Positions 1 to 64,000 of a DNA stretch of 64,000 bases are shown in pieces. Source of the stretch: Pseudalkalibacillus salsuginis (GTDB taxonomy: Bacteria; Bacillota; Bacilli; Bacillales; Fictibacillaceae); contig NZ_JAKJHW010000001.1 in NCBI RefSeq assembly GCF_021646685.1, positions 62,001 to 126,000 of the forward strand, in the 5' to 3' direction. The notes under the pieces were generated by a model. That model did not search any database. It was not told the origin of the DNA and was given only the letters and a program-made list of their open reading frames with translations. The position numbers and the translations under genes were made by a program. The stretch's first letter is position 1; each line of letters opens with the position of its first letter.

Positions 1-26
1 TGAAAAGTTATATCTTCTTAACGTAT

Positions 27-53
27 AAAAAAAAGACGCCTTTATTGTCGTCT
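27..53 (-). terminator. Possible Rho-independent terminator of an unidentified minus-strand transcript
   Basis: On the minus strand a 5-bp stem (AGACG/CGTCT, plus positions 34-38 and 49-53) is followed by a run of seven T. No gene that I recognise precedes it in positions 60-480, so it may end a small RNA or a transcript I cannot identify. The stem is short, so the call is tentative. Confidence 0.35.
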
Positions 54-59
54 CGTTCT

Positions 60-498
60 TACGTCTATATTGTTCATATGTATGAGCTGGTAAAGTCATT
101 CCGTGAGATTCAATAACTTTATACCCAGCGAGGTTCGGTGCTCTCTAAAGTGGTGGATAGTGATATGCAATATATTTTGTGAGTTCCACTGTACAACCCA
201 ACTGATTGCGAAAAATAACTCAAACAACGAAAGCCCTGCCTCTCTTCCGTCCTTACGACTCCTCGGCCGCGCCAGTGTGATTCAGTTACCGTACGTGCTT
301 TTAACTCCCTTCTACTCAAATTGTTTCCTTGTCTGAAAAAATAGATTAAATGGAGATCAAAAGAGGGGTTGAAAATGTGGATTAAACATTTTTTAGTGCA
401 CGCTTTGTAGAGCACATGATGCCCTTTATGATTCTTCTCATAAAGGAAGCTTAAACCAATTTTTCTTGGAAGGTCTTTTTTGAGGACCCAGAAAATAC
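60..498. other. Intergenic stretch without a recognised gene
   Basis: About 440 bases left of the cold-shock gene terminator. The open frames here overlap each other, carry no family signature and include the terminator, so I do not call them. There is a perfect 9-bp hairpin (423-446, loop GAAGAA on the minus strand) and a GTGC/GCAC stem around 393-412, so the stretch may encode a structured RNA on the minus strand. Function is unknown. Confidence 0.4.
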
Positions 499-529
499 AA
501 AAAGGGTGGCGTACTAACGTATGCCACCC
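499..529 (-). terminator. Terminator of the cold-shock gene
   Basis: Minus-strand hairpin GGGTGGCATAC/GTACGCCACCC with a 4-nt loop (arms 504-514 and 519-529) followed by five T. It lies 22 bases past the stop codon of the csp gene. The stem is long and GC-rich, as in strong intrinsic terminators. Confidence 0.9.
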
Positions 530-551
530 AATAAGACTCAAGTTTTAATAC

Positions 552-752
552 TTAGACTTTTTGTACGTTAGAAGCTTGTGGTCCACGGTTACCTTCAACG
601 ATTTCGAATGAAACGTTTTGACCTTCTTCTAAAGTTTTGAATCCGTCACCTTCAATTGCAGAAAAATGAACGAATACGTCGTTACCTTCTGAAATTTCGA
701 TGAAACCAAAACCTTTTTCTGCGTTAAACCATTTTACTGTACCAGTATTCAT
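552..752 (-). CDS. csp: Cold-shock protein, CspA/CspB family
   Basis: A 66-residue single-domain OB-fold nucleic-acid chaperone, full length for the family. RNP1 (KGFGFIE, about residues 13-19) and RNP2 (VFVHF, about 26-30) are both intact. These aromatic surfaces bind single-stranded RNA and melt structure at low temperature. The start is set by a strong AGGAGGT six bases upstream. A sigma-A promoter lies about 200 bases upstream, giving a long leader as is usual for cold-shock genes, and a strong terminator follows, so the gene is monocistronic. It could correspond to B. subtilis cspB, cspC or cspD; the sequence alone does not say which. Confidence 0.95.
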
Positions 753-933
753 ATACTGTACCTCCTGAAAATCTTACAAATTCACCAAAAGTTTACCGTT
801 ATATTTATCATTCTGACTGTATAAAAAAACCGCACCCGCATGACTGTGAGACAATTAAATTCGTCCACACAATTGCAGCTACGACTTCAATCTATCCACC
901 ATTTATATAACCAACTTTATCGGCGTTAATCAT

Positions 934-962
934 ATAATAATTCATTTTTTAGAGAATGTCAA
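934..962 (-). promoter_or_regulatory. Sigma-A promoter of the cold-shock gene
   Basis: Consensus -35 TTGACA (957-962) and -10 TATTAT (934-939) on the minus strand, separated by exactly 17 bases. The predicted start near 927 leaves a leader of about 175 nt before the csp start codon. A long structured leader is the usual place of cold-induced control of csp mRNAs. Confidence 0.8.
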
Positions 963-1078
963 TAAAATGCTCATTTTACTGTTAAGGATTTTTACCTTAC
1001 GTATAGTCATCATCAAGGAACATGTTTAAAAAGGGAATGAATATAGTTTTACAAAAGGAAAATTGTAGAGGTGATCAT

Positions 1079-1747
1079 ATGAACCGCAGCTATCCATTTC
1101 CGCAGAGGGATGAAAATATAGAAACTTCAAAACCAGTAATGGAGGTTTATGGTGATGGTGAATTGACAATTGATGCTGATGAGATATCGCTTACTATAGG
1201 AGTCATCACGGAAGATCCAGATGTCAAAACAGCCTCTGCTGAAAATGCCAGAAGGTCCAACCAAGTTCTGAATGCATTATTGAATTTAGGAATACCATCC
1301 AATCAAATTGAAACAGTGGTTTACACGATCCAACCGATCTACGCTTATGAAAATGGCCAATCGATCTTCAAGGGCTTTAGAGTGGAACATTTGTACAGAG
1401 TAATGATCAATGATGTTCGATCAGCTGGTAGCGTTTATGATACGGCGATCCGGAACGGAGCAAATTTCGCTAGGGACATCTCATTCGATGTTTCAAATCC
1501 TAAGGCTTTTTATTTAAAGGCTTTAACAATCGCCTACCAGGACGGTATTCGAAAAGCAGTAACACTCGCTCAACAAATGGGTGTACGGTTAAACCAGGTA
1601 CCGATCAAAGTCGTCGAACTAAAAGAAAGAGAAGTTGTGCCTTTATATAAAACCCAATTGTTGCAATCTGCAGGGCCTACACCAATCCAACCCCAAAAAG
1701 TGACCATAACTGCACAAATGAAAATTTGGTTCTGCTATTCATCATAA
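1079..1747 (+). CDS. SIMPL domain (DUF541) protein
   Basis: About 222 residues from the chosen ATG, which follows AGAGGTGATC; an in-frame upstream ATG at 1022 lacks a comparable ribosome site. The protein matches the SIMPL/DUF541 pattern: an opening segment reading MEVYGDGELTIDADEISLTI, a middle with regular N-x-L-x-x-L-G repeats, and a periplasmic-type beta-rich fold without an obvious signal peptide here. Bacterial SIMPL proteins form oligomeric assemblies at or outside the membrane; their biochemical role is poorly defined. It stands alone between the csp promoter and an XRE regulator. No signal sequence is visible, so the cellular location is uncertain. Confidence 0.75.
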   Translation: MNRSYPFPQRDENIETSKPVMEVYGDGELTIDADEISLTIGVITEDPDVKTASAENARRSNQVLNALLNLGIPSNQIETVVYTIQPIYAYENGQSIFKGFRVEHLYRVMINDVRSAGSVYDTAIRNGANFARDISFDVSNPKAFYLKALTIAYQDGIRKAVTLAQQMGVRLNQVPIKVVELKEREVVPLYKTQLLQSAGPTPIQPQKVTITAQMKIWFCYSS

Positions 1748-1838
1748 TGTTATTGTTCAATCGACACTCCTATACTAAAATAGAGATATGTTGACTATAG
1801 TCCGCTGTCATTTTATGGATTATAATGGGGGATTACAC

Positions 1839-2081
1839 ATGAAACTTGAACAAGCTGTTGGGCTAGTCATCCGTAAGCATCGGACTGTTGAGAAGATTTC
1901 ACAATTCAAACTTGCTGAATTAACTGGCTACGATCGTTCTTTCATAAGCTTACTCGAAAGAGGTCGGCGGATGCCGACACTTAAAACGATATTCGTTTTA
2001 GCAGAACATTTGGATATCCCAGCTCCACAGTTAGTTGAAGAAATTCAGCAGCTTGTCAATAGTGATATCATGGAATATTAG
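1839..2081 (+). CDS. Small XRE-family HTH regulator
   Basis: An 80-residue helix-turn-helix protein made of one Cro/C1-type domain (about residues 5-65), with the recognition-helix pattern GYDRSFISLLERGRRMPTL typical of SinR-like repressors. The start ATG follows GGGGGA by 6 bases; the longer frame from 1788 has no such site and would lie in the promoter region. There is no sensor or dimerisation domain beyond the HTH. The neighbours are a SIMPL protein upstream and a convergent membrane protein, so no target can be inferred. Confidence 0.85.
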   Translation: MKLEQAVGLVIRKHRTVEKISQFKLAELTGYDRSFISLLERGRRMPTLKTIFVLAEHLDIPAPQLVEEIQQLVNSDIMEY

Positions 2082-2091
2082 AGATGTAAGG

Positions 2092-2124
2092 GGACCGATA
2101 GAGAATTTTCTATGCGGTCCTTTT
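2092..2124 (+). terminator. Terminator after the XRE regulator gene
   Basis: GGACCG...CGGTCC hairpin with an inner ATAGA/TCTAT stem, followed by TTTT on the plus strand. It overlaps the last codons of the convergent gene ending at 2110. Confidence 0.75.
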
Positions 2125-2448
2125 GATTTGATGCTTAATCAATTCCTGCTCAAGACTCCCTACCAATATAAATCCGAACATTTTAAAGTCAGCTCGTAAA
2201 GACCAAAAGGGGTGCCTGAATGTTGCAGGTTTATTTCCTTCAATAAAGAAATGACTGATCCATGCAAATGAATAAGCAAGGATCGGTGCAGCTAACATAT
2301 ACCAGAAATTCATAAAAAGGAACGAAACACAAATACATACAAAAACAAAACTCGTCCCGACAAAATGCCATGCTCTTGTAGCAGGTTTCGAATGCTGCTG
2401 TAGGTAGAACGGCCAAAATTCCTTGAAACTCTTAAATTCTTTTTTCAT
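2110..2448 (-). CDS. Mpo1-like / DUF962 membrane protein
   Basis: A 112-residue integral membrane protein. It shows the DUF962 (YGL010w/Mpo1-like) signature: FYLQQHSKPATRAWHFVGT near the N-terminus and ISHFFIEGNKPATF in the second half, with two hydrophobic spans between (about residues 28-65). Yeast Mpo1 is an Fe(II)-dependent dioxygenase of 2-hydroxy fatty acids, with conserved histidines like the three seen here. The bacterial members are uncharacterised, so the activity is only inferred. Three ATG codons stand in a row; the third has the best spacing to GAGGGGG. It is convergent with the XRE gene. Confidence 0.8.
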   Translation of the reverse strand: MKKEFKSFKEFWPFYLQQHSKPATRAWHFVGTSFVFVCICVSFLFMNFWYMLAAPILAYSFAWISHFFIEGNKPATFRHPFWSLRADFKMFGFILVGSLEQELIKHQIKRTA

Positions 2449-2514
2449 CATCATTCCCCCTCAAATTAATTTTAACAAATTATCAAACCCTGCCGTACAT
2501 CGTCTTTCCAACCA

Positions 2515-2823
2515 TCACAATCGAATCGGCTTCACCGCTCCGAGTACGTTCAGAGCGTTGTTCATCTCTTCCATAGATGGCTTTTCCATTCTTGATTTGG
2601 TTTCATATGCTTTCGAAGACTTTTCATTATATCCCTCCGCTGCATGTCTGAATCGTAACGTCAGTACGGTACGTGAAATTTATAGAAATTGAATCAAAAA
2701 AGAACAGCATTGCAGCTGCCTCCTGATTGTACAGCGACGGTGCAGGATGTACTGACTTCGACGTTTATCACGCGTGTGAGCTGCACTTCCGTATTCGACC
2801 TGTAATGGCTCTTGATTATTCAT
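2515..2823 (-). pseudogene. Possible decayed small gene (~100 codons)
   Basis: The frame opens with ATG after a GGAG site and reads MNNQEPLQVEYGSAAHTRDK, then deteriorates and meets an in-frame TAA near the middle. The same frame after the stop gives a protein-like C-terminus (EKPSMEEMNNALNVLGAVK). Between them, a different frame is protein-like (LYNQEAAAMLFFFDSISIN). The simplest reading is two compensating frameshifts in one ~102-codon gene. I do not recognise the product. It could also be chance, since the pieces are short. Confidence 0.35.
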
Positions 2824-2842
2824 CATTTCTCCTTGTTTTTTG

Positions 2843-2938
2843 AGTTGTTAGGATAAATGTAAAGTTGTTGGGATAATTTCCGAGTTGTCGGGATAATTTC
2901 AAAGTTGTAGGGTTTTCCCCTTTAGTTGTCGGGATAAT
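2843..2938. repeat. Five-unit direct repeat, 20-bp period
   Basis: AGTTGT begins at 2843, 2863, 2883, 2903 and 2924, each followed by a variant of GGGATAATTTC. The spacing is 20, 20, 20 and 21 bases. There are no unique spacers and the units are not a multiple of three, so it is neither a CRISPR nor a coding repeat. Units this long repeat on one face of the helix every two turns. Confidence 0.8.
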
Positions 2939-3036
2939 GCTTTGCACCATAGCCCCTTATCCCGTTCATCATATATTTTAGACCCTTTGATTCTATTTTC
3001 TTGGTCTATTCAGTCATTTTTAACTTGTAAATCACA

Positions 3037-3206
3037 AAGAAAAGCGCAATCGCCCTGGTTAACCACGAAGGTCACTGAAAGTCCGAAGAGGAGGCTCGAA
3101 CCAAACAAAGTTCGGTTCTGCGTGGGTAAACACTTCGACTTAAATCAATGTGTCGCCGCCGCAGGACTGGAGTGATCCAAGTGGTTGGGCGGTGGAACTA
3201 GACATC
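3037..3206 (+). repeat. Dispersed hairpin repeat, copy A (long form)
   Basis: Begins AAGAAAAGCGCAATCGCCC and ends GGAACTAGACATC. The paired arms AACCAC/GTGGTT and AGTCC/GGACT are intact. Between GGCT and GTCGCC it carries an insertion of about 55 bases that includes the stem CGAAC/GTTCG. It shares layout and sequence with copies at 20326, 20444, 48552, 62780 and 62896. Confidence 0.9.
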
Positions 3207-3234
3207 ACTTCAATTTTTATGCTTTCTTATCCTT

Positions 3235-3273
3235 TAAAAAAGGCTCTTTACACCCTTAAAAATGTTTTGAGCC
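3235..3273 (-). terminator. Terminator of the small membrane protein gene
   Basis: Minus-strand stem GGCTC/GAGCC (3242-3246, 3269-3273) with a 22-nt loop and a T-rich tail of seven. It follows the stop at 3279 directly. The loop is long, so strength is uncertain. Confidence 0.55.
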
Positions 3274-3278
3274 ATCCT

Positions 3279-3485
3279 CTAATTCTTAGTTGAACCTGTT
3301 CCGTTCCCCTGTTTGTTCGTTTCTTTCAAAATTGGTTCTTCGTTTTCCCATTTATGAAGCTCTTTGGCAGAATGTTTCCGGATAAAGATTGTTGCTGCAA
3401 TCGCCATCGACATAAAAATAAGCAACATGATAACGGATGGTATGTATTCGCTTTTATCCTCTGGAAAATACAAAAATTCCATCAT
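3279..3485 (-). CDS. Small single-span membrane protein, unknown function
   Basis: 68 residues with one hydrophobic segment (about 15-36, rich in Ile, Met and Ala) followed by a basic stretch and a polar, Gly/Asn-rich tail. This suggests an N-out/C-in single-pass protein. It has a good AGGAG site before ATG at 3485 and its own terminator. I do not recognise a family. It sits next to yppE, in the region where sporulation-linked small genes are common in bacilli, but nothing in its sequence shows a sporulation promoter. Confidence 0.65.
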   Translation of the reverse strand: MMEFLYFPEDKSEYIPSVIMLLIFMSMAIAATIFIRKHSAKELHKWENEEPILKETNKQGNGTGSTKN

Positions 3486-3623
3486 AAGGCAAACATCCTT
3501 TCTCCTGATCTTTCTATTATAACAAATGTCAACTTCAACATGTCATGCCGGGGTTTTACAATTAAGTGAACATCAAAAATCAAACAAAAAGAAGCTGAGC
3601 TCTTTGCCCAACCTCCTCCAACT

Positions 3624-3986
3624 TCATAATTGAATTTCAATGGACTCGAGAATATATTCGATTGATTTTGTCATCGAAGTGAACCGTTTGTGCTTCGTAT
3701 CTGTCTGAAATGCCTGTACAGCAGCAATCGTCATATTCTCGTATGTGTCGTTGATCTGGATCGGATACACATATTTAGGCTTTTCTTCGATTGCCCATTT
3801 CACAGCCAAAGGCTTCCATTCGTCGGCAAGTATCTGCACTTCATCAGCAAATGGTTTCACTTCCCCATAGAAGTCGACTTCATATCCATCTTTACAAGTT
3901 CTTTCCTCAAATTGGCGATAAGCCTGTTCATTGAGTTCACGCAGCCTTTGCGTCAACTGCTTCAAACGTCGCTTTTCTGTGACCAT
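3624..3986 (-). CDS. yppE: YppE family protein (DUF1798)
   Basis: 120 residues, about the usual length of the DUF1798 family, whose B. subtilis member YppE is an all-alpha protein of unknown function. The helical pattern (RLKQLTQRLRELNEQAYRQF) and the segment YPIQINDTYENMTIAAVQAF are in keeping with it. The start ATG follows GAGGTGAAACA. In B. subtilis the gene also lies close to yppC and recU, so synteny supports the assignment. Confidence 0.75.
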   Translation of the reverse strand: MVTEKRRLKQLTQRLRELNEQAYRQFEERTCKDGYEVDFYGEVKPFADEVQILADEWKPLAVKWAIEEKPKYVYPIQINDTYENMTIAAVQAFQTDTKHKRFTSMTKSIEYILESIEIQL

Positions 3987-4083
3987 TGTTTCACCTCTTC
4001 TGAACTTATCCTACCAGAGGAAGCACAGAAATGCCATCAAGAGAATACCGTAATCACCAGCGATTCCACTATCATTCAAAATC

Positions 4084-4611
4084 TTAAAACAGACTCACAA
4101 GCCAGTTCCTCTTTTTGGGTTTAGGCGGGCTGTATTCGGTTCGTATCTCGTTCGTCGCGGTGACTTGCAGGAGGAGCTGCTCCTCGAGATCAAGCATTTT
4201 TTCTTCAAGCTCAGTTAAACGGGTTGCCATCTGGTCCATATCTTTCCGATGCTGCATGACCTGGTAGGACAAGACTTCATCTGCTTTTTGAGAAACCTTA
4301 GACTCCAAGATGTTCAATTGATCCTGCAGCTGTTGAAAATAAACATCCAATTCTTTCAGCCCATTTGCTTTTTTCAATGGCACCTTATCATCAGGGCTTT
4401 TCTTCTGCAATTTAATATCGCTCATCTGCAGACCTTGATTCAATTGCTTTTGGATTTCTTCCAGCTGCTCGATGTCCTCTGATCGGAATAAGTAGTGGCC
4501 GTGATCATTTTTCGGGCATGGAATATCAAAATACTTCACCCATCGCTGAATTGTCGTCGGATTGACACTGAGCTTCTTCGATACTGCTTTCGTTTTCACC
4601 AAGCTTTCCAT
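4084..4611 (-). CDS. racA: RacA-like chromosome-anchoring protein
   Basis: 175 residues. An N-terminal MerR-type winged helix-turn-helix (about 5-60; VKTKAVSKKLSVNPTTIQRW) is followed by a linker rich in Lys and Asp and a long coiled coil (about 88-155), then a short basic tail KPKKRNWLVSLF. This layout is that of RacA, which binds origin-proximal DNA and ties it to DivIVA at the cell pole during axial filament formation in sporulation. In B. subtilis racA lies elsewhere, so the location here differs. A generic MerR-type regulator with a coiled coil remains possible. The start is supported by GGGAGG. Confidence 0.7.
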   Translation of the reverse strand: MESLVKTKAVSKKLSVNPTTIQRWVKYFDIPCPKNDHGHYLFRSEDIEQLEEIQKQLNQGLQMSDIKLQKKSPDDKVPLKKANGLKELDVYFQQLQDQLNILESKVSQKADEVLSYQVMQHRKDMDQMATRLTELEEKMLDLEEQLLLQVTATNEIRTEYSPPKPKKRNWLVSLF

Positions 4612-4757
4612 ATTTACGGACCTCCCGGGAATATTGTACCTGTATAATTCGATGGCCTTTCCCCTTCCCCTCCAGGCTTGACAAAACTAGTTCCCTTTCG
4701 GCAAAGAAAGTGGATTTTCCTTTCCAAATCAAGGATTCGACAGCACTAGATCCTTTT

Positions 4758-4786
4758 GTATAGGAGGTGTTCCATATAACATACTA
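4758..4786 (+). promoter_or_regulatory. Sigma-G (forespore) promoter of sspM
   Basis: -35 GTATA (4758-4762) and -10 CATACTA (4780-4786) on the plus strand with 17 bases between them. This fits the sigma-G/sigma-F type consensus GHATR-N17/18-CATnnTA. It lies directly before the ribosome site of a small acid-soluble spore protein gene, which is the expected target. Confidence 0.75.
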
Positions 4787-4805
4787 AGAGCAGGAGGTGA
4801 CTTAC

Positions 4806-4916
4806 TTGAGTAAAAGAAGAGAAGCATCAAAGGAAGACAAGTATGCAGCACAACCGAACAAAAAAACCGGTTACGGAGACAAAAAAATAGAGGGACCGAA
4901 CCGTCCATCGACATGA
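4806..4916 (+). CDS. sspM: Small acid-soluble spore protein M (SspM-like)
   Basis: A 36-residue, very hydrophilic, Lys-rich protein starting at TTG, five bases after AGGAGGTGA. It ends in GPNRPST, the C-terminus I associate with SspM, one of the minor small acid-soluble proteins of the spore core. B. subtilis sspM is about the same size and also lies near the ypp genes. A sigma-G type promoter upstream and a strong terminator downstream make it a monocistronic forespore gene. It is short enough to be missed by gene callers. The role of minor SASPs in the spore is unclear. Confidence 0.8.
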   Translation: MSKRREASKEDKYAAQPNKKTGYGDKKIEGPNRPST

Positions 4917-4922
4917 ACAACA

Positions 4923-4957
4923 GGGCTGACTCAATCCTTTTCGAGTCGGCCCTTTTT
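4923..4957 (+). terminator. Terminator of sspM
   Basis: GGGCTGACTC/GAGTCGGCCC hairpin followed by TTTTT on the plus strand. It ends at the stop codon of the convergent yppC gene. Confidence 0.9.
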
Positions 4958-5954
4958 ATTGAATAGAATGTTTGAAGAAAGATTTCAATTTCGATAAAAC
5001 ATGAAGCTCCATACGTTTATGTTCATACCAGTCATTTAGTTGGATCTGACTCGGCAGTCCGACATCCCGAAAGTATTTTACCGGATTCCGTTCTTTTAAT
5101 GACCAATCCTTGGACTCCTTCCGATGATGATGGATAATAGGGAAAAGCAAACGCAGAGGGAAATGATGCCCTTGCCTTGCCTTTTGGTCGAATAATCGCT
5201 CATAGTCATATCGGCCGCCAGAAGGCTCTGTCATTCTCGCAAAACGAATAAAGCGTTCAGACATTTTTGGATCTGACAAGATCTTGAGAAGCCTCTTTCC
5301 ATGATCAATCCGTTTGGACACATTACGGAAACCATGGACAGAGATACCGTATAGTTCACCTTCAAGAGTAGGAAACAAAACTGTGCTGAAATGGAACCGA
5401 TCCTGAAGCCAATATGGGAAAGTGGCAAATACTTTACGTTTATATGCATTCTGTTCAAGTACAGGTCCTTCAATCACATGCTGCTCATTGATGATCAAAG
5501 CGATATCAAGCCTATTTGGATCATGACGGTCCCAAAAAAGTTCCCACTCTCCTACCATGAACCTGGATACCCCGAATTCCTTCAGTAAATGGAATAATGG
5601 CATTCTCAATTGTTTGGATGCTTCATACAAGAGAAGTTGCGGATACGCATCTTCGAAAATCAACCAATTGGCTCGTTCATATGTATAAAATAGCCATCTA
5701 CGGTCCTTTTGCGGCATGATCACCCTGAACTCTTTCTGTTGTAGATCTGTCATATTCCATCCGGCATTCCTCGAAACCATGCTTGCAAGGAATGGCCAGA
5801 AAAAATCTTTGTTACGAAAATAGTAATTTTGATACGCTTTTGTCCGTGATATGTTATCGACATTCAATCTTTCAGTTTCCCTCTTGATCTTCTGGATTAT
5901 CTTCGTCTCTATCGTTTTTTTTGCAAGCGCTTCCTTGTTATTGGACTGTTCCAT
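4956..5954 (-). CDS. yppC: YppC family protein (DUF2515)
   Basis: About 332 residues from the chosen ATG at 5954, close to the 320-odd residues of B. subtilis YppC; the open frame runs on to 6017, but that ATG has no good site. The protein is soluble-looking, rich in aromatic and basic residues, without signal peptide. Recognisable segments are NYYFRNKDFFWPFLASMVSR (about 45-65) and FGVSRFMVGEWELFWDRHD. The function of DUF2515 is unknown. It is divergent from recU, as in B. subtilis, and convergent with sspM. Confidence 0.75.
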   Translation of the reverse strand: MEQSNNKEALAKKTIETKIIQKIKRETERLNVDNISRTKAYQNYYFRNKDFFWPFLASMVSRNAGWNMTDLQQKEFRVIMPQKDRRWLFYTYERANWLIFEDAYPQLLLYEASKQLRMPLFHLLKEFGVSRFMVGEWELFWDRHDPNRLDIALIINEQHVIEGPVLEQNAYKRKVFATFPYWLQDRFHFSTVLFPTLEGELYGISVHGFRNVSKRIDHGKRLLKILSDPKMSERFIRFARMTEPSGGRYDYERLFDQKARQGHHFPLRLLFPIIHHHRKESKDWSLKERNPVKYFRDVGLPSQIQLNDWYEHKRMELHVLSKLKSFFKHSIQ

Positions 5955-6135
5955 ATGTTCACCCGTCCTGCAAACATCTGTTCGTAAAATCATGCCATTA
6001 CACTCGACATTCTCCAATAATATGGTATATTCTTAATGATGCCCTACCTCAGAGGATTTATTTTGAAACTTAATCTTTATTCTTTCGTCTAGAATGATGA
6101 CGACTCTGTAAGGTCTAGTAAGGAAGGTGAACTGA

Positions 6136-6753
6136 TTGAACTTTCACTATCCAAATCGAAAAAGCCGTCCCATCCAACAACCCCTCAGCCCATCTGCTGG
6201 AAAGTTGAAATTGAACGACTCATATGCTAACAGGGGGATGACATTCGAAGAGGATATCAATCATACCAACGCCCATTATTTGCACATCGGGAAATCGGTG
6301 ATCCACAAGAAACCTACACCTGTTCAGATTGTTTCAGTGGATTATCCGAAAAGAAGCGCAGCAGTCATCAAGGAAGCCTATTTCAAGCAACCATCGACGA
6401 CTGATTACAATGGGGTGTACCGAGGTAGATATATCGATTTTGAGGCAAAAGAAACAAGGAATAGAACCTCATTTCCATTAACGAATTTCCATCAGCATCA
6501 GATCGATCATCTGAAAAGAGTTGTTGAACAGGAAGGAATCTGTTTCATCCTGGTAAGATTCAATGCTTCTCAACAAGATTATTTGATGGAAGTGGCGCAC
6601 TTATTTCATTTTTGGGACCAGCAGGACAACGGAGGGAGAAAATCCATTCCAAAAACCTATTTTGAAGAAAAAGCCCATTTGATTCAATTAGGTTACAACC
6701 CACGTATTGATTATTTGAAAATTGTCGATAACTTGTTCTTTTCTACCTCCTAA
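6136..6753 (+). CDS. recU: Holliday junction resolvase RecU
   Basis: 205 residues, usual length. RecU cuts Holliday junctions during recombination and chromosome segregation and modulates RecA and RuvB. The catalytic region [15 protein letters not shown] (about 95-110) contains the D-x-E-x-K motif of the PD-(D/E)xK-type nuclease fold, and the conserved NRGMTFE segment near residue 32 is present. The start is TTG after AGGAAGGTGA. It forms a two-gene operon with ponA 70 bases downstream, the same pair as in B. subtilis. Confidence 0.95.
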
Positions 6754-6823
6754 GGGATAGAAACAGACGGTTTGATACGAATAATTATTACGTCAGGTTA
6801 CGTTTAGAAAGGTAGGAACAACA

Positions 6824-9457
6824 ATGAGTGACAATAAATACAGCTCAAGGCAGCAACGCCGTCAAGGGGCTGCTTCACAAGAAAAGAAAACACCCAATAG
6901 ACAGAAGAAAAGCTTGCTGAAAAAGATCACGGCTCTTCTTCTCATATTTAGTTTGATAGGAGTAACAGCAGGTGCCATCGCAGTGTTTGCGGTCATCAGC
7001 CAGTCACCTGAACTTGATCCGAAGGCACTTGATACACCAGCATCATCCAAGCTTTTTGATAAAGACGGAAATGAATTCGGTATGATGTTTAAAAATGAAA
7101 AACGGATCAAGGCTCCCCTCGATGATATACCCCAGGTCATGAAAGATGCAGTCATTGCGACTGAGGACGTCCGCTTCTATGATCATTTTGGTATTGATAT
7201 ACGCCGGATCGGTGGGGCAGCGATCGCCAACATTACAGGTGGTTTCGGCTCCCAGGGTGGGAGTACGATCACACAGCAGGTCATTAAGAATGCATTACTG
7301 ACCAAGGATAAGAAGATGACACGTAAGATTAAAGAAGCATATCTTGCCGTCAAGCTTGAACAACGCTATTCCAAAGATCAGATCCTGGAAATGTATCTGA
7401 ACAAGATTTATTTTGGCGAAGGTGCTTATGGAATTGGGACAGCTGCTAAGACCTACTTCAATAAAGAGATACAAGATTTAGAACTACATGAAGCTGCCCT
7501 ATTAGCCGGAATGCCCAAAGCGCCATCCTCATATAGCCCATTTGATCATCCTGAAAAAGCAGAAAAGCGACGTAATGTAGTTTTATCTCAAATGGCGAAA
7601 TATGGTTTTATCACCGAAAAACAGAAAAAAGAGGCTTCATCCATTCCGGTTACAGATTATGTAAAAGAATCTAAACCGGAAGAAAAACAAAAATCATATG
7701 AGACCTTCAAAGCACAAGTCATTAAAGAAGCTGCAAAAATGGCTGGCTTCGAGGATCCAGGCGAAGTCTACACATCGGGGCTGGAAATCTATACAACACT
7801 TGACCCGAACGCACAAAACGCTGTTGAGGAAGCCCTTTATAGCGACAAAATCATCAAGGATGTGAACATTCAAGGTGGAATTGTCCTAACGGATACGAAA
7901 ACTGGAGCAGTCAGAGCGATAGGAAGCGGGCGCAAAAACACAGCTAGCTCATTCTATGCGACACAGATGGACCAACGCCAACCAGGCTCTGCAATAAAGC
8001 CGATTCTTGATTACGGTCCAGCGATCGAACATCTGAAATGGCCGACGTACAAAAAGTTAAGTGATGATAAACTTGTTGTAAACGGCCACGAATTCCACAA
8101 CTGGGACAGGAAGCATCATGGCGATGTGACAATGCGCAGGGCATTGTATGATTCTTATAACCTTCCAGCGATCCGTACATGGCAGGAAGTGGGCCCTGAC
8201 AAAACGAAAGAATTTGCAGCAAAACTAGGAATTGAAGTGGATGATAAGCATTATAGCCCAGCTTATGCAATCGGTGGATTCCATAAGAGTCCTTCACCGA
8301 TGGAAATGGCAGCTGCGTATGCTGCATTCTCGAATAAAGGGGTCTATAACAAGCCATTCACTGTAACGAAAATCAAGTTCCCTGATGGCCGTGTGATCGA
8401 GCATAAAGCTGATCCAAAAGTAGCAATGGAAGAGTACACAGCATATATGGTCACCAATATGTTGAAAGATGTCATCACAAAAGGAACTGCAAAAGGGTAT
8501 GTGAACTTGGATTTCCCTGTTGCTGGAAAAACCGGTACGACGAACTATCCTGCTGAATATGGAGAAGAATTCAAAGGCAAGACGAGAGATGCCTGGTTTG
8601 CCGGATATTCTTCTGAACTTTCCGCTGCGATATGGACCGGTTATAACAGTAGTAAGGATGATGAAGGAAACCCACAATATTTGACTAATGAAACAGATGA
8701 TTACGCAAAGTTGCTCTTCAATGACATTATGGCCAAAGCAAGTGCGGACTTGGAGAATTCTGATTGGAGCCGTCCTGACTCGGTGATTGAGGTCCCAATT
8801 GAAAAAGGGACAAATAAACGGGCAAGCGAATTCACTCCGAAAGATAAAATCATCAGGGAGCTTGCTGTAAAAGGTACAGAACTGCCGGATATCTCAAAAG
8901 AGTATGATAAGCTTGAAGTTCCACAAGGGCTGAAAGCCGATTACGATGAAAAGAAACAAGAAGCGAAACTAACATGGAAATACCCTAAGAAATTCGTTGA
9001 TAAAGGGATCACCTTCAAAGTTCTTTACTCGATCGATGGTGCTGGATTCCAGGAGCTTACCAAGCAGAAAGAAATGGAATTAGTCGTTCAGAACTTGTCT
9101 CCTGGTGCAAATTATACATTTACCGTGGTAGCCGTCGATGAAGAAAAGAAAAAAGAAAGTGAGCCTGCAACCGTCCAAGTCCAGACAACACAAGAAGACA
9201 GTAATGATGATTCCGGCCCCCCTCCTTCTGGCGATGACAATGGAGAAGGGAATGGAAACGGGAATGGCAATGGGAACGGCAATGGAGGAAACGGAGATGG
9301 GAGTGGAGAGACACCACCTCCAGGAGATGATGAGGCCCCCCCTCCTCCACCAGACGATAATCCTGATGATGGTGGAGATGGAGGCGGCGATGATTCTGGT
9401 CTTCCATTCGGTATCGGCACCCTCCCTCCAACATCTACCGACAGACAAGCTTCATAA
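6824..9457 (+). CDS. ponA: Penicillin-binding protein 1A/1B (bifunctional class A)
   Basis: 877 residues. A cytoplasmic basic tail, one membrane anchor (about 34-58), then a GT51 glycosyltransferase domain with catalytic ATEDVRFYDHFG (E114) and QGGSTITQQ, and a transpeptidase domain with SxxK S389-K392, SYN 444-446 and KTGT 569-572. A fibronectin type III domain follows (about 695-790), then a low-complexity tail of Gly-Asn repeats and acidic/proline blocks to the end. It polymerises and cross-links peptidoglycan outside the membrane. All catalytic motifs are intact. The tail is long and disordered, as in other Bacillus PBP1 proteins but with an unusual (GN)n run. It is the second gene of the recU-ponA operon. 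Confidence 0.97.
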   Translation: MSDNKYSSRQQRRQGAASQEKKTPNRQKKSLLKKITALLLIFSLIGVTAGAIAVFAVISQSPELDPKALDTPASSKLFDKDGNEFGMMFKNEKRIKAPLDDIPQVMKDAVIATEDVRFYDHFGIDIRRIGGAAIANITGGFGSQGGSTITQQVIKNALLTKDKKMTRKIKEAYLAVKLEQRYSKDQILEMYLNKIYFGEGAYGIGTAAKTYFNKEIQDLELHEAALLAGMPKAPSSYSPFDHPEKAEKRRNVVLSQMAKYGFITEKQKKEASSIPVTDYVKESKPEEKQKSYETFKAQVIKEAAKMAGFEDPGEVYTSGLEIYTTLDPNAQNAVEEALYSDKIIKDVNIQGGIVLTDTKTGAVRAIGSGRKNTASSFYATQMDQRQPGSAIKPILDYGPAIEHLKWPTYKKLSDDKLVVNGHEFHNWDRKHHGDVTMRRALYDSYNLPAIRTWQEVGPDKTKEFAAKLGIEVDDKHYSPAYAIGGFHKSPSPMEMAAAYAAFSNKGVYNKPFTVTKIKFPDGRVIEHKADPKVAMEEYTAYMVTNMLKDVITKGTAKGYVNLDFPVAGKTGTTNYPAEYGEEFKGKTRDAWFAGYSSELSAAIWTGYNSSKDDEGNPQYLTNETDDYAKLLFNDIMAKASADLENSDWSRPDSVIEVPIEKGTNKRASEFTPKDKIIRELAVKGTELPDISKEYDKLEVPQGLKADYDEKKQEAKLTWKYPKKFVDKGITFKVLYSIDGAGFQELTKQKEMELVVQNLSPGANYTFTVVAVDEEKKKESEPATVQVQTTQEDSNDDSGPPPSGDDNGEGNGNGNGNGNGNGGNGDGSGETPPPGDDEAPPPPPDDNPDDGGDGGGDDSGLPFGIGTLPPTSTDRQAS

Positions 9458-9466
9458 TAGATCTCG

Positions 9467-9503
9467 AAAAGGCCTGAGTGGAATTTTTCCACCCAGGCCT
9501 TTT
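9467..9503. terminator. Bidirectional terminator between ponA and the GH18 gene
   Basis: AAAAGGCCTGAGTGG/CCACCCAGGCCTTTT hairpin with a short T-rich loop. T-runs follow it in both directions, so it can serve both convergent genes. Confidence 0.85.
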
Positions 9504-9506
9504 CCT

Positions 9507-10778
9507 TCATCTCTGTATATTGAAGCGATCTTTTATAAGAGGCCATAATGGCGGATACGGGAAAGCAAGATTCCAAAAAGACATCCCGGCAATATCCAGC
9601 CTTTTGATCAAGTCGAATTTGGCAGACATACTCCTCAGGTCTTCAAACCAGACGATGTGTTCCTTGCCGTTTTCATCATAATACGTATAGTAAGGGGCCT
9701 GATCCTCTTCATCATACTGTATTTCCGTCTTCCTTGTATAAGCGAGCCTAGTAGCCTGGGGGACACTCAATGCTTTAGCAAATGGACCGCCCTCGACATA
9801 CGGCAATGTCCAGTCGTATCCATATAAATTTATACCCATCAAAAGCTTCTCCTTCGGAATTTCTGTCAAAGCATATCTCAATACCTTTTCAACTTCTGGC
9901 AATGGACTAACGGGTAAAGGCGGACCCCCGCTCCATCCCCATTCGTATGTCATGATGATGACATAATCGACGATTTCCCCATGTGCTTTATAATCATGTC
10001 CCTCATAAAGGACTCCTGGCTGATCAGCGCTTGTTTTAGGGGCTAATGCCGTTGAAACAACATATCCTTGAAGTTTTAGTTTATTCGTCAATCTCCGTAA
10101 GAATTGATTATAGGGTTCTCTGTTTTGACGCCCCAAGAACTCGAAATCGATGTTGACTCCTTGAAATCCTTTGTTTTTCATCACTTGATCAATATTGTCT
10201 ACAAGAGTATCCCGTATTTTTTCGTCTTGAAGGACTGCAGTCGCCAGTTCTGTGTCAAACTCGGCTCCTTCTTTGATATTCGTCACAGACATGATCGGTT
10301 TGACATTGTTGGCTTTTGCCGCTTCAATCAAATCATCGTCGTTCTCCAGTGGTCGGATATTCCCTTTTTCGTCAACGTGATAACTGAACACCGATAACCA
10401 GCTTAATGCATTTCCAGCCGTTTTCGCATGTTGAACTGATTTTTCAAATGGTTCTGCATACGCATTGACAAGTGCTGGTGTTTTTGGTCTTTGAGGAATT
10501 CGGAGTACCTGGCCAGGATATAAGATATTTCCTTCGATTTGTGGATTGGCCCTTCTAAGTTCATCTACGGAAACACCTGTTTTATTTGCAATACTGAAAA
10601 AGGAATCACCAGGTTGCACCGTATACCGGTCCTGCGTCGGAATGAGCAATGTTTGCCCGATTGCTAGCTGATCGGGAGCTTCCAATCCATTCAAATCAAC
10701 GATTTGCTGCCACGGTATACCGTACTGTTGAGAGATTCCCCAAAGAGATTGTCCTCTTCTCACAACATGGATCTGCAT
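9507..10778 (-). CDS. sleL: Spore LysM/GH18 glycosidase (SleL/YaaH type)
   Basis: 423 residues. Two LysM domains (about 2-47 and 50-95) bind peptidoglycan; a glycoside hydrolase 18 domain follows (about 105-423) with GVNIDFEFL, whose D-x-E carries the catalytic acid. Length and order match YaaH/SleL, an N-acetylglucosaminidase that degrades cortex fragments during spore germination. There is no signal peptide, which is usual for this family, as it reaches the spore coat-cortex from the mother cell. Close paralogues such as YdhD share the layout, so the precise orthologue is not certain. The start follows AGGAGGGAC. Confidence 0.85.
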   Translation of the reverse strand: MQIHVVRRGQSLWGISQQYGIPWQQIVDLNGLEAPDQLAIGQTLLIPTQDRYTVQPGDSFFSIANKTGVSVDELRRANPQIEGNILYPGQVLRIPQRPKTPALVNAYAEPFEKSVQHAKTAGNALSWLSVFSYHVDEKGNIRPLENDDDLIEAAKANNVKPIMSVTNIKEGAEFDTELATAVLQDEKIRDTLVDNIDQVMKNKGFQGVNIDFEFLGRQNREPYNQFLRRLTNKLKLQGYVVSTALAPKTSADQPGVLYEGHDYKAHGEIVDYVIIMTYEWGWSGGPPLPVSPLPEVEKVLRYALTEIPKEKLLMGINLYGYDWTLPYVEGGPFAKALSVPQATRLAYTRKTEIQYDEEDQAPYYTYYDENGKEHIVWFEDLRSMSAKFDLIKRLDIAGMSFWNLAFPYPPLWPLIKDRFNIQR

Positions 10779-10823
10779 TCTAGTCCCTCCTGCTCGACAT
10801 CATCATGCTATTATCCTATGTTG

Positions 10824-11348
10824 TCATTTCTTGTCCATATGCTGTTCTTTATACACAGCCATGACCCACTTCTTCTCAAGTTCGCCAAAAAGTTGGGCCA
10901 ATTGGATGAATGATTGGTAGTGATCGGGATTTTCGGTGATGAATGAAAGACGCTCATTCATATTAACAGGCTGGATTGGGAGAAGTGAAAGGTCATCCTT
11001 CAAATGAGTCAGACGTTCAACCTTCTTTCCATTTACCCAAAAAACCAAAGTAATGAGCCATCCGATCCCTAAAATCATCTTCGGGCCTGCAGCCCGGCGG
11101 CTTCGTTGAGAGAATGCTTTAGCTATATGTTCTTTTTCCACTTTCCAACGTTCAAAAAAACGGTGGATGTAACCTGCTCGATCGAATTCATAAAGGGGAG
11201 GATCCCTTTTTATACTTAAAATATCAAGCAGGAAAGGGATTTCCGCCAGCTCACGTACCCCCAAAGTATCTTCATAGGTAATCTTCCTTGAACTGAACCA
11301 TAAGGGGTGATAGAAGGAGGTTGGGATCTGGATCGTTTTATCAGACAT
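10824..11348 (-). CDS. ypoC: YpoC family protein
   Basis: 174 residues, soluble, without known catalytic motif. The short segments FYHPLWFSSRKITYED and HYQSFIQLAQLFGELEKKW fit the YpoC family, which has no assigned function. The start ATG lies inside the last codons of nth (8-base overlap), so the two are translationally coupled. In B. subtilis the order nth-ypoC-ponA is the same apart from the inserted GH18 gene here. Confidence 0.8.
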   Translation of the reverse strand: MSDKTIQIPTSFYHPLWFSSRKITYEDTLGVRELAEIPFLLDILSIKRDPPLYEFDRAGYIHRFFERWKVEKEHIAKAFSQRSRRAAGPKMILGIGWLITLVFWVNGKKVERLTHLKDDLSLLPIQPVNMNERLSFITENPDHYQSFIQLAQLFGELEKKWVMAVYKEQHMDKK

Positions 11349-12000
11349 TCTGTTTCACTTTCTTCATTCTCTTTTGCCCTTCACGACATAAATAAAGAAG
11401 CGGACAAACGGTACATTGAGGATTCTGTGCTTTACAATGGTATCGACCGAAGAAAATAAGTCGGTGATGCGTATCAGACCATTCCTCCTTAGGGACCTTT
11501 CGCATCAACGTTTTTTCCACTTCAAGGACGCTATCCTTCCATCGACAGATTCCTAACCGTTTCGATACCCGTTCCACGTGTGTATCAACTGCGATAGCAG
11601 GTTCTCCAAACGCCACGGAGACGATGACATTCGCCGTTTTCCTTCCGACACCTGGCAGCTTAATCAATTCATCACGTTCTCGAGGTACTTCTCCCCCATG
11701 CTCATGGATGAGAATTTCAGAAAGTTTCCGGATGTTCTTAGCTTTATTGCGGAAAAGACCAATTGAACGTATATCGTTCTGCAATTCTTCCAATGGTACT
11801 GCCAAGTAATCTTCCGGAGTTTGATATTTTTCAAATAAGCCTGGGGTAACCTTATTAACGAGCGCATCCGTACATTGTGCAGATAACAGGACCGCAATCG
11901 TAAGTTCAAAAGGGTTCCTATGCTGTAGCTCGCAATGTGCTTCGGGGAACATATTGCCTATTTGATCCAATACTTCTCTGATTTGCTTTTTCGTCAACAT
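11341..12000 (-). CDS. nth: Endonuclease III
   Basis: 219 residues. A base-excision repair glycosylase/AP lyase for oxidised pyrimidines. The helix-hairpin-helix LPGVGRKTANVIVS carries the DNA contact; the catalytic Lys lies in LSAQCTDALVNK and the catalytic Asp in AVDTHVERV. A [4Fe-4S] cluster loop is present as C-x6-C-x2-C-x5-C near the C-terminus. The start ATG at 12000 (MLTKKQIRE) follows GGACGAG; the longer open frame runs into dnaD and is not used. It lies 19 bases after dnaD, so the two are in one operon, with ypoC overlapping. Confidence 0.97.
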   Translation of the reverse strand: MLTKKQIREVLDQIGNMFPEAHCELQHRNPFELTIAVLLSAQCTDALVNKVTPGLFEKYQTPEDYLAVPLEELQNDIRSIGLFRNKAKNIRKLSEILIHEHGGEVPRERDELIKLPGVGRKTANVIVSVAFGEPAIAVDTHVERVSKRLGICRWKDSVLEVEKTLMRKVPKEEWSDTHHRLIFFGRYHCKAQNPQCTVCPLLYLCREGQKRMKKVKQNV

Positions 12001-12019
12001 GATTTGATCTCGTCCTTTA

Positions 12020-12727
12020 CTATTGTTCAAGCCAATTATAGTATGGAAAATCCGTCTTGTCCGTATCTGAAGAGGTATTCCCGGTTTTCCTATACCTGTG
12101 CTGGCGGAATTTCTCACCGTATTGTTTTGCCTCATCTACCGACTGGATTCCGTTCTTTTTCCACTCGAATAAAATCCGATCAATATATCGGAAGTTCAGC
12201 TTTCCTGACAATACTGATTCTTTCAAAGCTGCAATGATAAGCGACGGGTCATGCTTATCCTGGTCAAGCCACATTGTCAATGTCTCACACTCAATCGGCG
12301 ATAACGGTCTGCCGAACTCCTTTTCCATGATTGTATAAATCTGTTGCTCATCTTCCCTATGCTTTTCATATTCTTCATCGATTTCATCTTCATCCAAGAC
12401 TCTGATCAATTTCTCCCACAGAGGGCGTAGTGTATACGTTTCTGAATATATGTTTTGTACGGGATCTTGTTGTTCTTCTATCTTCAACATCCCTTTTTGT
12501 ATGCAGGTCCGTAGGATCTGCATACATTTATGAGATGATACTGTCATCCTGGATGATAGTTGTTCAGGAGTGGGAAAAGAATTTCCCGTTTCGAGGAACG
12601 AATGCATATGTATCAATGCCATCACTTCTTCTTCATCAAGACCGATCCGGTTGTAATTCCGTAACAGGACACCTGGGATCGGGACGGAGCCCATATCCAT
12701 CCAATTTAAAAAACTCTCTCTTTTCAT
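12020..12727 (-). CDS. dnaD: DNA replication protein DnaD
   Basis: 235 residues. An N-terminal winged-helix DDBH1 domain (about 15-110) and a C-terminal DDBH2 domain (about 130-195) with the YIDRILFEWKKNGI motif. DnaD acts in the PriA/DnaB/DnaI cascade that loads the replicative helicase. The start ATG at 12727 follows AGGAGGTG. Only the last short tail is variable. It heads a dnaD-nth-ypoC operon downstream of asnS, as in B. subtilis. Confidence 0.95.
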   Translation of the reverse strand: MKRESFLNWMDMGSVPIPGVLLRNYNRIGLDEEEVMALIHMHSFLETGNSFPTPEQLSSRMTVSSHKCMQILRTCIQKGMLKIEEQQDPVQNIYSETYTLRPLWEKLIRVLDEDEIDEEYEKHREDEQQIYTIMEKEFGRPLSPIECETLTMWLDQDKHDPSLIIAALKESVLSGKLNFRYIDRILFEWKKNGIQSVDEAKQYGEKFRQHRYRKTGNTSSDTDKTDFPYYNWLEQ

Positions 12728-12814
12728 CAAACACACCTCCTCTTCATTATATCAAATAAAATCGACTTAACTAATAGTGTGATCCGCAACTCCCTTCGCC
12801 AGGAAGCATTTTTA

Positions 12815-12888
12815 AAATGAAAGAAAGCACTAGTGGAATCTTAAGTCGTCATGCTCGCAAGCAAGACTGATTACACTCAGTGCTTTCT
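12815..12888 (-). terminator. Structured hairpin after asnS, possible terminator or leader
   Basis: A 10-bp stem AGAAAGCACT/AGTGCTTTCT (12822-12831, 12879-12888) encloses a second stem. On the minus strand it is followed by TTCATTTT. It lies between asnS and dnaD. It may terminate asnS, or form part of the dnaD leader. Confidence 0.5.
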
Positions 12889-12909
12889 GGGAAACAGAAT
12901 CATAAAAGA

Positions 12910-14202
12910 TCAAGGATATAATCGATTAAGCAAGCGTGGGAACGGAATGGACTCCCGGATATGCTCGATGCCAGATAACCAGGCGACGGTACGCTCTAAC
13001 CCCAGGCCAAACCCAGAGTGAGGTACACTTCCGTACTTGCGCAACTCTAAATACCACTTATATGCCTCATCTGACAGGTCATGTTCCTCATAACGTTTCT
13101 TCATCAATTCGAGATCATCGATACGCTGACTTCCTCCGATGATTTCACCATAACCTTCAGGTGCAATCAAGTCTGCACACAAGACGACATCATCACGTTC
13201 AGGGTCAGGTTTCATATAGAACGCTTTGATGTCTTTCGGATAATTCGTAATGAATACGGGTTGATCGAAGCTTTCTGCAATCGCCGTTTCATGAGGCGCT
13301 CCGAAATCTTCACCCCATTCGATATCATCATAACCTTTTTCTTTAAGAAGCTTGATTGCATCATCATAAGATATCCGCGGGAAAGGCGCTTTGATTTTTT
13401 CAAGATTTTCAATGTTCCGACCAAGTGTTTCCAGCTCGATTCTGCAATGTTCAAGCACACACTTTGCTAAGAATGAAACGTATTGCTCCTGAATTTCCAG
13501 GCTTTCTTCATGCTCGACGAACGCCATTTCCGGCTCGATCATCCAAAATTCGATTAAATGACGGCGAGTTTTAGATTTTTCAGCACGGAAAGTCGGTCCG
13601 AAAGAGAACACACGGCCGAATGCCATTGCTGCAGCTTCCATATAAAGTTGTCCACTTTGAGATAAATAGGCATCTTCATCAAAGTATTTCGTGTGGAATA
13701 ACGTAGTTGTTCCTTCTGCTGAGCTGCCTGTCAAAATAGGTGAATCGATCTTTACGAACCCTTCCTTATTGAAAAATTCATATGTAGCACGGATGATTTC
13801 ATTCCTGATCCGCATAATTCCATGCTGCTTTTTAGAACGTAACCATAAATGACGGTTGTCCATCAAGAACTCTGTTCCGTGTTCTTTCGGTGTGATCGGG
13901 TAATCGATGGATTCGTGGATCACATCCAATCCAGAAACGACAAGCTCTACACCAGTAGGGGAACGGTCATCTTTTTGAACAGTTCCAGTCACATACAAGC
14001 TTGATTCCTGTGTAATGGATTTTGCTTTTAACCATACGTCTTCATCTACTTCTTTTTTTACGACGACACCTTGGATGAATCCTGTGCCGTCCCGTAATTG
14101 TAAAAATGCAATCTTTCCACTTGATCGCTTATTGGCTAGCCAAGCTCCGATCGTCACTTCTTGGCCAATATGATCGCTTAACAATTGAATTGTGGTTTTC
14201 AC
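12910..14202 (-). CDS. asnS: Asparaginyl-tRNA synthetase
   Basis: 430 residues, usual length. A class IIb synthetase that charges tRNA-Asn. The N-terminal OB-fold anticodon domain (about 1-110) is followed by the catalytic domain with motif 2 ([21 protein letters not shown]) and motif 3 ([15 protein letters not shown]). The start is GTG after GGAGGGAATA. The gene sits 90 bases downstream of aspB, the same order as in B. subtilis. Confidence 0.97.
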
Positions 14203-14269
14203 TCTATTCCCTCCACTTACGTAAACTCGGGTAGTAAATTTTAATTTGTTTTTCTTATTTTACATAAAC

Positions 14270-14294
14270 AAGAGCCGATAAACAACCGGCCCTT
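14270..14294 (-). terminator. Possible terminator of aspB
   Basis: AAGGGCCG/CGGCTCTT stem on the minus strand with a TTGTTTATG tail. It overlaps the aspB stop codon. The T-run is weak, so it may only attenuate transcription into asnS. Confidence 0.5.
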
Positions 14295-15477
14295 ATTTTT
14301 GATGTTTTTCCATAAAGTTCCTGATGCGGGTTAAAGCATCCTCTAATACGGAAAGGGATGTCGCATAGGAAAGGCGTACATTGCCTGGCGCGCCGAACCC
14401 GCTCCCAGGGACAAGTGCTACTTTTTCGTACTCGAGGATCGCTTCAACCCAGTCATCCACATCCTTAAATCCTGTCAGCTCAAGTGCCTCCGTGACATTC
14501 GGGAATAGGTAGAACGCTCCCTTCGGCTTTTCACATTTGAATCCGGGGATCTGGATCAATTGCTTATAGACTTTGTCGAGACGTTCCTCAAATGCCTTCT
14601 TCATCTCTTCAACTGGTTCCTGAGTGCCGTCATATGCTGCGATGGCGGCATGCTGTGCGATTGAAGTCGGGTTTGATGTACTATGGCTTGCAAGATTCGT
14701 CATTGCTTGGATCACATCCCGATTACCAACAGCATAGCCGATTCTCCAGCCTGTCATCGCATGTGATTTAGATACTCCATTGATGATGATCGTGTTTTCT
14801 TTCAACTCCGTAGAAAGCTGTGCAATCGAAACATGATGCTCTCCAAAATAAGTAAGTTTTTCGTAAATCTCATCTGAAACGATAAGAATGTCATGTTTGA
14901 GGCAGACTTCGCCGATCGCTTTCAATTCTTCTGATGAATAGATCGCTCCAGTTGGATTCGATGGCGAATTTACGATCACCGCTTTTGTCTTTTCACTGAT
15001 GGCATCATCCAATTGTTCAGGTGTGATTTTAAAACCGTTCTCCTCTTTACCTTCGACATGTACCGGAACGCCACCAGCAAGCTTCACTTGTTCTGGGTAG
15101 CTTACCCAGTATGGTGTTGGGACGATTACCTCATCACCATCGTCAAGCAATACCTGGAACAATGTATACAGGGCATGCTTCGCGCCAGTCGTCACAATCA
15201 CTTCACCAGGATCATAAGACAATTCCTGATCCCGTTGTAATTTCTCGATGATGCTTTCTTTCAGCTTCGGTAATCCTCCAGCAGGTGTATACCTTGTATA
15301 CCCTTCATTCATGGCTTTCTGGGCATTTTCTATGATATGTTCAGGGGTGTTGAAATCGGGCTCTCCTGCTCCCAGGCCGATGACATCATGGCCTTCTGCT
15401 CTCAGGGCATGCGCTTTCGCTGTAATCGCTAGTGTACTTGATGGTGTCAATGCTTTAACTCGCTTTGCTAATTTCAT
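14293..15477 (-). CDS. aspB: Aspartate aminotransferase, class I
   Basis: 394 residues. A PLP-dependent fold type I enzyme that interconverts aspartate/2-oxoglutarate with oxaloacetate/glutamate. The Schiff-base lysine lies in SKSHAMTGWRIGYA (about 235-248). The PLP-binding segments GAKHALYTL and SPSNPTG are present. The start ATG at 15477 follows GGAGGG; the longer frame adds a spurious N-terminus. Downstream come ypmB and ypmA upstream on the same strand, and asnS follows, matching the ypmA-ypmB-aspB-asnS-dnaD order of B. subtilis. Confidence 0.95.
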   Translation of the reverse strand: MKLAKRVKALTPSSTLAITAKAHALRAEGHDVIGLGAGEPDFNTPEHIIENAQKAMNEGYTRYTPAGGLPKLKESIIEKLQRDQELSYDPGEVIVTTGAKHALYTLFQVLLDDGDEVIVPTPYWVSYPEQVKLAGGVPVHVEGKEENGFKITPEQLDDAISEKTKAVIVNSPSNPTGAIYSSEELKAIGEVCLKHDILIVSDEIYEKLTYFGEHHVSIAQLSTELKENTIIINGVSKSHAMTGWRIGYAVGNRDVIQAMTNLASHSTSNPTSIAQHAAIAAYDGTQEPVEEMKKAFEERLDKVYKQLIQIPGFKCEKPKGAFYLFPNVTEALELTGFKDVDDWVEAILEYEKVALVPGSGFGAPGNVRLSYATSLSVLEDALTRIRNFMEKHQK

Positions 15478-15539
15478 TCCAAAACCCTCCATAAAGAATA
15501 CTTGTGACAAGTTATATTTAAAATATTTTACAATTGAAA

Positions 15540-16043
15540 CTATAATCGTTGGTTCATCGTGTACGTCTTAAAAAAAGTACCATCCGAATATCGTATGTAA
15601 TGGAACGTATATCTGGTTGCACCTTTTTTATAGACAATTTCCCATACTGGGGTGAACGGTGAAGTTTCACGATATCTTTCCAAACCTAAACGAATCGATA
15701 TCAAATTGTCCAGGTCCAGTTCTTGCTGTATATATTGCTTCACTTTCTGAACATTCCAACCATCTTCAGCTTTGATGACTTTAGCTTCATTTTCCTTAGA
15801 AAGCGGTATGAAGACATAGCTGTCTTCCTTATCTATCTTAGCACGGATCACGTCGAATGCACCATGTGATCCATTATAATGCTCGATTTCATTCACTTCA
15901 GTGATATTAAACTGCTCCTTTGCCAAAGCAACACTTTTCTTTTGGCTTTTACCGTGATCATTAAACACATAATAATAATAAGATATGCCTAGTGCTGTTG
16001 TAATAAACAATAAGGCTCCCAATATGTAGAACGTTTTTTTCAT
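15540..16043 (-). CDS. ypmB: YpmB-like membrane-anchored protein (DUF5590)
   Basis: 167 residues. One N-terminal membrane segment (about 5-27) followed by an extracytoplasmic domain with the PepSY-like segments AKEQFNITEVNEIEHYNG and FHYIRYSDGTFFKTY. Function is unknown. It is followed by aspB 62 bases on and preceded by ypmA after 11 bases, as in B. subtilis. Confidence 0.85.
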   Translation of the reverse strand: MKKTFYILGALLFITTALGISYYYYVFNDHGKSQKKSVALAKEQFNITEVNEIEHYNGSHGAFDVIRAKIDKEDSYVFIPLSKENEAKVIKAEDGWNVQKVKQYIQQELDLDNLISIRLGLERYRETSPFTPVWEIVYKKGATRYTFHYIRYSDGTFFKTYTMNQRL

Positions 16044-16054
16044 ACTAAAACCAC

Positions 16055-16225
16055 CTAGGTACGATAGATGGTAAAGACCATCTTTTCTTGATCTTCTTTA
16101 TCAAGCGCTAAACCGAACATCAAATCCTGATGCTTGAGGGTTCTGTTCAATGCATCTACGATTTTGTAAAGGTCAGCTGAAGATTGAACCTTCACAGTAG
16201 AAAGTATTTCTATTTTACTTTCCAT
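16055..16225 (-). CDS. ypmA: YpmA family protein (DUF4264)
   Basis: 56 residues starting at the ATG (16225) after GGGGTG; the longer frame to 16315 is out of line with family length. The C-terminal segment DLMFGLALDKEDQEKMVFTI is the conserved core. Function unknown; it is co-transcribed with ypmB, aspB and asnS by position. Confidence 0.8.
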   Translation of the reverse strand: MESKIEILSTVKVQSSADLYKIVDALNRTLKHQDLMFGLALDKEDQEKMVFTIYRT

Positions 16226-16383
16226 CTTCATTACACCCCATCCAGTTATCAAGTATTTTGCCATGTAACGGTTGCTTCCTGTTTTATCCTTAATAACTCT
16301 TCTGTTTAGGGACAAAATAAATGTATCAAGAAAGCAGTTCTTAAAACGACTGCATCACATAATATCCTTCCCTGCACCTTTTG

Positions 16384-16440
16384 GGGGCTGTCCTATAGTG
16401 TCAGACATCAAGTCAGACACTTATGAGACAGCCCACTTTT
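16384..16440 (+). repeat. IR-bounded hairpin, GGGGCTGTCC type
   Basis: GGGCTGTC (16385-16392) pairs with GACAGCCC (16427-16434). Inside it GTGTCAGAC pairs with GTCAGACAC apart from one mismatch. TTTTT follows on the plus strand, but no plus-strand gene precedes it. Its first 14 bases match those of the element at 29977 in 12 places. Confidence 0.7.
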
Positions 16441-16506
16441 TCTTGTCTCTTGTTTATTTTAACGATTCCATTGCCTTTTTCAATACCTTTGGCGAACATT
16501 TTAAGG

Positions 16507-17409
16507 TCATTTATACGCTATTTTAGGTTTGGACAACGGTATTTGGGTAATTTCATACTCTTTTTGATTTGTTTTAACCATTACGATCCCCTGTTCATAC
16601 GGCTTGAAAATTTCAGTCCACCGGTCTTCAAGCCTTAACATCACCTCATCACTTGCTCTATAGCCTGAACGCTTAAAAATGACAGCAACCTCAGGACTGG
16701 TATGATCCAACAATTCCTCACTTGTGCCGAAATAATGACCAAAGCCGCCTATTTTGATCAATGAGGCATTTATTACTCCATCCCGGATGATTGTTTTCTC
16801 AGCTACATCATTTGCGACGCCCATATAAAGGATATGGTTGGTACCGTACTGAAGATCCAACGCCATTCCGCCTATTTCATTTTCTTTATGTTTTTCTAAA
16901 TATTTTACTGTGACAGAGATTTTATCTAACAATTTGAATTGGTCGCCTGATTCCAACGGTTTGACCGTCCCGTCCTGAAGCTGGAAACGTTCTGTTAGAT
17001 CATTGACAATATTTTGGGCTATGAATACTTGTGAAATCTTATATTCATTGGTAAGCCACTCCAGGTTTCCAGTAAATTGCTCCCCTTTATTCGTTACTAT
17101 CAATGTATCGATTTGATCGACTTGAAAAATTTTCATCTGCTGTTTAAATTGGGCATCGCTTTGTTCACTTCCCGTATCGATCAGGATATTTTTACCCTCA
17201 CTGTCTTGTATGAGAGTTGCTTCCCCACTTTCAAGTTCAAGGAAAGAAAACGCGATTTCGTCTTTTTTTAGGTTCAAATCAAGATTCTTTATTACATTTC
17301 CTTTCGTGTCTCCATCCATAAAAAATACCGGCTCATCTTTAACCGGATTGTTGGTGACCAGAAGAAGGACCAAGAACAAGCTGAAGATCATGATTGGCCG
17401 GATATACAC
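16507..17409 (-). CDS. ComEC-like metallo-beta-lactamase-fold protein lacking metal ligands
   Basis: 300 residues with a GTG start after GGAGGGATT. An N-terminal signal/anchor (about 5-20) is followed by an extracytoplasmic domain resembling the C-terminal MBL domain of ComEC: IAFSFLELESGEATLI, then GKNILIDTG. Where the family has T-H-x-H-x-D-H the protein reads TNKGEQF, the later GD becomes GVAND and HHGS becomes GFGH. All metal ligands are thus gone, so it is probably a pseudoenzyme (binding or structural role). It lies between ypmA and dinG, with no gene here in B. subtilis as I recall. Function unknown. Confidence 0.7.
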   Translation of the reverse strand: MYIRPIMIFSLFLVLLLVTNNPVKDEPVFFMDGDTKGNVIKNLDLNLKKDEIAFSFLELESGEATLIQDSEGKNILIDTGSEQSDAQFKQQMKIFQVDQIDTLIVTNKGEQFTGNLEWLTNEYKISQVFIAQNIVNDLTERFQLQDGTVKPLESGDQFKLLDKISVTVKYLEKHKENEIGGMALDLQYGTNHILYMGVANDVAEKTIIRDGVINASLIKIGGFGHYFGTSEELLDHTSPEVAVIFKRSGYRASDEVMLRLEDRWTEIFKPYEQGIVMVKTNQKEYEITQIPLSKPKIAYK

Positions 17410-17467
17410 AAATAATCCCTCCGTAAATACGGTAGTCTTGATTATAGTGTATGCTGGACAATATAAC

Positions 17468-20266
17468 TTAACCTATAAAGTATTTTAGATCATCCAACAG
17501 GTCATCCATCGATCCTTCCAGTACTGGTACATCAGGAAGTGAACTTAGAAACATTTTTCCATATTTTGCTGTAACGATGCGACGGTCGAACACAAATACT
17601 GCCCCATGATCGGAGGAAGAACGTACTAATCGTCCGAAGCCTTGTTTAAACCGGATGATTGCTTGAGGCAATGATAGCTCCATGAAAGGGCTCTTTCCCA
17701 TTCTGCGAATTTGTTCACTTCGGGCTTCAATCACAGGGTTATCAGGTGGATTGAACGGTAGACGAACGATGACCAAACACGAGAGATCGTTTCCTGGAAT
17801 ATCAACACCTTCCCAAAAACTGCTTGTACCGAATAGGACAGCACGATCCAACTGCTTAAAATGCTTGGTCAGCCTTGCACGACTTCCACTGTCGATGCCC
17901 TGGCCGATCAGTGAGAAATCCTCCGGATCAGCTAGTTCCTTAAAACGATGATAGGTCTTCTTCAACAAATCGTAGCTTGTGAACAGGACAAGCATCCTTC
18001 CATCTGTAACATAGGCGATCCTGTAAATATATGCTGCAATCGTACTTGCGTAGGCTTCCGTACTCACATCTTTAATCATCGGTAAATCGGTAGGAACCAT
18101 TATTTTCGCCTGGTTACTATAATCGAACGGGGATTGCAGCTGAACAGTGGCAGCATCCTCTCCTATACCCAGTCTTCCCCTCACAAAATCAAAACGGTTG
18201 CGGATCGTCAATGTCGCAGAAGTCAAAATGACGCTCTTTTTCCTTTCAAAAAACTCTCTTGAAAGGCGGTCCGAAATATCAATCGGTTGATTATAGATTG
18301 ACACAGCATTTCTTGCTCCACCTGGATCGGTCTCTATCCAACAGACCTCATCTTCAATTGACGTAAGAAGCATATGGGCAAGAATATTCCTTTCCTCATC
18401 CAGCTTATTGAGAAGCCCGGTGTAATCGACAAGTGTTCCTTTTTGAAGGACATTTAAATGTTCTTCATGTTTCTGTACTTTTTTAATAATTTCACGGCAA
18501 TCACGAAGCAGATCATTGGTGTGAAGCTGAACCCTTGCAAAAACTTCCTTCATCTCACCATACCAGTCAGGATCAGCCTCCGATGTAGTGAAACGGAAGG
18601 AGATTTTACCGACTTCCGATTTTTTATGGCCTTTGGCAACCACATACGTTTTGATCATACTGAACAGATGATCGATTTCGAATTTCATATCTTTTAATCC
18701 ATTGATTACCTTGCTTTTATCGTAATCGATCTCTACAGAATTCAATATTTCTTCAAGCTTGAGCCAAAGGTTTACAGTCTTTTCTTCTGAGGTTCCGAGT
18801 CTGTCCAATACTCGATGAAATGAGAAATAGTCGGTTTGGAGGCCGAAGTGGTCACCCGCCACCTCGTCCAAGTGATGCGCTTCATCAATCACTACTTCCT
18901 GATAAGCTGGAATAAGCGCATGGTCATTCACTAAATCTGTAAAAAGCAATGCGTGATTAGTGATGATAATGTCCGCATCATAGGCTTCCCTTTTCGAACG
19001 ATGATAGAAGCACCTGGAGAACCAAGGGCATTTATGGTTCAGACAAGAATTAGCGTCACTTTTGACTTGATGCCAGAATAACTGCCCGCCAGAAGGAAGG
19101 TTCAACTCCTCGATGTCACCTTCATCGGTCGTTGTCAGCCAAACTAACAACTGGGCTTTTGCAAGCAGAACATCATAATTGTTGTCATAGATCTGATCCA
19201 GCTGTTGCTCGAATTTGCGTAAACATAAATAATGGTTCCGCCCCTTCAGGACGGATGCATTGAAATCGAAAGGAACCATCTGCTTCAATAAGGGGATATC
19301 CCGGTCAAGAAGCTGTTCTTGAAGCTGTATCGTATGGGTACTGACGACCAGCGGCCTCCCTGTCTTTTTAGCATGAAGCAGACCAGGAATCAAATATCCA
19401 AGGGATTTGCCTATCCCAGTCCCCGCCTCAATCATAGCGTGACGACCATCAGTGAGTGATTCACCGACCACATCCATCATTTCAAGCTGCCCATACCTTT
19501 TTTCATAATTGGGCAGTGAATCGGCAAATCGTTCTTGTATATCTTGATGGGTCAGTGATTCATCTACATATTCTTCCTCAAGTCCTCTTTCTTTCATTTT
19601 CCTTAGTATAAGTTGACGATACACATCCAATTCAGGTATATCTTCTTCCAACTTTCCTAATTTGCGGTTTATACATTCTTGGACAAGACCAGCTACATCA
19701 CTGTGCAGTCCTTTGAGCAAAGGATGAAGTCGTTGCAATGTCAATAAAGGAAGGGTTTCAAGTCGATTCAGCAATTCAATCAACAATAATCCCGTCGCTT
19801 CTGCATCCGAGTCTGCCTTATGTGGTTGTAAATGTTCCAAGGCAAGAGAATCGGATAGCTGACTAAGTTTATAGGAATCCAAATTAGGCATAAGGATCCG
19901 GGATAGCTCTACAGTATCAATCAGCATCCCTCTCCATTCAAAATACCCTGCATTTTCAAGTTCAGCATTCAAAAAGGACAGATCGAACTGGATATTATGA
20001 GCTACTAAACAAGCTCCATCCAAAAGCTTCAATAGTTCAGGCGCTACTTCTTCAAAAGTAGGTGCGTCTTCCACTGTGGATTGCTTGATGCCTGTCAATG
20101 AAGAGATGAATGAAGGAATCGGGATCCCTGGATTCAAGTATGAAGAATAACGGTCGATAATCGTGCCATTTTGGACAACAACAAGACCGATCTGTATGAT
20201 CTTATCTTTCTTTTTAGGAGAGTGTCCTGTCGTTTCAAAATCCAGGACAACATATTTTTGGTTCAT
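17468..20266 (-). CDS. dinG: DinG-family helicase with N-terminal DnaQ-type exonuclease
   Basis: 932 residues, about the length of the B. subtilis protein. Residues 1-170 form a DEDDh 3'-5' exonuclease domain (D9, E11, D95, H149, D154 all in place). An SF2/XPD-type helicase follows with Walker A AGTGIGKS (281-288), DEAH 461-464, and C-terminal motifs GTSSFWEGVDIPG and RFKQGFGRLVR. Four cysteines (348, 408, 413, 419) lie between motifs I and II where XPD-like helicases hold a [4Fe-4S] cluster. A role in DNA repair or 3'-end processing is inferred. The start follows GAGGTGAAATC. Confidence 0.9.
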   Translation of the reverse strand: MNQKYVVLDFETTGHSPKKKDKIIQIGLVVVQNGTIIDRYSSYLNPGIPIPSFISSLTGIKQSTVEDAPTFEEVAPELLKLLDGACLVAHNIQFDLSFLNAELENAGYFEWRGMLIDTVELSRILMPNLDSYKLSQLSDSLALEHLQPHKADSDAEATGLLLIELLNRLETLPLLTLQRLHPLLKGLHSDVAGLVQECINRKLGKLEEDIPELDVYRQLILRKMKERGLEEEYVDESLTHQDIQERFADSLPNYEKRYGQLEMMDVVGESLTDGRHAMIEAGTGIGKSLGYLIPGLLHAKKTGRPLVVSTHTIQLQEQLLDRDIPLLKQMVPFDFNASVLKGRNHYLCLRKFEQQLDQIYDNNYDVLLAKAQLLVWLTTTDEGDIEELNLPSGGQLFWHQVKSDANSCLNHKCPWFSRCFYHRSKREAYDADIIITNHALLFTDLVNDHALIPAYQEVVIDEAHHLDEVAGDHFGLQTDYFSFHRVLDRLGTSEEKTVNLWLKLEEILNSVEIDYDKSKVINGLKDMKFEIDHLFSMIKTYVVAKGHKKSEVGKISFRFTTSEADPDWYGEMKEVFARVQLHTNDLLRDCREIIKKVQKHEEHLNVLQKGTLVDYTGLLNKLDEERNILAHMLLTSIEDEVCWIETDPGGARNAVSIYNQPIDISDRLSREFFERKKSVILTSATLTIRNRFDFVRGRLGIGEDAATVQLQSPFDYSNQAKIMVPTDLPMIKDVSTEAYASTIAAYIYRIAYVTDGRMLVLFTSYDLLKKTYHRFKELADPEDFSLIGQGIDSGSRARLTKHFKQLDRAVLFGTSSFWEGVDIPGNDLSCLVIVRLPFNPPDNPVIEARSEQIRRMGKSPFMELSLPQAIIRFKQGFGRLVRSSSDHGAVFVFDRRIVTAKYGKMFLSSLPDVPVLEGSMDDLLDDLKYFIG

Positions 20267-20325
20267 GATTTCACCTCAGGATAGATGCCAAACGAATGGT
20301 TCCGCGCATCAGCTTACTGCTACCA

Positions 20326-20443
20326 AAGAAAAGCGAAAACGCCCTGTTTAACCACGAAGGTCACTGGAAGTCCGACGAGGAGGCTGTCGCCGCCGCAGGA
20401 GGACTGAAGTGAGCCAAGTGGTTGGGCGGTGGAGCTAGACATC
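20326..20443 (+). repeat. Dispersed hairpin repeat, copy B (short form)
   Basis: Short form without the apical insertion. Arms AACCAC/GTGGTT and AGTCC/GGACT are intact; GGTCACT/AGTGAGC has one mismatch. It joins copy C head-to-tail at 20444, the second copy starting directly after GACATC. Confidence 0.95.
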
Positions 20444-20607
20444 AAGAAAAGCGCAAACGCCCTGTTTAACCACGAAGGTCACTGGAAGTCCGACGAGGAG
20501 GCTCGAACCAAACAAAGTTCGGTTCTGCGAGTGCAAACACTTCTAACCAAATCACTGTGTCGACCGCCGCAGGAGGACTGAAGTGAGCCAAGTGGTTGGG
20601 CGGTGGC
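20444..20607 (+). repeat. Dispersed hairpin repeat, copy C (long form, 3' end truncated)
   Basis: Begins AAGAAAAGCGCAAACGCCC. The apical insertion carries CGAAC/GTTCG and AGTG/CACT stems. It ends after GGCGGTGG and lacks the last AGCTAGACATC. Confidence 0.95.
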
Positions 20608-20643
20608 TATTTAAACAAAATTGTTATACATTCTTGTCAAAGA

Positions 20644-20685
20644 AAAAGCGGGTGCTCATGCTTCATAAGCACTCCGCTTCAAAAA
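20644..20685 (-). terminator. Terminator downstream of the pan operon
   Basis: Minus-strand AAGCGGAGTGCT/AGCACCCGCTT hairpin followed by TTTCTTTG. It lies about 140 bases past panD. It may stop read-through towards the repeat pair and dinG. Confidence 0.65.
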
Positions 20686-20796
20686 AACTCATTCTTATAA
20701 CATTTTACGCCTTCATACATATTCGTGCAATGAAAGAAAACTGATGTTAGGAAGGTATACCTAAGGGATTGGAGTGACTGGCAATGGAAAAGCAAG

Positions 20797-20821
20797 AAAG
20801 CCCTCTTGCAGAGAGCTTTTA
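20797..20821 (-). terminator. Possible terminator at the end of panD
   Basis: AAAGCTCTCT/AGAGGGCTTT stem with a CTTGCTTTT tail on the minus strand, overlapping the panD stop codon. The tail is weak. Confidence 0.5.
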
Positions 20822-21202
20822 TAAAATGGTCGCTTCCGGTTCATTGGAAATACGTTCGATGATTGTATTGTTCTCATCCATGATCGCAACAGTCGGTTTA
20901 TGAGTACGGGCTTCTTGTTCCGTCACCATGACATAATTCAGGATGATGACCACATCCCCCGTCTGGACTAATCGGGCGGCAGCGCCATTCAGGCAAATCG
21001 TACCGCTTCCCCTTTTTCCAGGAATGATATATGTTTCAAAGCGTGCACCATTATTATTGTTCACAATTTGCACCTTTTCATTTGGAAGCATGTCGACGGC
21101 ATCCAAAATATCCTCATCGATTGTGATGCTCCCTACATAATTAAGGTTCGCTTCTGTTACTCTTGCCCTATGGATTTTTCCTTTTAACATTGTGCGAAAC
21201 AT
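20819..21202 (-). CDS. panD: Aspartate 1-decarboxylase
   Basis: 127 residues. Makes beta-alanine from aspartate for pantothenate. It is made as a proenzyme that self-cleaves at the Gly-Ser bond in YVGSITID (about residues 22-29), where Ser becomes the pyruvoyl group. The segments [15 protein letters not shown] and [17 protein letters not shown] complete the family pattern. It is the last gene of panB-panC-panD, 23 bases after panC. Confidence 0.97.
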
Positions 21203-21225
21203 TGAATTTTTTTCCCCTTCCTTCT

Positions 21226-22074
21226 CTATCGGACACCTTCCATGATGATGTTATCGATCAAACGTGCCCCTTCAAACTGATATGCCAAAGCGATGATCGT
21301 CTTCTGATCGAACCCTTCAACAGGTTGCAATTCAGGATAAGATAGGATTTCAACATAATCGACCTCTCCATATTCCAATCGTTGCAAGATCTTGTACAAC
21401 CACTGTAGGACTTCATTGACCGTTTCACCCTTTTGGGCCTTTTCTTTTGCACCTCTAAGCCCTTCATACAATTGGGGAGCGATTCGCCGCTCATCATCCC
21501 TCAAGTTCACATTCCTGGAACTTTTCGCAAGCCCATCTTCTTCTCGTATCGTCGGACAAATAACCAGCTGTATCGGGAAAAAATAGGAATTGATCAAATC
21601 ATCGACGATCGCGACCTGTTGAGCATCTTTTTGACCGAAGTACGCCCGGTCAGGCTGGATGATATGGAACAATTTCGTCAAAACGGTCACGACACCATCG
21701 AAGTGACCTGGTCTCTTTTCACCGCAAAGCCTATTTGTCCTTTTCGTTACCATGAGTTTCGTACCGGCTTCATTCGGATATATCACTGAACTGGAAGGAT
21801 AGAACAACACATCGGAACCGTTATTTTTTGCAATTTCTTTATCCCTTTCAAAATCACGGGGATAACGCTCAAAATCTTCGTTAGGTCCGAACTGGGTTGG
21901 ATTGACGAATATGCTGGTCACGACGATGTCGCACTCTTGTTTTGCCCGATGCATGAGTGAGACATGGCCTTCATGCAGAAAACCCATTGTCGGCACAAAA
22001 CCGACTTTGAAACCATTTTGTTTTTGTTCTTTGGTGTAGGCTTGCATTTCTTCAATAGTCTTAAAAACGATCAT
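21226..22074 (-). CDS. panC: Pantothenate synthetase
   Basis: 282 residues. ATP-dependent condensation of pantoate and beta-alanine. It has the nucleotidyltransferase motif [10 protein letters not shown] (about 28-37) and the pantoate-site [11 protein letters not shown] (about 182-192). The start overlaps the panB stop by 4 bases (ATGA), so translation is coupled. Second gene of the pan operon. Confidence 0.97.
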
Positions 22075-22907
22075 ACTTTTCCTCCGTATAAGGATACCAG
22101 CTGCTCTTCTTTCATCGTAAAAGTGTGTTTCTCCTCAGGGAATTTCCGTTCTTTTACATCCTCAACGTAATTTTTTATAGAAAATCCGATTTGCCCGGAT
22201 ACATTCGTATACTGTTTTACAAATTTCGGCGGCCGATGTGAACCGTAACCGATCAGATCATGATACACCAGCACCTGCCCATCGGTCCCAATTCCTGCTC
22301 CAATCCCGATCGTTGGAATCGATAAACGTTTGCTTACCAACTCAGCCAGCTGTCTTGGTACACATTCGAGGACCAAAGCAAAAGCGCCAGCCTCTTCAAT
22401 TGCAAACGCGTCACCGATCAACTTTTCAGCTGCTTTGGCATCTTTACCTTGGACTTTGTAACCACCAAGGACGGCAACCGATTGCGGGGTCAACCCTAAG
22501 TGGCCCATCACAGGGACTCCTGCCCCAGTAAGCCGACTGATGACCTCGATCACCTCTCCTGCCCCTTCTACTTTTACGGCATCAGCGGAGGCTTCTTGCA
22601 TCAGGCGGGCTGCATTTTTCAAGGCGTCAGCGGTCGACGTATGATAGCTCATAAACGGCATATCCGTAACGACAAATGTTTCAGAAGCTCCTCTTTTGAC
22701 TGCTTTCGTATGATGGATCATATCCTCCATCGTCACAGGTATGGTCGATTCATAGCCAAGTACGACCATTCCAAGGGAATCCCCTACAAGGATCAAGTCG
22801 ATATTCGCTTGCTCAGCGATTTGCGCTGAAGGATAATCATAACTTGTGAGCATCACGATCTTTTCATCTTGTTCCTTCATTTTCTTAAAATCACTAATCC
22901 GTTTCAT
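22071..22907 (-). CDS. panB: 3-methyl-2-oxobutanoate hydroxymethyltransferase
   Basis: 278 residues. Transfers a hydroxymethyl group from 5,10-methylene-THF to ketoisovalerate, the first pantoate step. Typical segments are [20 protein letters not shown] (about 41-60) and [17 protein letters not shown] (about 133-149), with the metal-binding Asp residues in place. It follows AGGAGGAG. A ~290-nt leader with structured elements precedes it and could control the operon. Confidence 0.97.
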
Positions 22908-23023
22908 ACTTCTCCTCCTTTTAAATCAGAGGAAGATGAAAGTGAACTCTTTTCGCATAGGCTCAGTTAACCTTCAGATGATATTTGCTGAAGAAATCAA
23001 CATTAACAACAAAGCCATGGCAT

Positions 23024-23057
23024 AAAAAAACCTTCTTTCAGACAAAGAGAAAGAAGG
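23024..23057 (-). terminator. Terminator in the panB leader
   Basis: CCTTCTTTC/GAAAGAAGG stem with a 9-nt loop and seven T on the minus strand. It lies 117 bases before panB and about 180 bases after birA. It can end birA transcripts or act as an attenuator of panB; the sequence does not decide. Confidence 0.85.
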
Positions 23058-23101
23058 GAGTTAAAACGCTTTCAAACTTTCATCCCTCTGTCCATGTCCC
23101 A

Positions 23102-23185
23102 GGTTCGGATCAAGGCAGAACCATAATCATAATCAATCACATATATTACACATTCGGAAAGTGCAGTTCGTTGATACGATACCGC
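23102..23185 (-). ncRNA. Structured panB leader, candidate pan RNA motif
   Basis: Just inside the predicted start, minus-strand GCGGT-A-TCGT/ACGA-ACTGC (23163-23185) forms a 9-bp hairpin with one bulged A. A second hairpin GGTTC/GAACC follows (23102-23122), then the intrinsic terminator. Rfam lists a pan motif upstream of pan genes, with bulged adenosines in its stem; I cannot check the consensus here. No T-box core was found. Confidence 0.45.
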
Positions 23186-23195
23186 CTATAAGTGT

Positions 23196-23204
23196 AGTAT
23201 AGCA
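23196..23204 (-). promoter_or_regulatory. Extended -10 promoter for the panB leader
   Basis: TGCTATACT on the minus strand is a perfect extended -10 with TATACT. The -35 region is poor. It lies 36 bases past the birA stop, so the pan operon probably has its own transcript. Confidence 0.55.
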
Positions 23205-23239
23205 GATATTTTCTCTTCATGTTCTAAAAATAAACCTTT

Positions 23240-24220
23240 TTAGGATTTCTGAGTGAGCTCGATATCTGCAGAGTAAACACGGTGTACGGTTCCTAAATCG
23301 TCTTCGACCAAAAGGACACCCTCTTCTGTGATTCCTTGTGCCTTTCCATACAATTCACCCGCAATTGTACGGACCCGTATGCGTTTGCCTAAACTTGCAG
23401 CAGAGCCTTCCCATAATAATTTGATCGGCGAGAATCCGTGTTCCAGATAAAGGGTATACAGCTTTTCCATCTTTTCTAAAATAGAGCGTACCAGATGTGC
23501 TCTTTCGATTTCCGTTCCACTCGCTATTTTAAGCGATGTCGCGATATTGGAGATTTCATCGGGAAAAGCAGCTGTATTTACGTTGATCCCGATCCCGATG
23601 ATGACCGAATTCACCCGATCAGCCTCAGCCTGAAGTTCTGTCAGGATCCCCACCACTTTTTTTCCGTCGATCAATATGTCGTTGGGCCATTTGATCTGTG
23701 CATCTTCACCAGTTACTTGTTGAACGCCTTGCACTACACTGACAGCAGCAAGCAATGTAAGCTGAGGTGCTTTTTGAGGGGGAATGTTCGGACGTAAAAT
23801 GACACTCATCCAGACACCGCTTCCTTTCGGTGAATGCCAGGATCGGCCCAGTCGTCCTCTACCGGATGTCTGTTCATCTGCTATGACGATCGTCCCTTCA
23901 GGAGCATTATTCAGTGCATGCCGATGGGCGATCTCCTGTGTTGAAGACACACTTTCTTCGTAATGGATCTCCTGACCAAGCTTTTCGGTATTCAATTGAT
24001 GTTTGATCTCACCTGGCAGAAGATTGTTAGGCCGGGTTATGATTCGATATCCCTTCTTCTGTACTGCTTCTACTACATATCCCTCTTTTCTCAGTTCCTC
24101 GATATGCTTCCAGACAGCCGTTCTTGAGCATCCTAATATTTCACTCAACTTCTGACCAGACTTATAACCTCCTGCATCAGAAAGGAGACTGATCAATTTC
24201 TCTCGTATGGTTGTTGCCAT
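23240..24220 (-). CDS. birA: Biotin-protein ligase / biotin operon repressor
   Basis: 326 residues. The N-terminal winged HTH (about 1-62; LGCSRTAVWKHIEELRKEG) binds operator DNA. The ligase core has the biotinyl-AMP loop GRGRLGRSWHSP (about 122-133) and KWPNDI. It attaches biotin to carboxylases and represses biotin genes. The start lies 28 bases inside cca, so the two are coupled. The C-terminal SH3-like domain is complete. Confidence 0.95.
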   Translation of the reverse strand: MATTIREKLISLLSDAGGYKSGQKLSEILGCSRTAVWKHIEELRKEGYVVEAVQKKGYRIITRPNNLLPGEIKHQLNTEKLGQEIHYEESVSSTQEIAHRHALNNAPEGTIVIADEQTSGRGRLGRSWHSPKGSGVWMSVILRPNIPPQKAPQLTLLAAVSVVQGVQQVTGEDAQIKWPNDILIDGKKVVGILTELQAEADRVNSVIIGIGINVNTAAFPDEISNIATSLKIASGTEIERAHLVRSILEKMEKLYTLYLEHGFSPIKLLWEGSAASLGKRIRVRTIAGELYGKAQGITEEGVLLVEDDLGTVHRVYSADIELTQKS

Positions 24221-25383
24221 TTTTCAATCAACTCCTTCACTCCTGAGGGGGTATTTTCGACCTTCCCTTCGATGACACACCGCTCTATTTTTTCAAGGTA
24301 TTCCGTAATCCACGGACCAGGCTTTTGTCTGAAAAATTTTTGCAACTCATTCCCGTTTATCGCCAGTTCCGCACGACTTTTAATTGGAAGCTGTGAGAAT
24401 CGGGCAACTAGTTCGGATTCCTCTATTTCCACTAGCAGACCAAGGAAACGTTTCACACGGATGGTTGCTTTCAAATCACTAAGGCCATACGTATATAACG
24501 TATAAGCACATGTAAAATCGATATCACTGCGAACCAGTTTTACAATCCGATCCACCTTCGCCTTTCTTTGATTTGGAAGCTTCCAAACAGAAAGCCATTC
24601 AACAGGATCTTCAATCTGGTTCCGTGCAAGGAACCCTGTCCATCGCTCTTCGACCGTCGTGAGTTCACTCCAATGAAACTTCTCAGTCTGGACCTGAAAT
24701 TCAAATGGACCTCTCGGCAGATGGCAGTCCACATTTGTCTTTTTAAGCAACGTCAGAGCTTTTTCGCAATAGGGCCCCCCCAGCATCTTTTCAAATTCAT
24801 CCCGGATCCGTTCAACAGAGATCTTTTTAAGCAGGAAAGCATTCTCTACAAGTGCTGAATAAGTAGTTTCTTCGAATCCGAACCCAAGAATAGAGACGAA
24901 TCGGATTCCCCGCATCATTCTGAGGGGATCTTCCTGAAATCTTTCGGAGGGGGTTCCTACCGCTTTCAAAATGCCCTGTTCGAGATCCTCTTTGCCACCG
25001 AATGGGTCGATGATGCCCCCATTACGATCGAGTGCAAGTGAATTGATCGTAAAATCCCTTCTCGATAAATCCGCTTCGATCGATTCATGAAATTCGACTT
25101 CAGAGGGCCTCCTATGATCTATATAACGACCTTCTGAGCGGAATGTCGTCACTTCAAAAGATTGCTTGCCATGACGTACAATGACTGTTCCATGTTCGAT
25201 GCCCACTGGTATCGTTTTCGGAAAAATCCTTTGAACTTCTTCAGGCTTAGCGGAAGTAGCGATATCAATATCGCCAGTTGGACGCCTTAAGAGACGGTCA
25301 CGGACTACACCACCGACGATGTAAGCTTTGAAGCCATGATTTTGTAATTTCTCGACCACTTGATTAGCAAGTTTAAAAGACAT
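24193..25383 (-). CDS. cca: CCA-adding tRNA nucleotidyltransferase
   Basis: 396 residues from ATG at 25383, after GGAGACG. A class II nucleotidyltransferase: YIVGGVVRDRLLRRPTGDID (about 18-37) holds the catalytic DxD, then RRDFTINSLA and the EDPLRMMRGIRF box. It completes or repairs the 3' CCA end of tRNAs. Length matches the B. subtilis enzyme. It overlaps birA and follows bshA by 12 bases. Confidence 0.95.
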   Translation of the reverse strand: MSFKLANQVVEKLQNHGFKAYIVGGVVRDRLLRRPTGDIDIATSAKPEEVQRIFPKTIPVGIEHGTVIVRHGKQSFEVTTFRSEGRYIDHRRPSEVEFHESIEADLSRRDFTINSLALDRNGGIIDPFGGKEDLEQGILKAVGTPSERFQEDPLRMMRGIRFVSILGFGFEETTYSALVENAFLLKKISVERIRDEFEKMLGGPYCEKALTLLKKTNVDCHLPRGPFEFQVQTEKFHWSELTTVEERWTGFLARNQIEDPVEWLSVWKLPNQRKAKVDRIVKLVRSDIDFTCAYTLYTYGLSDLKATIRVKRFLGLLVEIEESELVARFSQLPIKSRAELAINGNELQKFFRQKPGPWITEYLEKIERCVIEGKVENTPSGVKELIEKWQQPYERN

Positions 25384-25395
25384 GAGCAACGTCTC

Positions 25396-26541
25396 CTAGA
25401 CTCGGACGGATTTCAGACCGAGCGTTTTTGCATAGACTTCGAGATAATCATTCAATATCATTTTCGAATGGAAATTTTGATGTACGTGTTTGACGGCATT
25501 CCTTGACATTCTCGTTTGTAATTCGTCATTTTGCAGGATCTGCAATGTCTTCGAAGCGATCTGATCGATATTCCCTATTTCACATATGTAACCAGTTACC
25601 CCTTCATCAATCACTTCCGGTATTCCACCAATGTTAGTACCAATGACAGGTACTCCGCAAGCCATCGCTTCAAGCAATACCAGACCGAAACTTTCTTTTT
25701 CTGATAAAAGGAGTTTTACGTCACTGATCGAGAACAATTCTGCAATGTTTTCCTGTTTTCCAAGAATGAGAACATCATCTTGAAGACCAAGATCTTTGGA
25801 CATTCGGCAAGCAACTGTCAATTCTGGTCCATCCCCGATCAGCAAAAGTTTTGCAGGAAGCTGTTCTCTGACTTTATGGAAGGTTTTGACGACATCCGGG
25901 ACACGTTTCACCGACCTGAAATTCGAAACATGGATCAAGACCTTATCTTCAGGCTTTATCCCATACTCTTTTCGTAGATCTAGATTATGCTTCCGTTTAT
26001 AAACGTCTTCGTCAATGAAATTGTACACACAATCAATATCCTTTTCAGTACCCAAGAGGACCTTCGTCTGTTCGATGAGACTCCTTGATACCGCCGTTAC
26101 CGAATCGGACTTTTCGATTCCGAATTTGATCAGTTCGCTCAAGCTTGGATCATGACCTAATACGGTAATGTCAGTTCCATGGAGAGTCGTCACAATCTTC
26201 AAGTCCTCTCCGACCATCTGCTTCGCCAGGTATGCACAAATGGCATGCGGTACCGCATAATGTACATGCAGAAGATCAAGTTTCTCACGTACCGCGATTT
26301 CAGCCATTTTACTAGCAAGGGTCAAATCGTAGGGAGGATAACGGAATACGGAGTATTGATTGACTTCTACTTCATGGAAATGGACATTATGATAGAATTT
26401 CTCCAGACGGAACGGGATGCTTGATGTGATGAAGTGGATTTCATGCCCCTCTTTGGCAAGCATCTTACCGAGTTCGGTTGCGACAACTCCTGAACCACCT
26501 ATTGTAGGGTAACAAGTGATGCCTATTTTCAGTTTTTTCAT
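25396..26541 (-). CDS. bshA: Bacillithiol glycosyltransferase BshA
   Basis: 381 residues from ATG at 26541 after AGGAGATTGA. A GT4-type retaining glycosyltransferase that joins GlcNAc (from UDP-GlcNAc) to L-malate, the first step of bacillithiol synthesis. [19 protein letters not shown] is the N-terminal glycine motif. The E-x7-E pair lies in [19 protein letters not shown]. It directly follows bshB1 (2-base gap), so two of three bacillithiol steps are in this operon; ypdA at the right end acts on the same thiol. Confidence 0.95.
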
Positions 26542-26543
26542 AT

Positions 26544-27248
26544 TCAATCTCCTAACAGATCATTGATCAAGATAGGGCGTCCGGAGCGGAATCCCTCTGC
26601 ATGGGTGACACCAGATTCTTTCCCGAAAAGTGCATCACGCGCTTCTACTGTGTCAAGATAGCCGTTGTTTAACGGAGTCGGCACTCCGTCTCCGCTTGTC
26701 ATGAATTGACTCTTATAAGCGTTAAGGCAATCCCTTTTCTTTTCGTAAACCTCGCTTACATCGACACTGAAATGGGGATGATTGTAACCGTTGATGAAAT
26801 AATAATACAGTTTGTCGACTCGATGTGCCGACAATTCCCCTTCCACCTGATACTTTCGAATTCCTGCTGAAAAAACAGCTTCTTCAACCAATCGGCTGCA
26901 ATTTCCGTGATCAGGGTGCCGATCGACCGGATAAGGCAGGAAAACTGCTTTCGGTTTGTAAATCCGGATCGTCCGGGCAACTTTTTGGATATATGATTCG
27001 GTTAACCGTAAACCTCTGTCTGGAAGTTCGAGATTTAGCCGTTCATGAAGCCCCATCACTTTTGCTGCTTTCTCAGCCTCCTCCTGACGGAGTACTACAT
27101 TCCCGTTTGAGGAGAGTTCCGCCAATGTCAAATCACAAATACCTGTCTTATAACCTTTCCTTGCCTGGAGGATCATTGTACCTGCCATGCCAATCTCTAC
27201 ATCATCTGGATGGGCTCCGAATGCAAGGATATCAAGGTTGGTAGTCAT
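26544..27248 (-). CDS. bshB1: Bacillithiol deacetylase BshB1
   Basis: 234 residues of the LmbE/PIG-L family, zinc-dependent. [14 protein letters not shown] (about 11-24) and [12 protein letters not shown] carry the metal ligands H-x-D-D and H. It removes the acetyl group from GlcNAc-malate. It overlaps mgsA by the ATGA of its start, and bshA follows. A paralogue BshB2 often exists elsewhere. Confidence 0.95.
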
Positions 27249-27661
27249 GCTCTTCCTCCCCCCCGTTCATGAATCACTTTACGCCAGTTGAAATCACCCC
27301 GTCTCAGAGCATGAATGAACAACTCTGCACTGGCCATATTCGAGGCCAAGGGGATTTGATAAACATCACACAGACGGATGAGTGCTGCGATATCCGGTTC
27401 ATGGGGCTGGGCCGTCAATGGATCTTTGAAAAAGATGACGAGATCCATGGTGTTATCTGCAATCATGGCTCCGATCTGTTGATCTCCGCCAAGAGGTCCT
27501 GATTTAAAGCGATGGACACCAAGCCCTGTTGCTTCTGTGATTTTCAACCCTGTCGTCCCGGTTGCAAACAGGTTGTGGTTTTCTAGTACGGGTTTATAGG
27601 CAATCGTAAAATTGATCATATCTTGCTTTTTCTCATCATGAGCGATCAAGGCAATATTCAT
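27245..27661 (-). CDS. mgsA: Methylglyoxal synthase
   Basis: 138 residues. Converts dihydroxyacetone phosphate to methylglyoxal plus phosphate, relieving phosphosugar stress. [13 protein letters not shown] at the N-terminus, GTTGLKI and [14 protein letters not shown] (catalytic Asp near residue 71) are intact. Adjacent bacillithiol genes fit the detoxification of methylglyoxal by bacillithiol. Confidence 0.97.
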
Positions 27662-27671
27662 AACATATCCT

Positions 27672-28478
27672 CTATTCCATCAGATTTTCCAGTCCATAGA
27701 CGAGCATATCAAGTTTCATGACGGTTTCTACAGCCATTTTGACACCAGGCATGAACGCACTTCGATCAATTGTGTCATGTTTGATGGATAAAGTCTGACC
27801 GGTGGTGCCCAGCAGGACTTCCTGATGTGCAACAAGACCGGGTAGACGAACACTATGGATTCGTAATCCATCATCGTCCGCTCCTCTAGCACCCTTCATC
27901 TCTTCTTTTTCATCCGGGTGTCCCTGAGTCTGCGATTGCCTTACTTCCTTGATCATTTGCGCCGTCTTTACAGCCGTTCCTGACGGGGCATCCAGCTTTT
28001 GATCATGATGCTTTTCGATGATTTCGATGTCCGGCATGTATTTTGCAGCCATCTGAGCAAATTTCATCATCAGGATCGCACCAACGGCAAAGTTTGGAGC
28101 GATTACTGCACCAATCTCTTTCTCTTCCGCAATGCTGCTGTAATTTCGGATCTCTTCATCTGTAAAACCTGTCGTCCCTATGACCGGTCGAACCCCATTC
28201 TCCAGTGCAGCCTCCAAATGCTTTTTCCCAGACTCAGGCTTGGTCAAATCGATGAGTACATCTGCATCTACTTCATTAATGCATGTAATGAAATCATCAT
28301 ACACAGGGATATCCAAATTCGGTTGATCCTCCAACTCACTAAGTTTCTTCCCTGCATTTTTTGTATCAACGACAGCCTGTAAAGTGAAGTGTTCAGTATC
28401 GGTCACCATTTTCACGGCTTCTTTTCCCATCTTCCCCCTTGGTCCAGCAATGATAATACGTATATTCTCTTGACTCAT
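27672..28478 (-). CDS. dapB: 4-hydroxy-tetrahydrodipicolinate reductase
   Basis: 268 residues. NAD(P)H-dependent reduction on the lysine/diaminopimelate pathway, which feeds peptidoglycan and spore dipicolinate. [13 protein letters not shown] (about 12-24) is the Rossmann loop, and [15 protein letters not shown] the active-site segment. It overlaps ypjD by four bases and precedes mgsA by ten. Confidence 0.97.
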
Positions 28479-28813
28479 TCTTCTGCCTCCTCGATTCTAG
28501 TCCAACGATCTTTATCTCTTGTATTGAATTTCTCCATCACGATATGAAGTGCTTTGTCCAAATCAATATGTAATGAGTTTGCAAAACAAATAATGACGAA
28601 CAAAAGATCTCCCAACTCTTCTTCAATGGATTGTTCATGCTCTGTGGATTTCTTCGGTTTCTCACCATAGCGATGATTCACCTCACGGGAAAGTTCACCT
28701 AGTTCTTCCGTCATTCTTGCAAGCATCGCTAAAGGACTAAAGTAACCTTCCTTAAACTGTCCAATATAATCATCAACCGTTTCCTGCATTTCTTTCATCG
28801 TTCGTTCATCCAT
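28475..28813 (-). CDS. ypjD: YpjD, MazG-like nucleotide pyrophosphohydrolase
   Basis: 112 residues from ATG at 28813 after GAGGTGTGG. All-alpha NTP pyrophosphohydrolase fold with EELGELSRE and [15 protein letters not shown], the E-x2-E...E-x2-D metal pattern. It hydrolyses nucleoside triphosphates, probably non-canonical ones. It heads the dapB-mgsA-bshB1-bshA-cca-birA run. Confidence 0.9.
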
Positions 28814-29006
28814 ATCCACACCTCGTTTCATCCTACTCTTCATGTTAGCTAAATCAAATCAGTTTGACAAATGTTTAAGACATGGATAGATTGATTAAGG
28901 AATGATATTACGAGTAGAATTGATTCTCTTTCAAAGAAAAAGGATATGGATCTAGTATTTCAGGCTTTTACCTGAAAAACACCGATCAATTGAAAGGAGG
29001 CTTCCC

Positions 29007-29879
29007 ATGCTGAAGATCAAGGCAAAGAACGTATTGTTCATTTTGTTAGGTTCAGCAATATTCGGTTTTGGCATCATTCATTTTAATATAGAAAACAATC
29101 TGGCAGAGGGCGGGTTTACAGGGATTACCCTTATTCTCTATAATCTCTTTGCTATCGATCCTGCAATCTCCAACCTTGTCTTGAACATTCCTTTGTTCTT
29201 AGTAGGTTGGAGGCTTCTAGGAAGGAATTCATTCATCTATACGATCATCGGGACTGTAGCAGTTTCATTTTTCTTCTGGCTTTTCCAATACCATTTCCGC
29301 TTGTCTTTCCCGCTTCATGAAGATCTGACTTTAGCCGCCCTCTTCGCCGGCGTATTCATCGGGGTCGGCCTCGGAATCATCTTCCGTTATGGCGGTACGA
29401 CAGGCGGTGTGGATATTATCGCACGTCTCGCAAATAAATATATTGGCTGGAGCTTTGGAAAGACAATGTTCCTTTTCGATGCTTTCGTCATATTGTCCGC
29501 CACGATCACTTATTTAAATTATACGGAAGCGATGTATACTTTGGTGGCTGTGTTTGTAGGAGCGAGGGTGATCGATTTCATCCAGGAAGGTGTATATGCT
29601 GCCAAGGCTGCAATGATCATTTCGGAGAAGAATACCGAAATCGCCAACCGTATCATTCAGGAGCTCGACCGCGGGGCAACAGTATTGAACGGAAGGGGAA
29701 CGTTTACCGGCCATCAGAAAGAAGTTCTATATTGTGTGATCGCGCGCAATGAAATCTTCCGCTTACGAAACTTGATTCAGCAAATCGATCCACATGCATT
29801 CGTGGCTGTCAACGATGTCCATGACGTCCTCGGAGAAGGCTTCACACTCGACGAAAACAAAAACCCATTACATGATTGA
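29007..29879 (+). CDS. ypjC: YitT/YpjC family membrane protein
   Basis: 290 residues. Five to six membrane segments in the first 190 residues with the YitT signature FRYGGTTGGVDIIARL, then a cytoplasmic DUF2179-type domain (about 210-275; YCVIARNEIFRLRNLIQQID). Probable small-molecule transporter; substrate unknown. AAAGGAGGC gives the start. It is divergent from ypjD and convergent with the YugP gene. Confidence 0.9.
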   Translation: MLKIKAKNVLFILLGSAIFGFGIIHFNIENNLAEGGFTGITLILYNLFAIDPAISNLVLNIPLFLVGWRLLGRNSFIYTIIGTVAVSFFFWLFQYHFRLSFPLHEDLTLAALFAGVFIGVGLGIIFRYGGTTGGVDIIARLANKYIGWSFGKTMFLFDAFVILSATITYLNYTEAMYTLVAVFVGARVIDFIQEGVYAAKAAMIISEKNTEIANRIIQELDRGATVLNGRGTFTGHQKEVLYCVIARNEIFRLRNLIQQIDPHAFVAVNDVHDVLGEGFTLDENKNPLHD

Positions 29880-29976
29880 CCAGATGTGGACACCAGAGAC
29901 CCTTATTTGCTGAAAAGTATTGAAAAACAATTGCTTTTTATACAATTTGCGAATTAGTCCTCTAGTCCATGCAAAT

Positions 29977-30071
29977 GGGGCAGTCCAATAACGAGTAATT
30001 GACCTTTTCAACAACGCTCAAAGTGTTGTCAGCCGATGAAGGTCCGTTACTTATTGGATAGCCCCTTTTTT
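29977..30071 (+). repeat. Long nested hairpin, IR-bounded, ending in T-run
   Basis: GGGGC/GCCCC, TCCAATAA/TTATTGGA, GTAA/TTAC, GACCTT/AAGGTC and ACAAC/GTTGT nest in order from outside in (29977-30065), with TTTTTT after. It can terminate ypjC but is far longer than a terminator needs. The first 14 bases resemble the element at 16384. Confidence 0.8.
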
Positions 30072-30104
30072 AAATCGGTATGTAGAGATTGAGTCAAGAA
30101 AAAC

Positions 30105-30142
30105 AAAAAAGACCGCTGATAGATAATGACTATCAAACGGAT
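30105..30142 (-). terminator. Terminator of the YugP gene
   Basis: Minus-strand stem with CTATCA/TGATAG and CGGTC ends, followed by TTTTTT. It lies 21 bases past the stop codon. Confidence 0.85.
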
Positions 30143-30162
30143 CTTCATAGGACTTGTTCATT

Positions 30163-30837
30163 CTAGTCAGATTGGTTCATCCCTAGGAAAATGAGTACAA
30201 ATCTTGCCAGCTCCAATACAGCGACCAGCGCTGACGCAACGTATGTCAAAGCAGCTGCATTCAAGACTTTCTTCGCTTGCCGTTCTTCATCATTTCGAAT
30301 CACACCTAGATGTACGATTTGATTCATCGCCCTATTACTAGCATTGAACTCGACAGGCAAGGTGACCAGTTGAAATAATACAGCCCCCGCCATTAAAAGG
30401 ATACCAGGTAAGATTAAGTTAGCGGCATTCATCAAAATCCCGATGATGATCAGAAAGTAGGATAGATTTGAGCCAATCGAAGCAACAGGAACTAACGCAT
30501 GTCGGAATCTTAAAGGCGCATATTGTTCGGCATGTTGGATAGCATGCCCGATCTCATGAGCTGCAACTGCTGTTCCAGCGATAGAGTGTCCATAATAATT
30601 ATCTTCCGAAAGCCTGACCACTTTCGTCCTGGGATCATAGTGATCTGAGAGCTTTCCCCTTACAGGTTCAACTTTGACATCGAAAAGCCCGTTGTCATTG
30701 AGGATTTTCTGGGCTACTTCCGCTCCTGACATTCCATATGCAGAAGGCATCTGCGAATACTTGCGGTATACCTTTTTCACTCTGAACTGTGCCCAAAGTG
30801 GAATCGCAAGCAATAGCAGAAAGTATATTAAAAACAT
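30163..30837 (-). CDS. yugP: YugP-like membrane zinc metallopeptidase
   Basis: 224 residues. HEIGHAIQH (about 99-107) is the HExxH zinc motif. A membrane span at the start, and two or three near 125-165 and at the C-terminus. This is the M76-like PF04298 (YugP) family, whose substrate is unknown. The ATG at 30837 follows AGAGGTGA. In B. subtilis the gene lies elsewhere (yug region), so here it is an insertion between ypjB and ypjC. Confidence 0.85.
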   Translation of the reverse strand: MFLIYFLLLLAIPLWAQFRVKKVYRKYSQMPSAYGMSGAEVAQKILNDNGLFDVKVEPVRGKLSDHYDPRTKVVRLSEDNYYGHSIAGTAVAAHEIGHAIQHAEQYAPLRFRHALVPVASIGSNLSYFLIIIGILMNAANLILPGILLMAGAVLFQLVTLPVEFNASNRAMNQIVHLGVIRNDEERQAKKVLNAAALTYVASALVAVLELARFVLIFLGMNQSD

Positions 30838-30875
30838 GGCAGGACTCACCTCTATTCATTTTTTTGTCATATACC

Positions 30876-31691
30876 CTATCGGAACCGGTTGTATTCCTTC
30901 TTCTTCGAAAACGTTTGGTATTCTTTCTTTTCTCCTGAATATTTTCTCCAACCCACATAAAATAATGTAGAAATAATTCCGCCGCCGACCGCGAAGATGA
31001 GCCAAAGAATCGAAGGATCGGCACTATCTTCCTTCGTTGTGTCAAAAGCATCAATCAATCCTGCTTCAATGACATGGATCTGCTGGATCTGATGATCGGT
31101 CGTTACGATCAAAGATCTATTTTCATCCAGGTAGGTGATATATGAATCAATACGGCTTAATAACTCCTGCGGTAAATCGACGCTCAATGCCGCATGTATC
31201 TTCTCATATTCTGATAAAAATTGATTGAAATAAGCGTAAAAGCTTTGCAGCTCCTGATTGGCTGCTGCATCTTTCATTTGTTCCAGAGGACGCATCAATT
31301 CATTTTTTGTCGATTTCCAAAGCGGCTGGTGAGTAGAATAGACAGCATCCACCAACAGATGTAATTGAACCAATGTATCTACCCGCTCTTCATGCGTCGC
31401 TGAAGTACTAGTCAAAACTTTGACAGATTCATCATAGCTCGTGGAAAAAACCCTGAGATTATACATCGACAATTTCTTCTGTTGATCCGATAAACTGAGG
31501 TATTCATCTTCAAAATAACGTAAAACGTCTTTGGCATCGGCGTACTTTTCAGCTTTAGTCAATTGAAGTGCTTTATAAGACAAGTCGCTCAGCTTTTTCC
31601 AATGATCATTTCCGTTGTCTTCAGCAGCAAATATCGTTGTAGGTAATTGAATGAGTAACATGATGAGCAGTGCAACCAATACCCCTCTCAT
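30876..31691 (-). CDS. ypjB: YpjB, sporulation-linked membrane protein
   Basis: 271 residues. A signal peptide (about 1-22, ending in IFAAE), a helical extracytoplasmic domain, one C-terminal membrane span (about 225-245) and a basic cytoplasmic tail. It resembles YpjB, listed among sporulation proteins with unknown mechanism. The start follows GAGGGACAAG. It is downstream of ypjA and qcrABC, as in B. subtilis. Confidence 0.8.
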   Translation of the reverse strand: MRGVLVALLIMLLIQLPTTIFAAEDNGNDHWKKLSDLSYKALQLTKAEKYADAKDVLRYFEDEYLSLSDQQKKLSMYNLRVFSTSYDESVKVLTSTSATHEERVDTLVQLHLLVDAVYSTHQPLWKSTKNELMRPLEQMKDAAANQELQSFYAYFNQFLSEYEKIHAALSVDLPQELLSRIDSYITYLDENRSLIVTTDHQIQQIHVIEAGLIDAFDTTKEDSADPSILWLIFAVGGGIISTLFYVGWRKYSGEKKEYQTFSKKKEYNRFR

Positions 31692-31814
31692 AAAACTTGT
31701 CCCTCCTCTTAAGAAACTAACTCCTCATACTTTGTACGAATGGAGATGGCGTTCTGATAAACACCAACTCGTCTTCATAGTTCATCTTATGAAGAATGGG
31801 ACAAGAGTAGAACG

Positions 31815-32411
31815 CTATTCTATTTTCAAACGAGAAGTAGAACTAGACCGGATCGTCAATTGATAGACGATGATGATAGACAGGATACTGAGCCAGAAAG
31901 TATAGTAACCGATCTGGATGGTATACATATCAAGCACGGAGTATGTCGGCTCCATATCAAAAAGATAATCTATCATTTCGTTATGAATGACCCAGACAGC
32001 AGCACTATAGATATGCCACCTTTTGATCCTATAAAAGGGTGTATACAAAAGCCCTTCAATCGCCATTCCGAGGTGTGAGAAAATCAACATGAAATTCACC
32101 CATGTCAAAGACCCACTGACATACCCTCCAACTAAATTCATCGCAACCGCCCAAATGCCATATTTAAACAGGGTTATAGCCGCCAGAGCTTCTAGTAATG
32201 GCCAGTTCCTCCCTAATAAAAACGCAATCAGCACTAATACGAAAAAAAGGCTTGCAGTCGGACTATCCGGGACAAACGGTAAGAAGTACCACGGAGTCGT
32301 TTTCAATTGATCAGCATACCAGATATAGCCGTATATCGTACCTAATATATTGATGATCAGCAGCATCCATAGAACGGATCGGTGACGTAACAGCATTAAG
32401 ACGTTGAACAT
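31815..32411 (-). CDS. ypjA: YpjA, DUF1405 multi-pass membrane protein
   Basis: 198 residues from ATG at 32411 after AGGAGATC. About six membrane segments with a conserved W-Y-x-x-P-F-V-P-D pattern (TPWYFLPFVPDSP). Function unknown. It follows qcrC with 92 bases between and precedes ypjB, the same order as in B. subtilis. Confidence 0.85.
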   Translation of the reverse strand: MFNVLMLLRHRSVLWMLLIINILGTIYGYIWYADQLKTTPWYFLPFVPDSPTASLFFVLVLIAFLLGRNWPLLEALAAITLFKYGIWAVAMNLVGGYVSGSLTWVNFMLIFSHLGMAIEGLLYTPFYRIKRWHIYSAAVWVIHNEMIDYLFDMEPTYSVLDMYTIQIGYYTFWLSILSIIIVYQLTIRSSSTSRLKIE

Positions 32412-32466
32412 TGGCGATCTCCTTAAAATGATCTGTAACCTCATGAATTACCCATTGGAATGTTTG

Positions 32467-32494
32467 AAAAAAGCTGACTTTTTCAAGTCAGCTT
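32467..32494 (-). terminator. Terminator of qcrABC
   Basis: Perfect AAGCTGACTT/AAGTCAGCTT with GAAA loop followed by TTTT on the minus strand, 10 bases past qcrC. Confidence 0.9.
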
Positions 32495-32503
32495 CGTTGA
32501 ACG

Positions 32504-33265
32504 TTATTTTTTTTCGAGATTTGCGATGAACTCTGAAAGTTGTTTCAGTTGTTCATCTGATCCTTTGAACTGATCAGCTGGCATACTTCCAACACCTTCT
32601 TTAGCGATCTTAGCGATCTCTTCAGGTGCCAATCCAGTACCAATCAGAGATGGTCCGCTTCCGCCCTGCAGGTTGTTACCGTGACAGCCTATGCAGGTCT
32701 GTTCTTGATAAACTTTATAGCCTTCAGCTTGCTTATCGATTTCCACTTCAACCGGTTTACCTTGTTCTTCAGCCTTTTCCCAGTCATGGTTTACAACTGA
32801 TTCCCATGTCAAGAAAATGATTGAAATCAAGGCCAACAGCATCAAGCTGGTCGCTACAGGGCGCTTCTTAGGACGACGCTCCGGTCCGCGATCCAACCAT
32901 GGAGCCAGCAATAGGGCTCCAAACGCCAACCCAGGCATGACGACCGTACCGATCAGAGTATAATCCCCTGCTGCATATTTATATTTCAATAATTGGTATA
33001 AAAATAAGAAATACCAGTCTGGTAACGGAATGTAACTCGCATCCGTTGGATCCGCTTTACGCTCAAGCGGTGATTCGTGAACGACTGTCAGGATGAGATA
33101 GCCAATCAAGAATACGGATCCGACCATCCATTCTTTTAAAAGGAAGTTTGGCCAGAACGCTTCTGTCTTCCCAGGATACTCGGAGTAGTCCTTCGGGATG
33201 TTAGGCTTACGTTCTGCAGGAATACGGGAATCCCCGACAAACTTCATACCTTTGCCACGATGCAT
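32504..33265 (-). CDS. qcrC: Menaquinol:cytochrome c reductase, cytochrome b/c subunit
   Basis: 253 residues. The N-terminal half is the subunit IV-like part of cytochrome b with three membrane segments (about 50-135). The C-terminal domain (about 180-250) is a covalent cytochrome c with C-x2-C-H (CIGCH) and an axial Met in GSMPADQF. The fusion is typical for Bacillus. Third gene of qcrABC; carries electrons from the bc complex to the terminal oxidase. Confidence 0.95.
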   Translation of the reverse strand: MHRGKGMKFVGDSRIPAERKPNIPKDYSEYPGKTEAFWPNFLLKEWMVGSVFLIGYLILTVVHESPLERKADPTDASYIPLPDWYFLFLYQLLKYKYAAGDYTLIGTVVMPGLAFGALLLAPWLDRGPERRPKKRPVATSLMLLALISIIFLTWESVVNHDWEKAEEQGKPVEVEIDKQAEGYKVYQEQTCIGCHGNNLQGGSGPSLIGTGLAPEEIAKIAKEGVGSMPADQFKGSDEQLKQLSEFIANLEKK

Positions 33266-33294
33266 CTTTCTCCCTCCTTATCCTATCGCATCTT

Positions 33295-33969
33295 TTACAG
33301 TGGTCCAGAAATTCCTTGCTTTCGAATCATGATAAAGTGCGCTCCCATAAGACCAAGAAGGGCACCAGGCAAGAAGAATACATGGATTGCAAAGAATCGC
33401 GTCAATGTTTGTGCACCGATGATATGTGCATCTCCTGCTAATAATGCTTTCATTGCAGGACCTATGACAGGAACCGTTTGCGCAATTTCAAGTCCTACCT
33501 TTGTAGCAAACAGCGCTTTCATGTCCCAAGGTAAAAGGTAACCTGTGAAACCGAGTCCAAGCATGACGCCGAATATCAAGACTCCGACTACCCAGTTCAA
33601 TTCACGAGGTTTTTTGTACGCACCCTGGAAGAAAACACGTAAAGTATGTAAAAACATCATTACGATTACTAGACTAGCACCCCAGTGGTGCATTCCACGA
33701 ACAATTACGCCAAATGCGACTTCATTTTGTAGATAATGAACCGATTCATAGGCATTGATAATGTCCGGAACATAATACATCGTCAAAAACATTCCAGAAA
33801 GAATTTGGATTACCGTGATGAAAAACGTTAATCCGCCGAAACAGTAAACGAACGCTGAGAAATGGTGAGCAGGATTGACATGCTCAGGCACTTCATGGTC
33901 TGCAATATCCCGCCACATAGGCGTAATATCAAGACGTTCATCTACCCAGTCATACATTTTTTGTAACAT
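33295..33969 (-). CDS. qcrB: Menaquinol:cytochrome c reductase cytochrome b subunit
   Basis: 224 residues from ATG at 33969; a TTG just before it is less likely. Four transmembrane helices with the paired haem-ligand histidines (FVYCFGGL... HHWGASLVIVMMFLHTLR and HVNPAHHFS). Cytochrome b6-type, short form, with the remainder supplied by qcrC. Middle gene of the operon. Confidence 0.96.
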   Translation of the reverse strand: MLQKMYDWVDERLDITPMWRDIADHEVPEHVNPAHHFSAFVYCFGGLTFFITVIQILSGMFLTMYYVPDIINAYESVHYLQNEVAFGVIVRGMHHWGASLVIVMMFLHTLRVFFQGAYKKPRELNWVVGVLIFGVMLGLGFTGYLLPWDMKALFATKVGLEIAQTVPVIGPAMKALLAGDAHIIGAQTLTRFFAIHVFFLPGALLGLMGAHFIMIRKQGISGPL

Positions 33970-33984
33970 CAATTACGCCCCTTT

Positions 33985-34482
33985 CTACTGTGGTTCTGCT
34001 TGACCTAAATAAAGTTTACCGTCCTTGACCTCTTTCTTATATACATCAAGCGGTGCAAGTGGCGGCGTGCCCTTAACATTCGTCCCATCCTTCGTATAAC
34101 GTCCACCGTGACAAGGACAATAGAATTGGTTTGGATGAGAAGGGTCTGTTCCCCAGTCTACTGTACAGCCAAGGTGTTTACAAATTGGTGATAATGCAAC
34201 GATGTCACCGTTTTTGTCTTTAAACACCCAGGCAGCTTGAGTGACTTCCGATTCATACCAGCCATCTTTTTGATTAACTTTAAATGTAAATCTTTGCGGT
34301 TCTTCTGTAATCTTACCCTCTTCGACAACAGCTACCATATCTTGACCTGCCCCTTGTTTCATTATAGGGTCGATCGCAAACCGAACCATCGGTAAGAGCA
34401 TGCCCGCAGCCATGAATCCACCGACACCGGTTAAGGTATAGTTCAAAAATTGTCGTCTGGAGACCTCATCTTTGTTGGCCAT
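33985..34482 (-). CDS. qcrA: Menaquinol:cytochrome c reductase Rieske iron-sulfur subunit
   Basis: 165 residues. Twin-basic N-terminus (SRRQFLNYTLTG) with a membrane anchor, then the Rieske domain: C-x-H-x16-C-x2-H as CKHLGC and CPCHGG. Transfers electrons from menaquinol to cytochrome c. The RRxFL motif suggests Tat export. First gene of qcrABC; a -10 TATAAT lies upstream. Confidence 0.96.
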   Translation of the reverse strand: MANKDEVSRRQFLNYTLTGVGGFMAAGMLLPMVRFAIDPIMKQGAGQDMVAVVEEGKITEEPQRFTFKVNQKDGWYESEVTQAAWVFKDKNGDIVALSPICKHLGCTVDWGTDPSHPNQFYCPCHGGRYTKDGTNVKGTPPLAPLDVYKKEVKDGKLYLGQAEPQ

Positions 34483-34527
34483 TGGTTTCCCCCCTTACGC
34501 AGTAGACTAAGTCCAACCGGACAATTC

Positions 34528-34556
34528 ATTATATTACACATATATTACTAGGACAT
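34528..34556 (-). promoter_or_regulatory. Candidate promoter of qcrABC
   Basis: Perfect -10 TATAAT (34528-34533) with a weak -35 ATGTCC (34551-34556) at 17 bases, on the minus strand, about 45 bases before qcrA. Confidence 0.45.
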
Positions 34557-34624
34557 TAACATGATAGCGTAACTTCACATCATCGTCAATAATATCATTG
34601 TCCATTTCAATCAATCTATTCGCA

Positions 34625-35086
34625 CTAAAATGTGTTTTGCCACTTTTTTGTGACAATTTGTAGAATATGCTTGACTTGTTCAGAAACGATCTCCCGTTGG
34701 TATTCTTCATCCATATGTTCTAAGGGGACTGGTGGTATATTCACAAGACGGTCTCCTAGCACTTCAGCTCCTGTCCATCTAGCATCCGAAGTGATGAAAA
34801 CCGGATAAGGCATGCCTTCATTTTCAAGTTCGCTTGTGAGGGCTGAAATCCGTTTCAGTATTTCTTCATCCCGCTCACTGACCAAATATGTAATCGCTGG
34901 GAAAAGGAACACTCGCCCTTTCAACTGACGCTCGATTTCTTCTGATAGGATTAAAGGAAATTCACCTTTCAGAATGACGTTCTTCTTCTGAGATCCCCAT
35001 GTAATCGGGATCAACGGCACAATAGCAGTGTCCACATATTCTGAAGCTTGCAAATACATGTCCAGATCCTTCGAGCACCATTTCAT
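34625..35086 (-). CDS. ypiF: YpiF family protein (DUF2487)
   Basis: 153 residues from ATG at 35086. Contains MKWCSKDLDMYL and VDTAIVPLIPITWG near the start. Function unknown. In B. subtilis ypiF lies just before qcrA, as here. Spaced 142 bases from qcrA. Confidence 0.8.
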   Translation of the reverse strand: MKWCSKDLDMYLQASEYVDTAIVPLIPITWGSQKKNVILKGEFPLILSEEIERQLKGRVFLFPAITYLVSERDEEILKRISALTSELENEGMPYPVFITSDARWTGAEVLGDRLVNIPPVPLEHMDEEYQREIVSEQVKHILQIVTKKWQNTF

Positions 35087-35233
35087 TTTCGTCACATCCT
35101 TCTAAGTGCATTCCTACTCAGTTTACCATTATGGATACGGTAAGGAAAAGATTAACCGTTGAACAATTTGTTACATATAAAGAAAGTGCTTGCAAAAATA
35201 AAGGCATAACATCACTAGTTAACAAAGCCAAAA

Positions 35234-35272
35234 TAAAAAACAAACCCGCAATTCCATAATGAGCGGGTTTGT
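35234..35272 (-). terminator. Terminator of ypiB
   Basis: ACAAACCCGC/GCGGGTTTGT stem with a 13-nt loop and TTTTTATTTT on the minus strand, 41 bases after the ypiB stop. Confidence 0.9.
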
Positions 35273-35312
35273 AATTATGGTGAGCAGCTACGTAATCGAT
35301 TCAATCCGATTA

Positions 35313-35849
35313 TCATAGCTTATTAAGTTCTTTAGTGAGCCGTTCAAAAGATTCGTAATCCTTACGATCAAGCGCTTCATCGATTTGTGATTGAAGCGAC
35401 TTCTTACGGAAATGGCTGAATGACTGATCAAGTATCATCTCTGCCCATAATCCATATTTTTTGTCTGGAACCATATTTTCTGGAATATGAGGATTTTCTT
35501 CCAGTACAGCTACATACTGCGGTGTACGGTAAGCCGCTTTGAACTTCAATTCGATATACACATCTTCATCCTGATTCAATCGGATATCATGAAACGATTT
35601 TTCAGCGTCCGTTGTCAGGATATTCTGTTTATAGAATCGGAAAGGCACACCGTCCACACAGTTGGTGGACATGATGATCGCTTTAGGACAGTACTCAGCA
35701 TTTTCTACAAAATGAACGTTTTCCATCAGCGCCTCATCGCTCACTAAATAGTTAAGCAGCCATACGCATTCGCGTTTTTTCAGTTGATAGTGGTTTAAAA
35801 ACCATTTTAGAAAATCCTTTTTTTCTAAGACGGTAACGGTGCTGCCCAT
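35313..35849 (-). CDS. ypiB: YpiB, UPF0302 family
   Basis: 178 residues. Conserved segments [20 protein letters not shown] (residues 11-30) and [19 protein letters not shown] (52-71), with a C-terminal [17 protein letters not shown] helix often seen in Bacillus phosphatase/RNA-related proteins. Function not established. AGGGATTGCA precedes ATG. Monocistronic by its strong terminator. Confidence 0.85.
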
Positions 35850-36046
35850 TGCAATCCCTCCATCATTCCCATGTCATTCGAGATCTTACAATTTCTTACA
35901 GCCAAACAGTTTTTTACATAACTGATTTGATGATTATTTACTATGTTCTATCCTTATTGGATTAATTCCTTCTTTTTTATGAAATTTTTGTGTATTAGGA
36001 AGTTCTCGCCTTTGAATTTATGATCCATCCGATTAATGCATACATC

Positions 36047-37309
36047 TTATAGATCCTGTAACCGGTTAATTTCTTCCTCGAGGTGAAGCCGATCAGGATC
36101 GATTGCCATGGTTTTGCTGAATAATTCTTTCGCCCTCGCACGTTCGCCGATCTCAAGGGAATACCATCCGTAATCTTCAAGGAACTCTGGCTGGTCTTTG
36201 AGTTCAGTATATGCCTCTACGTACTTTTTTAATGCGTGTTCATCGTCTTCTAATTCTCGATAGGCGACAGCTGTTTTCCAGATGGCGCCTGGTGGAAGGT
36301 CCCCATAACGTTCAACTTCCCCAGCCAGGTCTGTAACAGCTTCATACATACCGCCCTGAAGATATTGTTCCATCAAGACAGAAATCGCATTCGTGTTTGA
36401 AGGGTTCAGGCTTATTGCGTGTTTCAACAATTCGATACCTTTGCCCTGGTCATGTAATCGAAAGGCGAGCTTTCCTGCTTGTAAGTACAATTCATCGTTG
36501 AATTCATCCCACCGGATACCTTCCAAACAAGCTTCCATCGCCTCTTGCAAAGCACCTTCCTCCTCATAAGCCTGGGCCAAAGTAGGGTACAATGTCGTAT
36601 ATTGAGGATCCAGGTCTTTCAAATGGTTGAGTGCTTGGATCGTTTTCTGATGTTCGCCGATCCGGTTTGCAGTCAATGCATACCCGAACCAATCATCTGG
36701 ATTTGACTCCTCTTGAAGTCCTTTTTCATAATAGGTCAAAGCCTCTTCAAATTGCCCGGATCCTGTCAGTGACTCTGCCATTCGTAAATGAATAGGTGTC
36801 TGATTAAAATCTTCATGTCCAGCTTTGATCAATTCCTCATAATAGATCCTGCTTCTGTTAAAGTTCCCATGATGTAAATAAAATTCGCCCAGGCCGAAAG
36901 TTATAACTGGTTCATTTGGAGCTATCCGCTTTGCTGTAAGCAACTTCTGTTCTGCAACTTCAGACAGTCCTTGTCTTTCATATAGATCAGCCGAAAGTAC
37001 CAGAGCCTCAAGATACCGCTCATTCTCAGATGTAATGGAGGAAAGTAAATGGAGTGCCTCCTCTTCTTGTTCCATTTCGATGTATAATTCTGCGGCAAAC
37101 AATTTCAAATCGTCAACCTCTGGATAAAACGCGATCAATTCTTCAGCTACATCCGATGCTTCCTGTATAAACCCGAGCTCATTGTAAATTTGTGCGATTT
37201 CAAGGAGGGTTTCATGATCAGCGTTTTCTCTCGATTTTTTCAATAGGCTAAGCCCATTTTCAATTTCACCACGGTCTATCGCCTCTATGGCTTCTTGTAC
37301 ATTCGGCAT
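36047..37309 (-). CDS. ypiA: YpiA, TPR protein
   Basis: 420 residues, at least ten tetratricopeptide repeats throughout (helices with W-x2-Y-A-x-T patterns such as DWFGYALTANRIGEHQKTI). No catalytic domain, signal peptide or membrane span. It likely mediates protein-protein contacts. It follows the amidohydrolase-like gene by 19 bases, an arrangement not seen in B. subtilis, where aroE precedes it. Confidence 0.85.
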   Translation of the reverse strand: MPNVQEAIEAIDRGEIENGLSLLKKSRENADHETLLEIAQIYNELGFIQEASDVAEELIAFYPEVDDLKLFAAELYIEMEQEEEALHLLSSITSENERYLEALVLSADLYERQGLSEVAEQKLLTAKRIAPNEPVITFGLGEFYLHHGNFNRSRIYYEELIKAGHEDFNQTPIHLRMAESLTGSGQFEEALTYYEKGLQEESNPDDWFGYALTANRIGEHQKTIQALNHLKDLDPQYTTLYPTLAQAYEEEGALQEAMEACLEGIRWDEFNDELYLQAGKLAFRLHDQGKGIELLKHAISLNPSNTNAISVLMEQYLQGGMYEAVTDLAGEVERYGDLPPGAIWKTAVAYRELEDDEHALKKYVEAYTELKDQPEFLEDYGWYSLEIGERARAKELFSKTMAIDPDRLHLEEEINRLQDL

Positions 37310-37328
37310 GATCGGACATCCTTTCTTT

Positions 37329-38237
37329 CTATAACAAGTCGTTGGACATCGCTCGGAATATACCCGGCCGGATGATTTTCAATTCTCTTCCGGTTCCTGG
37401 TTCAAGGCGGAATTCCTCTCCGACTTTGATGACTGTTCCATTTTGTACGACGATTGCTGGATTATTATCTCCATCATACTTTAGTATTTCTTCCCCATCA
37501 ACCGATATGTTCCCTTCATATATCAGATAATCTACATCACTCCCGGATATCCATGATCCCTTTTTGGGATATATGCCGAGTCCTTGTAATTGATCCTTTG
37601 ACAATCGTTCTCCTTCTTCGGGGAAGGCATCGATTGTCGCAATTGATTTTTCTTTACAGAGCCTCTTCCACTTCTCTTTCAGTTGAAGCAGTCTTTTTTC
37701 ATGGACGGGGAGTTGTGACCAATCGGCAAGGATAGGTATCGTATAAGGAAAATTTACATTCCTGATCCATTCCCAGATGACGGTGTCAAGATCTTCCTCC
37801 TGCTCAACAATCGTATTGATAAAAGGGAGTTTATGCCTTTGACAATTTCGGATAAGTGAAGGGGAGATTCGGGTCATCGGGAGCTGTACACCTATAACAT
37901 AATCAATTGGTAAATTGGAGAGCTGTTTCCGGAGTGATTCTAATCGGTGCTCGAATTCTTTGGTATATTTTAATGGAAACGCTGAAACTACCGTGGTACA
38001 TCCTCTAGAGACAAGTTCTTCACAGTGATTGAGCAATGATTCTTCATCCATTCCACTTAAAGAAAAATTTCTCAAGATATGGCCTGGCACCACATTCAAA
38101 CCAGTAGAATTTACAGTATAACACTTCATTTTAAGAGGTCTTTCAGATACATAGCATATAACATTATTTCTGATATGGACATGTTTCTGACGAGGAACTT
38201 TATCTGTCGTCCAGACATTTTCTAAAATATATTCCAT
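37329..38237 (-). CDS. Amidohydrolase-like protein lacking metal ligands
   Basis: 302 residues. The layout is that of a metal-dependent amidohydrolase (NagA/dihydroorotase type): a start with NVWTTDK-like beta strands, GLNVVPGHILRNFSLSG where families have PGFIDxHxHG, SRGCTTVVSAFP near residue 90, and a C-terminal beta part (IVVQNGTVIKVG, about 268-279). The H-x-H pair and other metal ligands are not visible, so activity is doubtful. GAGGAGGGGACTG precedes ATG. It heads a two-gene unit with ypiA and replaces tyrA-aroE seen in B. subtilis at this place. I do not know a function. Confidence 0.55.
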   Translation of the reverse strand: MEYILENVWTTDKVPRQKHVHIRNNVICYVSERPLKMKCYTVNSTGLNVVPGHILRNFSLSGMDEESLLNHCEELVSRGCTTVVSAFPLKYTKEFEHRLESLRKQLSNLPIDYVIGVQLPMTRISPSLIRNCQRHKLPFINTIVEQEEDLDTVIWEWIRNVNFPYTIPILADWSQLPVHEKRLLQLKEKWKRLCKEKSIATIDAFPEEGERLSKDQLQGLGIYPKKGSWISGSDVDYLIYEGNISVDGEEILKYDGDNNPAIVVQNGTVIKVGEEFRLEPGTGRELKIIRPGIFRAMSNDLL

Positions 38238-38329
38238 CCCTTCAGTCCCCTCCTCATTTTGAACAACGGTGTTTATAGACAGGCTATGAGAGGAGTCTTG
38301 AATTCAGAACATTCAGTGATTCATTTGGG

Positions 38330-38373
38330 AAAAAAAGAGACCAGTTACTTGTAGAAATCTACAAAGCAACTGG
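38330..38373 (-). terminator. Terminator of hisC
   Basis: CCAGTTGCTTTGTAGA/TCTACAAGTAACTGG stem (38341-38373) on the minus strand with a tail TCTCTTTTTTT. It cuts hisC off from the amidohydrolase-like gene. Confidence 0.85.
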
Positions 38374-38496
38374 CGCAATGTCCATTTTATATGGATAGGA
38401 GTGGAGAGAAACCATACTACAATTATTATAACAAGCTCTATTCAAAAAGCAATATATTTTTTGAAAATTTATATAATTACATCAATTCAGATAAAA

Positions 38497-39600
38497 TCAA
38501 GAAACTGTTTCCTTGTCCAGCCAATGGGATAGACATTGAATGATCCCTTCGTTCTGTTCTTTGCTACCTACAGTTATCCGTACACTTGTCGGGAACCCCA
38601 GTGCATTCCCGGAACGGACGATGTATCCATTCTTCAATAGATAATTGAACACTTCATCCCCTTGCTTCTTTTTGAAATCGATCAAGATGAAATTTCCTTG
38701 TGAAGGATAGAAGCTTAAATCGTAGTTTTGACAAAATGCCTCATACTGCTCCATTCCTTCCCGGTTCCTTTCACGACACATCTCAATGAAGCCCAAATGA
38801 TCCAGGGCAGTGATAGCAGCCCTTTGTGCAACACGCGATGTATTAAATGGTTCGCGGACGGGATCTACAATTTTGATGAGATCCTCATGGGCGACTCCAT
38901 AACCGATCCGTAAAGACGCTAATCCGAATGCTTTGGAGAAAGTCCGGAAGACGATCAGATTGGGAAATTCACGTTGAAGGGCAAGTGTATCAGGATAGTC
39001 ATCTGCCACAACGTATTCCTTATAGGCCTCATCACAGGCTACAATTACATCAGACGGTACTTTCTCTAAGAAGGATACGAGTTCCCTTTCCCTAACGATT
39101 GTACCGGTAGGATTATTCGGGCTGCAAATCCAGACGATTTTCGTATTCCTATCAATTGCTTCATACATTTTATCTAAATCGTGTTTACCTTCCTCTGTAA
39201 GAGGAACTTCAATGATTTCAGCACCCTCGATGACCGAATTATGTTTATATTGAGGAAATGTCGGGGCTGCCATCACCGTATTGGATTCTGGAGACAAGTA
39301 TGTCCGGCAAAACATTTCAACCACTTCGTCCGAGCCATTCCCGAACAATATTTGTTGTGGTTGCACATTCAAATAATCTGCAAGCTTGGAACGTATTTCC
39401 GATGCGTATCCGTCTGGATAGATCGATACGCTATTCAACTCATCCATCACGGCATCTTTAACCGCAGATGCACAACCAAAAGGATTTTCGTTCGATGCCA
39501 ATTTGGTCACTGAAGTAAGACCAAGTTCCCTTTTGACTTCTTCAATCGGCTTTCCAGGTTGATAAGCCTTCAGAGATAAGATTTGTTCCTTTGCTTTCAT
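38497..39600 (-). CDS. hisC: Histidinol-phosphate aminotransferase
   Basis: 367 residues from ATG at 39600. PLP fold type I enzyme, class II. LASNENPFGCASAV near the N-terminus, SPNNPTGTI, and the Schiff-base lysine in FRTFSKAFGLASLRIGYG. Acts in histidine synthesis and often in tyrosine/phenylalanine transamination. It follows aroB directly; the trp genes that precede it in B. subtilis are missing here. Confidence 0.95.
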   Translation of the reverse strand: MKAKEQILSLKAYQPGKPIEEVKRELGLTSVTKLASNENPFGCASAVKDAVMDELNSVSIYPDGYASEIRSKLADYLNVQPQQILFGNGSDEVVEMFCRTYLSPESNTVMAAPTFPQYKHNSVIEGAEIIEVPLTEEGKHDLDKMYEAIDRNTKIVWICSPNNPTGTIVRERELVSFLEKVPSDVIVACDEAYKEYVVADDYPDTLALQREFPNLIVFRTFSKAFGLASLRIGYGVAHEDLIKIVDPVREPFNTSRVAQRAAITALDHLGFIEMCRERNREGMEQYEAFCQNYDLSFYPSQGNFILIDFKKKQGDEVFNYLLKNGYIVRSGNALGFPTSVRITVGSKEQNEGIIQCLSHWLDKETVS

Positions 39601-39675
39601 AAAAAACACCCCTGTCCTGTTTCATTGTTAGCCAGTAGCTTTGAAATTCTGTCTTGACTTCTGGAAAGTTCGATC

Positions 39676-40773
39676 CTAGTTCGTAACGTTCCCTCTTACC
39701 CACGCCTTGAACGATGACAATTGGTCGAGAATGAATTGGTCTTCAACCTTTTCAAGAGTTGCTTCTCCACATTCCTTCAATAACACCATATGAATCTGTT
39801 GCCTGCTGTTTTTTTTGTCTTGCTTCATTCTCTCAAGTAATAAGCCGGATTTATTCAAGGTAGGGTGCCAAAAAGCATAGCCTAACTGTTCTATCCATTG
39901 ATAAAAACGTTTAGTCACGATCTTACGTTTCATGCTTGCTTCACTTAATTTGATCGCGTACAGCATTCCGATCATGACCGCTTCTCCATGGGAAATGCTT
40001 TGATATCTGCTTTCTGCTTCGATTGCATGGCCAAGGGTATGACCAAGATTCAAATAAGCCCGAATCCCGGCTTCGCGCTCGTCCATTCCTACAATTTCCG
40101 CTTTTAATTCAATTGCGCGCTTGATGACTTTACCGAGCAGTTCTTCCTTTACTGGCAACGATTCTATATTCGAGGAAAGAAATTCATAGAATTCCGCATC
40201 CCTAATGAGGCCCAGCTTTACAATTTCAGCAAAGCCTGAACGCCATTCCCTGGCCGGCAAGGTAGTAAGAAAATTGGTATCGAACAAGACCGCTTCAGGT
40301 TGATGGAAAGCCCCAATCAAATTCTTGCCTAATGAGTGGTTGATTCCTACCTTGCCACCAACACTGCTGTCATGCGCCAAAAGAGTCGTCGGAATTTGGA
40401 TGAACCGGATACCTCGCAAGTAAGAAGAAGCTATGAAACCAGCAAGGTCTCCGACCACTCCTCCTCCGAGGGCAATGATAAGAGCATTCCGGTCCAATTG
40501 GCACCGCAGTGCATAGGTGATCCCCTTTTCATATTCCCTTAGAGATTTGCTTGATTCACCTGCTGGTATGACCCACTTATATACTTGGTAGTCTTTAAGC
40601 TCCATCTTCACTTGCTGCAAATAAAGAGGAGCGACATTACTGTCTGTTATGATCAAAATACTGCTGCATCTGGGAACAGACTCCTCTATTAGATGACCGA
40701 GTTTTGAAATAGCACCTTCCCCTATATGCACTGGATATTGCTTGCTTTTTGTTTTCACTTCAATGGTTTCCAA
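39676..40773 (-). CDS. aroB: 3-dehydroquinate synthase
   Basis: 365 residues. Second step of the shikimate pathway. NAD-site GGGVVGDLAGFIASSYLRG (about 97-115), and metal ligands including E in FAEIVKLG and H in LNLGHTLGHAIE. The start is TTG after GAGGAG. Between cheR and hisC, it is the only common aromatic-pathway gene here. Confidence 0.96.
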   Translation of the reverse strand: METIEVKTKSKQYPVHIGEGAISKLGHLIEESVPRCSSILIITDSNVAPLYLQQVKMELKDYQVYKWVIPAGESSKSLREYEKGITYALRCQLDRNALIIALGGGVVGDLAGFIASSYLRGIRFIQIPTTLLAHDSSVGGKVGINHSLGKNLIGAFHQPEAVLFDTNFLTTLPAREWRSGFAEIVKLGLIRDAEFYEFLSSNIESLPVKEELLGKVIKRAIELKAEIVGMDEREAGIRAYLNLGHTLGHAIEAESRYQSISHGEAVMIGMLYAIKLSEASMKRKIVTKRFYQWIEQLGYAFWHPTLNKSGLLLERMKQDKKNSRQQIHMVLLKECGEATLEKVEDQFILDQLSSFKAWVRGNVTN

Positions 40774-40815
40774 TTTAAAACTCCTCTGACTAAGTCACAT
40801 TGTTGTTCAAGGACT

Positions 40816-41589
40816 TTATTTTTTAGCATAAAAAAATGTCGCCACAGATTCAAGTCCATATTGATTCGGATTGAAGATCTGTTCTGTACTTCCGACAAAC
40901 AAAATTCCTCCAGGACGTAAAGCATTGCTGAAATTTTGATAAAGCTGACGCTTCGCATCTTCAGTAAAATAGATCATGACGTTCCTGCATATGATTAAAT
41001 CGAAATCAGTCTTGAATGATTCAGCAAGCATGTTATGCTTTTCGTAATGGATATTGTCTTTCAGTAAATCATTGATCTTATAACCAATTCCTTCTTTTTC
41101 GAAATAATCCTTCTTCATCTTTTCTGGTACATCTTTCAAACTTTTTTCCAAGTAGTAACCGAGCTTTGCCCGTTTAATAGCTAATTCGTCGATGTCTGTT
41201 GCCAAGATCGAAAATTTCTGTGAGGGAATCTCTTCTCTCAATATCATAGCAAGAGTATAGGGTTCTTCTCCAGTAGAACATGCTGCACTCCAAGTATAAA
41301 GTGAATCTTTCCCTTTCAACAACTTTGGGATCAGTTCGTTTTGCAACACTTTCCACCTTGATGGGTTCCTGAAGAACTCTGAAACGTTGATCGTCATCCG
41401 GTCAAGAAATTCCTCTAGCAAGATATTGTTTTTTTTCATTGCATCATAAAAATCCTTGAATGTGACAAATCCTTTTTTATCTCTCAAGGCGATTAAGCGA
41501 CGCTTCATCTGAGCTTCTTTATAAAGTGATAAATCAATACCCGTTTCTTGTTTGATCTGTGTGGAAAACATTCTATAATCTTGATCCAT
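40816..41589 (-). CDS. cheR: Chemotaxis protein methyltransferase
   Basis: 257 residues. N-terminal helical CheR domain (about 5-60) and SAM-dependent methyltransferase domain with WSAACSTGEEPYTLAM (about 98-113) and DLIICRNVMIYFTEDAKRQ. It methylates glutamates of chemoreceptors, implying a motile organism. It sits between ndk and aroB as in B. subtilis. Confidence 0.96.
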   Translation of the reverse strand: MDQDYRMFSTQIKQETGIDLSLYKEAQMKRRLIALRDKKGFVTFKDFYDAMKKNNILLEEFLDRMTINVSEFFRNPSRWKVLQNELIPKLLKGKDSLYTWSAACSTGEEPYTLAMILREEIPSQKFSILATDIDELAIKRAKLGYYLEKSLKDVPEKMKKDYFEKEGIGYKINDLLKDNIHYEKHNMLAESFKTDFDLIICRNVMIYFTEDAKRQLYQNFSNALRPGGILFVGSTEQIFNPNQYGLESVATFFYAKK

Positions 41590-41891
41590 GCATATTTCTC
41601 CTCATTTGTGTTTTCTACTATATATATCGGTAAGAAGCTCGAATATTTATGAAAGAATCGGACAAAAAGTAAAAAGTCGGAAAGTAAAAGTAGATATAGT
41701 CATTAGAGGACATCTGATCCTTTATTGGGGCAAGAAGGAGAGATACTGGAAATTGGCTCTTGAAGTTCTTTTTTATTCGATTTTAAACAAATAGGGCCCT
41801 AGTGTCCTCTTAGCTAGCAATGTATAGGTGAATCAGGTCCTTTTAAACGAAAAAAAACCAGCTGATCAGTTTCAACTGGTTTTCCTTGCGC
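41590..41891. other. Intergenic stretch between cheR and ndk
   Basis: About 300 bases. Apart from the ndk terminator at its right end and an A/T-rich region, I see no gene, no repeat and no clear promoter. An open frame on the plus strand from 41588 has no ribosome site or family resemblance. Confidence 0.5.
41850..41885 (-). terminator. Terminator of ndk
   Basis: AAACCAG/CTGGTTT stem around TTGAAACTGATCAG with a run of T on the minus strand, immediately after the ndk stop. Confidence 0.85.
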
Positions 41892-42335
41892 TTATACCCA
41901 TTTAGCAATTGTCTTATCGTAACTTACTAGTTCTTCTTCGTTGAAAAACAAATTGATCTCTCTTTCAGCGCTTTCAGGTGAGTCTGAACCATGAATGATA
42001 TTTTGGCCAACCTGAACTGCAAAGTCTCCACGGATCGTTCCAGGGGCCGCGTCAGAAGGATTCGTCTTACCCATCATGTTACGAGCAGTCGCGATTACAT
42101 TTTCACCCTCCCAGACCATTGCAAAAACCGGGCCTGAAGTGATGAAGTCGACAAGTTCACCAAAGAAAGGACGTTCTTTATGTTCTCCATAATGGTTCTG
42201 AGCCAATTCTTCAGAAATCTGGATCAGCTTCGCTCCTGCCAATTTGAATCCTTTTTTCTCGAAACGGCTTACGATTTCTCCAATAAGGTTACGTTGAACG
42301 CCATCAGGCTTTACCATCAAAAAAGTTTTTTCCAT
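41892..42335 (-). CDS. ndk: Nucleoside diphosphate kinase
   Basis: 147 residues from ATG at 42335. Phosphoryl transfer among NTPs/NDPs through the histidine in [14 protein letters not shown] (about 113-126). [11 protein letters not shown] at the N-terminus. Full length. It lies between hepT and cheR as in B. subtilis. Confidence 0.97.
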
Positions 42336-42423
42336 GATCACTTACCCCTAACTTATGTATAGTTTTCGGACGTCCTTGGTTGTCCGAAATGATTTTAACA
42401 AATTTCAAGCGGTTTCACAACTT

Positions 42424-43392
42424 TTAATAATTTCTGCGGCCAATATATTCAGCGATTTGTTTCAAAGAGCGTTTGGCTCGGTTATCTGGCAGTTGGCGGA
42501 GTGCTTTGAAAGCCTTTTTCAAATAACGGTCAGAGATTCCTTTCGAGTTTTCGATCGCACCCATCGCCTTAATGTCACGGATCAATTCTTCCATTACATT
42601 CTGAGGAATCGGTTGATTATCAAAAACGGATTCTAGTCGTGCTTTGAAATCAGGGTTCCTCATGGCAAAAAATACCGGAAGCGTGATATTCCCTTGTTGA
42701 AGATCCCCTCCCGCTGGTTTGCCCAGCTGTTTTTCAGTTGAAGTGAAATCCAAGATGTCATCTGTAATCTGGAAAGCCATGCCTACGTTATAGCCGAACT
42801 GTTTAAGCTGACGCTGGACATGTAATTCAGCATCCCCTGCAAGTGCACCTAATTCACAGCTTACAGAAATCAATAATGCTGTCTTGCGTTTGATCCTTCT
42901 GAAGTAATCCCTGATATTCTGATCGAGATCATATTGTTCCCTGATCTGCTCGATTTCCCCGAGGCACATTTCCATGATCGCTTCTGACAGCACCTTATGT
43001 GCCTCCAGTTTGTTCAAATGAGTGATATACTCCAAGGACCGCGCGAAGATATAATCGCCCGTATACATTGCAACACGGTTATCCCACTGGGCTTTGATCG
43101 TTGACTTGCCGCGACGCAGTGAGGCATCATCAATGACATCATCATGGACAAGGGATGCCATATGGATGAGTTCCAACGCTACAGCAGCCCTTTTGACCCG
43201 GTCGACATCATACTTGCCGAATTGAGCAGACAACAACACAAAAACAGGGCGGATCCTCTTTCCCCCTGCTTTCAATAATTGTATTGATGCATCTTGAAGA
43301 ATCGAATGTTGTGCCTCGATGGTCTTTTCAAGGTCATTTTCAATTGTCGAAAGGTCGTTCCGCAAATGAGAATAGATTGTTGTTAATTTCAT
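42424..43392 (-). CDS. hepT: Heptaprenyl diphosphate synthase component II
   Basis: 322 residues. Trans-prenyltransferase with the first aspartate-rich motif DDVIDD (about 85-90) and the second QITDDILDF (about 211-219). Makes the C35 side chain of menaquinone-7 together with HepS. Third gene of the hepS-menG-hepT operon. Confidence 0.95.
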   Translation of the reverse strand: MKLTTIYSHLRNDLSTIENDLEKTIEAQHSILQDASIQLLKAGGKRIRPVFVLLSAQFGKYDVDRVKRAAVALELIHMASLVHDDVIDDASLRRGKSTIKAQWDNRVAMYTGDYIFARSLEYITHLNKLEAHKVLSEAIMEMCLGEIEQIREQYDLDQNIRDYFRRIKRKTALLISVSCELGALAGDAELHVQRQLKQFGYNVGMAFQITDDILDFTSTEKQLGKPAGGDLQQGNITLPVFFAMRNPDFKARLESVFDNQPIPQNVMEELIRDIKAMGAIENSKGISDRYLKKAFKALRQLPDNRAKRSLKQIAEYIGRRNY

Positions 43393-43401
43393 AACTTCAC
43401 C

Positions 43402-44133
43402 TTAGCCCTGATGTTCTTGTAAATCCTCGGGTTTATAACCAATATGGGTTGCAGCTACTCCCCCTGAGTACGAAATGATTTTAACCTTTTCAAATCCAGC
43501 TGTTTCGAATTTTGCCGCTAATTCCTTTCTGCCTGGGAATTCTTTTGCCGATTCTTGCAGCCAGGAATATTCTTGATATCTTTTTGCAAAAATACGCCCC
43601 AATGCAGGCATCACATATCTAAAATATCCATAATAGAGTTGTCGGAATACTGGAATCGTCGGTTGAGAGGTTTCTAGACAGACAACTTTTCCGCCGGGTT
43701 TTACTACACGATACATTTCCCTCAACACTTGGTTTAGATCAGGAACATTGCGTAACCCGAAACCGATCGTGACATAATCGAAGGTATTATTTTCGTATGG
43801 CAGATCCATCGCATTCCCATGCTTCAACTGGATATTGGACAGGCCCTCCTTCTTGACCTTCTTTTCACCGACTGACAACATATTTTTACTGAAGTCAAGT
43901 CCATATGCTGTGCCACCTGGACCAATCGCTTTAGCCATCGCAATTGTCCAATCCCCTGTTCCGCAGCAAACATCCAAAGTAGTCGAATTCTTTTGTACAT
44001 CCATTTTTTTCATCGTATCACGACGCCAAGCGATATGACGTTGGAAGCTGATGATAGAATTCATTTTGTCATAATGACTGGATATCGATTCAAATACATG
44101 GTGCACACGCTGTTCTTTTGTTCCATGTTGCAC
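43402..44133 (-). CDS. menG: Demethylmenaquinone methyltransferase
   Basis: 243 residues from GTG at 44133, four bases after the hepS stop, with AAGGGTGA as site; an upstream ATG would add 7 residues. Class I SAM methyltransferase with [15 protein letters not shown] (about 55-69) and the UbiE/COQ5 signature [10 protein letters not shown]. Last step of menaquinone synthesis, so it supplies the quinone used by qcrABC. Between hepS and hepT. Confidence 0.95.
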
Positions 44134-44137
44134 TTGA

Positions 44138-44953
44138 TCACCCTTCTTCTGCATATTTCTTCACTCTGAAACCTGACTGTTCGATGTATTGTTCGATACG
44201 CTTTTCTAACATCAAATGCATAACAGGCTCCTCCGCCCACAATTTTTCTAAACGAATTTTCGAATGCAGGATATAGGAATCGACAACTTCAAGAATTTGA
44301 TTCTTCAAAGAGAGCCAACCGCCTTTTGAACGGTTGAATTGATTCATGATTTTCGCCACTAAAGGTGTATACGTATTGTTTTGGATGCTCCTTCTTTCCA
44401 TCAACATCCGTTTCATGAAGGTGAACTCGTCCGCTATCCCCTTCCAAAGAGGAAGATGGAAGTGTTCAGCAGTTTTAAGCAATAACGACGATTCGATACG
44501 GTGGATATTTTCCATTGAATTTTCAATCGATTGATTCTCGTTCTTGTAGTATTGCATTTTGTTTTCATTGATTTCTTGAATTGCCTGTGCAAGTGTCCGG
44601 ATCATTGAAAGATCTTTTATTTCAGATAATAGATAATAGTATAGGCTACTATAGTAATCGCCCGCTAAAACTGTCAATTGACGATTCTTCTTGTCATACT
44701 CACCAGACAAATCATGGGAGGTAATCTTCTCATGTGTATCTAATGCAACCTGGACGAGCATGGTAGATACAGCGTAATACTCCAGCTCGATCTCACTTAA
44801 CTCTTTATCCTTCAGCATGATATACGTTAAAAGGAGCTTGTCCTCGTCTATGACAGGTTCATCGATGAAACGCATAAGATATGGATGCTGAAGTTTTTGG
44901 TTGATTTGAAGCAGCAGTTCCGAAATTTTCCGACCTATATCATTGTTATTCAT
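44138..44953 (-). CDS. hepS: Heptaprenyl diphosphate synthase component I
   Basis: 271 residues from ATG at 44953 after GGGGGC. Mostly alpha, lacking DDxxD motifs, as expected for the regulatory subunit that sets chain length with HepT. It overlaps no gene but is 4 bases from menG. The first gene of the operon. Confidence 0.9.
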
Positions 44954-45068
44954 TGATTTAAGCCCCCACCAATTCATGAATCATATAGAAAGAACAGATT
45001 CAAGAAATCTCTCGTAATTAATATGTATGTATTACTGACCATATCGTACTGATTATTATACCATAAAA

Positions 45069-45110
45069 ACCCTTGTATCATGCGATTGTCTTTCGGGATG
45101 ATTCAAGGGT
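45069..45110 (-). terminator. Terminator of mtrB
   Basis: ACCCTTGAATCAT/ATGATACAAGGGT stem on the minus strand followed by TTTTATGG. It stands about 135 bases after mtrB and separates folE-mtrB from the hep operon. Confidence 0.85.
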
Positions 45111-45242
45111 CAGTGATCATGCTTCAATCACTTAGGTCTTTCTTTTGCCAGTAAGACCGCTATGTATAAAAGGATGGATCGAGTGCCGGTGTTTGATCCG
45201 AAGGTTACACTGACACTCAGAGTACCTCTATTACCTATTTTT

Positions 45243-45467
45243 TCAGTCTTGATCCGTACTCATCTCACCATGTCTTGTCTGGATGACAGCTTTGCCCCTT
45301 ACTTTTACGGCAGATGTATGCTCAGTGAATTGGGCTATCATCACTTCATTCTTATCCAATTTTTCAGAATGGTGGAAACGGGTATCAGAACCTCTTGTCA
45401 AACCGATTACGCTTACACCATTTTCTTTTGCTCTTATGACAAAAAATTCGTTTTCTGGCGTCGCCAT
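45243..45467 (-). CDS. mtrB: Trp RNA-binding attenuation protein TRAP
   Basis: 74 residues, forms an 11-mer ring that binds (G/U)AG repeats when loaded with tryptophan. The RNA-contact residues equivalent to K37, K56 and R58 (here K36, K55, R57) are intact, as is [20 protein letters not shown]. It follows folE by 16 bases in an mtrA-mtrB operon. No trp operon is found in the window, though in B. subtilis it lies a few genes downstream. Confidence 0.96.
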
Positions 45468-45483
45468 TATGCTCCCTCCTCCT

Positions 45484-46041
45484 TTAGGACTTGATCAAGC
45501 CCATCACTTCAGCACGGGCAGCCTGATCTTTTTCAAATATCCCGCGTACAGCAGATGTGATCGTCTGTGAACCAGGTTTTTTGACGCCGCGCATGGTCAT
45601 GCACATATGTTCCGCTTCAATGACGACCATCACTCCATGTGGTTGAAGTGAATGTAGTAAAGAATCTGCAATCGTTGATGTGATCCGTTCTTGGAGTTGC
45701 GGACGTTTCGTCACTGCCTCTACCGCTCTCGCCAATTTACTGAGACCTGTAACTTTCCCGCCTTTCGGGATATAGGCGACATGTGCTTTACCGAAGAAAG
45801 GTACGAGATGGTGTTCACACATGGAGTAAAATGGGATATCCTTTACCAGGACCAATTCTTCGTGGTCTTCGCCAAAAACCGTTTTGAAATGTTCGGCAGG
45901 ATCCTGTGTCAGTCCTTGGAATACCTCTTCGTACATTCTTGCAACTCGTTTTGGTGTATCGAGAAGTCCCTCACGTTCAGGATCTTCCCCTATTGCTTCA
46001 AGTATCATTTTTACTGCTGTTTCTATTTTCCCGTGATCCAT
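45484..46041 (-). CDS. folE: GTP cyclohydrolase I
   Basis: 185 residues. Forms dihydroneopterin triphosphate from GTP for folate. Zinc and active-site residues in [15 protein letters not shown] (about 68-82) and CMTMRGV (about 145-151). Starts after GAAGGAGAATAGA. Cotranscribed with mtrB. Confidence 0.97.
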
Positions 46042-46106
46042 TTCTATTCTCCTTCATTCAATACATTGTCAAACAGATAATAGCATAATAGCCTCTTAAT
46101 AAGCAA

Positions 46107-46137
46107 AAAGAAGAGCCGATCGTATCGACTCTTCTTT
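46107..46137 (-). terminator. Terminator of hbs
   Basis: AAAGAAGAGTCGAT/ATCGGCTCTTCTTT stem with TTTTTGC tail on the minus strand, 18 bases past the hbs stop. Confidence 0.85.
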
Positions 46138-46154
46138 AACGCCCTATGTACATA

Positions 46155-46427
46155 TTACTTTACAGCGTCTTTAAGGGCTTTACCTGGTTTGAATGCAGGC
46201 ACCTTGCTAGCAGGGATTTCAATTTCTTCTCCTGTTTGTGGGTTACGACCTTTACGAGCAGCACGCTCACGAACTTCGAAGTTACCGAAACCGATGAGTT
46301 GAACTTTGTCCCCATCTTTTAACGATTCTTCAATCGCTCCAAATACAGCATCAACTGTTTTAGAAACGTCTTTCTTAGAAAGTTGGGTTTGCTCAGATAC
46401 TGAATTGATAAGATCTGTCTTGTTCAC
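46155..46427 (-). CDS. hbs: DNA-binding protein HU
   Basis: 90 residues, full length. The signature [20 protein letters not shown] (about 47-66) is the beta-arm that bends DNA. GTG start after GAGGAGGTGAG. Major nucleoid protein. The leader region to 46860 holds part of a dispersed repeat (copy D). Confidence 0.97.
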
Positions 46428-46736
46428 AACGACTCACCTCCTCTCAAATGGTTATGTTTCAAATAATCGAGATTTTTAGTCATTATAACCAATTATTCAA
46501 AGAACTAACAGCGTGAATACGTTGACATGCCTTATATTAAACGAAAATCTTGAGGAATTCAATGTTTTTTCTATATATTTGTATAAATGACTGTAAATTA
46601 TAAACATTTTTACAGATTTCTTGATAAAATAACGTCAAACCGCTCCACAACGCATCCTATCAACGTGTTCTAAAATCATAACATTCTTCTGTTCAAGAGT
46701 TCAAAGATTTTCTACATTTATTCAGTAAAAAGGTAG

Positions 46737-46779
46737 AGTAGAAGTGATCCAAGTGGTTGAGCGGTGGAGCTAGACATCA
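46737..46779 (+). repeat. Dispersed hairpin repeat, copy D (3' fragment)
   Basis: Only the last third: GAAGTGATCCAAGTGGTTGA through AGCTAGACATC. No matching 5' arm precedes it in the flank, so the element has been cut. Confidence 0.85.
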
Positions 46780-46832
46780 CTTCAGTGCTATCATTAGAAA
46801 TAACATTAACCTTCGACAACACCAAAATAAAA

Positions 46833-46855
46833 AAGACTCCTCGTATTGGAGTCTT
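46833..46855 (-). terminator. Terminator of spoIVA
   Basis: AAGACTCC/GGAGTCTT stem with a 7-nt loop and TTTTATTTT tail on the minus strand, just after the stop codon of spoIVA. Confidence 0.9.
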
Positions 46856-46860
46856 CAGGA

Positions 46861-48339
46861 TTAAAGGATGATCGCGATCAGTCCGCCGGATCCTTCATTG
46901 ATGATTCTCTCTAATGTTTCTTTTAGTTTATACCGCGCATTTTCAGGCATTAACGAGATTTTAGCCTGAATTCCTTCTCTAACGATCGAGTTGAGCGATC
47001 GACCGAATATATCGGAATTCCAGATCGATAATGGATCATCTTCAAAATCTTGCATTAAGTAACGGACAAGTTCTTCACTTTGTTTTTCTGTTCCGATGAT
47101 CGGCGCAAATTCAGATTCTACATCTACTTTGATCATGTGGATCGATGGTGCCACAGCTTTTAATCTGACACCGAACCTCGAACCCTGGCGGATGATTTCT
47201 GGTTCATCCAAACTCATATCAGAAAGGGCTGGGGCAGCAATCCCATAACCTGTTTGTTTTACCATCCGAAGTGCGTCGGATATCTGATCATACTCAGATT
47301 TCGCATGAGCGAATTCTTGCATCAGCTGCAAAAGGTGATCCTTGCCTCTGATTTCAACTCCGACAACATCTTTTAATATTTGGTCATACAAGTCGTCTGG
47401 AGCATATAGATCGATTTCGGCAATCCCCTGACCCATCTCGATGCCGGCAAGTCTTGCTTCATCGATGAATTCGAAATCGGTGAAGTTTCCTACGACACGG
47501 TCAACATCACGCAATCGCTTGATATCTTTAACGGTTTCACGGACAGACTCTTCATAGCTGTGCCTCAACCAGTGTTCATTGTTCAATACCATTACCCAGC
47601 TTGGCAGGTTGACATTGACCTCAAGGACCGGAAATTCATATAATACTTCTCTCAACACATTGTTGATATCATGCTCTGTCATACTTTCCACACTTAATGA
47701 CAGTACTGGGATATCATGATCTTCTGCTAGTTGTCTTCTTAGCTTCTCCGTCTCCGGGTGATGTGGATGTACTGAATTGATTACCATGATGAATGGTTTC
47801 CCTACTTCTTTAAGCTCGTCGACGATTCTTTGCTCGGATTCAACATAATCATAACGGGGTATTTCGCCTATTGAGCCATCTGTCGTTACAACCACACCCA
47901 GTGTAGAGTGTTCCTGTATTACTTTCCTCGTTCCGATCTCAGCTGCTTCGTGGAACGGAATCGGCTCTTCATACCATGGTGTATGGATCATTCGAGGACC
48001 ATTTTCATCCTCATACCCTTTTGCGCTGGGCACTGCATAGCCGACACTATCAACTAAACGTATGTTCACTTCCAAGCCCTCATCCACTTCAATCTTTACT
48101 GAATTGTTCGGGACGAATTTAGGCTCTGTCGTCATGATGGTTTTGCCCGCAGCGCTTTGTGGCAGCTCATCTTGGGCACGTGCCTTATCTGCTTCACTTT
48201 CAATGTTAGGCAGGACGACAAGTTCCATGAACTTCTTGATGAAAGTCGATTTACCGGTTCGAACAGCCCCCACTACACCCAAATAAATATCGCCGCCAGT
48301 CCGTTCTGCGATATCTTTAAAGATATCTACTTTTTCCAT
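46861..48339 (-). CDS. spoIVA: Stage IV sporulation protein A, spore coat ATPase
   Basis: 492 residues, full length. Walker A GVVGAVRTGKSTFIKKFM (about 21-38), then DSVGY and a middle/ C-terminal domain. Polymerises with ATP on the outer forespore membrane to form the coat basement layer. A candidate sigma-E promoter lies 60 bases upstream. Confidence 0.97.
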   Translation of the reverse strand: MEKVDIFKDIAERTGGDIYLGVVGAVRTGKSTFIKKFMELVVLPNIESEADKARAQDELPQSAAGKTIMTTEPKFVPNNSVKIEVDEGLEVNIRLVDSVGYAVPSAKGYEDENGPRMIHTPWYEEPIPFHEAAEIGTRKVIQEHSTLGVVVTTDGSIGEIPRYDYVESEQRIVDELKEVGKPFIMVINSVHPHHPETEKLRRQLAEDHDIPVLSLSVESMTEHDINNVLREVLYEFPVLEVNVNLPSWVMVLNNEHWLRHSYEESVRETVKDIKRLRDVDRVVGNFTDFEFIDEARLAGIEMGQGIAEIDLYAPDDLYDQILKDVVGVEIRGKDHLLQLMQEFAHAKSEYDQISDALRMVKQTGYGIAAPALSDMSLDEPEIIRQGSRFGVRLKAVAPSIHMIKVDVESEFAPIIGTEKQSEELVRYLMQDFEDDPLSIWNSDIFGRSLNSIVREGIQAKISLMPENARYKLKETLERIINEGSGGLIAIIL

Positions 48340-48390
48340 TAGTTCCCCTCCCCATTCCAGAGTAGTGTTTGGGTAGTTATAGACAATATA

Positions 48391-48418
48391 TGTCTATGAT
48401 GTTGTCCACTGAATATGA
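48391..48418 (-). promoter_or_regulatory. Candidate sigma-E promoter of spoIVA
   Basis: -35 TCATATT (48412-48418) and -10 CATAGACA (48391-48398) at 13 bases on the minus strand. The -35 fits the sigma-E consensus; the -10 departs from CATACAnT at two places. Confidence 0.5.
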
Positions 48419-48551
48419 CTGATTCTGCATTAATTTCAAAAATATCATTGTAAAAGATCAATATTTATCTCTTACAAATTGTACGATTTAAAGATTTTCT
48501 TTATTACTGGTGTAAATGGTACTCCCTGTTGAATCGCTTTCTTTTGACACC

Positions 48552-48667
48552 AAGAAAAGCGTAAATGCCCTGGTCAGCTATGAAGGTCACTGGAAGACCG
48601 ACAAGGAGGCTGTCGCCGCCATAGGAGGACTGAAGTGATCCAGGTGGTTGGGCGTTGGAGCTAGAAA
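48552..48667 (+). repeat. Dispersed hairpin repeat, copy E (short form)
   Basis: Short form. AATGCCC/GGGCGTT and AGCTAT/GTGGTT can pair with wobbles only, and GGTCACT/AGTGATC is kept. AGACC/GGACT has one mismatch. The end is altered to AGCTAGAAAATC. Confidence 0.9.
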
Positions 48668-48705
48668 ATCAATCGAAACAAAATCTTTATACTTTCTTAT
48701 CTTTC

Positions 48706-48751
48706 AAAAAAAAATCCCTCCTTTTCTACACTTTATTGGTAGAAAGGAGGG
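48706..48751 (-). terminator. Terminator of yphF
   Basis: TCCCTCCTTTCTAC/GTAGAAAAGGAGGGA stem on the minus strand followed by nine T, a few bases past the stop at 48759. Confidence 0.9.
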
Positions 48752-48758
48752 AACATAC

Positions 48759-49472
48759 CTATTTTAGTAAAAAAACAGGTTCACCATCTTCGACTGTATA
48801 TGGTACAGAAAACGCTGGGACAAAAGGAGAGTCCTCAACAAGTATATCTCTGATGTCGTCTCCGTTTTTATAGTTGTGCTCCTTTTCTTCAAGAGCCTGA
48901 TAAAGATCCATCGAGTAATCGATATATACATTATTTTTGTTATCGACAATCAATGGAAGATGATTGCCTGTGAATGGACTTTTTACATTAGGTTGTTTTT
49001 CATAACCTAACTCTTCATGCTTCAAAGTATACCTTTCGTTTGCCAGAACTTTATCATATGGTGGATACTTATGTTTTTGGATATAGAGTCTCAATTTCGT
49101 CTTAAAATCTTTCACCTGTTCTACAGTTTCTAAATCGACAAGCTTGACTTTCGGATCTTTTTCCACATCCCAAAGGACATATTGATAGACTCCACCATTT
49201 TCATATGAATTGCCTGGTGGCTCTGACAAATAACGAGGTACTAGTTTTCCGAAGTTGATAGGATATTTAACATATATGGGTGTATTCTGATCTCGGTTCT
49301 CTATCGGGAGGACCCCTGTTGCTTTCCGGTATTCAATAACCGCATTCTGGACGTTTTCCAGTTGATCTTCATATGGTACACGATTTTGTCCCAAACGCTC
49401 TTCAGGATAAAGACATCCAGTAAGAAGTGTGATCAGTATGCCTACCATCATCAAACGGACTAAAAGCTTCAT
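48759..49472 (-). CDS. yphF: YphF-like lipoprotein
   Basis: 237 residues. Lipobox LLTGC at residue 20 implies lipid anchoring outside the membrane. The mature part has two similar halves with PYEDQLENVQNAVIEYRKAT and PPYDKVLANERYTLKHEELG. Unknown function; matches YphF in place and size, between yphE and spoIVA. Confidence 0.85.
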   Translation of the reverse strand: MKLLVRLMMVGILITLLTGCLYPEERLGQNRVPYEDQLENVQNAVIEYRKATGVLPIENRDQNTPIYVKYPINFGKLVPRYLSEPPGNSYENGGVYQYVLWDVEKDPKVKLVDLETVEQVKDFKTKLRLYIQKHKYPPYDKVLANERYTLKHEELGYEKQPNVKSPFTGNHLPLIVDNKNNVYIDYSMDLYQALEEKEHNYKNGDDIRDILVEDSPFVPAFSVPYTVEDGEPVFLLK

Positions 49473-49527
49473 TGTATCACCTATTTTTCACTATGCTGTG
49501 TATGTATGCCATTGTTCAACATCATTC

Positions 49528-49728
49528 TTATACTGGTACCGGACCACTGAAAACGACAAACAGGATGAGGATGCCGGCAGTAATCATGCAAACATACGCG
49601 AATAACGTGACGATCAATTTGAATATCCCGTTCAATTTCATACGACTGAACGTAATCGAAATCACAGCGAAGAACATCAACCCGATCGCTCCGAGTGCTA
49701 TCCACATCTTCAATAAACCTTCAGACAT
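49528..49728 (-). CDS. yphE: YphE, small membrane protein (DUF2768)
   Basis: 66 residues with two membrane segments (about 8-27 and 37-62). Matches YphE of B. subtilis (66 residues) in place and size. AGGAGGTATTCAG precedes ATG. Unknown function. Confidence 0.85.
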   Translation of the reverse strand: MSEGLLKMWIALGAIGLMFFAVISITFSRMKLNGIFKLIVTLFAYVCMITAGILILFVVFSGPVPV

Positions 49729-49862
49729 CTGAATACCTCCTTGATACCGCTATAATTATAGCACATTCTCTTTCTTGTCCATATATATAAGTGATAAACA
49801 ACCGACGCTGTTCGCAGCATTATACATGAACTGACGTCACTCCTGTAATATTGCGAGCCAAG

Positions 49863-49895
49863 TAAGACTCCGTAGTGAGGAACTAGCGGGTCTTA
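49863..49895. other. Stem-loop in the yphE-spoVIF intergenic region
   Basis: TAAGACTC/GGGTCTTA (49863-49870, 49888-49895) encloses TAGT/ACTA. No gene is adjacent on a matching strand, and no T-run follows. It lies in a 550-base intergenic region that otherwise holds the 21-bp array and a terminator. Confidence 0.6.
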
Positions 49896-49944
49896 AGGAC
49901 GCCCCGAGCAAAAGCAAAAAAAGGTTAATGGACATCCGGTCAAC

Positions 49945-50040
49945 CTATTCACTTTCTTTGTTAATCTGTCCATCTCTCAGGATAATCTGTTCACTTCTCC
50001 AACTAATCTATTCACTTCAATGATTAATCTGTTCATTCCT
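49945..50040. repeat. Five-unit direct repeat, 20-22 bp period
   Basis: CTATTC or CTGTTC-type starts occur at 49945, 49966, 49986, 50008 and 50029 with CTGTTCACTTC and a TTAAT spacer. The period is 21, 20, 22 and 21 bases. It resembles the array at 2843 in unit number and spacing but not clearly in sequence. Confidence 0.7.
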
Positions 50041-50154
50041 TGATGTAGTACTTTTAAACTCATTTCTAACCGCAGCGATTGGACTTATGGAAAAATCGTC
50101 CCCGGAAAGAAATGAATTTCGAAAAAATGAAGAATACTGCAGCAAAATATAAAA

Positions 50155-50183
50155 GCTGAAGAAAAGGCGCCCCTTTCTTCAGC
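50155..50183 (-). terminator. Terminator downstream of the SpoVIF-like gene
   Basis: GCTGAAGAAAG/CTTTTCTTCAGC stem on the minus strand followed by TTTTATATTTTG, about 100 bases past the stop codon. Confidence 0.8.
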
Positions 50184-50285
50184 ATGACTAAATAACTATT
50201 CCCACTGCAGCTCAAACTGGCCATTCCATGCTAGTTTATGCAAGATTTATGGATACTGTTTCGCTCAATCGCCTAATTTTTACAT

Positions 50286-50540
50286 TTATCTTTTAGTGAA
50301 CATTTTCGCGATCGAGGTCATGTCCAGAGGGATATTATTATTAATGATCGCTTTCACAATTTGATCTTCTTTTTCTTTTGAAACAGGGACACCAGCCATA
50401 CGAGATACCTGTGAAATCAATTGCCTGATTGTTTTCTCATCATGTAAATTAGCACCTTGCACTGAATCTGCTAATTTGAAAATATCTTCTTTTTTCACAC
50501 CTGTTTTTTTCTCAATGTCATCCATGAAATTTCTGTCCAT
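50286..50540 (-). CDS. spoVIF: SpoVIF-like sporulation protein
   Basis: 84 residues from ATG at 50540 after GAGGAGGACT. IEKKTGVKKEDIFKLADSVQ near the start and AGVPVSKEKEDQIVKAIIN are in keeping with the SpoVIF (YjcC) family, needed for coat assembly and spore resistance in B. subtilis. In many bacilli it lies next to gpsA, as here. Monocistronic by position. Confidence 0.75.
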   Translation of the reverse strand: MDRNFMDDIEKKTGVKKEDIFKLADSVQGANLHDEKTIRQLISQVSRMAGVPVSKEKEDQIVKAIINNNIPLDMTSIAKMFTKR

Positions 50541-50612
50541 CGAAGTCCTCCTCACACGTAACATTCACAATATCCTATGCGAGATGGAAAACTTCGTGAG
50601 CTTTATTCTGGA

Positions 50613-51662
50613 TTAATTTTCGTATAAGGTATATCGTTCAGTAACGAGAGAACTTAAATCTTCTGATTCATGGGTACGGCTACGTCTCATCAACGAATCA
50701 ACCGCTTCTTTCGGAGTCTTGGAATCAAAAAGGACTTGATACAATTCATTTGTAATCGGCATTTCAATGCCTTCCTTTTGGGCAAGTTGATAAGCCGCTT
50801 TCGTTGTCCTGACCCCTTCAACGACCATGCCCATGTTTTCAAGGACCTCTTCAAGGGAATTGCCCTTTCCAAGCAGATTTCCTGCACGCCAGTTACGACT
50901 GTGTACACTGGTACATGTTACGACAAGGTCCCCGATACCGGTAAGACCCGCAAACGTCAACGGTTTAGCCCCCAGGCAGGTCCCAAGTCTTGCAATTTCC
51001 GCTAAACCTCGAGTCAATAACGCCGCTTTAGCATTATCTCCATAGCCAAGCCCGTCAGAAAGGCCTGCACCAAGGGCAATGATGTTTTTCAATGAACCTC
51101 CGAGTTCTACACCAACAATATCAGGATTCGTATAAACACGGAAATTCGGGTTAATAAACAAGTCTTGAATCTCTTCAGCAACCTTTTTGTTTTTTGAAGA
51201 AACAGTGACAGTCGTAGGTTGTCTTAAGCTCACTTCTTCAGCATGACTTGGTCCAGAAAGTACAACTACTGCTTTACGCAGCGCTTCTGGAATTTCGTCT
51301 TCAATGATTTCTGACACTCTGAATAATGTATCAGGTTCAATACCTTTGCTTGCATGTACGAGTGTAACTGGCACATTGATAATCCCTTTCAACTGTCCCA
51401 GTACTTCCCGAATCACTTTTGTAGGCGTAACAAGGAGTATCGTATCTGTATCCTCGACTGCTTCTCTCAAGTCATTTGTTGCCACCAGGTTTTCAGGGAG
51501 TTCTATGTTAGGCAGGTATTTGTTGTTCGTATGTTTTATATTGATTTCTTCCACCTGATCAGATCTTCGTGCCCAAATACGAACATCATGTTCATTATCA
51601 GCTAGTACTAATGCCAGGGCAGTCCCCCAGCTCCCCGCTCCAATAACAGCAACTTTTTTCAT
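50613..51662 (-). CDS. gpsA: Glycerol-3-phosphate dehydrogenase [NAD(P)+]
   Basis: 349 residues from ATG at 51662. Rossmann motif [16 protein letters not shown] (about 5-20), catalytic Lys in [15 protein letters not shown]. Makes sn-glycerol-3-phosphate for phospholipids. The start overlaps the plsY stop (TGATG), so the two steps of the pathway are coupled. Confidence 0.97.
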
Positions 51663-52276
51663 CAACTGGTCACTTCCTTCTTTTGTCCAAGTTTACTTTC
51701 GGTTCCTTTTATCAAACGTTGGATATTTTGTCTATGGCGCCATAAAGATAGGAATCCGATCATGGTAGCCAATATAATATAGTTCGTATTGTAGGTACCA
51801 AATATCATGGTAAGGACCGGAGTTAAAAACATGAAAATAAGTGAGCCTAAGGAAACATATCTTGTAATAGCGATGATAAGGATAGCAACAATACCAGAAA
51901 TAAGGGTTGGAATGAAAACGAGTATAGCAAAAACACCGATGGTTGTCGCAACGCCCTTACCACCGCGGAAACCATAATAGATCGGCCAGTTATGTCCAAT
52001 GATGGCAAAGAATCCAGCGATAAAAGCGATCCATCCCTCAACCCCAACCAAATAACTTAATAATACGGCCACGATCCCTTTTGAAGCATCAAGCAAGAGA
52101 ACCGTGATGGCAGGTCCCCATCCAAGTAACCTTAAAGTGTTGGTCGCCCCTGCATTCCCGCTTCCTTGCGTACGGATGTCTATCTGTTTTATTTTTTTTG
52201 CAATCAGATAACTGAAGCTTATTGATCCGATCAAATAACCAATGAGACTGACCACGATTATGCTAACGAGTTCCAT
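51662..52276 (-). CDS. plsY: Glycerol-3-phosphate acyltransferase PlsY
   Basis: 204 residues, five membrane spans. Conserved motifs [26 protein letters not shown] and [14 protein letters not shown] are the three active-site loops. Uses acyl-phosphate to acylate glycerol-3-phosphate. Cotranscribed with gpsA; plsC at 55993 does the next step. Confidence 0.97.
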
Positions 52277-52285
52277 AGGTTCCTC

Positions 52286-53599
52286 CTATTCATTTTTTCG
52301 ACGTGCTATGATACGAATTGGAGTTCCTTTAAATCCAAATGCTTCACGGATACGATTATCAATGAATCTTTTGTAAGAGAAATGAAGCAGCTCTGGATCG
52401 TTGACAAATAAAACAAATGTCGGCGGTCTTGTCGCTACCTGAGTAACGTAGTTGATTTTCAGGCGTCTTCCTTTATCTGTAGGAGTAGGGTTCATCATGA
52501 CCGCATCCATGACTACATCGTTCAGTACGTTCGTCCTGACACGCATCGCATGGTTCTCCGCAACAGTATCGATCATCGGCAAAAGTGTGTGCAGGCGTTG
52601 CTTCGTCTGTGCTGACACAAATAAGATTGGTGCATAATCGAGAAACAAGAAATGGTCCCTGATTTTTTGTTCGAAATCCCTCAGTGTTTTATCATCTTTT
52701 TCAATCGCATCCCACTTGTTCACTACAATAACGACGGCACGCCCTGCTTCATGAGCGTATCCAGCGATTTTCTTGTCTTGTTCGATGATCCCCTCTTCAG
52801 CATTTAATACGACTAGGACCACATCCGAACGATCAATCGCTTTCAGTGCTCTTAATACACTATACTTTTCGGTAGACTCATACACTTTCCCTTTTTTACG
52901 CATACCAGCTGTATCGATAATCACATATTCCTGGCCATCTCTTGTGAATGATGCATCAATGGCATCCCTTGTCGTCCCAGCAATGTCACTGACGATTGCA
53001 CGTTCCTTTCCGACAATCGCATTCACCAGTGAAGATTTCCCGACATTCGGCCGTCCGATGAGTGAAAACTTGATTGTAGATTCATCATAATCATCTACAT
53101 CTTCCTTCGGAAAATGCTTGATGACTTCATCGAGCATGTCACCAAGCCCGAGACCATGTGCCCCAGAAATAGCGACTGGTTCACCGAAACCAAGTCCATA
53201 GAATTCATATACCTCGCTCATCCGTTCAGGGTTATCGATTTTGTTTACTGCTAACACGACAGGTTTTTTTGAGCGGAACAAGATTTGAGCGACTTCCTCA
53301 TCAGCAGCAGTAATCCCTTCGCGTCCGTTGACCATGAAAATGATGACATCAGCTTCGTCTATAGCGATTTCAGCTTGTTGCCGCATTTGTTTCAAAAGGG
53401 GTTCATCACCAAGGTCTATTCCCCCGGTATCGATCACATTGAATTCTGTATTCAACCACTCCGCTGAGCTGTAAATCCGATCTCGTGTCACACCAGGTTT
53501 ATCTTCTACAATTGCTAAACGATCTCCGATAATGCGGTTGAATATCGTAGACTTCCCGACGTTCGGCCTTCCTACGACTGCTACGACCGGTTTTCGCAT
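52286..53599 (-). CDS. der: Ribosome-associated GTPase Der
   Basis: 437 residues from ATG at 53599, matching the B. subtilis length. Two GTPase domains in tandem, each with a P-loop (GRPNVGKST and GRPNVGKSS), G3 DTGG and DTAG, and a C-terminal KH-like domain. Needed for 50S subunit assembly. Precedes plsY-gpsA. Confidence 0.97.
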
Positions 53600-53788
53600 A
53601 AAATCACTTCCTTTTCTATAGTGCAACAAACTGCACGTATATTCCGGTTTTGTATGTATTTAAGCTATTTGATGTATTGCCCCTTTTTTATGGAAAGGGT
53701 TGGCATTCGACAAAATCAGAACTCATTTATTTTAGCAAAAAACAGTTCCTGTCACAAGATTAGAAAATTCATGTAAAGAGCCTGGTCC

Positions 53789-54397
53789 TTATTGAGCATT
53801 TTGTTTCACATGTTTGACAGGTCTGTCGATCCTTAATCTGATTCTGCATGCAAAATCCTCATAAATTGTCCACAGGAAGACAATCAGACACGACAAACTT
53901 AATATATCAAGAAAGATAAAAGATCCGATGATATAGGCAGGGGCAAGGTCATTAAATAATAAAACATAGGCTACTTCACCATGGGCATAGCCTGTAATGA
54001 GTACGGACAACCTGCTTCGGAGACCTTTAGTCATGAATATTACGACCAGAGAAAGAGGAACCGCGATGAAAAAATTCAAATCTACAAAAATCCAAACTGG
54101 ATCATAAACGACGATGAAGTGCATTCCTACATAACACAAAGAAATAAGGATACTTACAAAAATGGAATACCCAAGATCTGTTAAGTTGTTCATCCCCAGG
54201 TATGCATAACTGATAAAGATCATGATAAATAGTGTGGAGTTTACAAGTTGACCATCGATGTTCAAAGTAATACCCGAGCAATAGATCAATGCTAGAAGTA
54301 ATGCTGATAAGAAAAACCTTTGTTGTGTTTTAGAAATCAGAAAAGTGGTTATCGTCCAACCCATCCATGTAAACCAGTAAAATAATATTCCTTCCAT
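53789..54397 (-). CDS. yphA: YphA-like membrane protein
   Basis: 202 residues with six or more membrane segments; polar tail at the C-terminus (HVKQNAQ). Size and position match YphA. No family with known function is evident. Leader to 54694 holds copy F of the dispersed repeat. Confidence 0.75.
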   Translation of the reverse strand: MEGILFYWFTWMGWTITTFLISKTQQRFFLSALLLALIYCSGITLNIDGQLVNSTLFIMIFISYAYLGMNNLTDLGYSIFVSILISLCYVGMHFIVVYDPVWIFVDLNFFIAVPLSLVVIFMTKGLRSRLSVLITGYAHGEVAYVLLFNDLAPAYIIGSFIFLDILSLSCLIVFLWTIYEDFACRIRLRIDRPVKHVKQNAQ

Positions 54398-54537
54398 ACA
54401 AAGCTCCCAACCTTACTTACAGTCTTTATTCAAAGTATGGAAAAAAGAGCTCTTTTCTAACCCTCCGAAAGTGGAGGACTGAATGGAATAATGCATTCTT
54501 AAAATACTGTCTTTAATCATTAAGTGATAATCACGAC

Positions 54538-54582
54538 AGTGACCTTCGTGACTAACCGGGTCGTTTCCGCTTTTCTCTAGCT
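54538..54582 (-). repeat. Dispersed hairpin repeat, copy F (5' fragment, inverted)
   Basis: On the minus strand it reads AAAAGCGGAAACGACCCGGT followed by TAGTCACGAAGGTCAC, the first third of the element. The rest is missing. Orientation is opposite to the other copies. Confidence 0.75.
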
Positions 54583-54634
54583 CGCGGAAAGAGAGTGTAT
54601 CTGGAAAAATATTAAAATGAAGAATTTCAAAGAC

Positions 54635-54683
54635 AAAATAAAGGGCTGATCCGGCGCTTCTGCTCGAAGGGTCGGATCAGCCC
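54635..54683 (-). terminator. Terminator of the S1-domain protein gene
   Basis: GGGCTGATCCG/CGGATCAGCCC stem (54643-54683) on the minus strand with TTTATTTTG tail. Confidence 0.9.
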
Positions 54684-54694
54684 ATTCTATATTT

Positions 54695-55846
54695 TTATTT
54701 GTACTTTTTAAGTTGATCGCCAATCATATCTCCAAGGGAGAAACCAGTATTTCCATCTGTTTCCTTGTTATACTCTGAATCGATTTTAGATGGACGGTTT
54801 TCTTCCTCTAATGTCGCCCTGATGCTCAGGGAAACACGTTTTTCATCAGGATTGATGTCCAGTACTTTAACCTTGACTTTATCGCCTTGTTCAAGAACCT
54901 CACTTGGTGTTCCAATATGCTTATTCGCAATTTCGGAAATATGAACAAGCCCTTCTACACCAGGAGCCACTTCGACGAACGCACCGAAAGAGACAAGACG
55001 CTTGACTGTTCCATCCACCACCTGACCTTTTTTAAGAACTTCACTTACATTGTCCCAAGGTCCAGGGAGCGTTTCTTTGATGGAAAGTGAAATACGCTCA
55101 TTATCACGATCTACAGAAAGTACTTTCACTTTGACTGTATCGCCTTCCTTGACGACCTCAGATGGTGTTTCCACACGATGATGCGCCAATTGTGAAATAT
55201 GGACAAGCCCGTCGATTCCACCTATATCAACGAAAGCACCGAAGTCAGTTAGTCGTTGGACTGTTCCCTCCAATACTTGACCTGCTTCTAATGATTGGAG
55301 CACATCTTGTTTTTTCGATTCTTCCTGCTCTTCTAAAACCGCTCGGTGAGACAAGATGAGTTTATTATTTTCTTCCTCAAGTTCTACGATCTTCACTTCT
55401 AAAGTCTTACCTTTATAAGAAGAGAAATCCTCTACAAAGTGTTTTTCAACTAGAGAAGCAGGTATGAAACCACGGACGCCAAGGTCTACCACCAGACCAC
55501 CTTTTACGACATCAGCAATCTCGACCTCTAATGTTTTATTTTCTTCCTTCGCTTCTTTCAACTCAGACCATGCTTTTTCAGCAGAGATCGCGCGTTTGGA
55601 AAGAACGAGCTCTTCTTCTGTAAGTTTGATCACCTTAAGAGTCAATGTATCTCCATCAGATAAGACATCACTAACTTTTTCGACATGCAAGCTTGAAAGC
55701 TCACTGATCGGCAGGATTCCATCCAACTTATACCCTGCATCGATCAATGCATGTTTTTCTTCAACCTTTGTAACCGTACCTTCTACTATATCACCAAGTT
55801 CCAAAGGTTTAATCTCTGAAAGTTCTTGATTCATTTCATCAGTCAT
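54695..55846 (-). CDS. rpsA: S1-domain RNA-binding protein, RpsA-like (YpfD)
   Basis: 383 residues with four S1 domains (about 13-85, 100-167, 185-254 and 270-341), then a polar tail. E. coli S1 has six. In Bacillus YpfD is a homologue not needed in the ribosome. Starts after AAGGAGGTAAAG. Expected between cmk-plsC and yphA. Confidence 0.9.
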   Translation of the reverse strand: MTDEMNQELSEIKPLELGDIVEGTVTKVEEKHALIDAGYKLDGILPISELSSLHVEKVSDVLSDGDTLTLKVIKLTEEELVLSKRAISAEKAWSELKEAKEENKTLEVEIADVVKGGLVVDLGVRGFIPASLVEKHFVEDFSSYKGKTLEVKIVELEEENNKLILSHRAVLEEQEESKKQDVLQSLEAGQVLEGTVQRLTDFGAFVDIGGIDGLVHISQLAHHRVETPSEVVKEGDTVKVKVLSVDRDNERISLSIKETLPGPWDNVSEVLKKGQVVDGTVKRLVSFGAFVEVAPGVEGLVHISEIANKHIGTPSEVLEQGDKVKVKVLDINPDEKRVSLSIRATLEEENRPSKIDSEYNKETDGNTGFSLGDMIGDQLKKYK

Positions 55847-55992
55847 TGTCTTTACCTCCTTAAGTGTCTAAACGAAGAGAAAAATATATTAGACCCTCCA
55901 CGTTGTGAAAGAGTATGTATAAGGTTCATTTCCCTTTTCTCTAACTTCTTATAAATAGCGTTTTTTGTCAAGTAACTAAACTCCGATATTCC

Positions 55993-56574
55993 TCACTTAT
56001 TCGCTTCGTATAACTTCCGTATTTCTTCCATGATTTTTTCTGTTGCGACCTTTGCGGAAGCCTTATGTTCTTTCAATTCAGAAAAATCAATCGGTGCCCC
56101 ATAGACGATTTTTACTTCCTTGAACAATTTGTATGGGCCTATGATCGCACAAGGAATGACTTTCGCATCCGTTTTCAATGCAAAGAATCCGGCACCTGCA
56201 AGACCATCTGCGATGGAACCCGTTTTACTACGTGTCCCTTCTGGAAACAACCCGACAGCTTTTCCATTGCGCAATAATTCCAAACCTCGTCTTAAAGCTT
56301 GTTTATCACTCATCCCTCTTCGAACAGGAAATGCGTGGATACTTGGTAGAATGCTCTTCAATACAGGGACATCAAAGAGTTCTGCTTTCGCCATGAAATG
56401 GACTGTGCGTCCGGATGAACAACCGACAAGAGGAGGGTCCAGATAGCTGATATGATTTGTACAGATCAGGACCCCATCCTCTTTAGGTACGTTCTCAAGA
56501 CCGATCACGTTCAATTTATATCCTGCAAAGAATACACCATTGAAAAAATTGCGCCCTAAATTATATAGATTCAC
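55993..56574 (-). CDS. plsC: 1-acyl-sn-glycerol-3-phosphate acyltransferase
   Basis: 193 residues. NHISYLDPPLVG (about 40-51) has the HX4D catalytic pair and FPEGTRS (about 115-121) the acceptor-binding motif. Makes phosphatidic acid. GTG start. It follows cmk by 6 bases; paired functionally with plsY/gpsA nearby. Confidence 0.95.
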   Translation of the reverse strand: MNLYNLGRNFFNGVFFAGYKLNVIGLENVPKEDGVLICTNHISYLDPPLVGCSSGRTVHFMAKAELFDVPVLKSILPSIHAFPVRRGMSDKQALRRGLELLRNGKAVGLFPEGTRSKTGSIADGLAGAGFFALKTDAKVIPCAIIGPYKLFKEVKIVYGAPIDFSELKEHKASAKVATEKIMEEIRKLYEANK

Positions 56575-56580
56575 CCGTCA

Positions 56581-57258
56581 TCAAACCCTTTCGTTTTCGT
56601 GCACGATCTGAAGGATCGCTTCTACGACGTCATCAATCGACATCGTTGTCGTATCCAGTTCAACCGCATCTTCCGCTTTCATCAATGGTGAAGCTTCACG
56701 CTTAGAGTCTAATTCATCCCTGTGTTCGATCTCGCGTTTAATCTGTTCAAGATCCGAAGGAATACCTTTGGACACATTCTCGTCATGCCTTCTCTTCGCT
56801 CTTTCCTCAACTGAAGCAATCAGGAAGATTTTCACTTGGGCATCAGGGATTACATGTGTTCCTATATCACGGCCATCCATGACGACAGAATGTTCCCGGC
56901 TTAATTCTTGCTGGCGTTTTACCATTTCTATACGGACTGCCGGGTGCTTTGAAACTTCGGAGACATTTTTCGTAACCTCTGAAGTTCTGATTTCTTCCGT
57001 CACATCTTCTCCGTCTAAGACGACGAACTGTTTATCCGATTTTTTTTGAAGATCGATCGTTGTCGTCTTCAGGATTTCTTCCAGTGCACTCTCATCACTG
57101 ATGTCAATATCATTGCGAAGTGCTTTCAATGTTATAGAACGGTACATCGCACCTGTATCGATATAAACAAACGATAATATGTCTGCCACTTTTTTGGCGA
57201 CTGTGCTTTTTCCTGCCCCTGCAGGTCCATCAATGGCAATTCTCATCAAGTTACTCAT
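56581..57258 (-). CDS. cmk: Cytidylate kinase
   Basis: 225 residues from ATG at 57258 after AGGAGG. P-loop [17 protein letters not shown]; lid [11 protein letters not shown]. Phosphorylates CMP/dCMP for nucleotide salvage and phospholipid turnover. Cotranscribed with plsC. Confidence 0.97.
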
Positions 57259-57339
57259 AGTTCCTCCTGCTACCTTTGACAAATCTAATTTTAAAATGAT
57301 TCGAGACAGATCGGCATTTTTCTGCCCATTTCACAGAGA

Positions 57340-57384
57340 AACTTGGCCCTTTTGAGGAAACCATAAGGCTCCTGGTGCCAAGTT
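57340..57384 (-). other. Inverted repeat between cmk and ypfB
   Basis: AACTTGGC/GCCAAGTT, 8 bp, with a 29-base loop that holds a smaller AGGA/TCCT stem. No T-run follows on the minus strand. It could be a leader structure for cmk. Confidence 0.5.
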
Positions 57385-57427
57385 CGATGGTGACAAGTAT
57401 ACCTCAAAATTCCGATATCCCTTTAGG

Positions 57428-57640
57428 TCAATTTTCAACCCTTTCATCATACCATAGGAAATTTGAGCGGTCTATCGTTTCAACGGTCTCTCCATTGCTT
57501 CCATTTGTGATTCCTTCATATTCATATAAACGATTGAAATAAGTGCCAAAGTCCCAATTGAATATAAGATATTGAGCAACAATAAGAAAAATCATCTGAC
57601 AAATGATCAACTTGATCACTATACGTTCAATCAACTTCAT
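57428..57640 (-). CDS. ypfB: YpfB, DUF5359 membrane protein
   Basis: 70 residues, one hydrophobic span (about 8-28) and a polar tail with conserved aromatic residues. Place and size match YpfB, between the PilZ gene and cmk. Unknown function. Confidence 0.75.
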   Translation of the reverse strand: MKLIERIVIKLIICQMIFLIVAQYLIFNWDFGTYFNRLYEYEGITNGSNGETVETIDRSNFLWYDERVEN

Positions 57641-57723
57641 CGGTTAATCGCATCCTCAGTATGTTCTTATCTCTATCGTTTCCAAAATAAGGCTTCTCTT
57701 ATACGAAAGAATGGATTCCCTGG

Positions 57724-58383
57724 TTATAATAACCCTTTTTTCTTCAACATTAATTGCTCTTCGAAACAAAAACGCAACATATTTCGTTTATCTTGCTCAG
57801 ATATACTGAGGAACTGAAGAGGCGCTTTATCCCTTTTTCCATTTTCCCCTTTAATGATACGGATGACCTTTGCTTTCTGGTTTATGTATTTATGGTGTTC
57901 TTTTAAGGGTAACACCATCCAGCAATCCACTTCCATTCCGGCTTTCAATTGATGACGCTCTGGCATAATGACTGCACATCCGCCTGCACTCACATCAGAA
58001 GTAATGGTAGTGAAAGGCTGAAATTGGAACTCTGTCGGATGGATCGACACATCTATTGCCGTTTCAACTCGGACGAACTCCCGTCTCTGGATCTTCTCCA
58101 AATTGGTTTCCCCAGGAAAAGATAAGATGAGCAACGGTATTTGTTCTTTTTTTCGATTGGTCATCTCAGTATGAAACGTGTATGTGATTTTATCTTTTGT
58201 GGTAAAATGGGCATAAAATTTTGTTCCTACCATGAAAAATTCCGATTTGTTTGTATGAGTGTTGGATGGATAAGTTACAAGTAGATGATCCTCCCTGATA
58301 TCCTCAATTTTACAGTGGAATTTTTGCGGTTCCTGCCCAGGTTTCCGGATTTCAAGAAAAAGGGTATCACCGATTTTAATCAT
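57724..58383 (-). CDS. motI: PilZ-domain c-di-GMP receptor (YpfA/MotI)
   Basis: 219 residues. N-terminal YcgR-like domain (about 1-95) and a PilZ domain with RREFVR (R-x3-R) and TSDVSAGG (D-x-S-x2-G), so c-di-GMP binding is expected. In B. subtilis the protein (DgrA) clamps the flagellar motor. Agrees with cheR for motility. Confidence 0.9.
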   Translation of the reverse strand: MIKIGDTLFLEIRKPGQEPQKFHCKIEDIREDHLLVTYPSNTHTNKSEFFMVGTKFYAHFTTKDKITYTFHTEMTNRKKEQIPLLILSFPGETNLEKIQRREFVRVETAIDVSIHPTEFQFQPFTTITSDVSAGGCAVIMPERHQLKAGMEVDCWMVLPLKEHHKYINQKAKVIRIIKGENGKRDKAPLQFLSISEQDKRNMLRFCFEEQLMLKKKGLL

Positions 58384-58434
58384 GTTATATCCCCCCTCAC
58401 CTTTTTATTCTTTAGGTCGATTATCTCATTTTAA

Positions 58435-58464
58435 CAAGAAAAGGAAAAGCAAAATTTGCTTTTC
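58435..58464 (-). terminator. Terminator of sleB-ypeB
   Basis: GGAAAAGCAAATTTTGCTTTTCC palindrome (58442-58464), on the minus strand followed by TTTTCTTGTT, about 130 bases past ypeB. Confidence 0.85.
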
Positions 58465-58596
58465 CTCGTTCTTGTTTACTTATAGATAAGCAATTTTGGC
58501 AGCAAGACCGGAGTAGCTGATCAGAAAAATAGTATAAGCTCAGCTACATCTCGGACTTTCGTCTGAACTTATATCGCGAATGGTAAGTTTTTTTGC

Positions 58597-59946
58597 CTAC
58601 ATACTGTTGACCGGTGTATTAGGATCATCCAGTTTTTTCACCTTTTCTTCCATGCCTGTGCTCGCGTTGATGAAGATTCGGAACGTCTCATTACCCATTG
58701 TAGCTAGGAACTCATAGCATTGAACCTCTTCGCCAAGGTCATTCCTGATGATTCCCTGGTGTGTTTCCATGATTTTAAGCTTAGGATTCAGCTTCCCTTG
58801 TGCTTCTTTTTGGGAAATAGCCGGAGTAGTGATTTGCCGATCTTTTTCACCGATCAGATAGTTCATCCCTTCATAGCCAATGATATCACCGTTATCAAGG
58901 GCAACTTTGATCGTAACTGTCTGTGGATAGATTCGTACATCATCCTGCTTTTTCACATACGTGTAGATTCCAATGTTTTCATATTGGTCACTTGTGGACA
59001 TTTCCATCTTATCCATCGCATGCTTTTTCAAGAACTCTTCCGCTTTTTCCCTTCCCTGATATAAGCTGATCTTAGCATCTTCAACATTTCGATCTTCTAG
59101 TATCCAGGTTGGATGACCGCCTTTTTTGGTCATTTCCAAATAAATATTGGAATCGCTTTTTGGTTCATTGACCGAAATACGGTAGGCCTCATAAGGAGAT
59201 CCTTTTCCATTTTCCTCTACAATCACTTTAGAGTTCTTGTTCAGTTTGAGGAACTTGATAGCTAGGTTCTTAGCCTCTTGTTTCGTAATTTCCTTACCGC
59301 TTAAAGCTTTATATTTATTATCTTCAAATTCGCTGATCTTCGTCATTTCTGGTCCCCAGTTCACTTCTGAGTAACCTTCGACAGATTTGTCGACAGTTTT
59401 GAGACCATTGATGACTGTGTTGTCCATTGGGTCATTTTCTGTGGCAAGTGCCAATTCGACGTCCATCCATCTTAGGTTTTCCTTCATGACAGTAGCTTGC
59501 ACATTCCGCAGCTCGTTCTTGATTTCGGTTGCGTTTTTGTGCAGTTGTCCAAGTGTAGCATATTCATCTTTTGAAAGTGGGTCCTTCTCCAAATCCCTTA
59601 TTGCGATCCGGTAGCTGAACTCACCGATTTTCGTAAGGAATTCTTCTGTTTTGTTGAATGGCAACAGTGCTAACGGTAATTGACCGACATCATTATGTGC
59701 TTCGGAGGTCAATCGCCATACTTCTGCAAGCGAAGGAGAAATCTGCTGACGGGAATTCATTGCCAGCGTCGTCCCGATTTTTTCCTCCAAAGCATCTATA
59801 TGGAAATTCAAATCATGGAATGCTCTTTGGTAGTTATTTTCAGCGTTTATAAGAATGGCGTTCTTTTCTTGATGTTCCTTATATCCCCAATACCCAGTAC
59901 CAATTACGGCAATTGCCAGTATAGTTATAAGAATCGTTCTGATCAT
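58597..59946 (-). CDS. ypeB: Germination protein YpeB
   Basis: 449 residues. N-terminal membrane anchor (about 4-24), helical part, then PepSY-like repeats near the C-terminus. It stabilises and localises SleB in the dormant spore. It follows sleB by 15 bases, as expected for the pair. Confidence 0.95.
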   Translation of the reverse strand: MIRTILITILAIAVIGTGYWGYKEHQEKNAILINAENNYQRAFHDLNFHIDALEEKIGTTLAMNSRQQISPSLAEVWRLTSEAHNDVGQLPLALLPFNKTEEFLTKIGEFSYRIAIRDLEKDPLSKDEYATLGQLHKNATEIKNELRNVQATVMKENLRWMDVELALATENDPMDNTVINGLKTVDKSVEGYSEVNWGPEMTKISEFEDNKYKALSGKEITKQEAKNLAIKFLKLNKNSKVIVEENGKGSPYEAYRISVNEPKSDSNIYLEMTKKGGHPTWILEDRNVEDAKISLYQGREKAEEFLKKHAMDKMEMSTSDQYENIGIYTYVKKQDDVRIYPQTVTIKVALDNGDIIGYEGMNYLIGEKDRQITTPAISQKEAQGKLNPKLKIMETHQGIIRNDLGEEVQCYEFLATMGNETFRIFINASTGMEEKVKKLDDPNTPVNSM

Positions 59947-59961
59947 GTCTCTTCACCTCCG

Positions 59962-60810
59962 TTATTTCGCAAAGATATGCTTTCCGATTTGGGTAACTTG
60001 TGAACGCGTCCATATCCAGCCGGATGTTGCCGTATCAGGGTTGAAATAGTAGATACATCCATTTGAAGGATCCCACCCATTGATTGCGTCAAGAACTGCT
60101 TTTTTGGCCTGCTCATTCGGTGTCAGCCAAATTTGGCCATCTGCTACAGCGGTAAATGCACGAGGTTCAAATATGACGCCTGATATCGTATTCGGAAAGG
60201 AAGTGCTTTCAATACGGTTGAGAATAACAGCAGCTACAGCCACCTGTCCTACATACGGTTCACCACGGGCCTCACCATAGACTGCATTCGCCATCAGCTG
60301 AATATCATTCTCTGAATAACCGCTCGGTACGTTTTTCCCTTGTTTCGGCTGTTTAGGTTGTGCTTTCCCGTCTTGACCTGTTGGTTTTTTAGCAGGGGCT
60401 TTCCCTTTCTGTGTTTGTTTTTCTAAAGGTGTACCACCGTAATGTGTGAACTTCTTCCCTTTTTGGATATTCCTTTTTACAAATCCTTCATGATACTGTG
60501 ATGCATTGGCGAGTTTCAACTTTGTCGTGGCACCGGCAAGTCCATCCACCTTCAACCCGAACTCATACTGGAAGTTTCGAAGTGCCCAGTATGTACCCCA
60601 ACCAAATACCCCATCAATCTTCCCATTATAAAACCCTAAATATTGCAATCTCGATTGGAGCTCGATTACGTCTTCACCCGTTGCACCATGCTGGATCACT
60701 TGAGCAGTGAACGCGTCTGTGTTTTCGACATGCACAGCGCTTAACAACGGAATGACCAATAGTATCAATGATAAGCATACTTTTACGAACAAATTTCCAC
60801 TTTTCATCAT
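59962..60810 (-). CDS. sleB: Spore cortex-lytic enzyme SleB
   Basis: 282 residues from ATG at 60810 after AGGAGGCTG. Signal peptide (about 1-30), peptidoglycan-binding domain (about 38-96), a Lys/Pro/Gln-rich linker, and the catalytic domain (about 165-282; NDIQLMANAVYGEARGEPYVGQ, with catalytic Glu). It degrades cortex muramic-delta-lactam peptidoglycan at germination. A sigma-G type promoter lies 45-70 bases upstream. Confidence 0.96.
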   Translation of the reverse strand: MMKSGNLFVKVCLSLILLVIPLLSAVHVENTDAFTAQVIQHGATGEDVIELQSRLQYLGFYNGKIDGVFGWGTYWALRNFQYEFGLKVDGLAGATTKLKLANASQYHEGFVKRNIQKGKKFTHYGGTPLEKQTQKGKAPAKKPTGQDGKAQPKQPKQGKNVPSGYSENDIQLMANAVYGEARGEPYVGQVAVAAVILNRIESTSFPNTISGVIFEPRAFTAVADGQIWLTPNEQAKKAVLDAINGWDPSNGCIYYFNPDTATSGWIWTRSQVTQIGKHIFAK

Positions 60811-60852
60811 TACAGCCTCCTGTTGCATCCTGTATAACTTTTTCAATGTTCG

Positions 60853-60881
60853 TAGTTTCTGTCATTGAAGTGATTTTATAC
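60853..60881 (-). promoter_or_regulatory. Candidate sigma-G promoter of sleB
   Basis: -35 GTATA (60877-60881) and -10 GAAACTA (60853-60859) at 17 bases on the minus strand. Five of seven -10 positions match CATACTA. Forespore expression is known for sleB in B. subtilis. Confidence 0.45.
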
Positions 60882-60898
60882 AAAGAGAAAGACAAATA

Positions 60899-60930
60899 GA
60901 AAAAACCTGATCATCAAGTGGATGAACAGG
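60899..60930 (-). terminator. Terminator of prsW
   Basis: CCTGTTCATC/GATGATCAGG stem on the minus strand followed by TTTTTT, 17 bases past prsW. Confidence 0.9.
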
Positions 60931-60946
60931 CTTACCTGGCATAAGT

Positions 60947-61633
60947 TTAATTTATTGCTCTATGATTTTGTTGTTCATATTTTTCTTGTGAAACACCCTG
61001 TGCATACTTTATTTTCCTCAAACCTAACCACCATAGGAAAATCATGAAAGGCAACATGAAAACCATCCATTTTTGCACTAGAGATAACAGGATATAGTCA
61101 TAAAACCCATGAAAGAATATGGGGACTAATAATGAAGATATTAAGAATAACCTTTTGGAATATGCGTTTTCCGATGATTTCCCCCTTGAAAGATAATACC
61201 CCATGATCACACCGAATAACGCATGGCTCGGAACGGGCAATAACGCTCTGAGCATTGCTGTTTCTATTCCATTCGTCAACAAATACAATACATTTTCAGC
61301 GGTGGCAAACCCTAAGGAAATCGAGACACCATAAATAATACCATCATAAGGATCATTGAAATCGATATGTTGATATGCCGCAAAGTAAAGAAGGAACCAT
61401 TTGAAAAATTCCTCCAAGAAACCTGAAACGAAAAATGCATCCATCCAACCTGCTACTTGCATTTCTTCATAAATGCCAAACTGCAGGACCATCACTGGGA
61501 AAACGAGAAGGACACCAATGACGAATGTTCGCAATACCATCAGGATCGGCTCAGGTTTATATTTTTCTTTCAAATAGAAAAATGATAGCAAGGCGACACC
61601 TGGGGCGATCCCTGCAGATATGATTGTAAACAT
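60947..61633 (-). CDS. prsW: Intramembrane glutamic protease PrsW
   Basis: 228 residues, seven or so membrane segments. GFLEEFFKWF (about 70-79) holds the catalytic Glu pair, and FHGFYDY a second conserved motif. In B. subtilis it cleaves the anti-sigma factor RsiW to release SigW. It is not linked to the sigW genes here. Confidence 0.9.
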   Translation of the reverse strand: MFTIISAGIAPGVALLSFFYLKEKYKPEPILMVLRTFVIGVLLVFPVMVLQFGIYEEMQVAGWMDAFFVSGFLEEFFKWFLLYFAAYQHIDFNDPYDGIIYGVSISLGFATAENVLYLLTNGIETAMLRALLPVPSHALFGVIMGYYLSRGKSSENAYSKRLFLISSLLVPIFFHGFYDYILLSLVQKWMVFMLPFMIFLWWLGLRKIKYAQGVSQEKYEQQNHRAIN

Positions 61634-61802
61634 TTACATCGTCCCGTTTCCAATCCATTTTTTTCTATGGTATCACGAGTAGCCATGATTTTGTTATATT
61701 AAATATAGTTCTTGGAACAATCGCTGTTAACTCTATGCTTAGACGGATGGTTACAAGAATCGAATGTGTTTAACAAAAAATTTAGGAACGAGGTTGAGAT
61801 TT

Positions 61803-62777
61803 ATGAAAGAAATTCTTGTAATTCATACGGGCGGGACGATCGCAATGAGTGAGGATAAAGAAACCGGGAAAGTCATCCCTGGAGATGTCAATCCCCTTCA
61901 CGAAACCTATGCACTCCTTTCCCAAATTGCAAAGGTTACGATGGATGATTTCTTAAATCTTCCGTCTCCACATATCACGCCAGAGCAGATGATCAAGCTG
62001 TCGAACTATATACACATGAAAATCGAACAAAAAAACTTCGACGGTGTCGTGGTCACACACGGAACGGATACATTGGAAGAAACAGCCTATCTCCTTGATC
62101 TGCTTCATGATGGCGAGACTCCAATCATTATGACAGGTGCTATGCGGTCCAGTAATGAGTTAGGTTCAGATGGCCCCCATAATCTCATCACATCGGTAAG
62201 GGCGGCTGCGAGTGATGATGCGAAAGGTAAAGGGGTATTGGTTGTATTCAATGATGAGATCCATGCTGCTAAGTATGCGACGAAAACCCATACGAGCAAT
62301 ATTGCAACGTTCCAGAGTCCTCAATCAGGTCCGATCGGCATCATTACGAAACGAGGTGTATTGTTCCATCATAACCTCGTTCACCGTGAGCATTATGACA
62401 CATCAAGTGTTTCAATGAATGTCGTCTTGTTGAAGGCTTATGCGGGCATGCAAAAGGAGCTGTTGCAGGCTGTTCGTACCACGGAAATTGATGGGCTGGT
62501 CATCGAAGCACTGGGACAAGGGAATCTCCCCCCTGACCTGATGGAGGAGATTGGTCATTTCATTGATAATCAGATTCCAATTGTGATGGTATCCCGCTGT
62601 TTCAATGGAATCGTCCAAGACATCTATAGTTATGATGGTGGGGGACGTAAGCTGAAAGAGCGCGGTGTGATATTGACGAACGGATTGAATGGCCCCAAAG
62701 CTCGCTTGAAACTGTTGGTGACATTAGAAATGAACTATAATATGGAACAATTGAGGGAAGCATTTTCATCGAATTGA
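61803..62777 (+). CDS. ansA: L-asparaginase, type I
   Basis: 324 residues from ATG at 61803. VIHTGGTIAMS (about 5-15) and VVTHGTDTLEETAYL carry the two catalytic Thr sites and the HGTDT signature. It has no signal peptide, so it is cytoplasmic. Convergent with ypdA, with two copies of the dispersed repeat between. Precedes no partner gene (ansB is absent). Confidence 0.9.
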   Translation: MKEILVIHTGGTIAMSEDKETGKVIPGDVNPLHETYALLSQIAKVTMDDFLNLPSPHITPEQMIKLSNYIHMKIEQKNFDGVVVTHGTDTLEETAYLLDLLHDGETPIIMTGAMRSSNELGSDGPHNLITSVRAAASDDAKGKGVLVVFNDEIHAAKYATKTHTSNIATFQSPQSGPIGIITKRGVLFHHNLVHREHYDTSSVSMNVVLLKAYAGMQKELLQAVRTTEIDGLVIEALGQGNLPPDLMEEIGHFIDNQIPIVMVSRCFNGIVQDIYSYDGGGRKLKERGVILTNGLNGPKARLKLLVTLEMNYNMEQLREAFSSN

Positions 62778-62779
62778 TC

Positions 62780-62895
62780 GAAAAGCGAAAACGCCCTGAT
62801 CAGCCACGAAGGTCACTGGAAGACCGACGAGGAGGCTGTCGCCGCCACAGGAGGTCTGAAGTGATCCAAGTGGCTGGGCGTTGGAGCTGGACATC
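62780..62895 (+). repeat. Dispersed hairpin repeat, copy G (reference short form)
   Basis: Starts directly after the ansA stop. All stems pair: AACGCCC/GGGCGTT, AGCCAC/GTGGCT, GGTCACT/AGTGATC, AGACC/GGTCT, GGC/GCC. Joined head-to-tail with copy H. Confidence 0.97.
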
Positions 62896-63013
62896 AAGAA
62901 AAGCGAAAACGCCCTGATCAGCCATGAAGGTCACTGGAAAACCGACGAGGAGGCTGTCGCCGCCACAGGAGGCCTGAAGTGATCCAAGTGGCTGGGCGTT
63001 GGAGCTGGACATC
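62896..63013 (+). repeat. Dispersed hairpin repeat, copy H (short form)
   Basis: Nearly identical to copy G; AGCCAT/GTGGCT keeps pairing by a wobble, but AAACC/GGCCT loses the fourth stem. The high identity to G suggests a recent duplication. Confidence 0.97.
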
Positions 63014-63014
63014 A

Positions 63015-63046
63015 AGAAAGGGACTAGATCATTCCAGGTCAGTCCC
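63015..63046 (-). terminator. Terminator of ypdA
   Basis: GGGACT/AGTCCC stem (63020-63025, 63041-63046) on the minus strand with TTTCTTG tail, overlapping the stop codon of ypdA. Confidence 0.7.
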
Positions 63047-64000
63047 TATTTTTGATCCTATTCAATAACTCTTTTGCAATCAACCCCCCGTGGAATCGAC
63101 CATTTTCAATGAAAATCTCATTTGCATTATTGCCTGCAGCAATTACACCTGAAATGAAAATGCCGTTTACGTTTGTTTCCATCGTTTCAGGATTGAACAG
63201 CGGTCTACCGGTTTCCTTCTCAATCCCCACTCCCATTTTAGACAAGAACGTATGATCAGGATGATAGCCTGTCATGGCAAAGACAAAATCATTCTGAATC
63301 TCTTTCAACCTGCCATTGTTCTCATATACAAGGGACTTTTCTTTAATTTCGATGACCCTGGCATTGAACTCCATCTTCACTTTTCCGTTCCTGACCAACG
63401 ATTCGAATTCAGGAAGAATCCACGGTTTAATACTACCGGAATACTCAGAACCTCTATACAAGACAGTTACCCGAGCTCCAACCTTTTCCAGTTCAAGGGC
63501 AGCGTCAACAGCTGAATTTTTCCCGCCAATGACAGCAACATCACGATCAAAAAATGGATGTGCCTCTTTAAAGTAATGAAATACTTTATCAAGATCTTCA
63601 CCGGCAACACCCATGTAATTCGGATGATCATAATATCCTGTCGCAATGATGACAAAAGGCGTCTCATAAGTCTGCTCATCTGTATTCTGTTTCTTAGAAC
63701 GTACGATAAATAATCCATCTTCCCGTTTATCTACACTCATGACTTCTTCAAATGCATGGACCGTGAGCTTTTTCCTTTTCACGACTTCCCGATAATAAGA
63801 TAATGCCTGGTTCCGTTTAGGTTTCCGTTGTTCGATGACAAATGGTACGTTTCCGATTTCCAGCTTTTCGCTCGAGCTGAAAAACTGCTGGTGAGTAGGA
63901 TAACGATAGATCGAATTGACAATATTCCCTTTTTCAATGACGATTGGTTTCAGGCCGATCTCCTCTAATGCAATCGCTGCAGAAAGGCCGCAGGGACCAC
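63039..64000 (-). CDS. ypdA: Bacillithiol disulfide reductase YpdA (5' end outside window)
   Basis: About 319 codons inside the window; roughly the first 10 residues lie beyond the right end. FAD loop GGPCGLSAAIALEE near the start and an NADPH loop IGGKNSAVDAALELE, as in the flavoprotein YpdA family. It reduces bacillithiol disulfide. The open frame continues unbroken to the window edge, so the ATG at 63782 is internal. Functionally linked to bshA/bshB1 in this window. Confidence 0.9.
   Translation of the reverse strand, partial: GPCGLSAAIALEEIGLKPIVIEKGNIVNSIYRYPTHQQFFSSSEKLEIGNVPFVIEQRKPKRNQALSYYREVVKRKKLTVHAFEEVMSVDKREDGLFIVRSKKQNTDEQTYETPFVIIATGYYDHPNYMGVAGEDLDKVFHYFKEAHPFFDRDVAVIGGKNSAVDAALELEKVGARVTVLYRGSEYSGSIKPWILPEFESLVRNGKVKMEFNARVIEIKEKSLVYENNGRLKEIQNDFVFAMTGYHPDHTFLSKMGVGIEKETGRPLFNPETMETNVNGIFISGVIAAGNNANEIFIENGRFHGGLIAKELLNRIKNRD

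What the first reader, a model, noticed from the sequence alone, without database searches (positions are those of the whole stretch)
62780..62895. Dispersed ~115-nt repeat that folds into one long, covarying hairpin
At least eight copies or fragments occur in 64 kb (3037, 20326, 20444, 46737, 48552, 54538, 62780, 62896), all outside genes. In copy G five stems nest in order. Between copies the second stem changes from AGCCAC/GTGGCT to AACCAC/GTGGTT, and the fourth from AGACC/GGTCT to AGTCC/GGACT: both sides change together, which supports a paired structure. Copies E and H keep several pairs through G-U wobbles, which fits RNA (or single-stranded DNA), although H breaks one stem and E and B have mismatches. 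Two AGGAGG tracts lie near the apex. The family could be a non-autonomous element, a REP-like target, or a structured RNA. It may already be known as an unnamed Bacillaceae repeat.
Basis: partly seen in the sequence, partly recalled or inferred. Interest (0 to 1): 0.75.

Follow-up and report, generated by a model that had tools for sequence, protein, structure and literature searches.

The report
Hairpin mobile DNA downstream of terminators
The repeat is one of roughly 250 sites in this Pseudalkalibacillus genome of a small non-coding mobile DNA hairpin, widespread in Bacillus-like bacteria and apparently undescribed, which inserts just downstream of genes' transcription terminators, mostly in one orientation relative to the replication fork, by an enzyme that remains unidentified.

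Summary
All eight window copies exist (two are fragments). A core pattern occurs 189 times in the genome (reversed control 0), and a profile over 1.264 Mb gives 90 hits in 75 clusters. The hairpin covaries strongly across genera. A variant (L) carries about 55 nt more at the apex. It behaves as mobile DNA. Filled/empty pairs between two roughly 96%-identical species place insertions directly behind a terminator T-tract, with no clear target duplication. P. decolorationis has about 130-140 copies, most with identical half-sites. Copies follow the leading strand: 66/75 overall, and 20 of 22 where genes converge. Wobble counts give little support for selection on a transcribed RNA, and Rfam has no match. 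The likeliest explanation is a non-autonomous element inserted through single-stranded DNA at the fork, its own 3' end mimicking a terminator. The enzyme is unknown: neither a Y1/RAYT transposase nor a group II intron reverse transcriptase tracks it, and no gene-bearing copy was found.

The parts
62778..62893 (-). Copy G: complete S (short) hairpin unit, 3' member of a tandem pair; its 3' end abuts the stop codon (62777) of the facing gene 61764-62777
62896..63011 (-). Copy H: complete S unit, 5' member of the tandem pair; 95.7% identical to G
63020..63046 (-). Terminator-like hairpin (GGGACTGACC...AGTCCC followed by TTTC) of the gene 63039-63782 (-), directly upstream of the G/H pair; leader missing here
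3037..3204 (-). Copy A: L (long) unit with apical insert
3205..3235 (-). Leader of copy A (AAAGGATAAGAAAGCATAAAAATTGAAG..)
3242..3268 (-). Terminator-like hairpin before copy A (T-tract follows)
20444..20614 (-). Copy C: L unit, upstream member of an L-S pair
20326..20441 (-). Copy B: S unit, downstream member of the L-S pair
20615..20640 (-). Shortened leader of the C-B array (ACAAGAATGTATAACAATTTTGTTT..)
20648..20674 (-). Terminator-like hairpin before the C-B array
46740..46795 (-). Copy D: 5' fragment (model positions 21-76), downstream of a terminator-like hairpin at 46835-46853
48552..48667 (-). Copy E: S unit
48668..48702 (-). Leader of copy E (AGATAAGAAAGTATAAAGATTTTG..), preceded by hairpin and T-tract at about 48704-48751
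54537..54578 (+). Copy F: 3' fragment in the opposite (lagging) orientation; its orthologue in the close species G005 is longer

Best explanation
A non-autonomous, non-coding mobile DNA element. Its natural strand reads terminator T-tract - AT-rich leader (core AAGTATAA) - long hairpin - CTTTTCTT. New copies enter directly behind the hairpin and T-tract of an intrinsic terminator, in the terminator's direction, without a clear target-site duplication, and mostly with this strand on the leading strand of replication. Most likely an enzyme supplied in trans recognises the hairpin-plus-T-tract shape in single-stranded DNA of the lagging-strand template (which has the leading-strand sequence) and joins the element there; the element's own 3' end (hairpin plus TTTTCTT) has the same shape, so it can serve as the next target. 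Shown here: mobility, target, orientation bias, long-term selection for pairing. Inferred: the single-stranded route, recognition by shape, and the enzyme, which was not found.
For: Mobility: in 444 kb of G000 against 400 kb of G005, six clean filled/empty pairs from G000, for example C7:364458 (CCTCTTTGTC^ATGT), C7:416718, C7:180386, C7:403587. At the window G/H locus G003, G004 and G007 lack the element and G006 carries a different family behind the same terminator. P. decolorationis: 130/142 half-site matches, 77 of the 5' halves identical over 38 nt. Target: by a strict detector 24/45 leader-bearing copies follow a terminator hairpin, against 51/3000 random positions and 0-2 of about 44 shifted; the same is seen in several other genera. 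Self-targeting: several recent copies sit right behind another element's 3' end. Orientation: 66/75 on the leading strand, 20 v 2 in convergent gaps (p=1e-4); complete genomes G001 15/17, G037 16/19, G019 14/18. Structure: covariation score 0.658 v 0.185 shuffled and at most 0.126 slid; 21/24 pairs compensatory on an unfitted alignment.
Against: No mobilising enzyme was identified. PF01797 is absent from five element-bearing genomes (G011, G015, G017, G045, G046) and group II intron RT homologues from many element-rich ones. Strand bias is absent in G042 (15/28) and marginal in G051 (29/45). Two 5'-end variants among otherwise identical P. decolorationis copies are not explained by a simple cut-and-join model. 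Polarity of most G000/G005 differences rests on two genomes, and at least one (window copy A) is a deletion in G005. Terminators are predicted, not measured.
Confidence: 0.66

Rival explanations
1. A structured RNA (regulatory RNA or 3'-UTR element) that happens to be repeated; the hairpin works after transcription.
For: Very strong covariation; long stable hairpin next to genes; with all 28 pairs counted G-T exceeds A-C (58 v 26).
Against: The G-T excess comes from two column pairs in poorly aligned helices; without those and their neighbour G-T is 17 and A-C 23 of 1023 cells, whereas tRNA stems in the same data give 19 and 0 of 276. Copies lie behind terminators, are polymorphic between close species and sit beside unrelated genes; no Rfam match.
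Confidence: 0.1
2. A REP-type element mobilised by the resident RAYT (Y1 transposase) of the IS200/IS605 superfamily.
For: Fits the DNA hairpin, absence of clear target duplication, leading-strand orientation and location behind genes; a single RAYT-like gene is in the genome and a copy lies about 390 bp upstream of it.
Against: That RAYT is directly preceded by four GGTGCCAGGCAC repeats, a separate dispersed family more likely to be its own; only one other of 30 Y1 loci has a copy nearby, beside an IS200; five element-bearing genomes lack PF01797; size and GTAG tag do not fit.
Confidence: 0.2
3. A SINE-like passenger of a group IIC intron reverse transcriptase, which also targets terminators and primes from replication-fork strands.
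For: The same unusual target is described for IIC introns (PMC4424553); class C-like RT fragments or genes in G000, G002 and G005.
Against: No RT homologue in element-rich G051, G052, G042, G035, G019 or G013; the complete group II intron in G000 is not behind a terminator; the element has no intron domain V.
Confidence: 0.1
4. A MITE of a classical DDE transposon (short inverted ends AAGAAAG / CTTTTCTT).
For: Non-coding, high copy, short inverted terminal similarity visible.
Against: No consistent target duplication in filled/empty pairs; terminator and strand preference are unusual; no parental transposon with these ends in about 2 Mb of sampled genome or among incomplete copies of P. decolorationis.
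Confidence: 0.12

Closest known systems
REP/BIME elements with RAYT transposases
   Same: Small dispersed DNA palindromes, downstream of genes, non-autonomous (PMC3733652)
   Different: Three times longer, no GTAG tag, AT-rich leader, bound to terminators, fork-oriented, no RAYT association
Group IIC introns
   Same: Insertion directly behind intrinsic terminators; replication-fork primers (PMC4424553)
   Different: No ribozyme domains, no reverse transcriptase, 150-210 nt instead of about 2 kb
bcr1 repeat of the Bacillus cereus group
   Same: About 150-bp structured, apparently mobile Bacillus repeat listed as a MITE (PMC2267715, PMC3733652)
   Different: The bcr1 sequence was not compared here; bcr1 is reported as restricted to the B. 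cereus group, whereas this family spans many Bacillales families
Bhal-1 stem-loop family of B. halodurans
   Same: Intergenic stem-loop repeat in a related host (PMC2267715)
   Different: 74 bp; its sequence is not in the text held, so identity could not be tested

Membership tests
REP (RAYT-associated) | 20-40 bp palindrome with a GTAG or CGTC tag at one end | tested here: not met
   Unit is 116-171 nt, ends TGTCTAGCT...GCGCTTTTCTT
REP (RAYT-associated) | RAYT gene flanked by copies of the repeat | tested here: not met
   Copies beside 2 of 31 Y1 loci, one of them an IS200; the own RAYT is preceded by another repeat
Group IIC intron | Insertion directly after an intrinsic terminator | tested here: met
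Group IIC intron | Domain V / group II ribozyme | tested here: not met
   No Rfam match in 62700-63100 even at E=1
MITE of a DDE transposon | Target-site duplication | tested here: not met
   None consistent in the filled/empty pairs
MITE of a DDE transposon | Terminal inverted repeats shared with a parental transposon | tested here: inconclusive
   Only about 7 nt inverted similarity; no parent among about 2 Mb sampled
IS200/IS605-derived non-autonomous element | No target duplication and lagging-strand-template insertion | tested here: met
   bias absent in G042
IS200/IS605-derived non-autonomous element | Cognate Y1 transposase acting on the hairpin ends | not testable with these tools
   No consistent Y1 partner; biochemistry needed
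Structured RNA family (Rfam) | Match to a covariance model | tested here: not met
Structured RNA family (Rfam) | Strand-specific wobble tolerance in helices | tested here: inconclusive
   17 G-T v 23 A-C at 25 pairs, 58 v 26 at all 28; tRNA control 19 v 0

The most novel reading that the evidence does not exclude
A distinct class of short mobile DNA spread through Bacillales that uses the host's terminator hairpins, exposed as single strands at the replication fork, as landing sites, ends in a terminator mimic so that each copy is a landing site for the next, carries variable sequence at the hairpin tip, shares its leader with at least two other terminator-linked families, and is moved by an enzyme not yet linked to such elements.
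Probability: 0.35. Interest if true: 0.82.

Novelty: new variant of a known kind. Interest (0 to 1): 0.6.

Why it matters
Hundreds of copies per genome in many Bacillales families with no Rfam family and no description found in the papers searched is a sizeable blind spot. The element shows terminators acting as insertion sites for a tiny non-coding element, with a replication-strand bias that can be measured. P. decolorationis, with most copies identical, offers a living system in which to look for the enzyme, and the family gives a ready explanation for many structured intergenic repeats that could otherwise be taken for regulatory RNAs.

Tried and rejected
RAYT as mover: co-occurrence and flanks do not support it. 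Group II intron RT: not consistently present; the intron in G000 is not behind a terminator. A gene-bearing autonomous copy: halves paired across about 2 Mb of big loci and among incomplete copies in P. decolorationis gave only small apical inserts, truncations or chance pairs flanking housekeeping genes. Rfam: none. Plasmids: one partial match; phages: none. Literature: sequence and keyword searches found nothing specific. Orientation as a by-product of gene direction: rejected, since convergent gaps still give 20 v 2.

Full report
CHECK OF THE OBSERVATION. Six are complete units and two (46737, 54538) are fragments. A core pattern of 30 bases with up to 3 mismatches has 189 matches in the 4.29-Mb genome and none for the same pattern read backwards. 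A profile built from 50 copies and run over 60 evenly spaced 20-kb stretches plus the window (1.264 Mb) gave 90 hits in 75 clusters, which extrapolates to roughly 250 sites. Unit length is bimodal: 116 nt (S) and about 171 nt (L). A few copies (XL) carry, beyond the L insert, about five tandem 53-nt repeats at the apex.

ORGANISM. Two congeneric genomes share contig lengths with Pseudalkalibacillus decolorationis DSM 14890 (G002) and with Alkalihalobacillus sp. YIM B00296 (G005), so the window belongs to Pseudalkalibacillus or a very close genus.

TRUE ANATOMY. Sorted by flanks, the copies read 5' AAAGGATAAGAAAGTATAAAAATTTTGGTTGCGGTGAAG-N-N-A - TGTCTAGCTCCAACGCCC ... GGGCGTTTGCGCTTTTCTT 3', with a sharp 3' border and a conserved leader. 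The leader core AAGTATAA is also seen in other families, for example Mesobacillus and G037, and is shared by at least two other repeat families of this genome. In tandem arrays only the hairpin unit is repeated; the leader stands at the left end only. Where L and S occur together in the listed arrays L is upstream.

STRUCTURE. Within the genome covariation is modest. Across genera it is overwhelming: on 46 model-fitted rows 25 of 28 pairs have double changes, 93.4% of cells pair, and the covariation score is 0.658 against 0.185 +/- 0.011 shuffled and at most 0.126 when slid. An independent MAFFT alignment of 33 copies gives 21 of 24 predicted pairs with compensatory changes. The fitted alignment leans toward its structure, so the unfitted one is the safer statement. 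Wobble use does not look like RNA: excluding three ambiguous pairs, G-T 17 and A-C 23 of 1023 cells, against 19 and 0 of 276 in tRNA stems. With all pairs the counts are 58 and 26, the excess lying in two column pairs, so this is supporting evidence only.

TARGET. Upstream flanks show hairpin plus T-tract directly before the leader in most leader-bearing copies. A strict detector finds such a terminator ending within -30..+5 of the leader in 24 of 45, against 51 of 3000 random positions and 0-2 of about 44 shifted positions. The same arrangement appears in several other genera.

MOBILITY. The syntenic region of G005 (flanks mostly 92-98% identical) shows clean filled/empty pairs: C7:364458 CCTCTTTGTC^ATGT, C7:416718 CCCATTTTTA^ATCATG, C7:180386, C7:403587, C7:368713 and C7:147059. 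No consistent target duplication is seen. At the window's G/H locus, G003, G004 and G007 have the terminator without any element, G005 has L+S, and G006 has a member of another family at the same place, so insertion is the likely polarity. Window copy A is the opposite case: G005 keeps only a 3' remnant. Tandem number also changes (three S units at C7:341443 against one), and the two window units G and H are 95.7% alike but 88-91% like the G005 unit, as expected of concerted evolution. In P. decolorationis 77 of 130 5' halves are identical over 38 nt; 20 fetched copies have one of two 5' variants, are followed by A in nearly all cases, and several lie right behind another element's 3' end.

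ORIENTATION. 66 of 75 clusters lie on the gene-rich strand, which agrees with GC skew in nearly all stretches. In convergent gaps, where gene direction cannot decide, 20 of 22 follow the leading strand (p = 1.2e-4). Complete genomes agree for G001 (15/17), G037 (16/19) and G019 (14/18), not for G042 (15/28), and G051 is marginal (29/45). These replichore counts assume the origin at the contig start.

DISTRIBUTION. With the covariance model 51 of 60 relatives and 22 of 30 genera have copies. In a class-wide draw of 200 genomes there were 21 with matches: own, 11 others of the order, and 9 from one other family. Named hosts include Cytobacillus, Mesobacillus (eight tandem 123-bp units), Psychrobacillus and Scopulibacillus. 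One partial plasmid match and no phage match were found.

MECHANISM. Shown: mobile, non-coding in the copies examined, terminator-linked, usually fork-oriented, hairpin maintained by selection over long times. Inferred: insertion through single-stranded DNA on the lagging-strand template, with the terminator hairpin and T-tract recognised by shape and the element's own hairpin plus TTTTCTT serving as the next target. The lagging-strand route of IS200/IS605 elements is from general knowledge; the terminator target and fork primers of IIC introns are from PMC4424553. Neither system's enzyme tracks this family, and no gene-bearing copy was found. The mover is therefore unknown.

VERDICT. A real, large and apparently undescribed family of non-autonomous mobile DNA hairpins. 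It works like a hybrid of REP elements and terminator-targeting IIC introns but meets the membership tests of neither.

Noticed in passing
L073, L080, L099, L118 (for example L080 rc 2255; L118 5416): Two further repeat families (ends ..GGCTCAGCC..GGCAAAGCCCGAGTTTTCTTTA) with the same AAGAAAGTATAA leader, also directly behind terminators; G006 carries one at the site where the window has copies G/H.
   Followed up: partly
L081 4484-4948, L120 4713-5172, L074 13151-13552: XL copies: the hairpin apex holds about five 53-nt tandem repeats (ATAAGACCTTTATGAAGCACTTACAACGCGAAAAACCGATCTTAAGGTACTC).
   Followed up: partly
L061 1120-1276: Four GGTGCCAGGCACTTTC repeats directly upstream of the single RAYT-like gene; the palindrome is dispersed in the genome and may be the RAYT's own REP.
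   Followed up: partly
L360 5721-6617 (Mesobacillus campisalis): Eight head-to-tail copies of a 123-nt unit of the same family.
   Followed up: no
L187-L206 (P. decolorationis): Otherwise identical copies begin with one of two 5' variants, ATGAGTAAAG or CACGTTAAG; unexplained by a simple insertion model.
   Followed up: no
L258 8960-9060; L231: Another common Bacillaceae-type repeat (GCGGGAAA..GACCCCGCAG..) is fused upstream of some degenerate copies.
   Followed up: no
window 214-300 and 23084-23188: Rfam matches BsrC sRNA and the pan motif.
   Followed up: no
L122 1023-2931: Complete group II intron with a 442-aa reverse transcriptase in the same genome, not behind a terminator.
   Followed up: partly
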